A program made the translations under genes and the position numbers. Positions 1 to 29,192 of a DNA stretch of 29,192 bases are shown here, one piece after another; position 1 is the first letter of the stretch, and the number at the start of each line of letters is the position of its first letter. Origin of the DNA: a virus. The notes beneath the pieces are model-generated. The model saw nothing but the letters and a program-made list of their open reading frames with translations. It had not been told where the DNA came from and did not search any database. The stretch lies in the IMG/VR virus record IMGVR_UViG_3300033183_000244, positions 1 to 29,192 of that record. One strand, given 5' to 3'.

Positions 1-1546
1 CAGTAACACTGTTGCTTGCTACTGTAGCAGTATAAAGCACAGTATTGAAATAATCGTCTGGCGCAGTGATAGCTGGTGCTGGCAGATTGCCAGTGGTCAG
101 CGCAAGGAAGCCTGAAGGTGGCGCATAGTAGAAGTCACCAACGCCATTGTCGTCTGTGTTGCCCTGCGGTGTTTCTAGCCCCTGAAAGCTACTATCAGCC
201 CCAGCATTAAACCGCCAGCCTGCCGCTTTATCTTGGTCGGAATAGCCCAACATAATGGTGACGCCCTCTTCCATTTGTGAGGCGGTAAAGGTGTCTATCG
301 GGCTGTTCCCAGCTTCTAAGTTGGCTAAAGTGATTGCCGCTGGAACACCAGTATTGTTGCCATACCAAGTTCCGTTCTTACCAAGCCAGCACTTGCCACT
401 GTCTGCATCAAATGCAAATTGCATGATATCACCAGCGTCACCGCCACCAACAGTCTGAAGCCCACCGCCATTTGTGCTGTTAATCCGGACGGTAGTTCCG
501 CTGGAAGAGTTTGTGTCATACACAAACACACCATTGCCTGTGTTGCCAAAACCGCTGGTTGGGTAGTTGGGCTGACCAACTAAGTTATATCCATGCACAC
601 TGCCGCCAGACCCAGCCGTAATAGTTGTCTCTGCCCTAGCCTCTGCATACCACTTTCCTGACTGCGGAAACGGAATAGTCAGGCCACAGAAATGAAACTG
701 CCCACTATTCTTATACCATCTTAGGTTGCCCTCAGACAGTGTGATAGTAGTGCTGGTTCTGTCCAAAGGATTTAACGTAGCAAAGTTACCGCCAGTCACA
801 GGGCTGTCCAGCACGACATCTGTAGCCACTAGGTTGTTTGCAGTCCAGTCGTTGCTGTTGCCGCTTGTATCATCACCAATCGCAGAACTGTCTGAGAAGT
901 CTAGAAAGAAGCCGTTTGTTCCGAAGGTTAATCCAGAAACATCTTTAGGCTTCCACAGTGTATCGTCATACTCGCCAAAGCTGGTTGGGTCTAGGGCTTG
1001 CCCGTCTATGAAGGTAACGTTGGCTAGGTAGCCGTCAAAGTAGTCACGGCTATCAGTAAACCATGAGCCATAGTTTTTGCCAAAGTAGCCAGTTACTCCA
1101 GATGTGTTCCATCCAGTAGTGTCGTTCAGTACCACAGAGTTTGTAGAGGTTGTCTGCCGCACTCCGTTTACATAGGTTATAAACCTGTCATCTGCGGTTG
1201 CGTTTGCAGAATCAAAAATTTGCACGATATGATACCAAGCTGACGGGTCACGAAACACAGCATTTGTGACATGGTTTCTGCCGCTTGATATATATGCCTC
1301 AATATCATCGGGGTAAAAGGCTACAAAGAATGTTTCACCAGCACCATTTGTCGCACCATATATAGCGTGTTCCCTGCCTATCTCACCACGCTTGCACCAA
1401 AAACTCATAGTCCACTTTATTTGATTGGTTGGTGTGCCAAATGTAAATGAAAAATAAGGACTGTCACCGTCCTCAAAGCGCAGGGATTGGCCTTCCTCTG
1501 CGCCACTTGCGTACATCCATTGAGAAGAACCAACAGGGGTAGACAT
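1..1546 (-). CDS. LamG/SPRY-type tail or receptor-binding protein, 3' end outside window
   Basis: An open frame starts at the ATG at 1544-1546 and runs without a stop off the left edge, giving 515 codons. The N-terminal part (about residues 30-215) looks like a concanavalin A/LamG-type fold: Trp- and Tyr-rich strands, WYHIVQIFD, FITYVNGVR and FDGYLANVTFIDG. A second beta-rich part (about 290-480) resembles the SPRY-like repeats of marine phage tail proteins, with FAFDADSGKCWLGKNG and FYYAPPSGFLAL. Such domains usually bind glycans or proteins, so a receptor-binding or fibre-tip role is likely. The ribosome site AAGGAG lies 6 bases upstream and overlaps the TAA stop of the fibre gene, so the two are translationally linked. 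It is the most downstream late gene seen. Domain names are by pattern only; the coding call itself is firm. Confidence 0.85.
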   Translation of the reverse strand, partial: MSTPVGSSQWMYASGAEEGQSLRFEDGDSPYFSFTFGTPTNQIKWTMSFWCKRGEIGREHAIYGATNGAGETFFVAFYPDDIEAYISSGRNHVTNAVFRDPSAWYHIVQIFDSANATADDRFITYVNGVRQTTSTNSVVLNDTTGWNTSGVTGYFGKNYGSWFTDSRDYFDGYLANVTFIDGQALDPTSFGEYDDTLWKPKDVSGLTFGTNGFFLDFSDSSAIGDDTSGNSNDWTANNLVATDVVLDSPVTGGNFATLNPLDRTSTTITLSEGNLRWYKNSGQFHFCGLTIPFPQSGKWYAEARAETTITAGSGGSVHGYNLVGQPNYPTSGFGNTGNGVFVYDTNSSSGTTVRINSTNGGGLQTVGGGDAGDIMQFAFDADSGKCWLGKNGTWYGNNTGVPAAITLANLEAGNSPIDTFTASQMEEGVTIMLGYSDQDKAAGWRFNAGADSSFQGLETPQGNTDDNGVGDFYYAPPSGFLALTTGNLPAPAITAPDDYFNTVLYTATVASNSVT

Positions 1547-1555
1547 GGCAACTCC

Positions 1556-3172
1556 TTATGAGAAGGCTAGTTGTGGTGTGCCAAGCAGAATACGCCCAGA
1601 TGCGGCAACAATATAAGGCACAACATCAGTGGTGCTTGCGGCTGTAGATAAAGTCAAACCAGCACCGCCAGCAGTCTCATAGTCTGTGCCTAGGGATACT
1701 GTTCTGCCGCCTGTGCTATCCTGTATAAATACAATAAACCCTGACTGGCCTACTTGCTCTGTAGTTGGATTGACCAAGGTGACATTGCCTGTCAGTGTCA
1801 GCACATGGTTTTGATTAGCCGCAAAGTCCAGTGTCACATTGCCAGTGTTAGTAGTGTCTGTGTTTGTTGAACCCAGAACAGACTTTGCAAACTCTACTTG
1901 TGCGCCTTCAATCTTTAGCCTGTCATCTGTGGTTTCGTCATACTTGATAGACGCATCGCTGTCTGTGCCGAAGTAAATCTTCTTATCATCAGGCACAGTA
2001 ATCTCGCCACTGCTATCAGCAGTTACAGTCTTGCTGGCCTCTACAGTACCAAGCGTAGTGATGTCATTGTAGTTTATCTCTGCGGCTGTAGCTGTAAGCC
2101 CAAGATTAGTTAGCGCAGTTGATGCACTATTCAGGTCAGATAAGTTGTTTGCGACAGTCAAAAGCCCTGTAGAAGATATAGCGACATCATTCCAAGAAGT
2201 GCCATCAAAAACTCTGGTGATGCTTGATGTTGTGTTAAAATACAAGTCACCAGTGTCTACAGTAAGCCCTTGCCCTACAATGTATGTTTGTGCCGCAGTA
2301 TCATTAGCGTGTGCGCCATAATAGCGATCAGTGAAGTCATCAGCAGAAGCAGCCGCAGCAGCCGCACTTGCCGCCGCAGCCGTGGCAGAAGCCGAAGCAT
2401 TTGACGCCTGAGTTGTCGCAGTTGAGGCAGATGACGCACTAGCTGTGGCGCTTGTCGCCGCAGAGGTGGCGCTTGATGCTGCAGCTGTGGCAGATGCGGC
2501 AGCACTATAGGCGTCTACTATCAGTTCAAATTTTGTTGTGTCAGTAAGAAGGTCGCCAACACTTGATGCTGCTTTACACAGATAGACATTATTAAGCTGG
2601 GCAGCTGTAGTAGATTTGACCAAATCACGCACGTTATATGCTGCTGTGGTTGTGGTCGCATCTGTCCCCCGGAACGTGCCAATCTCTTGCGTGATAGACA
2701 CATCGCCGCTTCCGTCAAAGGCAAAGATTTTATTCGCCCGGTCACTGGCGCCGATTGTAAATTCTGCGCCCGATAGCGTGTTTGTTTCAGACGCCTTAAT
2801 ACAGCGGTCTATTTGTTCTTGTATGTTTTGAGCTATGAAGGTTAAGCGGTCTAGAGCATCCTCATGGCTTTCCGCTGGGAAAGGATCATTGTCGATGTAG
2901 TCTGTGCCCTGCGTCAATCCCAGATTTCTTTTAATGATGACAGTGACGCCGCTTGCCGGCGCTGTGACAAAGGTCACGTTGCCGCCGCCATCTGTGCCTG
3001 CACCGCTTACAGTGTAATCTGTGGTCAGCGTTTTTACGGTCTCTGTGCCGTTTGAGGCGCGCTCAATAACGCGCAGGTCTGCATTTGCAAATATCTTAAA
3101 AGTATAGGCAAAAACGGTTTGGCTGCCGTCCCCGCTATAGCTCACTTTTGTGGTGGTGGATGATACACTCAT
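1556..3172 (-). CDS. Tail fibre protein with T7 gp17-like N-terminus
   Basis: A 538-residue protein. Residues 1-125 follow the pattern of the T7 gp17 N-terminal virion-anchoring domain: a short strand-rich module with F-YTFKIF, L-TDYTVSG, V-IIKRNLGLTQGTDY and then DALDRLTFIAQNIQEQ. Residues about 220-275 are an almost pure Ala/Ser/Thr stretch that probably forms a trimeric coiled coil. The C-terminal half is beta-rich and repeats short Ser/Thr/Asp-rich strands, ending in GRILLGTPQLAFS. Fibre trimers of this kind attach to the tail tube and reach the receptor. The ATG overlaps the TGA of the upstream large protein (ATGA), and the LamG/SPRY gene follows at 9 bases. No peptidase or depolymerase signature was seen. 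The fibre assignment is strong; the receptor is unknown. Confidence 0.85.
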   Translation of the reverse strand: MSVSSTTTKVSYSGDGSQTVFAYTFKIFANADLRVIERASNGTETVKTLTTDYTVSGAGTDGGGNVTFVTAPASGVTVIIKRNLGLTQGTDYIDNDPFPAESHEDALDRLTFIAQNIQEQIDRCIKASETNTLSGAEFTIGASDRANKIFAFDGSGDVSITQEIGTFRGTDATTTTAAYNVRDLVKSTTAAQLNNVYLCKAASSVGDLLTDTTKFELIVDAYSAAASATAAASSATSAATSATASASSASTATTQASNASASATAAAASAAAAAASADDFTDRYYGAHANDTAAQTYIVGQGLTVDTGDLYFNTTSSITRVFDGTSWNDVAISSTGLLTVANNLSDLNSASTALTNLGLTATAAEINYNDITTLGTVEASKTVTADSSGEITVPDDKKIYFGTDSDASIKYDETTDDRLKIEGAQVEFAKSVLGSTNTDTTNTGNVTLDFAANQNHVLTLTGNVTLVNPTTEQVGQSGFIVFIQDSTGGRTVSLGTDYETAGGAGLTLSTAASTTDVVPYIVAASGRILLGTPQLAFS

Positions 3173-6100
3173 TTAATAATCCCCATATCTTTTAAGATGC
3201 CTCGTTCATTAAAAATCCTTGCTAGTTCCTCATTGCCGTCTTTAGCCAACAAACGGGGCAAAGCCGCTTTATAAAATCTATCTTCAGCGTTTTGAATCAT
3301 TCTTGTTTTCATGTCGTCATCAGCGTCTAAATACCGAGGCTGTATGGTCAACACTTTCAAGTAATCCCGGAATGTATATTCACCGCCGGCTGTCGTTGTC
3401 TTGCCACCAGCTGTAATGACCAGCGGCAGAATGACTTCATTCTTCGCAATTCTTGACAGTTCGCCCTGGTTGATTTTGTCCAGCTTTACGCCGCGTATCG
3501 CTTTTTTCTGCTCAGTCAAAGGCGCACCAAGCCGGATTAACTCTTTTTGGTAAGGCTCGATTTCTTCACCAAATGAAATTTTAAAAGGTGTCACGCTGTT
3601 CCAAATTGCTTGGCTGGGGTTTACGCTAAACGGTACGCCCCGTTCTTTTTGATTGCCTAGCATATCGTATTGATACGCAAAGTTTTCGATTTGCTCATTT
3701 ACATATGGCGTGTTCATCAGCTGCACGTTCCAGCCATAAGCAACAGTGTCATAGAAAAACTGTGCGCCCGGTATGTCCGATACCTTCTTAGGGGTGCCCA
3801 CCAATGAATACGGTATTTCTGGAAACGGGTTATCTGTATTTAAAGATTCGTTATACAGCAGCTGCACATCATCTACTGTGTAATAGCTTAATGGGCTTTC
3901 CACTGTGCGCTTTGCTGTATTGTCGAGCCTGTCCACGTTCCTGACAACGCTGCTGAACGGCACTGGCACTACGCCAGCTGTACCGCTCAAAAAGCCATCA
4001 GTGACGATTGTAGGGTCGTTATACTGCATTGCAGCAAAAACATCCCCAACGCCCTGCAGCATTGGCAGATCTCTGAAATAATCAACAGTAGCTATCGCGC
4101 CAGCTGTAAAAAGATTCAGGCGGTCTTCTGGGTTATAGAACATTGTTTGATATTGGGCTGTGCTAGCAGCAATACCCAGCAATGCGCTGACCGGCTCTAG
4201 ACCCTGATAGCTAACATAATTTAGCTTGCCATTAGGCAAGCCCTGTTCATTGTATATTGGCAGCGGGTCGCCATCTTCATCGACAGGCCAGCCCTCGCCA
4301 CGAAACACTAAACTATATGGCTGCCAATTTGGCGGCAGCATTTTGCGCGCTTGCTCATCCCTTGGCATAGAGCCGGTAATACGCCCCTCAATAGCCAAGG
4401 TATGCAGCTGGGCTAATGTAGCAGACCCCAGCGCTAGGCGCCCCATAGCGCGCTGCTGCGCCCGTGCACCGTTATTGCCAAGCAGGTTATTGCGTATTGT
4501 GCTGTTTGGATTTAACATTGACGCCGCAACAATTAGCGGGTGGCTCTCGCCTACCCGGCGCATTCCGTTTGTCGGCGCTTTGGCAAATGGCATTAGCAAC
4601 TTGCCCAAAAAGTTTTGCCTTAGTCTTGCTGTGCCGCCGCCAAGCAAACCATCGCCCAAATCGTCAGTCAGGGTTACATAACGTGACGCATGATCCATTT
4701 GTTCATTAACAAACTTTGGATCAAGCAAAACCATCATTGCGTCATCCAGAGCCTCTTGCTCTGTCCGACCAGCTGCTCTTGACCGCCGGGCTGTTCTCAC
4801 AGCTTGTTCATACAGTTCGCCCCGGCTAACAATAACTCGCCAAAAATCATCAGCTGCCATTAGCGCTGCGCCGGGCAATCTGATTATCTTGCCCAATAAG
4901 TCAACCGCTTTTCCAACCGTGCCGGTTATGTTGAGGTTTTCGCTGTCAATTGCGCGCAGGTTTGCTGACTCCACTTTATTTAGCTGGTCAGCTGGCGCCT
5001 CTTCTCTAAAAGTTTTTGCAGCGACAATCCATGCATCACGAAAGGCCTGATTATAGCCGGCTATACGGGCAAACACATCTTCGAAATGCAACCCTTCGGC
5101 AGTAGGCTCCCTGCCTACTATCTTTTGACCTGACCTTATAGTAGTGCCAAAGACAGCCCCAGTAAGGTCTGCTAGCACGTTGTACCCCATGAAAAGCGGG
5201 GTAGCCACGGCGTTTTTGATGTGGGTCGGAAAGTAAGACAAAAGCCCATTTATATAGACCTCCATCCAAACGCCTTCAATCTTTTGAGCCCATGAGCCAA
5301 AAACATATTTGTTAGCCCCGGCCTGACCACCTTCTTTTAATGCATCCAAATACCCAGCTGCCATTTTCTTGGCTAGGTCGCCGCCGCCGCTTTCATTTAA
5401 CAAAGCTGTCAGCGCTTCGTCTGGCACGGTTGTCCCAGCTGGGATTTTAAAAGCTTGCAAGGCTCTGGCTATTTCTGTTTGCGCGCCTTTAGCTTTCATT
5501 TGAATGCCAGCATGAATAGACATCTGCCGCCGGAAATCGACAAGCAGCTGGGGGCTGCCCTCGCCTGCCTGTATGCGCTTTGCCATATCTTCTAGCCGGG
5601 CGGCTGACCGCTGCAGCAAAATACGGACAGCGGTCATTTCTTCAGCATTTAGGGTTTGACCAGCTTTTAGCCGTAGTGTTTTTTTAGTAAGACCAAGCTC
5701 GTCTGCCAGCAATTGGTCAGCTGCTGCCAGTGTCTCATTGTTTGTTCTAATGCCACGCTTCTGCGCTTCGGTAGGCTTTGCTATAATCTCAGAGGTTGCA
5801 TTAATGACGCGGTTTATATCCTCGCCACCCTCAAACTTATCAAAGTTAAAATCAATGCCCACACCATCATCAACCATGCCCGGCTGGGTAATCATGGTGA
5901 TTAGGTCTTCTGCGTCACCTTCATCAGCCAGCCCGGTGCTAAAACCTCTGCGCGCTTTTTCTGCTGTCTGAGCCACTTGCTCATTAGGCGCTAATTCTGG
6001 CTGGGCTGGTATAGCTACATCTTCGCCTAGCTCGTCTAGCTCTCTTTGTGTTGGCGTCTGTATTGCCTGCCCGGCATCGCCGCCAGCATCCTGGAAGCGC

Positions 6101-6402
6101 TGCAGCCCCTCTTCAGACAGCGCGTCTTCTGCCAGCTTGGCCTGCGTTTCTTTAACGGTCGTGCCCTCTGGCATCACACCTTCGGTCACAGGCTCAGGCA
6201 CACGACCGGCCACACCATCAGCCAGCTTGTCAGTAGACCTGCCAGGAGCAGCCTTCTCAAATGCGTCTAGCAGCAGTTTTACAGTTTTGCCTCTAGCTGA
6301 TGCTTTGACGATGCCGTCTTGTTGCCCAGGTGTGCTTGACGCCATGCGTCGCACCCCGCCAGACTGCGTAGCCTCTAGCGCTTGTTGTCCAGGTGTTGCC
6401 AT
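3169..6402 (-). CDS. Large virion (ejection-type) protein with DarB/polyvalent-like segment
   Basis: About 1077 residues from the ATG at 6400-6402, which has GAGGAA 6 bases upstream. An earlier in-frame ATG at 6430-6432 lies in the loop of a terminator hairpin and is unlikely. The N-terminus carries two TPGQQ motifs about 25 residues apart. The middle holds a pattern I know from very large phage polyvalent and ejected proteins: a hydrophobic VYINGLLSYFPTHIKNAV segment, then DDFWRVIVSRGELYEQA, then ASRYVTLTDDLG and PFAKAPTN. Such segments contain membrane-seeking helices. The position after the gp15/gp16-like genes and before the fibre fits an internal virion protein released with the DNA. No enzymatic motif was found. 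Its exact role (ejection channel, anti-restriction as in DarB, or other) is open. Confidence 0.72.
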   Translation of the reverse strand: MATPGQQALEATQSGGVRRMASSTPGQQDGIVKASARGKTVKLLLDAFEKAAPGRSTDKLADGVAGRVPEPVTEGVMPEGTTVKETQAKLAEDALSEEGLQRFQDAGGDAGQAIQTPTQRELDELGEDVAIPAQPELAPNEQVAQTAEKARRGFSTGLADEGDAEDLITMITQPGMVDDGVGIDFNFDKFEGGEDINRVINATSEIIAKPTEAQKRGIRTNNETLAAADQLLADELGLTKKTLRLKAGQTLNAEEMTAVRILLQRSAARLEDMAKRIQAGEGSPQLLVDFRRQMSIHAGIQMKAKGAQTEIARALQAFKIPAGTTVPDEALTALLNESGGGDLAKKMAAGYLDALKEGGQAGANKYVFGSWAQKIEGVWMEVYINGLLSYFPTHIKNAVATPLFMGYNVLADLTGAVFGTTIRSGQKIVGREPTAEGLHFEDVFARIAGYNQAFRDAWIVAAKTFREEAPADQLNKVESANLRAIDSENLNITGTVGKAVDLLGKIIRLPGAALMAADDFWRVIVSRGELYEQAVRTARRSRAAGRTEQEALDDAMMVLLDPKFVNEQMDHASRYVTLTDDLGDGLLGGGTARLRQNFLGKLLMPFAKAPTNGMRRVGESHPLIVAASMLNPNSTIRNNLLGNNGARAQQRAMGRLALGSATLAQLHTLAIEGRITGSMPRDEQARKMLPPNWQPYSLVFRGEGWPVDEDGDPLPIYNEQGLPNGKLNYVSYQGLEPVSALLGIAASTAQYQTMFYNPEDRLNLFTAGAIATVDYFRDLPMLQGVGDVFAAMQYNDPTIVTDGFLSGTAGVVPVPFSSVVRNVDRLDNTAKRTVESPLSYYTVDDVQLLYNESLNTDNPFPEIPYSLVGTPKKVSDIPGAQFFYDTVAYGWNVQLMNTPYVNEQIENFAYQYDMLGNQKERGVPFSVNPSQAIWNSVTPFKISFGEEIEPYQKELIRLGAPLTEQKKAIRGVKLDKINQGELSRIAKNEVILPLVITAGGKTTTAGGEYTFRDYLKVLTIQPRYLDADDDMKTRMIQNAEDRFYKAALPRLLAKDGNEELARIFNERGILKDMGIIK

Positions 6403-6420
6403 AAAATTCCTCAAATAAAA

Positions 6421-6440
6421 AGGGCGCCGCATGGCGCCCT
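6421..6440 (-). terminator. Rho-independent terminator before the large ejection-type gene
   Basis: On the minus strand an 8-bp perfect stem, AGGGCGCC / GGCGCCCT, with a 4-base ATGC loop is followed at once by TTTTTATTT. It lies between the stop of the 878-residue gene and the start of the 1077-residue gene. The T tract is on the minus side only, so it acts on late transcription. Read-through must occur for the fibre genes unless a promoter lies nearby. Confidence 0.85.
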
Positions 6441-6518
6441 AAGCATATATAGATATTACCCGATTTTCGGTGCGTTGGCTACCGTGATTTATTATCAGCT
6501 GTTTTGGTTTCAGCCGTT

Positions 6519-9155
6519 TCAGTTGCCTTCGGCTTTGTCGAGAAGTTGTCCGAAGAAGTTCTCAAGTTCTTGGCGGTTAGAATCGAGTACCCCGACCCCT
6601 GATTCCGCATTTTCTCCGGGCTGTCTACTAAAGTAACTTTTGTAACTGCCACCGCTAGGTTCCTCCGTCCAATCATTACGCAGCTTGGTCAGGTCGGCTT
6701 CCATTACGTCTACCGAAACATCCAAGCCAAGCCCATCAGTTATATCAGATAATTTGTTATTTGCAAAATCCATAATGTATTCTTGCGCTTTTGCCTTGGT
6801 CAATGGGCTCTGTTTAATCGCCGTATCATCAATAAGAATACGGATGCCTGGCTTGCCTTCAATAACGATTGGCTGATAGCCCCGGAACAAACCGTTGGGC
6901 TCTTCGCCGATAATGCCGTCAAACAGCTGTGTTAACATATCGCCTTCGCGCAGCTGATTGCCATTTTCCTCAATGATATCAACCGCAAAATGTTTCGGGT
7001 TTTTAGTTATTGTTTTGGGTGCGTTTACCCATACTTCTGTTTGATTTAGATAATAGCCAAGCCGAGCAGCTGCTTCAATAGCTGTGTCGCGCGAAGCAAT
7101 TGCCTGCTGCACAGTTGAGGGGTTTTGGAATAACTCCCAGCCCCCAGTGCCGTGTACATTTTCGCCCAGCTTAATGCCCATTTCGCCATTGACCATATCA
7201 ATAGCTTTAGCAGTCACCTGGTTATTAATGTCTATACGCAATTTATCTGACAAATCAGAATACCTAGTGCCAAATTTTTCTGCCCAGGGCGAACCTGCGC
7301 CGGGGCCAGCTTCCATTGAGATCCGTCTGGTGTTTTGAGCAAAAGCTGTTCTAACATCACCGCCCTGACCAGTGTTACCCGTCATGCGTGATAACTGCAT
7401 CCAGCCAATAGCCTGTACCTCAGCAGGCTCCCAATCGTTTTTACCCTGCCAAGATATGTCATTTAAATATTGTGTCAGGCGGTGGCCAAACTGCGCTCTA
7501 TTTTCATACATATTGCCTTTTATACCACCACCGCCAAAATCTATGGCCAAGTTGTTTGGCACATTATAACCAAGACGTTTCAAGTGATTTATGAAAGTTG
7601 CGTCAACCAGCCCTGTGTCTCTAGCTGTATGGATATCCACAACAAACGGGCTGCCGCCGTCTGGGCTATTGTTCATGTATGACCGCACATTTTTGCCATA
7701 CCCGCTATCCAGGAAATCAGATATCTTTTGACCGGCGCCTTCCCTGACCTCTGATGCCGTCAGTATGTCAATGACAATCTTATTCGCGGACGGCAGACCC
7801 TTACCCTGCAGTTCTTCTTTAGGTACGCCCCGTTGTATCTGTTCATAAACAAACAACACATCGCCCAGGGCTTGAGAAGGTGAGCGCTGCTGGTTCCCAG
7901 CAAACCAGGCATCAACCAGCTTGGCCATTTCTGTTGGGTTGCCCCCAGCCCTTTCTTTGAACTCACCAAAGACAATTTTATACCAATCAGCTGCCTCTTT
8001 AATTTCTTCTGGTGACATAGCAGCGTCAATTCTTTGCACCCAATCCTGAGGCTCGATATCACCCACTACCACATCAGGCAACCCAGACCCAGCTGATGCC
8101 GATATAACCGTCCTGGGGTTTTTCGGGGCGCCGGGGTAATCTGTGCCGGTGGCCTCTGCTTCTTCTATTCTTTTGTTGTGCAGACGTAATTCGTTAGCTG
8201 CCTTTTCTGGGTTTAATATTAGGCCGCCTTCATCTTTGACGCCGTCCTTAACAAAAGCGCGGAACAGTGTTTTGACTGCTGCGCTGCGACTGCCAGCCTC
8301 TGCTTCTTCTGAACCAGCAACAGCGCCAGCTGCTAGCCCGGCGCCTGCCGTCTTCCATGGGATCATCTTGGCAGCTGTGATGGCTAGCCTGACAGCGCCC
8401 TCTAATGCGAAACCAGCAGCCATACCATCTACTGTATTTCTTGCCCTGTTGATAAACGCGGCATCATCGCTGTGCTTTTCAACGACTGACATAATCGCGT
8501 TGCCAAACGCGCTTCGCTCTTGCGGAGTCGCACCATCCAGCGCCTTTGTTAGTTCTTCTGCTATTGTTGGCGTTTCTGCTTCAAAAGCTGCGTAATCAGC
8601 CAATGCGCCCCACATCAAACCGCGCACATATGGGTTGAATGATGTAAAGGCCTTGAGCGCTTGTGCTGCAGGCACAGCGCCAATAGTAAACTGACCGCCA
8701 AGTTCTGACAGGGTGCCCAGTATTTCATTGTCATAATTCTGCGACAGATAATCCTGATAACGTTGCCGCGCTGGTTCCGGCACTAGCGCATTAACGCCCT
8801 GCACATATTTGTTTTTTACCTCAGTTAAAAATTCTGAACCCATAAAAGGTTTTTCTGAACCCAGCCCAATCTTTTCTAGGCCAGCGTTTACAAAGTCTAC
8901 TGGCGCGCCCAGAGTGTCTGGTATTGCTTGCAGTATGCTTTCAGCGCCTGCCTCAGCGCCTTTGACCAGCCCCAGGCTTATGTCACCCATAGCGCCGCCT
9001 GGTTGCGTCTTTGGCTGTGGCTGACCAAAATTTTTGAGCGGTATGTTAGCGTCAATTTGCTCACGAAAGCTTTTGGGGTTATTCAAAGCCCCCATAAGGT
9101 AGCGCTGCGCTTCGGCTGCTTCATATGCGTCTAGCTGTTCGCTTTCGTAATCCAT
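6519..9155 (-). CDS. Large internal virion protein (gp16 position)
   Basis: An 878-residue protein whose ATG overlaps the TAA of the upstream internal virion gene (TAATG), so the two are co-translated. Residues about 70-290 are rich in Ala/Gly and amphipathic stretches (SLGLVKGAEAGAESILQAIPDTLG; AGAGLAAGAVAGSEEAEAG), the kind seen in ejected proteins that enter membranes. From about residue 390 on there is a soluble, well-conserved-looking region (WYKIVFGEFKERAGGNPTEM, then QALGDVLFVYEQ, DFLDSGYGKNVRSYM, VDIHTARDTG) that resembles a domain of unknown function of large phage polyvalent proteins (I think of DUF7178, not certain). The T7 counterpart by position is gp16, but I see no lysozyme or transglycosylase motif, so only the position and size are shared. 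The gene ends 79 bases before the terminator hairpin. Confidence 0.72.
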   Translation of the reverse strand: MDYESEQLDAYEAAEAQRYLMGALNNPKSFREQIDANIPLKNFGQPQPKTQPGGAMGDISLGLVKGAEAGAESILQAIPDTLGAPVDFVNAGLEKIGLGSEKPFMGSEFLTEVKNKYVQGVNALVPEPARQRYQDYLSQNYDNEILGTLSELGGQFTIGAVPAAQALKAFTSFNPYVRGLMWGALADYAAFEAETPTIAEELTKALDGATPQERSAFGNAIMSVVEKHSDDAAFINRARNTVDGMAAGFALEGAVRLAITAAKMIPWKTAGAGLAAGAVAGSEEAEAGSRSAAVKTLFRAFVKDGVKDEGGLILNPEKAANELRLHNKRIEEAEATGTDYPGAPKNPRTVISASAGSGLPDVVVGDIEPQDWVQRIDAAMSPEEIKEAADWYKIVFGEFKERAGGNPTEMAKLVDAWFAGNQQRSPSQALGDVLFVYEQIQRGVPKEELQGKGLPSANKIVIDILTASEVREGAGQKISDFLDSGYGKNVRSYMNNSPDGGSPFVVDIHTARDTGLVDATFINHLKRLGYNVPNNLAIDFGGGGIKGNMYENRAQFGHRLTQYLNDISWQGKNDWEPAEVQAIGWMQLSRMTGNTGQGGDVRTAFAQNTRRISMEAGPGAGSPWAEKFGTRYSDLSDKLRIDINNQVTAKAIDMVNGEMGIKLGENVHGTGGWELFQNPSTVQQAIASRDTAIEAAARLGYYLNQTEVWVNAPKTITKNPKHFAVDIIEENGNQLREGDMLTQLFDGIIGEEPNGLFRGYQPIVIEGKPGIRILIDDTAIKQSPLTKAKAQEYIMDFANNKLSDITDGLGLDVSVDVMEADLTKLRNDWTEEPSGGSYKSYFSRQPGENAESGVGVLDSNRQELENFFGQLLDKAEGN

Positions 9156-10786
9156 TAATTAATTCCCTGCTTTTTATAGCTTTTGATGATGCGGATCAAA
9201 CCGATGACGACTGCGTCTTGCTCTTGGCCGGCAGCCCATTCCAATGCAGACTGCGCTGGATTGTCTACGTCTATAGGCAAGCTCTGGAATTTAGTGCCCA
9301 AAGATTGCGTGGTTGTTAAATAGCTGATGAGCGCGTCTTTCATCATGCCCTTGAATTCTTCAGCATTATCTTTGTTGATTTGACGCGCCTTTTTAAACAC
9401 TTCCTGATAGGTGGCACCTTGACCGCCGCCCTGATCTTTCGGCGTGTTTAGCCACTCATTTAGAGTAAGCAGGCTTTCTTGGTACATCATATCTGATGCG
9501 TCACCTAAAGCATTGTTTGAATCTTTAAATTCTTGATATTTTGTTGCAGAGCTAATGAGAGCTTTTGCTGCCTGATAACCTTCTGCGTTTTCTTGCTCTA
9601 GGTCTTTATATGCTTGCTTATAGTCGGGGTCGGACAGTTCGCCTGCTAGGCTTTCTATCATTTCTGCGCTTAGTGTATTGTTAGACTTAGCATTGCCAAT
9701 GATGCGCGCTGCGTTTCTGGTTGTTTCTATTTTGGCATCTTCATTGGTTTCTGTTTTTTTCAAACCCAAAACAGCTTCTGCATTTTTGCGCTGCGTTGCG
9801 TTATACCAATTATTTTCTAGCAATGTTTTATGCATTGCTATGCCTTCTGCTAGCGCATCCTTATCGGTGGTATCTGTGTTAATGATTTTGCTAAACATTG
9901 ATTTGTTATTTTCATCAGCCGCAACATCAGCAGCTTCAGATTTTTCGCGGCGCTCAGTGTCTATCTTTTCAGCCAAAGTGAAAAGGCTATTCAGCACTTT
10001 TTGTTTATCGTCTGAATCCATCTGAGCCAGAGCGCTGTTCAAAACCAAATCTGTGCTCTCGCCATTTGTGATTTGCAAAGCTACAGCTGTGGCGCTATCC
10101 GAGCCTTGAAACAATGACAGCGCTGTGCCTCGCACAATCTGTTCGGTAGCCGTATCGACCCGCGTCATAAAGCCTTTATCATCAATAGTGCCATTGGTTT
10201 TGCCAAGCGCTATAGTGCCGTCTCTTGTGTTAAAAAGCTTTGAAAAAGCCTCAGCCCTGGCCTGCACGTCTAATGAAGTGTTTGAGATTGCCTTAACAGA
10301 TTTATCAATAGCAGTGTCTAGGTTGCCCCGGTCAAATTCAACAATCCGGCTGTTGTTCTGTTTCGTAAAATCAATAATCTGCGCGCTGACTAACTCTTGC
10401 CCTCTGGACATGAATTTAGCCTTAGCGTTTCTTCCAGTCAGCAGCGGCTGGTTGTTGCCATCAACGGCCAAACCATTTGTGTATTTTTTTAGCAGCGCGT
10501 TCATTTTGTCTTTTGTTTCTTGTTCTGCTGCCACTGGGTCAGGCGACCTTAATGCGTCCTGTTGAATGTCGGACAATTCTTCCAGCATCCTTGCTTCTGC
10601 TTGGTCAACCTGATTTTGGGTTTGCACCTGCATTTTTTTAATGCCGATTTCGGCCAGCAGGTCACCCATTTGGGACATAGCCTTGCCGGGCGCTGCAGCT
10701 GCGCTAGCGCTCACAGAAGCGGTCAGTAACTGGCCACCGCCAGCATTGTTGCGCTTTACTTGCCTGTTATATGTAGGAACGCGCAT
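9155..10786 (-). CDS. Internal virion protein (gp15 position)
   Basis: A 543-residue, mainly alpha-helical, highly charged protein with the N-terminal MRVPTYNRQ seen in internal core proteins of many T7-like and related podoviruses, followed by a Ser/Ala-rich linker. Predicted coiled-coil stretches run through about residues 45-100 and 245-480. No membrane segment or enzyme motif is visible. It lies between the gp14-like and gp16-position genes, which is where T7 gp15 sits, so a role in the ejected core or the DNA-translocating channel is the natural inference. It is shorter than T7 gp15 (about 750). The ribosome site GGGGG is 5 bases upstream of the ATG, and its TAA overlaps the next ATG. 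Confidence 0.75.
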   Translation of the reverse strand: MRVPTYNRQVKRNNAGGGQLLTASVSASAAAAPGKAMSQMGDLLAEIGIKKMQVQTQNQVDQAEARMLEELSDIQQDALRSPDPVAAEQETKDKMNALLKKYTNGLAVDGNNQPLLTGRNAKAKFMSRGQELVSAQIIDFTKQNNSRIVEFDRGNLDTAIDKSVKAISNTSLDVQARAEAFSKLFNTRDGTIALGKTNGTIDDKGFMTRVDTATEQIVRGTALSLFQGSDSATAVALQITNGESTDLVLNSALAQMDSDDKQKVLNSLFTLAEKIDTERREKSEAADVAADENNKSMFSKIINTDTTDKDALAEGIAMHKTLLENNWYNATQRKNAEAVLGLKKTETNEDAKIETTRNAARIIGNAKSNNTLSAEMIESLAGELSDPDYKQAYKDLEQENAEGYQAAKALISSATKYQEFKDSNNALGDASDMMYQESLLTLNEWLNTPKDQGGGQGATYQEVFKKARQINKDNAEEFKGMMKDALISYLTTTQSLGTKFQSLPIDVDNPAQSALEWAAGQEQDAVVIGLIRIIKSYKKQGIN

Positions 10787-10794
10787 TGTACCCC

Positions 10795-11274
10795 CTATGC
10801 TGAATAGATGCTGTAGCCGGTGCTAACGGCCTGAGTGACGCCCTGAATGCGCTGCGCGCGCGCTTGGTTCTTTGCATCATACATTGCGTATTGGCCTTTG
10901 AGCTTTTCATTGATGCTTTGTTCTTTTAAATCGCTAGCCTGAGCCGCTGCATTGATTTCGATTTTTTGAATGTCAGCTTCTGCCTCTACTGCATTTTCTA
11001 ACAGGACATCGAGCGCTGTACCTGAGCTAGCAACAACGCCGTTTTTGCGCTGGGTTTGGGCAGCTGCGTCATTGAGCTCTCTAAACTCTTCACGAAACCT
11101 GACAATCTCTTGCCCGGCTTGAAAGACCACCTGCTGCGCCCGGTTGTCTAAAACATCAGCGTTTCTATCTGTAATGCGCTTGTTATATTTGGCGCTATCT
11201 GTAATCCCTTGCGCCGCCGCTTCAGAACCAGCCAAAGACAAGCCAGCGCCTAGCACTGCCATTTCTAAGCCCAT
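10795..11274 (-). CDS. Internal core protein, T7 gp14-like
   Basis: A 159-residue Ala-rich helical protein. The N-terminus (about residues 3-22) is a hydrophobic Gly/Ala segment, AVLGAGLSLAGSEAAAQG, followed by a long charged helix with many Asn, Gln and Arg and GVVASSGTALDVLLEN. This is the usual layout of the small gp14-type core proteins of podoviruses, which are ejected into the outer membrane. The ATG overlaps the TAA of the GNAT-like gene (TAATG), and the gp15-position gene follows by 8 bases. Similarity is by pattern and gene order only. Confidence 0.75.
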   Translation of the reverse strand: MGLEMAVLGAGLSLAGSEAAAQGITDSAKYNKRITDRNADVLDNRAQQVVFQAGQEIVRFREEFRELNDAAAQTQRKNGVVASSGTALDVLLENAVEAEADIQKIEINAAAQASDLKEQSINEKLKGQYAMYDAKNQARAQRIQGVTQAVSTGYSIYSA

Positions 11275-11714
11275 TATCTCACCTTTGAAAATTGAATATA
11301 GTTGTGTCCATCAGGGCTATACTTTCTCAAGACGCCCTCTTCTTGCATTCCTAAAAAAGTGATCCAACGCCGGGCGTTCGGCCAATCTTCTAGAATATGC
11401 GCTTGCACCCGGTGCAGGTCATGTACTTCCATAATTCCGTCCAAATGCGTCCGTAATTCTTTGACGATGCTTTTTGTGAATTTGTGAATTAGGTGTGAAC
11501 CCAAAAACCAAGCTTCACCCACCCCGTCCCAGACAGGATAAATACCACCACAAGCAACCACGTTTCCGTTCACAACAGCTGTAAAACTCATGTCAGGAAC
11601 GACCATTCTGTGAACAAATTGTGAAATCTTTATAGGTGGCCTAAATGAATCATCGTTTATCTGACCATCTAAAATTGACCGGGCATGGCGCTCTTCAAAA
11701 TTTACTAGGATCAT
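11274..11714 (-). CDS. GNAT-fold protein, T7 gp13-like
   Basis: A 146-residue protein with the gross features of a GNAT acetyltransferase fold: a central strand SFTAVVNGNVVACGGIYPV, a helix following EAWFLGSHLIHKF, and late HRVQAHILEDWPNARRWITFLGM-QEEG, which matches the usual end of the fold. Proteins of this type occupy the gp13 position in T7-like phages, where gp13 helps virion assembly and its acetyl-CoA site is thought not to be needed. A clean acetyl-CoA loop (R/Q-x-x-G-x-G/A) is not evident here, so enzymatic activity is doubtful. The ATG overlaps the TGA of the gp12-like gene (ATGA) and its TAA overlaps the gp14-like ATG. Confidence 0.8.
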   Translation of the reverse strand: MILVNFEERHARSILDGQINDDSFRPPIKISQFVHRMVVPDMSFTAVVNGNVVACGGIYPVWDGVGEAWFLGSHLIHKFTKSIVKELRTHLDGIMEVHDLHRVQAHILEDWPNARRWITFLGMQEEGVLRKYSPDGHNYIQFSKVR

Positions 11715-13966
11715 TTGTCGAAAACTGAAACCGTTGGGAATATGGCTAGCAAGCTTGTTGGCAGCGGCTGGTCTTGTTGCACCACTATTGTGGCATCATC
11801 ATCAAACCCGCCTCTGAATTCTATTGTCTTATCCCCGGTAAAAAGAGGCACTGCCTGACCCATGCCGGCTGCGCTGCTTCTGAATGGGATGGTATCCAGT
11901 TCGCTAGTGCTTGTGCCCACCTTCAAACCGACTGAGCGATAAAGACGGACGGTCACTTCTGATATACGCTTTGTTTTGCCCTGAGCGCTGCCAGAGGCGC
12001 TCCCTGCATCAATCCTCAGGGTCTCTACCTTACTAGTGAAGCCCAGCCCCACATGAACCTTAGACGCGCTTCTGTCGAGGGTTATCTGGCCGCTCGATAC
12101 TGTCTTATCAGGATGGGTGCTGCCATCAGCTAATATTTGCACGGTTTCACCTTCTAGATGGTCAAGGCCGCTTATAATAGTTGCAGCCGACCCGTCATAG
12201 GTCAGACCGCTGTCTACGAAAAATGCATCTGTAATATCTGTGCCAAAATCAAACCCTGATAAATATTCGACATAGCGCTTTGTCGCGCCGTTTATGGTGC
12301 GCTTTACAATCACATAAACTTGGTCTTCATCTAAATCGCCGGGGATAACCGCGACACTTTCAACGACCGCGTCTGTGCCGCCAACAATGTGGCGCTGCCA
12401 TGCCACTACTTGCTCTTCCCGGCGATAGGTCATACAAGCCAAAACGCCATCAGATCTAACGCACCATGCCACACTGTCCGGCTCTTGCTGATAGGCAAAT
12501 TCATCAATGCCGCCTTCAGTAATGTGCTCTGCCAGAATAGTCATGTCAGGCGCTACATAGCTGTCTGATTCATTGCTGAAAACCAACTCGCGCATTTTTC
12601 GTTTAGCGCGCTGCAAAAACAGCGTGGCGTTGCCTACCTGCATTGGCTGGATATCAGCGCTGCCATAGGTGGTTTGCTGTTTGATTTGCGTATTGGTCGG
12701 GTTTAGCGGTTCGTCAAATCCTGACGCCCGGACGACAAACTCGCCGCCAGATGTGCCGACAATAAGGTTTTTGCCAGAGGCCAGATAGCGTATGACGTTT
12801 ACCTCGTTCGACCCGATTGTATAAACCAGACCATCATCTGCATCTGTGCCGCGCTCAAAATTTTCAAAATCGCCGCCTTGGCTGAAAAAGATAGTTTGCG
12901 GCTGCGTAGCTGTGCCGCCAAACACCAGCCGCTGTTCGTAGAACGCGACAGCGCGCGGCCAGCCAGTAGTGTCTGAGAAAGCCCCCAGCTGCCATGCATT
13001 GTCGGCAATCAAATCGCCGGACAGCGTAAAACTGGTGCCTGCGCTTTCTGCCGCAACATCAATGCCCGGTGCTAATGTGATAACTGTGTCTGTGACGTCA
13101 ACAATCAGCATACCGCTGCGATTATTGCTTACTGTGCCAGAAGATGTAATTTTCATCCCGGCCTTAAAACCTTGCACTACAAAATCGCCGTCACTGTCTT
13201 CTATGCGGTCGTTATGCTCCAGCCCGGTTGCGTCAGGGTCGCCTTCATGAAATGAAATAGTAGTAGATGTATAGCTGGGCATCAATTCGCTGCGACCGTC
13301 TGCCAATGATTCAACGGTAGCATCGACAGACGTTGCAGAAGTGTATGAGCTTATTTTTGCAAATCCATGATGAAGCTTAACTAATCGCCCCACATCAGTG
13401 CTGACAAACGTATTCGCAGACGCGGTGATTGTTACAGTGCCGGTACGGGCGCTAGCTGTTAGCGTGGTGCTGGTAAGATTGGTATCGCCCATCGCACCGC
13501 GTTTTAAATCGACAGTGTCTATTGTCCAAGCAGTGTGGCTGGTGCGCGTAATTTTTCTAGGCGCATAATCTGGGTGCACCAAATACATAATGTCGGCGCT
13601 CTGAGCAAACTTTAGGCCGGGCAGGTCAGCTGTGGCATATGGGGTTGCAACCTCTACCGGGCTGCCGCTAGATACAACCACGCCGCCATCCTTAAATATG
13701 CGGAAATAGTTATTGCCAAATTCAAGAATGTAGGCCTGCTCAACATTAAACTGAAAAGGGATCAGTCTAGTTTTATTTGCGCTTGTTTTTACCTCACGAA
13801 CAAATCTGGTGCCAGGGCGCCGGGTCAAACCACCATGCGGCTGCACAATAAAGTTTTGAATAATCTGCGCGCCGTTATCATAACGACCTAAGTCTGTCCG
13901 GCCAAACAAACGCGGCGATAGTTCGCCGGCAGTAAAGTTTTGCTTTGCGGTAGTAATCTTTGGCAT
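11711..13966 (-). CDS. Tail tubular protein B (gp12-like nozzle)
   Basis: A 751-residue beta-rich protein. The N-terminus has the hallmark of podovirus nozzle proteins: NFTAGELSPRLFGRTDLGRY, then QNFIVQPHGGLTRRPGTRFV, VEQAYILEFGNNYFRIF and later DNAWQLGAFSDTTGWPRAVAFYEQRLVFGGT. In T7 this protein forms the hexameric tail nozzle below the gp11 adaptor. The middle (residues about 160-300) is Ser/Thr-rich and looks like an inserted beta domain. The ATG overlaps the stop of the gp11-like gene (TAATG). Assignment is strong by motif and order. Confidence 0.92.
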   Translation of the reverse strand: MPKITTAKQNFTAGELSPRLFGRTDLGRYDNGAQIIQNFIVQPHGGLTRRPGTRFVREVKTSANKTRLIPFQFNVEQAYILEFGNNYFRIFKDGGVVVSSGSPVEVATPYATADLPGLKFAQSADIMYLVHPDYAPRKITRTSHTAWTIDTVDLKRGAMGDTNLTSTTLTASARTGTVTITASANTFVSTDVGRLVKLHHGFAKISSYTSATSVDATVESLADGRSELMPSYTSTTISFHEGDPDATGLEHNDRIEDSDGDFVVQGFKAGMKITSSGTVSNNRSGMLIVDVTDTVITLAPGIDVAAESAGTSFTLSGDLIADNAWQLGAFSDTTGWPRAVAFYEQRLVFGGTATQPQTIFFSQGGDFENFERGTDADDGLVYTIGSNEVNVIRYLASGKNLIVGTSGGEFVVRASGFDEPLNPTNTQIKQQTTYGSADIQPMQVGNATLFLQRAKRKMRELVFSNESDSYVAPDMTILAEHITEGGIDEFAYQQEPDSVAWCVRSDGVLACMTYRREEQVVAWQRHIVGGTDAVVESVAVIPGDLDEDQVYVIVKRTINGATKRYVEYLSGFDFGTDITDAFFVDSGLTYDGSAATIISGLDHLEGETVQILADGSTHPDKTVSSGQITLDRSASKVHVGLGFTSKVETLRIDAGSASGSAQGKTKRISEVTVRLYRSVGLKVGTSTSELDTIPFRSSAAGMGQAVPLFTGDKTIEFRGGFDDDATIVVQQDQPLPTSLLAIFPTVSVFDK

Positions 13967-14556
13967 TAGTACCTCGCAGCAATAAAGATATCGCCCTCAG
14001 AATAATCTTTTGTATTCTGGTTGGTAATGTTATCTGGCGTCCCTTCTGTTGCGTCAACAAACCGCGCTTCACGCAGTTTGCTTTCGTACATATTGTGCAT
14101 CTGCTGCATAAGGTTATTGCTGTTTACAAGCGCATAGCTAATGTCAGCTGCCAGCCGAGCAGCAATGCTCTCGATAAGCAGCATATCATATTCATTGGGG
14201 TCTGTTATTCGAGCTACATACAAGATCTTGCAGGTGCTCTCATTGGTAAGAATTTTGCGCCCTTCTACTTTGTGCACTGTGTCTGGGTCTTCTAACCGCA
14301 GCAAGCGCAAGCAATATGGGTCGGTGGGTAATGTAAATTGTTTGGCAAAGTCAAAAGCTGGTGTAGCTGTGTCAGCTGCTAGCGTTGCCCGGCGAATCAG
14401 GCAATTCCAAGGGTGTGAACGGAAGACAGCATCGCGTACAAAATCATAGCGCTGATTGCAAACTCTGGCTGCCTTGCTGTCTTCGGTCAGCGCTAGGATG
14501 TTTGACGCGCCGATCATGTTTAGCGCAGAGTTACAAATATCAACAACGGATGCCAT
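13966..14556 (-). CDS. Tail tubular protein A (gp11-like adaptor)
   Basis: A 196-residue helical protein that opens with DICNSALNMIGASNI, then DSKAARVCNQRYDFVRDAVFRSHPWNC and FAKQFTLPTDPYCLRLLRL. This is the typical signature of the T7 gp11 adaptor family, which forms a dodecamer linking portal and nozzle. AAGGGG lies 7 bases before the ATG. The gene is the first after the capsid-module terminator, so its mRNA depends on read-through or on processing. Assignment is firm. Confidence 0.92.
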   Translation of the reverse strand: MASVVDICNSALNMIGASNILALTEDSKAARVCNQRYDFVRDAVFRSHPWNCLIRRATLAADTATPAFDFAKQFTLPTDPYCLRLLRLEDPDTVHKVEGRKILTNESTCKILYVARITDPNEYDMLLIESIAARLAADISYALVNSNNLMQQMHNMYESKLREARFVDATEGTPDNITNQNTKDYSEGDIFIAARY

Positions 14557-14568
14557 AGCTTACCCCTT

Positions 14569-14602
14569 AAAAGAGAAGGGGACAGCCGTGATGGCTGCCC
14601 CC
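14569..14602 (-). terminator. Rho-independent terminator after the capsid module
   Basis: On the minus strand a 10-bp stem GGGGGCAGCC / GGCTGTCCCC (one G-T pair) with loop ATCAC is followed by TTCTCTTTT. It sits between the capsid-associated 153-residue gene and the gp11-like adaptor gene. This is the same place as T-phi of T7, between gene 10 and gene 11, which gives more capsid than tail mRNA. Confidence 0.85.
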
Positions 14603-14611
14603 AATTTGTTT

Positions 14612-15073
14612 TTAGTCAACCACATACAGGATGGTCAATTCGATGGTGCCTGTACCAGCTGCACCGCCCATAGTGACGGTTACTGGAACGCCATCTTCAT
14701 TGGCATCCAATTCAGTGCCTGAACCCAGCGCCAAGGTAGCCAAGATGTCTGCCTTGCCTGCTGATGATGAAGCAGCTGCTGCCTTGTATGCTGCTGCCGC
14801 TGCTGACACTGCAGTACCTGCAGCGTTAGTGTGTGCGCCATAGCCTACAGACAGGGTAGTTGATGCTCCTAATGCATCATGAGCAATTGAACCCTGCAGG
14901 ATTCGTGCACCGTCTGGCAGAATGAACATTTCGATAACGTCACCAGACGCTAGCGCAGATGCTTCATAAGTACCGTGGGCAACACGAACCCGGCCAGCGA
15001 GTTCATTTGCTTTGTTCATGACAACAGGAATAGCGCGTGAATTAGTGCGCTGTGCGGAATATACAGTAGCCAT
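14612..15073 (-). CDS. Probable capsid-associated (decoration-like) protein
   Basis: A 153-residue protein directly behind the capsid gene with a near-perfect ribosome site, AAGGAGG, 9 bases upstream of its ATG. The N-terminal half (residues 1-80) is strand-rich (RVRVAHGTYEASALASGDVIEMFILPDGARIL), like capsid decoration or head-fibre base proteins. Residues about 88-106 are nearly all Ala and Ser with Lys. The C-terminus is again strand-rich and ends in ELTILYVVD. The strong ribosome site and place inside the pre-terminator module point to a high-copy virion protein. I do not recognise a named family; decoration is inferred from position and strand pattern. Confidence 0.65.
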   Translation of the reverse strand: MATVYSAQRTNSRAIPVVMNKANELAGRVRVAHGTYEASALASGDVIEMFILPDGARILQGSIAHDALGASTTLSVGYGAHTNAAGTAVSAAAAAYKAAAASSSAGKADILATLALGSGTELDANEDGVPVTVTMGGAAGTGTIELTILYVVD

Positions 15074-15085
15074 AATTCTGCCTCC

Positions 15086-15946
15086 TTACTCTGAACATTT
15101 GATTTCGATTACTTTTGCCTCTTCCATGCGGGTCGCCCCGATAGACTGACAATAGTAAACTTGAGTTGCGTAGCTCTTATCAGCACGTTCGTCTATTCTA
15201 GATGTCGGTTCCTTCCCAATGGCGAGTTTCATTCCATCCTGAGCCCATGCAAATACACGGCGGTCAGAAGAGCCATCAACAGGCAAACGGTTGGAAACGA
15301 TGAAGCGGAACCCGACAAATTCATTAATAGCTCCTGTAGCTAATGCGCGAACAGTATTATAGTCGGCACTCGTTACAGTTGTATTATTCAAAAGGTCAGA
15401 GATCTGCTTCGGTGAACACACGATGAAGCGCGGAATAGATGCGTCAACACTTTCCTCATCCAGCTTTTGCTTTGCTTCTACAAGCTTGGCAATTGTCAGG
15501 CCGCCAGAAGCTGCTGCAATCTGGTTGGCTGCTGGGAATGAAGTAGTTGTTGAACCATCTTTGCCTGTCTTGGCATCGCCATAGAAAGCAGAGATGATAA
15601 CGTCATCCATAGCGCGACCCATTGCTGCAGCTGCTGCACGGGCATAGCTGCTTGTTGGGTCAATCAACAGACGCACCTTATCCTGATCGTCTACCAAATC
15701 ACCATATTCGTAATCCGACAGAGTTACCTGACGGCGTGAATGTGGTGTATCGACAATCGGTGTGTCTGCGTGGCGGGAAGTTCTCAGGACAGCAGCTGCG
15801 CTACCTACCTGATCAAAAAATGCCTTTTCACCGTTAACAGTTTCGACATCTACAGCTGAACGCAGCAGAGAGCCCATTTGCTGTGACAGCATCTGGACGT
15901 TTGACGAAAACTGATTAACAAAGGCGGTATCAATTTGAACACTCAT
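15086..15946 (-). CDS. Major capsid protein
   Basis: A 286-residue protein that fits the Phage_capsid_2-type (P22/N4-like, HK97-fold) major coat pattern: an early helix FVNQFSSNVQMLSQQMGSLL, FFDQVGSAAAV, a TPHSRRQVTLSDYEYGDLVDDQDKVR segment, Ala-rich spine helix SYARAAAAAMGRAMDDVI, and a C-terminal IDERADKSYATQVYYCQSIGATRMEEAKVIEI strand region. The ATG has GAGG 7 bases upstream. It follows the scaffold and the small 56-residue gene and precedes the decoration-like gene. No frameshift minor form was seen. The family assignment is by pattern and the order is fully consistent. Confidence 0.93.
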   Translation of the reverse strand: MSVQIDTAFVNQFSSNVQMLSQQMGSLLRSAVDVETVNGEKAFFDQVGSAAAVLRTSRHADTPIVDTPHSRRQVTLSDYEYGDLVDDQDKVRLLIDPTSSYARAAAAAMGRAMDDVIISAFYGDAKTGKDGSTTTSFPAANQIAAASGGLTIAKLVEAKQKLDEESVDASIPRFIVCSPKQISDLLNNTTVTSADYNTVRALATGAINEFVGFRFIVSNRLPVDGSSDRRVFAWAQDGMKLAIGKEPTSRIDERADKSYATQVYYCQSIGATRMEEAKVIEIKCSE

Positions 15947-16033
15947 TTCATACCTCGTTTGTTGTTCAAGTTTTTAGGGATTGCTGCGCTTGGTTATCTG
16001 ACAAATGTCAGGCCATGCTGCTAGTTACGCTAG

Positions 16034-16204
16034 CTAATCGGCCTTACTCATAGGCTTGCGCTGGGGGGCAGATTGCTTATCCCCAGATCCTTTAACCCAC
16101 TTAACGTAGGTATCTGCAAGAGCCACCGGGTCTTTTATGTTTTGGACAGACCCATAGCTCACTGCTAGCTTGAGAGCCTCAAGCCGCAATTCTTCTTCTT
16201 TCAT
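16034..16204 (-). CDS. Small conserved-type phage protein between scaffold and capsid genes
   Basis: A 56-residue reading frame that starts at the ATG overlapping the TAA of the scaffold gene (TAATG) with AGGGGG just upstream. It is acidic at first (MKEEELRLEALKLA), has a helix ending in DPVALADTYVKWV and a basic Gln/Lys tail. I have the impression that short phage proteins with the pattern L-LEALKLAV...DP..LA..Y..WV are widespread, but I do not know a function. The tight coupling to the scaffold and the coding-like sequence make it a real gene. An 87-base spacer with a small hairpin (CTGACA TT TGTCAG) follows before the capsid ATG. Confidence 0.7.
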   Translation of the reverse strand: MKEEELRLEALKLAVSYGSVQNIKDPVALADTYVKWVKGSGDKQSAPQRKPMSKAD

Positions 16205-17013
16205 TATAGCCCCCTGAGCCGCAGGGCTTCATTTACATAGTTGTCATGCTCAGGATGGTTTCTATCCCAATAGGGGCTATTTGCTGCTGTTATCTGCGTC
16301 AGCCTTTGAGCCACATCAGCGCCAGATAGACCGGGCTCATTGCCCCGGCCACTGAAGCTGTCTTCGCCCATTCGCTCACGCATGAACCCAGCTAGATTTG
16401 TTAGCATCATGATCAGCTGTGGGTTGTCACCCAGCAACGTGCCATCTGCCATCTGCAATTCTGTTAGCTCACCGCCGCCAAACTCTTCTAGAACGGCATT
16501 GGCTGCGCCCATGTTGCGCTCGAAATCATCGCCCATTTCGCGGCGCATATCTGTTTCTAACTGCACCCGCTGGCTTTCCAGCTGTTCCTCTGAGGCAACG
16601 CCTACGCTGCCCATGCGCTCATTATAGGCTTGAAGCAGCTGCTGGGCTTGGTTGTTGTTTAAGCCGATAGCGTGTGCTGTTTCCTTAAACCAGTTTACGT
16701 TTTCCTCAACAGCATCTTCGCCTGCGTCTAGCTCATAGCCTGACGCCTCAGCTGGCCGACCTAATTTATCGTAAACCTGAGACCAATCAGCATCTGTTGC
16801 CCATGACCCTGGTATAGCCACTTTATCTGCGCCCACCATTTTCTGGGCATTGATAAGCGATTTAGCCATGCCGTTAATGTCTTTATAAGACGATAGGCTT
16901 GGGTCATCTCTTAAACCTTCATCAATGTATTGACGAAAATCAAACTCCGCTGCTTCTGCAGACGGTGCCTGCCCAGCTTCTGCTGGAGCTTCCGCTACCT
17001 GCTCTTCGGACAT
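16204..17013 (-). CDS. Capsid scaffolding protein
   Basis: A 269-residue acidic protein, rich in Glu, Gln and Ala, with a disordered N-terminus and a helical middle (residues about 95-190, many Asn/Gln/Glu). The pattern FRQYIDEGLRDDPSLSSYKDINGMAKSLINAQKMVG-DK is the signature of the scaffold or capsid assembly proteins found between portal and capsid genes of podoviruses. The C-terminus ends in a short basic/hydrophobic stretch typical of coat-binding regions. GAGGAG stands about 8 bases before the ATG. No protease domain is fused. Confidence 0.88.
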   Translation of the reverse strand: MSEEQVAEAPAEAGQAPSAEAAEFDFRQYIDEGLRDDPSLSSYKDINGMAKSLINAQKMVGADKVAIPGSWATDADWSQVYDKLGRPAEASGYELDAGEDAVEENVNWFKETAHAIGLNNNQAQQLLQAYNERMGSVGVASEEQLESQRVQLETDMRREMGDDFERNMGAANAVLEEFGGGELTELQMADGTLLGDNPQLIMMLTNLAGFMRERMGEDSFSGRGNEPGLSGADVAQRLTQITAANSPYWDRNHPEHDNYVNEALRLRGL

Positions 17014-17019
17014 ATTGGT

Positions 17020-17247
17020 TTACTCCTCTATAGTTGTTTCCTGAGCCATGCGCTCTTTTAAGGTATTGTTTAGGAAAAGCAGCACTGAGCGTTGCCCTTC
17101 CCGGAAAGCCATCTCGTTACTATCTGCAGACAAGGTGGATGAATACATATGAAACCTGCTAGCCAAATCGTTGAGCACCAGCTGGCCAGCATTTGATTTA
17201 AAAACCTGCAAATAGGCCTTCATTGTATCTTCGACTGGATTTGCCAT
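17020..17247 (-). CDS. Small phage protein, Bbp19-like
   Basis: A 75-residue protein whose ATG directly follows the portal stop (TAAATG). The pattern VFKSNAGQLVLNDLASRF ... FREGQRSVLLFLNNTL fits the Bbp19-like family of short phage proteins that sits beside portal or capsid genes. Its function is unknown; a role as a head-assembly accessory is usually assumed. It lies 6 bases before the scaffold gene. Confidence 0.72.
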   Translation of the reverse strand: MANPVEDTMKAYLQVFKSNAGQLVLNDLASRFHMYSSTLSADSNEMAFREGQRSVLLFLNNTLKERMAQETTIEE

Positions 17248-18897
17248 TTACTGCCCCAATAAAGCCGCTATGTCGGCCTTAGCCTCATCGCTGGCACCAT
17301 CTACCGCCCGAAGCGCTGGGGCAGCCTCACCGGCTGATTGAGCCAGCATTTGCGCCTGCTGCATGGCAGCCATTTGCTGCTGTTCTTGCTGGCGCTTCTG
17401 CCTTAGCTCATTGACCTGCCCGGCACCGCGCACAACAGTTGCCGGGACGTTGGTCACCTTAATGATATGCTGCGCCAGTCCATCGAGATCCAAGTAATCG
17501 ACCACGCTAGGATCAATCTGCAACAGCGGCTGCAGAAACTGGAACAGCTGCATAGCTGACTGCACATCACCTGAACGCTGGGCTTTGGCCAGTGGGCTGA
17601 CATATTCAATATCAATCTGCCCTAGCTTCATGAATTCAGGCGGCACCTCGAAGCGCTGTTTACGCACCAGTATCTGATAGATTCTATTAATCATAGGATG
17701 CAGCAGTTCAGCCTGCAGCCTTCCAAGGGCAGGCGCCAACAGCCTCATCTTCTCTTCGGTACGTTGAATCACTTCTGTAGCCGTCATGCCGGGCGAATTC
17801 CCCAGAATAAGCTGGTCAACGTAAAACGCCGCCCGGATTGCTTGGCGGCGTTGGTCTAGCTGATTTTCACCCAGGGGGTTATTAGAGCCTATATTCAGTG
17901 GCTCTATGCGGTCTCTGGTTCCACCCCTATAGAAGTTGAGGCCGCCGGGCACAGTTCTGACCGGCATATGGAAGCCATCATCAGGCACCATCAGCGGCGG
18001 GTGTATTTGCAGCTGGGCTGCCCGGATAACTGTTTCAGACATCTTGTTGAGCATTTTGATATCTGCCAGCGCCGTCATTGCCGGCGACCGGCCATAGCCG
18101 TGCTCAAAGCTGCTTTTCAGATAACGTGGCACCACATATGGGAATTCATCAAACCCACTTTCTGACAAAATCATTTTGTCTTCTGGGTCTAAATAAATAG
18201 ATGCGATAGGCTTGTTTTTGCTATCAACGCGCAGCGTGTCCCTCTCAGGCCTTGGCATTACCACATGGAGTAAAGTGCATTCCTGATACGGGTCATCTTT
18301 AAACATTTTGGCCATGCGGGGGCTGATGTTTTCTTCCCCAAATTGGGCAACAGCTGCGCGCAGCGGATATTTAAATTCACGATAGACTGTGTCCACCCGG
18401 CCAAACTCATCCTCAGAAAGATAGGTCTCAGCAATGTGCCGGGTAGAAAAGCGCAGCGTGTCATCTTTATCGCTGTCAATAAACATAACAGCTGTGCCGA
18501 ACGTCACCAGATCCGCGTATAGCTCATGAATTGCTTCATGAAAGTTAGAGCGGTTGATTTCCTGATACATAACATCAGTGGCGCCCTGCAGCCATTCTTT
18601 GGCCAAATCATCAGTCTCAAACTGATCATCTGTATAACGCAGCGAAAACCAAGGGGTGCTAGCATTTGTCAGCATACCATGCAAGCTTGCAGCCATTAGC
18701 TCAGATGCATGAATAGCTGTGCCGTCAAAGATTAACTCTGTGCGCTTATCGCCGGATGTTCTTTTCTTAGTAACATCAGCCTTGCGCGGCACCACATAAT
18801 CAGCAATCTCTTGCCAGTGGCTTTCCCAGTTTTGCCGCTGCGTTTGAAGCGTCTTATAACGCTTCATTAAGATTGCAGCGCGTTTATCATCAGCCAT
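17248..18897 (-). CDS. Portal (head-tail connector) protein
   Basis: A 549-residue protein that matches the head-to-tail connecting protein family of T7-like podoviruses: an opening helix RYKTLQTQRQNWESHWQEIADYVVPRK, then ELIFDGTAIHASELMAASLHGMLTNASTPWFSL, and FPYVVPRYLKSSFEHGYGRSPAM and AAFYVDQL-LGNSPGMTATEV further on. It forms the dodecameric channel for DNA packaging and ejection. The Gln-rich tail (residues about 490-520) and Ala-rich end are typical. It follows the Pro-rich 72-residue gene by 2 bases. Confidence 0.94.
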   Translation of the reverse strand: MADDKRAAILMKRYKTLQTQRQNWESHWQEIADYVVPRKADVTKKRTSGDKRTELIFDGTAIHASELMAASLHGMLTNASTPWFSLRYTDDQFETDDLAKEWLQGATDVMYQEINRSNFHEAIHELYADLVTFGTAVMFIDSDKDDTLRFSTRHIAETYLSEDEFGRVDTVYREFKYPLRAAVAQFGEENISPRMAKMFKDDPYQECTLLHVVMPRPERDTLRVDSKNKPIASIYLDPEDKMILSESGFDEFPYVVPRYLKSSFEHGYGRSPAMTALADIKMLNKMSETVIRAAQLQIHPPLMVPDDGFHMPVRTVPGGLNFYRGGTRDRIEPLNIGSNNPLGENQLDQRRQAIRAAFYVDQLILGNSPGMTATEVIQRTEEKMRLLAPALGRLQAELLHPMINRIYQILVRKQRFEVPPEFMKLGQIDIEYVSPLAKAQRSGDVQSAMQLFQFLQPLLQIDPSVVDYLDLDGLAQHIIKVTNVPATVVRGAGQVNELRQKRQQEQQQMAAMQQAQMLAQSAGEAAPALRAVDGASDEAKADIAALLGQ

Positions 18898-18899
18898 GA

Positions 18900-19118
18900 T
18901 TAATTAACCTTGTTCTGCCCTAACAGGCTTGGCTTTTGCGTTGGTGCCTCAGTCAATAGACCCTGACCCCCAGTAACTCTGGCAGCTGCTTGGCCTTTCT
19001 TTTGAGCCTGTGTAGTGCGCGCAGTTTGCACCTCTTTTGTGCCCTGTGGCTTAATAGCCGGCGGCGGCGGTGCCGGTGGTGGCGGCGGTGGTGGGGCTGG
19101 TTTGCTGAAAAAACTCAT
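18900..19118 (-). CDS. Small proline-rich protein between terminase and portal
   Basis: A 72-residue protein with a run of Pro and Ala (residues 8-20) after MSFFSKPA and a Gln/Lys/Thr-rich remainder. It has AGGAG 8 bases before the ATG, and the ATG overlaps the large terminase stop (TAATG), so it is surely translated. Genes with similar Pro-rich N-termini occur in front of portal genes of many podoviruses. No function is known. Confidence 0.65.
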   Translation of the reverse strand: MSFFSKPAPPPPPPPAPPPPAIKPQGTKEVQTARTTQAQKKGQAAARVTGGQGLLTEAPTQKPSLLGQNKVN

Positions 19119-20407
19119 TATGCTGCTCCTATTTGTCCAAACGGATTATAATCCATTGCAGCGTATCGCTGCAGGTTTCCTACGTTTTCTTTCTTTTCTT
19201 TAAGGCCGACAGCCAAATACCTAAACGCATCCGCAAAGTGGCTAGACCAATCATGAACCGGGCTAGCGCGGAACGTGCGATTTCTCTCATTGTAGGCGCG
19301 GTGGTATTGCCTAAGCGCCACAAGCCCATCTTTGCATTTTTCTGCATCAAACCAGCATCGCGGTATCATCATCTGCGCTGCATGGATACCGTCCTCTAAA
19401 GGCAGCTTTGGTACTACCCGAAAATTTAAACCTAAATCCCAAGCCATCTCGCGGCGACTTTTGCCGCTGCCCAGTTCGCGCACCTCAATATCATGCGGCG
19501 CAAAATGGTCACCATACAAATAAGCCTTGCGCTGCAGTACCCCGACATAATGCGGCAAGCCCTCGCCTCTGGCCTCATAAGAATCAATCACATGAACAGC
19601 CCGGCCAACGCTCTGCGTAAACCAAATCGCAGTGCTGTCGCCTACGCCCAGATCCCAAAACGTATCAACCCGCGTTGTCGGGTCATACGGAACCCTTCCT
19701 ATGCGCCCCTCTTCCAGAGCCGCCTGCATCTCTTTACCAAAAATGGCACCGGGCACATTCGCCACCCAGCTGCATTCATATTCCTGGGCGTACTGGTCAG
19801 CCGTCATAGCCTCCCTAGCGCTGGTCAGTTCCTCATGGTCTAGGATGCCAGTCTCACTAGCCTTATGAATAGCCGTATACCAACCTTCACTGATAACAGC
19901 CTGCTCATACATTTCGTAAAAAGCATTCTGCCCCTTTGGCGTTCCTACAAAGAAACACCAGCCTTTACGGTCAGAAAGCGCCGGTCTGATAATCTCCGGG
20001 AATACACTCTCCGGCATATCAGCAACCTCATCCATGAAACACCCATCAAGGTAAATACCTCTCAAGCTGTCCGGGTTCTCAGCGCCCAGCAGGCTAATAC
20101 GCGCACCATTCGGCAAATCACACCGCAGTTCTGTCTCATGAAACTTGGTGCCAGGTATCTTGCTAGCAAACTGTTTTAAATAATCCCATGCCACTGCCTT
20201 GGCCTGCCGGTATGTAGGCGCCAAATAAGCATATCTAGGACTAGGCCGCTCACACAGCACAGCTGCCCTGAGCAGGTGATTTATAGCCATCACCGTCTTA
20301 CCCATGCGCCGGTGACAGACGATAACGCCCCAGCGGTGACTATCCAGATCAGCGTGCAACTTCGCCTGCAGCTTGCGAGGCGTGTAAGGTATCACTATCT
20401 GCATCAT
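19118..20407 (-). CDS. Terminase large subunit
   Basis: A 429-residue DNA-packaging motor. The ATPase has Walker A CHRRMGKT at residues 31-38 and Walker B GCFMDE at 122-127, with the coupling motif FFVGTPKGQN at about 150. The RNase H-like nuclease domain carries FWDLGVGDSTAIWF (about 245-260) and the late acidic HFADAFRYLAVGL. It cuts and packages concatemeric DNA together with the small subunit. Start: two adjacent ATGs at 20407 and 20404 with AAGGGCG upstream; either may be used. Its 5' end overlaps the 64-residue gene by 59 bases. Confidence 0.95.
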   Translation of the reverse strand: MMQIVIPYTPRKLQAKLHADLDSHRWGVIVCHRRMGKTVMAINHLLRAAVLCERPSPRYAYLAPTYRQAKAVAWDYLKQFASKIPGTKFHETELRCDLPNGARISLLGAENPDSLRGIYLDGCFMDEVADMPESVFPEIIRPALSDRKGWCFFVGTPKGQNAFYEMYEQAVISEGWYTAIHKASETGILDHEELTSAREAMTADQYAQEYECSWVANVPGAIFGKEMQAALEEGRIGRVPYDPTTRVDTFWDLGVGDSTAIWFTQSVGRAVHVIDSYEARGEGLPHYVGVLQRKAYLYGDHFAPHDIEVRELGSGKSRREMAWDLGLNFRVVPKLPLEDGIHAAQMMIPRCWFDAEKCKDGLVALRQYHRAYNERNRTFRASPVHDWSSHFADAFRYLAVGLKEKKENVGNLQRYAAMDYNPFGQIGAA

Positions 20408-20543
20408 CGCCCTTTATCATTAACTCTGACCAATAGCCGTGGTGGGTGCCACGCAGGCCGGGGGTCACTACCCGCCAGCCAAGCGCCTGATAGCGCTCGA
20501 CATCGCTGTGGGGGACGTATCGAAGTGTGTGTGTGTAAGACAC
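20349..20543 (-). CDS. Small conserved-type phage protein overlapping the large terminase
   Basis: A 64-residue protein with a GTG start and GGGGAT about 5 bases upstream. The core RYVPHSDVERYQALGW ... GTHHGYWSELM is a pattern I associate with small phage proteins encoded next to large terminase genes. No function is established. The C-terminus overlaps the terminase frame, and the compact conserved-looking core with His-His-Gly argues against a chance frame. Regulatory linkage to terminase translation is possible. Confidence 0.65.
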   Translation of the reverse strand: MSYTHTLRYVPHSDVERYQALGWRVVTPGLRGTHHGYWSELMIKGDDADSDTLHASQAAGEVAR

Positions 20544-20790
20544 TCTCTATCCCCATATTACGCTATAGATCCCTGCGCCCCATCGCTGGGGGTGGTAGGG
20601 GGTCGCCTAGGGATTTGCCGCCCTGTTTCTGGAACAATATTGGAACACACAGCGCGCTACAGCTGTGCATTTGTTGTGGGGCAAGGGATACAGCCCGCAA
20701 GAGCCCCGGCCTATCAAGCCGTTTTTCTGGCGGGGTATGCTGCCTGCCTCGCGCGCGTAGCTAGGCCAGACAGGATATGCATTTTATATA
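20544..20790. other. Non-coding gap between terminase genes, candidate packaging or regulatory site
   Basis: I see no convincing gene. The gap has two G-rich stretches (20587-20612), a 7-bp direct repeat TGGAACA at 20630-20636 and 20641-20647 set 11 bases apart, and an AT-rich end near 20780. Such a gap in a tightly packed operon could hold the site bound by the small terminase. Frames present on either strand are short or poor in phage-like sequence. Confidence 0.35.
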
Positions 20791-21201
20791 TCATTCCCCA
20801 ACTGTCACTTCACCATTAGCCCATGACAAGGTAATGCTGCCAGTGTTGCCGGCATCCTCTTTCTTGTCACGCAGCCCGAAAGGCTGAGACCGTGCGAACG
20901 TCCATTTCAAGCTATCTATCTCAAGACGTCTGCGCTGTACCTCAGCATTCACCACCTTTGCATCGAGCTCTGGTGGCAGCGGTGAAGTAGCCAAATCAAT
21001 AATCTTATCGCCGTAATATTCAGCCTGCAGTATGCGGCCACGGTGATACATTTCATAGAGCTCATCATCAGCTTGGACAGCCCTGGTCACAGAGCGGTAG
21101 CTGGGCATAGCTTCATCTTTACAGATCTGTACCAATGTCTCACCACTGGCCAGCCTGTTAGCTATGTTTTCCATTACTGCTTTTGTGACTTTCTTTGCCA
21201 T
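20791..21201 (-). CDS. Terminase small subunit
   Basis: A 136-residue protein starting at the ATG at 21199-21201, with GGAG 6 bases upstream. A longer frame to 21282 exists but would run through a terminator hairpin and has no good ribosome site. The N-terminus KVTKAVMENIANRLASGETLVQICKDEAMPSYRSVTRAV holds a helix-turn-helix of the small terminase DNA-binding type. A helical oligomerisation part follows (MYHRGRILQAEYYGDKIIDLA) and the C-terminus has WTFARSQPFGLRDKK. It recognises the packaging site and activates the large subunit. It starts the late operon seen here. Confidence 0.88.
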   Translation of the reverse strand: MAKKVTKAVMENIANRLASGETLVQICKDEAMPSYRSVTRAVQADDELYEMYHRGRILQAEYYGDKIIDLATSPLPPELDAKVVNAEVQRRRLEIDSLKWTFARSQPFGLRDKKEDAGNTGSITLSWANGEVTVGE

Positions 21202-21210
21202 TCTTTCTCC

Positions 21211-21245
21211 AAAAAGCGCAACCCCGGCGTTGGAACCGGGGTTGC
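21211..21245 (-). terminator. Rho-independent terminator before the small terminase gene
   Basis: On the minus strand a 10-bp perfect stem GCAACCCCGG / CCGGGGTTGC with an 8-base loop is followed by GC and TTTTT. It lies 9 bases before the small terminase ATG and its ribosome site GGAG. It would end early transcripts arriving from 24.2 kb, so late genes need antitermination or a promoter very close by. Confidence 0.8.
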
Positions 21246-21314
21246 TAGGGTGTCGCGGAAGGAAGCTTTTATGAGCAATCACACTACATCTAGTGCAATT
21301 GTAGTTAAATATTA

Positions 21315-21719
21315 CTAGATTTCGCGGCGTTCGTCACCTGCCATTCGATAATACAATCGCAATAAAGCATCTTTATATGCTGCCTTTACCCTTCTAGGAT
21401 CGTGCAGTCCCAGCATTCTAGCTATCTTAACCCACTGCGCTCCACGCTGTCTAAATGCAGCGCTATGTGCAATAGCCCAAACAAGCTTTCTATCTTCTTC
21501 TGGCATCAGTGGCGTTAGCTCTAGCGCCTTGTCGAACTGGCTGATTTGCTCAGAGGTTGGCTTCAGTATTGTTTCACCAACTTGCGTCCATCCGTAACCA
21601 TGCCAATCCAGGGGATAATCTGGCCATGAAGAGAGCTTCGCTCGGCGAACAGCAGCTGGCAGTCTTCTGTCTGTCTCTGCTGCTTCTAAGAACAAACTAT
21701 GCAATTGGCTAACGTCCAT
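21315..21719 (-). CDS. DUF6362-like helix-turn-helix protein
   Basis: A 134-residue protein starting at the ATG with GGAG 7 bases upstream; a GTG just ahead is possible. The pattern (LFLEAAETDRRLPAAVRRAKLSSWPDY, PTSEQISQFDKALEL, EDRKLVWAIAHSAAFRQRGAQWVKIARMLGLHDPRRVKAAY) follows DUF6362-type phage proteins, which end in a sigma-like helix-turn-helix. It is the last gene of the early operon and lies 30 bases after the stem-loop region that precedes late genes, so a role as late-gene activator or antiterminator is conceivable but unproven. It overlaps the 127-residue gene by 11 bases. Confidence 0.65.
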   Translation of the reverse strand: MDVSQLHSLFLEAAETDRRLPAAVRRAKLSSWPDYPLDWHGYGWTQVGETILKPTSEQISQFDKALELTPLMPEEDRKLVWAIAHSAAFRQRGAQWVKIARMLGLHDPRRVKAAYKDALLRLYYRMAGDERREI

Positions 21720-22092
21720 CACTGAGCTCCATCTTTTTAATGAAATAGCGCCTCTCGAACTCGCTCATGTTGCTGAAGGCTCTGACGATATCTTTATACC
21801 CTTCGACACTGTGAGAGCGCCTGAGACGCTTTAAAACGCGATCTAGACGGTATCCCCATTCATCAACCTTGCGGCGGTCAATGGCACGGCGATATGCAGG
21901 CTTGGTATGCTTGGCTGTTTTTTGAATCAGCTGCTGTACGTCAGCTAGCTTTACATAGCTAGCTATGCTTTCTTTATATAAGCTATTTATAGGTAAGCTA
22001 GCTGTATCAATAGCTGTATCGCTAGCTATATAGCTAGCTTGCGTAGCTAGCTGCCCCTCAGCAGGCCTGCTGATTTTATCGTCTTTGCTCAT
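21709..22092 (-). CDS. Unknown protein with palindrome-rich 5' coding region
   Basis: A 127-residue protein with GGGGGG about 9 bases upstream. The N-terminal 45 residues (many Ala, Ser, Ile, Thr) are low-complexity and are encoded by the GCTAGC repeat cluster. The C-terminal part is basic and helical (KPAYRRAIDRRKVDEWGYRLDRVLKRLRRS, then MSEFERRYFIKKM), which could bind DNA. I do not recognise a family. A gene whose own coding DNA holds the origin is known for lambda O, and this might be a similar initiator, but that is inference. Confidence 0.6.
   Translation of the reverse strand: MSKDDKISRPAEGQLATQASYIASDTAIDTASLPINSLYKESIASYVKLADVQQLIQKTAKHTKPAYRRAIDRRKVDEWGYRLDRVLKRLRRSHSVEGYKDIVRAFSNMSEFERRYFIKKMELSDGR
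21943..22052. repeat. Cluster of GCTAGC palindromes, iteron-like
   Basis: Six exact GCTAGC hexamers occur in about 110 bases, at 21944, 21958, 21997, 22021, 22033 and 22046, mostly as AGCTAGCT, plus half sites at 21981 and 22011. Spacings are 14, 39, 24, 12 and 13 bases, close to multiples of 12-13. It lies in the 5' part of the 127-residue gene. The hexamer is a perfect palindrome, so the whole could be a protein-binding array such as a replication origin or a partition site. Confidence 0.6.
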
Positions 22093-22108
22093 TCCGTCAA
22101 CCCCCCTG

Positions 22109-22546
22109 CTAAATTAAATCTGTTTCTTTTAATGTGTCAGACCAAACGCCCCAGATTTTGTCTAGGTCTCTGTCGTAGTAATTCGCCCAGTGGATTGTGT
22201 TGATAGTGTTTTGCATCAGCACAATGAATGCACCCAGCTGGCAACCCGTTACAGAACTGCATTCGCCGCTATCGTTGCAGCGTATATGCACATCATCTTC
22301 CCTGCCTTTAAATCTTTCTGCATAGCCCTTGGATGGATTGCCCCCGGCATCATAGAAAGGCTTGGCGTGTTCCATAATCAAAGCGCGGTCAACTTGCATC
22401 AGCGCCTCTTGCCAGTCGTCTATCTCGCCTAAATGCAGAGACTGCCCGGCATCAGCCAAGGCCATTCGTATGCGCCACAATTGGTCGAACTGTTTGCGTT
22501 TGTCTTTAATTTCCTTGACCCGCTTCATGTCTATTTTGAATTGCAT
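22109..22546 (-). CDS. Unknown early protein
   Basis: A 145-residue protein with a very good ribosome site, GGAAGGAAG, just before its ATG; it overlaps the end of the 71-residue zinc protein by 41 bases. It starts with a charged helix (MKRVKEIKDKRKQFDQLWRIRMALADAG) and has three Cys residues in the middle (RCNDSGECSSVTGCQLG) that might be structural. The C-terminus is Trp-rich (HWANYYDRDLDKIWGVW). I do not recognise a family. Early operon genes of this kind often act in host takeover. Confidence 0.6.
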   Translation of the reverse strand: MQFKIDMKRVKEIKDKRKQFDQLWRIRMALADAGQSLHLGEIDDWQEALMQVDRALIMEHAKPFYDAGGNPSKGYAERFKGREDDVHIRCNDSGECSSVTGCQLGAFIVLMQNTINTIHWANYYDRDLDKIWGVWSDTLKETDLI

Positions 22547-22721
22547 TTTGCTTCCTTCCCTCTGCTTCTAAATTCGCTCTGTAACAACCCTCACTGTCAC
22601 AGATAACCTTCCCGCTCATCAGCACTGACCAGCCACCATCCCTAATCCAATGCACCTTGCCGCAATGGCAGCAGGTCGTCTTGGTAGTCACAATGCTGCG
22701 CGTCTGTTCCTTCTTCTTCAA
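22506..22721 (-). CDS. Small zinc-finger-type protein
   Basis: A 71-residue protein with Cys-Cys-His-Cys (CCHCGKVHW) at residues 17-25 and CDSEGC at 41-46, the spacing of a small zinc ribbon. The frame begins with TTG; a GTG ten codons in is an alternative. It overlaps the 89-residue gene by 80 bases and the next gene by 41, more than usual for this operon, so the start is uncertain. Zinc-binding and perhaps nucleic-acid or protein binding are likely; the target is unknown. Confidence 0.5.
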   Translation of the reverse strand: MKKKEQTRSIVTTKTTCCHCGKVHWIRDGGWSVLMSGKVICDSEGCYRANLEAEGRKQNAIQNRHEAGQGN

Positions 22722-22911
22722 TGCCCATCCCCATAATCTGCTGTGTTATTTGCTCTAAAACGTAAGCTTCAGTCAGCAGCCCCTGCCCGTCACTGGTTGG
22801 CCGAATTGGCGGTATGTCCCACGCCTCTGCAATCAAGAACAAACCCATATCTTCCAGCACCAACCGGCGAAACTCTTGCATGGCTAATCTTTCTGCCACC
22901 TGCCTTTTCAT
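22642..22911 (-). CDS. Unknown early protein
   Basis: An 89-residue acidic helical protein starting at the ATG that overlaps the TGA of the 51-residue gene (ATGA); a TTG five codons earlier is a weaker choice. It reads KRQVAERLAMQEFRRLVLEDMGLFLIAEAW and DGQGLLTEAYVLEQITQQIMG. The last 20 residues overlap the zinc-finger-type gene in another frame. No family recognised. Confidence 0.55.
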   Translation of the reverse strand: MKRQVAERLAMQEFRRLVLEDMGLFLIAEAWDIPPIRPTSDGQGLLTEAYVLEQITQQIMGMGIEEEGTDAQHCDYQDDLLPLRQGALD

Positions 22912-23063
22912 TTCTCTGATATCCAAAACAGCTGCGGGTCATCACCAATGAAGGCGCTGTCCCACACAAACCAGGCGAATGCCATCTTCTCCCGGCTTAA
23001 CAGCGCAGCTGTGGCGCTGGGCAGAGTCGGATACCAATCATCTTTTTGTCTGTTGTTAGTCAA
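22908..23063 (-). CDS. Small unknown protein with TTG start
   Basis: A 51-residue frame from a TTG that overlaps the TAA of the upstream zinc-ribbon gene, ending in a TGA that overlaps the next ATG. GAGGG lies 9-10 bases upstream. The text DDWYPTLPSATAALLSREKMAFAWFVWD is rich in Trp, Phe and Ala and reads like real protein. It fills a gap of about 145 bases in an operon that has no other gaps. A start at an internal ATG (residue 27) would leave only 25 residues. Function unknown. Confidence 0.5.
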   Translation of the reverse strand: MTNNRQKDDWYPTLPSATAALLSREKMAFAWFVWDSAFIGDDPQLFWISEK

Positions 23064-23373
23064 TGCCCAAATCCCTCAACGATAGGCGGTCACCTGACCC
23101 GCTCAAATCATCCCAAATGTCATCGAGGTCATCGCGTCTGTTCTTGGTAAATCTTTTGACCGGCGATTCTGGCTGGGTTTTTGCCGGCGCTTTGTTTTTG
23201 GCTGGCGCTTTGTATGCCTTTGACGGGCGCACACTTGGCTGATAACCAACCACCTTTTCTTCAGTGGCAAACCTGAACCCGCAGCCTTTGCACCTGCGGC
23301 GCCGGTTTACTGACCTGCCATCTGGCCGGCTGTCCAATACTTGGCTTGGTTTATTGCAGCGTGGGCATAGCAT
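23056..23373 (-). CDS. NrdR-like zinc ribbon protein without ATP-cone
   Basis: A 105-residue protein from the ATG at 23371-23373, which has GAGGAG 7 bases upstream; an ATG six codons earlier is possible. Residues 1-36 copy the NrdR zinc ribbon: CPRC at 3-6, VLDSR at 12-16, RRRR at 24-27, CKGC at 28-31 and RFATEE. In NrdR this part binds NrdR boxes of ribonucleotide reductase promoters and an ATP-cone follows. Here the ATP-cone is missing, replaced by a Lys/Pro linker and an acidic tail (DDLDDIWDDLS). It may bind DNA near nrd genes or act on host NrdR, but this is speculation. Confidence 0.75.
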   Translation of the reverse strand: MLCPRCNKPSQVLDSRPDGRSVNRRRRCKGCGFRFATEEKVVGYQPSVRPSKAYKAPAKNKAPAKTQPESPVKRFTKNRRDDLDDIWDDLSGSGDRLSLRDLGID

Positions 23374-23584
23374 GGAACTGCTCCTCTTCATCTTCAGTCA
23401 GATGCCGCCAGCCCCGGCCATCACAGTCCGGGCAGTCAGCTGGCGCCGTTGTCAGGTAACCGCCATTTTCAAAATCAACAACGGCAACCTCAGCCGATAC
23501 GGTGCCTGTTGCATCGCAGCCGTCACATTCCAAAACAGTTTCCCAGATGCCCGGCACGGTGCTGATTTTCATGTAACTAGGCAT
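23351..23584 (-). CDS. DnaJ-type zinc-finger protein
   Basis: A 77-residue protein starting at the ATG overlapping the VRR-NUC stop (TAATG), with GGGGGG just upstream. It has ECDGCDATG at 19-27 and CPDCDGRGW at 51-59, the CxxCxxxG pairs of the DnaJ central zinc domain, on a strand-rich body. Phages often encode such single zinc fingers next to replication or recombination genes. The partner is unknown. Its 3' end overlaps the NrdR-like gene by 23 bases. Confidence 0.7.
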   Translation of the reverse strand: MPSYMKISTVPGIWETVLECDGCDATGTVSAEVAVVDFENGGYLTTAPADCPDCDGRGWRHLTEDEEEQFHAMPTLQ

Positions 23585-23997
23585 TATCCCCCCTTTGCCA
23601 GAGCCACTTGCTCTAGCCATTTGGTTTTCGCATTGTCTTTGAGCTCGATGTGCAGGCTGAGAAAAGCGCGCACCTTGGATAGCTTGTTCAGGGTGGCAAC
23701 CAGACAGTCACAGCCCTTTAATTCTTCTTGAACAGCCTTTTGGTTCGCCGATAACGTGCCGCGTTTTGGCGCCTTCAATTCTATGAAGATGGGTTTGGGC
23801 AGACCGTCCCAAAAATATTGCTGCCGGACAAAAATCTCTATGTCCGGCCAGCCACTACGCATACCCATTGCCTTTAGCTTGGCCTTGTATGCCACATGGC
23901 GCTTGCCTTCATTCGGGCTGTGATGAAACACCGACCCGGCAGGCAAGGCCTGTTCCAGCCATTGTGAAACTATTTTATGTAGCTCATCCTCAGTCAC
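23584..23997 (-). CDS. VRR-NUC nuclease
   Basis: A 137-residue protein with the PD-(D/E)XK layout of VRR-NUC domains: acidic E30 in NEGKR, GWPD at 49-52 giving D52, and IELK giving E73 and K75, then QKAVQEELKGCDCLVA. These enzymes cut branched or unpaired DNA and may act in replication or resolution of recombination intermediates. A GTG start overlaps the end of the Cro-like gene by 8 bases. The catalytic set is complete, so it is likely active. Confidence 0.88.
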   Translation of the reverse strand: MTEDELHKIVSQWLEQALPAGSVFHHSPNEGKRHVAYKAKLKAMGMRSGWPDIEIFVRQQYFWDGLPKPIFIELKAPKRGTLSANQKAVQEELKGCDCLVATLNKLSKVRAFLSLHIELKDNAKTKWLEQVALAKGG

Positions 23998-24205
23998 GCG
24001 CGCTCACATAAAAACTATTTGGCTGCACCGCGCCGCTGGTTAGGTCTACTATCCGTGCCATGTATCGGGGGTGCGGGATTTTACGATTTTCGTCAGCAAC
24101 AGGCAGGCACCAGCGCCGGGCGATAGTGGCGTGGTTACACCCCAGCATTTCTGCCAGCTTCTGGTATGACCAGCCTTTGTTTTTTCTAAACTGTTCAAGT
24201 GTCAT
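23990..24205 (-). CDS. Cro-like helix-turn-helix regulator
   Basis: A 71-residue protein from the ATG at 24203-24205. Residues 1-28 hold a helix-turn-helix (QFRKNKGWSYQKLAEMLGCNHATIARRW); the tail MARIVDLTSGAVQPNSFYV matches the Cro-type ending. It is the first gene of the minus-strand early operon and is divergent from the repressor. A longer frame starting at 24232 would include an operator and the -10 region. The predicted -10 GATAAT ends 6 bases before the chosen ATG, which suggests a leaderless mRNA. It probably competes with the repressor for the same operators. Confidence 0.8.
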   Translation of the reverse strand: MTLEQFRKNKGWSYQKLAEMLGCNHATIARRWCLPVADENRKIPHPRYMARIVDLTSGAVQPNSFYVSARD

Positions 24206-24211
24206 GACGTA

Positions 24212-24242
24212 ATTATCTACACACTTTGACATTTTATGTCTA
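24212..24242 (-). promoter_or_regulatory. Predicted early promoter for the Cro-like operon
   Basis: On the minus strand TAGACA (24242-24237) is followed after 19 bases by GATAAT (24217-24212); a second reading uses TAGATA at spacing 17. The start would fall at or next to the Cro-like ATG. The -35 and spacer are covered by operator A. Confidence 0.6.
24227..24241. promoter_or_regulatory. Operator A, TGACATTTTATGTCT
   Basis: A 15-base imperfect inverted repeat, with one arm base differing from perfect symmetry. It covers the -35 side of the promoter for the Cro-like operon. Its centre is 40 bases from that of operator B, about four helical turns. Confidence 0.7.
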
Positions 24243-24265
24243 GCATTTTGATAAGAAAAACTGGG

Positions 24266-24294
24266 GTGACATTTTGTGTCACGATAAATATTAT
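24266..24294 (+). promoter_or_regulatory. Predicted repressor promoter
   Basis: GTGACA at 24266-24271 and TATTAT at 24289-24294 with a 17-base spacer, five of six matches in each box. The start falls about 24301, at the ATG of the repressor (24302). The -35 is inside operator B. Confidence 0.7.
24267..24281. promoter_or_regulatory. Operator B, TGACATTTTGTGTCA
   Basis: A 15-base sequence with perfect TGACA / TGTCA arms around a 5-base centre. It overlaps the -35 of the repressor promoter, so repressor bound here would autoregulate. Confidence 0.75.
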
Positions 24295-24301
24295 GATTCG
24301 C

Positions 24302-24934
24302 ATGGCTAACAATTTAGATGAAATGATAAGGCGCTCAGGCCTTAAAAAACATGAAGTGGCAAAGCTCAAAGGGGTCACCCCTGAGACATTGTCTCGCCAT
24401 GTGCATGAAAAAGTCCCCATGACAACAAGGGACGCCAAAGAGTACGCGCAAATATTGGATTGTTATCCGCAACAAATACTATATCGCTCTGAACCCATAC
24501 CGCTGCTAGGCAGCGCTCATATTGGCGCAAATGGCGATAATACCTACGTTATAGACCAAATCAAAAAAGGTTGGGTTTATATGGATTCGGTATCATACAA
24601 AGATTATGCAGCTATCCAATGGACAGTGGACAAAGAATACAAAGGCAAGCAAAGACATTACAAAAATGCTGTCGAACTTATCAGCCGTAAAGGTATTGAC
24701 GCAAAGATTGTCGATAATGATGTTATCCAAAATATTGGTTGGGCAAAGCTAAAAAACCAGCAGATAATCTATTGTGGATACGTTTACCCAGAACCTGATG
24801 ACCTTTACACCGTCAAAAATTATGAGACCAATTCGATACATCAAAACCTAGAGCTAGAGTGGGCTGTGCCATCATTGTCCTTGATTATAAGGCCGGACAT
24901 CCGAAACATGGAAATCGTGTATAAAACGATTTAA
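24302..24934 (+). CDS. Phage repressor, HTH type
   Basis: A 210-residue protein. The N-terminus (about residues 5-35) is a Cro/CI-type helix-turn-helix (MIRRSGLKKHEVAKLKGVTPETLSRHVHE). PIPLLGSAHIGANGD (66-80) recalls the start of the S24/LexA-like C-terminal domain, but the usual Ser-Met and catalytic Lys are not visible, so RecA-driven self-cleavage is doubtful. Start: ATG 24302 is preferred since the predicted transcription start is at that base; ATG 24293 lies within the -10. No ribosome site is present, as with the leaderless lambda cI mRNA from pRM. It faces the Cro-like gene and lies next to operators A-C, so it probably controls both sides of the switch. Confidence 0.82.
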   Translation: MANNLDEMIRRSGLKKHEVAKLKGVTPETLSRHVHEKVPMTTRDAKEYAQILDCYPQQILYRSEPIPLLGSAHIGANGDNTYVIDQIKKGWVYMDSVSYKDYAAIQWTVDKEYKGKQRHYKNAVELISRKGIDAKIVDNDVIQNIGWAKLKNQQIIYCGYVYPEPDDLYTVKNYETNSIHQNLELEWAVPSLSLIIRPDIRNMEIVYKTI

Positions 24935-24946
24935 ATTACGACACCC

Positions 24947-24975
24947 TTGACATCAGATGTCATATTAATTTAACT
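24947..24975 (+). promoter_or_regulatory. Predicted recombination-operon promoter with operator C
   Basis: A consensus -35 TTGACA at 24947-24952 with a weak -10 (TTAACT at 24970-24975, spacer 17). The 15-base perfect palindrome TGACATCAGATGTCA (24948-24962) overlaps the -35. Its TGACA/TGTCA arms equal those of operators A and B, so the repressor very likely also controls this operon. The first gene starts at 25010 after GGAGAGAGG. Confidence 0.7.
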
Positions 24976-25009
24976 TCTCTTCAAGACTAATGGAGAGAGG
25001 TTTTTATAT

Positions 25010-25930
25010 ATGGGCTTCCCAACTACACCCACATGGGCATCATCAAAGCATTACCTTTGGCACAGCAATCCTGAAAGCAGGCCGCTTTGCAAAACCTATT
25101 TCGACAAATGCGTAGTCCGGCCAAAAGTAAATTTGGCATGGAAGATTATCAAAGGTGAATCAGAAGGCGATATTGATTTAGCCCGGCGCACTGTCAGCCT
25201 TTACGACAACGATAACGCAAAGATGATGGCCGGGCGCACAGCCCAGACACTGGCAGAAGAGGTGTTGCTGGGCGAAGGTGATATTGAAGATGTGATATCA
25301 CGCGGCGCCAGCGCCTTTGCTGAATACAAGCCCCGTAACTGGGACAACGGAAAAGATGAACGCCAGCTGGAGATATGCCGCAATGAATATGGCGAGGTGT
25401 TGCGCGCTGTTGTCGAAGGTGTCCGGGACGCTGCCAGCCAGCTGGGCATCAACAGGCTGGAAGGCGAACATGAAATGTTTGCCAAAATCCCCGGCCTTGC
25501 CCTGCCCTACAACGGACGCCCTGATTTTTCCCGGTCAATCGAACTAAAAACAAAATGGTCAAGCTATGACCAGCGCGCCAAATCTGGCAAGCGCACAGCC
25601 AGCCTGCCTACACAGCCGACATGGGGGCATTTGTCTCAGGTGGCCGGCTATGGGCATGGCACCGGCAGGCCACAAGCAATCGTATATGCGAACCATACCG
25701 GGTACCGGGTGTTCACTGCAGAGAACTGCGACCTGCTGACTCCAGAAGGTATGGCGTCTGTTTTAAATCATGTGGCTGCCAAATGCCGGATCCGCGAAAG
25801 GCAGCTGCAAGCAGCAAAAAATGTTGAAGAGCTCATTGGCCTAGTCGAGCCAGACTTCGGCCATATGTGGGGCTGGGACGTTCACCCTGACGTTCTCGAT
25901 GAAGCCAAAAGACTTTGGGGGTTTAAGTGA
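25010..25930 (+). CDS. RecB/YqaJ-type exonuclease
   Basis: A 306-residue PD-(D/E)XK nuclease of the type that feeds phage single-strand annealing. Visible motif set: E154 region (EGEHEM), GRPD with D172, IELK with E178 and K180, and HLSQVAGY giving Q210-x3-Y214, the QxxxY motif of RecB-family exonucleases. GGAGAGAGG lies 9 bases before the ATG. It is the first gene of the plus-strand operon, followed by an annealing-type protein two genes later. The pair would act like lambda Exo and Bet. It is likely active because the motifs are complete. Confidence 0.9.
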   Translation: MGFPTTPTWASSKHYLWHSNPESRPLCKTYFDKCVVRPKVNLAWKIIKGESEGDIDLARRTVSLYDNDNAKMMAGRTAQTLAEEVLLGEGDIEDVISRGASAFAEYKPRNWDNGKDERQLEICRNEYGEVLRAVVEGVRDAASQLGINRLEGEHEMFAKIPGLALPYNGRPDFSRSIELKTKWSSYDQRAKSGKRTASLPTQPTWGHLSQVAGYGHGTGRPQAIVYANHTGYRVFTAENCDLLTPEGMASVLNHVAAKCRIRERQLQAAKNVEELIGLVEPDFGHMWGWDVHPDVLDEAKRLWGFK

Positions 25931-25947
25931 AGGAAGGAAAAAGAAAA

Positions 25948-26118
25948 ATGCAAAGCAGTAGATTGATTCAAATGCATCTGCATCAGGCAGAGCGCGGCAT
26001 CGGCAAGCGCACTAACCTGCGCCTTTACTTTAAATTGTTTTGCCTCATTGCCGGGGGCATCTTGGGCGCCGTTTACCTTTGGGCGGCTGTTGCGTTCTTT
26101 TTTGCGGTGACGCCATGA
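25948..26118 (+). CDS. Small single-span membrane protein
   Basis: A 56-residue protein from the ATG after GAAGGAAGG; a GTG at 25927 would add 7 residues. It has a basic N-terminus (HLHQAERGIGKRTNLR) and one hydrophobic segment at about residues 30-53 (LFCLIAGGILGAVYLWAAVAFFFAV), predicted N-in by the positive-inside rule. Its TGA overlaps the next ATG. It has no holin context. A role in superinfection exclusion or membrane signalling is possible; nothing in the sequence decides. Confidence 0.6.
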   Translation: MQSSRLIQMHLHQAERGIGKRTNLRLYFKLFCLIAGGILGAVYLWAAVAFFFAVTP

Positions 26119-26456
26119 ACCAGCAGCCAACATTGTTTGACCAGCTGCAGCTTCCGCGAAATGAGCGGGAAGCAAAGTTTGTAGAATTCCACAATGAAAA
26201 CCCAGTTGTTTATCAGCTGTGGGATAGGTTCACGCGCGAAGCAATATCCAAGGGGCATAAGCGCGTAGGCGCTGCCCTAATCATGGAACGGATACGCTGG
26301 GAAACCAGCATCAACCTGATCGATGCCCGGCCTGACGGCGGGAAGCTGAAGATCAACGACCATCACAAGGCCTACTATTCGCGCCTTTGGATGAAGAACA
26401 ACCCCGAATACCGGGGGCTATTTGAAACACGAACAGTCGAGGGTGATAATGACTGA
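26115..26456 (+). CDS. Conserved-type phage protein of unknown function
   Basis: A 113-residue protein starting at the ATG that overlaps the membrane protein stop (ATGA). Its core FVEFHNENPVVYQLWDRFTREAI ... RWETSINLID ... KINDHHKAYYSRLWMKNNPEYRGLFETR is a pattern I know from many temperate phages, but it has no proven function. It lies between exonuclease and annealing-type genes. A longer upstream frame exists but overlaps the membrane protein. Confidence 0.75.
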   Translation: MNQQPTLFDQLQLPRNEREAKFVEFHNENPVVYQLWDRFTREAISKGHKRVGAALIMERIRWETSINLIDARPDGGKLKINDHHKAYYSRLWMKNNPEYRGLFETRTVEGDND

Positions 26457-27042
26457 CATACAAAAAGCAATGGCAGCTGTGGCTGCTATGAATGAAACGC
26501 ACGGCGTGGCACAGCCCGGCGGCAAAAAATATACAGAAGTGGCAAAACGAATTGAGGTGTTCCGCACCCATTTCGGTTTGGACTACAGCCTCGAAAGCGA
26601 GGTCATGGTCGATGACGGCCACCGGGTGGTAATCAAAGCAACCATCCGCAACCCAGCTGGCGCGGTCATTGCGACCGGGTTTGCCGAAGAGATACGCAAT
26701 TCTAGCAAGGTGAATAAGACAAGCCCCATCGAGAATTGCGAGAGCTCTGCCTGGGGGCGCGCTTTAGCAAACTTGGGTATGCACGGCGGCCAAATCGCCA
26801 GCATCGATGAAATACAAAAAGCAGCGCGTAATGAAGATGCGCTGGATCAAAAGCAACAGTGGCTGCAGTGGGCTACTGAAGCAGAAAAATACGTTGAAAC
26901 TTTGAAATCTCAGGCAGCGCTCAGGACATGGGCGTCTGATAATGATCAAAGCCTAAACGCCTTGGCCGGGGTAGACCAAGCAGCCCACGCCAAACTCGAA
27001 CAAGCTTGGAGCGCCAGAATGGAGAAAGTAGAAAATGGCTAA
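26449..27042 (+). CDS. Probable ssDNA-annealing protein, Rad52/Erf-like
   Basis: A 197-residue protein with GAGGG just before the ATG, which overlaps the previous stop by 8 bases. KKYTEVAKRIEVFRTHFGLDYSLES, VVIKATIRNPAGAVIATGFAEEIR and NKTSPIENCESSAWGRALANLGMHGGQIASIDEIQ match a family seen beside phage exonucleases in which GRALA and a TS-x-ENCESSA block recur. By these blocks and by its place two genes downstream of the exonuclease, I infer a single-strand annealing protein. The C-terminal 60 residues are helical and Gln/Ala-rich. The exact family name is uncertain. Confidence 0.65.
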   Translation: MTDIQKAMAAVAAMNETHGVAQPGGKKYTEVAKRIEVFRTHFGLDYSLESEVMVDDGHRVVIKATIRNPAGAVIATGFAEEIRNSSKVNKTSPIENCESSAWGRALANLGMHGGQIASIDEIQKAARNEDALDQKQQWLQWATEAEKYVETLKSQAALRTWASDNDQSLNALAGVDQAAHAKLEQAWSARMEKVENG

Positions 27043-27460
27043 ACCACAATTTAAAAACTCAAAGCTGCCCATCGACAGAGCTATTGGCCAAATCGATCAG
27101 GTCAGTGTCAGCTTTTGGTTCAACATAGAAGACCCGGCACTGTGTGAGCAGCTTGAGCAATATTATGTGCTGCAAGACAAAAAGCCGGGAATGGAAATTC
27201 AGGTGAAGGCCGGCGACCAATACCTGCGCGTCTCACGATTCAATCTTTTCATAGATGATAATCGCAAAAATGAGATTTTATCAGGAGCCCCGGTTCAACA
27301 AAACGCCGCAGGAGCCCCGCCAGCAGCGCCTGCGGCAGCTCCTAGTGTATTACCACCGCAAACGGCGCCAAGCGCACCAGTGGCGCCACAAGCGCCAGCA
27401 ACGGCAACACCGCAAAATTATGCACAAGCCAAGGGGGGTGGGTATGGCTTTGGATCTTAA
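27035..27460 (+). CDS. Unknown protein with Pro/Ala tail, possibly SSB-like
   Basis: A 141-residue protein. Residues 1-88 form a compact strand-rich domain (AIGQIDQVSVSFWFNI, GMEIQVKAGDQYLRVSRFNLFID). Residues 89-132 are a Pro/Ala/Gln-rich flexible tail, followed by YAQAKGGGYGFGS. A small beta domain plus a disordered tail after the annealing-type gene recalls a single-strand DNA-binding protein, but the usual acidic SSB tip is missing. The ATG overlaps the upstream TAA by 8 bases. I cannot assign it to a known SSB family. Confidence 0.55.
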   Translation: MAKPQFKNSKLPIDRAIGQIDQVSVSFWFNIEDPALCEQLEQYYVLQDKKPGMEIQVKAGDQYLRVSRFNLFIDDNRKNEILSGAPVQQNAAGAPPAAPAAAPSVLPPQTAPSAPVAPQAPATATPQNYAQAKGGGYGFGS

Positions 27461-27698
27461 ACCTTTGGTCACCCCCAAAGATGCGGCTCTGTATCTATGG
27501 GGGGAATGGAACCCGACAACGCGGAAGCGCATTTATCGCTGGATTGAAACCGGCGCAATCAATTCAATCCGGGACGGCAGGCGGTATTGGGTGCCGCGCG
27601 CTGAATTAACCCGGTTTGATGAAATGGCACTGCCATCTGCAGATGCAAGTGAAGCAGCAGACACTGATAACTCAATCTTTAAAATAGGGAATGGATAG
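27444..27698 (+). CDS. Excisionase-like helix-turn-helix protein
   Basis: An 84-residue protein from the ATG after AAGGGGGGTGGGT, overlapping the previous stop by 17 bases. The core LVTPKDAALYLWGEWNPTTRKRIYRWIETGAINSIRDGRRYWVPRAELTRF is a MerR/excisionase winged helix-turn-helix (HTH_17 type). Near the integrase gene such a protein is usually a recombination directionality factor. The C-terminus is Ala/Ser/Asp-rich and probably disordered. A regulator role is an alternative. Confidence 0.75.
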   Translation: MALDLKPLVTPKDAALYLWGEWNPTTRKRIYRWIETGAINSIRDGRRYWVPRAELTRFDEMALPSADASEAADTDNSIFKIGNG

Positions 27699-27699
27699 G

Positions 27700-27816
27700 A
27701 TGGCAAGGAAATGGTCAAAAGCCCAGCGCGCAGCGCAATCAAAAAAGCTTAAAGCTGCTTGGGCAAAGCGCAAAGAAAAAGCCCGGCCTTGGTGGCGCAG
27801 GCTTTTAAATATCTAG
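27700..27816 (+). CDS. Small very basic protein
   Basis: A 38-residue protein with GGATAGG before its ATG and a start one base after the stop of the HTH gene. It is very rich in Lys, Arg and Trp (KWSKAQRAAQSKKLKAAWAKRK ... PWWRRLL). Short basic proteins of this look lie at the end of many phage operons; DNA binding is likely but unproven. Confidence 0.55.
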   Translation: MARKWSKAQRAAQSKKLKAAWAKRKEKARPWWRRLLNI

Positions 27817-27869
27817 GAATTCCCGGAGTCAGAATCTCATTGCAAAATGAGCGTCAAAGGGAACAGAGG

Positions 27870-27914
27870 GCGGCAGTGCTTGGTTCACTATATGGTTCGA
27901 ACCTAAACTGCCGC
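27870..27914. other. Long interrupted hairpin at the operon/integrase junction
   Basis: Outer arms GCGGCAGT (27870-27877) and ACTGCCGC (27907-27914) pair perfectly, and inner arms GGTTC (27882-27886) and GAACC (27899-27903) pair as well. GGTTCGAACC (27894-27903) is also a palindrome by itself. It stands between the plus-strand operon and the integrase end at 27922. It may be a weak two-way terminator or part of the attachment site. A T tract of only moderate quality (TCTTGCTTTAT) follows on the plus strand. Confidence 0.5.
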
Positions 27915-27921
27915 TCTTGCT

Positions 27922-29076
27922 TTATACACCCCCAAAGATTGCAGACGCAGCAGCTGACCGTGCCTTGTCCTGTTTGCCAACATTGCGAATGTAGTGGCCA
28001 TACTGTCTGTATGTAAAGCCGCTGTCGCTGTGCCCCATCAGGCTCGCAACCTCTGACCAATCTTCGCCCAAGGCTGACAGCTGAATACTAGCGAAGAAGT
28101 GACGCATATCACCCCATAGCATCCGCTCTATGCCTGCGCGCTTGCTGGCGCGCTCTATCAATTCACGCAGCGTTTTCTTCTGCTTTGGCAGGCCAGCTGC
28201 AGTGGCGAACGCATAGTCTTCATCTCGGCTATGCTTGCTCTGCATCTTCAGCTGGCGCAGTAGCTGCACAGTCTCAGCTGGTATAGGCACAATACGGAAG
28301 CCGCGCTTGGTCTTTGGCGCCTTGATGTTTATGCCCCGGCCATGCGCCACTGCCTGCCGCACATGAACCTCACCGGCTGCTAAATCTACAGCGCCCCATG
28401 TCAGTGCGCGCAATTCGCCCTGACGCATACCAGTAGAAAGGGCAGTGATGACCATCGCCCGGCTAACCAAGCTTTCACCCTCAAGCCCTGCAGATATCAG
28501 CTGCTGGATTGTCTCAGGCTGTATACGGGGTGCCCGGTCAGATATATCAGCTGACATACCTAAGCTAACTTTATCGAGCGGGTTGATGGCGACCCAGCCT
28601 TTTGCTTGGCAGTGGTTCAGCATCATCTTCAAGCCTTTAAAGCGCTTGTCTGCAGTATGCTTGCTGTTGCAAGCCGCCTTGATAGAGCGAACAAAAACAG
28701 CTGACAAATCCCCGGCGTTCTCCTGGCGCACAATAGACAGATCATGTTTGGCAAACGGCTTGCCATCAATTTTAATCTTTAGCGCAAAGCGCACAGCGCG
28801 CTCGATATCTTCGAAGTGTGACCGGCTGATATCGCCGTCAGTCACGCGCTCTTCTTGACGCGCCAGAAAGTTAGCAGCCGCATCTTTGACCAGCTGCAGT
28901 TTGACAGGCTGGGCAATCAGGCCAAGTGTATGCTTGGCCAGCATTTCATCAGCTGCCTGACGCGCTTCTGCTTCGGTGGCGTAGTTGCCGTAAGTGGGGG
29001 TCGATATGCCTACGCGGCGCGCATCAATAACCCAGTGTTTACGGCGATTTTCAAATCTTACCTTTAATGGTTTCAT
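27922..29076 (-). CDS. int: Tyrosine integrase
   Basis: A 384-residue site-specific recombinase starting at the ATG with GGGGG 6-7 bases upstream; a TTG 12 codons before it is less likely. Residues 1-60 hold the AP2-like arm-binding domain (KVRFENRRKHWVIDARRVGI), about 60-175 the SAM-like core-binding domain, and 185-384 the catalytic part: R218 (GMRQGELRAL), K257 (KAPKTKRGFRIVPI), R325 (GDMRH), H349 (MGHS) and Y359 (QYGHY). The first His of HxxR is replaced by Gly322. It would integrate and, with the excisionase-like protein, excise the phage. It converges with the plus-strand operon and follows a partial gene by 13 bases. Confidence 0.92.
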   Translation of the reverse strand: MKPLKVRFENRRKHWVIDARRVGISTPTYGNYATEAEARQAADEMLAKHTLGLIAQPVKLQLVKDAAANFLARQEERVTDGDISRSHFEDIERAVRFALKIKIDGKPFAKHDLSIVRQENAGDLSAVFVRSIKAACNSKHTADKRFKGLKMMLNHCQAKGWVAINPLDKVSLGMSADISDRAPRIQPETIQQLISAGLEGESLVSRAMVITALSTGMRQGELRALTWGAVDLAAGEVHVRQAVAHGRGINIKAPKTKRGFRIVPIPAETVQLLRQLKMQSKHSRDEDYAFATAAGLPKQKKTLRELIERASKRAGIERMLWGDMRHFFASIQLSALGEDWSEVASLMGHSDSGFTYRQYGHYIRNVGKQDKARSAAASAIFGGV

Positions 29077-29089
29077 GTTCACCCCCAAG

Positions 29090-29192
29090 TTACGCAGTAT
29101 GCGCGTCAACAATTTTTTCCAAGTCGTATGTTAACTGCAAATCGTCAGCAAAAGCGTCAACATATCCGACCAAACCGCCTTTAATCAGGCCG
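29090..29192 (-). CDS. 3' end of an unknown gene upstream of the integrase
   Basis: An open frame enters from the right edge and ends at the TAA at 29090-29092, leaving 33 codons (KGGLVGYVDAFADDLQLTYD ... KIVDAHTA). The sequence reads like protein, and the stop is 13 bases from the integrase ATG and its ribosome site, so the two are probably cotranscribed. Nothing can be said on function. Confidence 0.45.
   Translation of the reverse strand, partial: GLIKGGLVGYVDAFADDLQLTYDLEKIVDAHTA

Follow-up and report, generated by a model that had tools for sequence, protein, structure and literature searches.

The replication module of the phage P4 alpha type consists of a primase-helicase with a C-terminal origin-binding domain and adjacent iterons. 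In the P22/SPP1 type, the pac site lies inside or near the small terminase gene. Lambdoid origins are found in the middle of the O gene and contain four to six iterons together with an AT-rich tract; they need transcriptional activation, and additional iterons lengthen the O protein by extra residues (PMC7466680). The locus described here, an array of short palindromes within a small gene of unassigned family, can be compared with each of these systems.

The DNA analyzed, referred to as the window, is 29,192 bp long and corresponds to a virus record of IMG/VR, which may be a fragment. Its source is an uncultured temperate podovirus-like phage, probably marine, whose portal protein finds its nearest counterparts, at 55-60% identity, in pelagiphages, HTVC010P among them. 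The window encodes an integrase (27922-29112); around 24.2 kb, a CI-like and a Cro-like gene diverge, and a long leftward operon comprises, in order, the early genes, the gene P0001, a DUF6362 gene, the small and large terminases (TerS and TerL), the portal, and the tail genes. P0001 and the array it contains are situated where the early genes give way to the late ones; DUF6362 follows downstream, as does TerS, whose gene lies about 0.75 kb from the array (Table 1). The initial annotation had noticed that the window lacks a replicase gene, and indeed none of the five replication families AAA_25, DnaB_C, IstB, Phage_rep_O, and DNA_pol_A was found in this possibly fragmentary record. The check on GC skew that it proposed was also run: the skew turns at the Cro/CI divergence and is uninformative on the origin, because it follows the coding strand. 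A strong terminator-like hairpin (21218-21245, minus strand; 11 pairs, GC-rich, followed by a T-run) is located where the small terminase ORF begins, which suggests that the true start of this gene is further downstream.

Table 1. Coordinates of the features at the P0001 locus of the window.
Feature	Position	Strand	Remarks
P0001	21709..22092	-	127 aa; host gene of the array; candidate initiator; no known family
Palindrome array	21943..22052	-	six AGCTAGCT-type palindromes and degenerate half-sites; proposed origin iterons (relatives, synonymous depletion, codon shuffle)
AT-rich gap within the array	21966..21995	.	30 bp; 23% GC (array 37%, window 50%)
14-bp palindrome CAGCAGGCCTGCTG	22059..22072	.	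directly after the -10
Promoter-like TTGACG-16-TAAAAT	22073..22100	-	overlaps the P0001 start codon
DUF6362 gene	21315..21722	-	next downstream of P0001
Small terminase (Sf6-type)	20791..21282	-	rival candidate array reader

The six GCTAGC palindromes reported by the initial annotation are present, starting at 21944, 21958, 21997, 22021, 22033, and 22046 and spanning 21944-22051, far above what is expected by chance. The gaps between successive starts are 14, 39, 24, 12, and 13 bp, and degenerate half-sites at 21981 (AGCTATTTA) and 22009 (ATAGCT) complete a register of about 12 bp; TRF likewise identifies a 12-bp unit in 4.8 copies at 21996-22053. The whole window contains 24 GCTAGC against 12.3 expected, a number reached by none of 100 shuffles. 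The local repeat count at the array was matched by 0 of 281 background blocks, with no other 130-bp stretch coming close, and the Poisson probability of the cluster is about 6e-10. When the protein was kept fixed and its codons were redrawn at the usage of the window, 0.64 copies were expected against the six seen (0/5000); when P0001's own codons were shuffled, the expectation was 4.4 (P=0.02), and the same shuffle gave P=0.002 for the AGCTA/TAGCT half-sites. The clustering therefore exceeds what the encoded amino acids impose. The array occupies codons 14-50 of P0001, and its palindromes are read in two frames, four times as GCT AGC (Ala-Ser) and twice as G CTA GC (Leu-Ala). Its AT-rich gap is possibly an unwinding element. 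An Rfam search gave no match, and an unbiased 7-mer scan, of low sensitivity, ranked this locus in several relatives but left the window's own array outside the top six. GCTAGC triplets are common in IMG/VR at large and unrelated to this array; dense tandem repeats containing GCTAGC occur in the unrelated viral contigs L087 (10751), L158 (3402; TTGCTAGCAAGT-like units), and L082 (5398; 16-bp units).

The AlphaFold model of P0001 shows a disordered N-terminus (residues 1-44) followed by a confident core of five helices (49-124). Among P0001-like genes it is this C-terminal core, of about 75 aa, that is conserved, while the N-terminus is not. Searches of Pfam, PHROGs, and the PDB returned no credible match and no recognisable initiator or helix-turn-helix (HTH) homology; the absence of Phage_rep_O homology places the gene outside the O family. 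A structure search with VIA-align reached a best Z of only 2.4, and the BFVD match was a single unnamed viral protein of 138 aa (E 4e-5). No cultured phage relatives were found for P0001, DUF6362, or the CI-like repressor, and a DUF6362 search of genome contigs gave no convincing prophage. The fold of DUF6362 had no credible match either. The highest-probability PDB match of its model, with a probability of only 0.30 and E 5.7, was a sigma-factor chain in a transcription initiation complex, and the resemblance is weak. A role of DUF6362 as a late-gene regulator is possible.

Homologues of DUF6362 led to more than 100 loci, with a P0001-like gene upstream in those examined. In lineage A (L001, L002, L209, L226/L228/L229, L235, the L213 group, L227, and L249/L252), AGCTAGCT-type sites are kept across about seven diverged relatives in spite of varying protein length and sequence, and the word is retained in two reading frames. 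The array was thus found to persist while the protein changes, as the initial annotation had proposed to check in related phages. The copies are degenerate in L226/L228/L229, and mainly the two outer ones are kept in L209 and L249/L252. Synonymous changes were scarce in the array: 1/41 against 17/52 in the rest of the gene between the window and L001 (P=0.0001), 1/39 against 22/68 in the core for L228/L229 (P=0.0001), 0/30 against 15/54 in the core for L001/L002, and 0/58 against 7/75 in the core for L222/L225; the depletion was not significant in some pairs, such as L213/L220 and L213/L227. With few synonymous differences in the N-terminal part and many in the core, the constraint in much of lineage A acts on the DNA rather than on the peptide. 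The proposal that a DNA function dictates the protein gains support from this depletion, from the codon-shuffle test, and from the disordered N-terminus.

Other P0001 lineages carry other words at the place of the array, namely AGGATAATCCT-type repeats in lineages B and C, GACATGTC repeats in lineage D, and TCTWAGA/GATATATC repeats in lineage E. L318 has TAGAAGCTTCTA palindromes with six AAGCTT cores in 127 bp (L318:740-905); these lie within one gene, flanked by an N-terminal segment of a distinct kind and by a C-terminal core like that of P0001. For most of these arrays, the local repeat count was reached by no background block taken from the same locus, the exceptions to this kind of result being L058, L209, and L186. 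Relatives that keep the protein and lack the array, which the initial annotation regarded as evidence against its proposal, occur in part: in lineage F the P0001 core persists behind a short N-terminus, but the gene carries no array; at most there is a weak upstream cluster of ATCTTTG, seen in a single record.

A search with TerS retrieved phages that have the same terminase family and do not carry P0001. At 19 such loci, the gene of an AAA_25 primase-helicase is immediately followed by an array of 8-11 iteron copies (GTGAGG, GTGTGG, or CTGTGG), which lies about 0.9 kb upstream of TerS; the array of L303 combines six CTGTGG with three GTGTGG. The word tracks the C-terminal 75 aa of the helicase, with identities of 0.81 within and 0.55 between word groups (0/2000 permutations, in a test that treats loci without correction for shared ancestry). 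It does not track TerS (P=0.13), whose identities reach 0.98 between phages with different words. In L281, L297, L284, and their relatives, GGTGAGG, GGTGTGG, and CTGTGG are found 0-260 bp after the AAA_25 gene in phages whose terminases are near-identical, and these three words match three types of helicase C-terminus. Independently of the permutation test, L316 and L317 have both flanks 94-98% identical at the DNA level, while the array and the helicase C-terminus have been replaced together, as one cassette (L316:3079-3486, L317:3079-3471), the words being GTGCGC and CCGGTTC. The TerS proteins of this pair are 97% identical despite entirely different arrays. DUF6362, 98.5% identical between the two, is ruled out as the reader of their arrays. 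It follows from the tracking of the word and from this exchange that, among relatives sharing this terminase family, the slot's array belongs to the replication protein.

Six records devoid of P0001-type genes contain the AAA_25 helicase, which was found in none of the P0001 records searched; the window, unlike its same-slot relatives, has no AAA_25 gene upstream of the array. Given this distribution, P0001 with its embedded array may constitute an origin module alternative to a primase-helicase with iterons, and P0001 is the remaining conserved candidate for the reader in lineage A. It is therefore considered somewhat probable that the array of the window represents replication-origin iterons inside a small replication gene, the evidence for coupling coming from the helicase-type relatives. 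The initial annotation had suggested an origin within an initiator gene; owing to the same-slot comparison, this is the best-supported reading of the locus, although P0001 lacks recognisable initiator homology and the origin of the window stays putative. The initiator, most likely P0001 acting through its conserved C-terminal core, would bind the AGCTA/TAGCT half-sites about one helical turn apart, and the DNA would open at the AT-rich gap or nearby, after which host helicase and polymerase would be recruited. Transcription from the promoter-like element would cross the array, in a way similar to transcriptional activation at ori-lambda.

Control of transcription is unlikely, though the most probable of the alternatives. 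According to it, TTGAC[AG]-16-TA[AG]AAT would serve as a promoter, either of the late genes or of the operon, and the palindromes downstream of it would be operators, through which P0001 regulates itself or another regulator acts, or else a structured leader RNA, in control of the genes from DUF6362 and TerS to the late ones. The location at the early/late junction fits this explanation, as does a nested RNA fold mildly better than those of shuffles (z -1.6 to -2.7). The promoter-like element, moreover, lies just upstream of the array in all AGCTAGCT relatives, where it overlaps the beginning of the P0001-like gene throughout lineage A, with a near-fixed geometry: the spacing differs, at 18 bp, in one subclade (L249/L252), and in 11 of 16 sequences the -35 starts 48 bp ahead of the first AGCTAG. 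It is mostly followed by an inverted repeat and then by the array. This repeat, however, varies in sequence between relatives (CAGCA..TGCTG, CGCTG..CAGCG, TTGCC..GGCAA), most of which have another one than the window after the -10, and is missing in L227 and L249/252. Against the same explanation, lineages B-E have arrays without the promoter-like element, and in the helicase relatives the slot follows the helicase C-terminus. Four GCTAGC palindromes are also found in L310 (2070-2177, about 1.93-1.82 kb upstream of TerS), where two of them lie on either side of a TTGACA that precedes a 110-aa gene, an arrangement that looks like operators around a promoter.

It is rather improbable that the array serves as a packaging site of the pac or cosB-like kind, to which TerS would bind about 0.75 kb upstream of its own gene to start packaging. 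One TerS family is found in nearly all array-bearing P0001 lineages checked, and wrapping of the DNA around a TerS ring would be compatible with a spacing of about 12 bp. The arrayless lineage F, whose TerS is unrelated, shares the early genes of the window but not TerS, TerL, or portal, the whole late module being different, so that in this comparison the array travels with TerS and the late module as well. Lineage F also has an array in its own TerS gene: six to eight GCAACC repeats (L009:6991-7160, L013:6621-6790, L230:4761-4930, and others) lie in the linker between the two HTH-like parts of this unrelated small terminase and are possibly a pac site inside the terminase gene. Packaging was nevertheless lowered from its place as the working model because of the exchange between L316 and L317, with TerS nearly unchanged, and because of the independence of word and TerS in the helicase-type relatives.

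There is very little probability that the array has no function in cis and is a low-complexity linker expanded by replication slippage in the coding sequence. A period of 12 bp, that is four codons, and a flexible, disordered N-terminus tolerant of growth would agree with such an origin, against which stand the two reading frames, the synonymous depletion in independent clades, the codon-shuffle test, and the palindromic words of several lineages. A centromere for partition or plasmid maintenance, to which the clustering of palindromes would be suited, is the least probable explanation of all, as the phage has an integrase and the scanned subset of window proteins included none recognisable as a partition protein.

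Returning to the origin reading, a broader and more tentative version of it can be proposed, in which P0001 would stand for a new family of small phage initiators, and their N-terminal disorder would be a by-product of the origin that the gene contains. One slot between early genes and terminase would hold interchangeable modules, either P0001 with embedded palindromes or a primase-helicase with downstream iterons, and the recognition words would turn over quickly together with their reader. If true, this would give a group of uncultured phages that lack recognisable replication genes an origin and a candidate family of initiators, and it would be a clear example of how a DNA site can shape the stretch of protein that it encodes. 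The relatives would offer, in GGTGAGG, GGTGTGG, and CTGTGG with three helicase C-terminal types, a naturally occurring set of readers paired with their words, from which rules of DNA recognition could be read out, L316 and L317 being a ready-made specificity pair.

Compared with the known systems, the locus resembles the lambda ori-in-O arrangement in several respects: its repeated sites fall inside the coding sequence of an early-operon gene downstream of Cro, changes in copy number lengthen the protein, and transcription is expected across the array (PMC7466680). The AT-rich gap may be a counterpart of the lambda tract. Unlike in lambda, where iterons of 18-19 bp are located mid-gene, the palindromes of the window measure 8-12 bp, are spaced by about 12 bp, and occupy the 5' end of the gene. 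The window is not classified as a lambdoid-origin member because P0001 is no O homologue and no IstB-type loader was found in this possibly fragmentary record. With the pac sites of the P22/SPP1 type it shares the closeness to TerS and the repeats in coding DNA, from which it differs in that the word of the array is independent of the TerS sequence in relatives. Unlike the P4 alpha type, the window and the searched P0001 records have no AAA_25 helicase, and the window's array lies inside a gene. As in that type, however, the AAA_25 primase-helicase of the relatives pairs a variable C-terminus with a matching array immediately after it, at the place taken by P0001 in the window.
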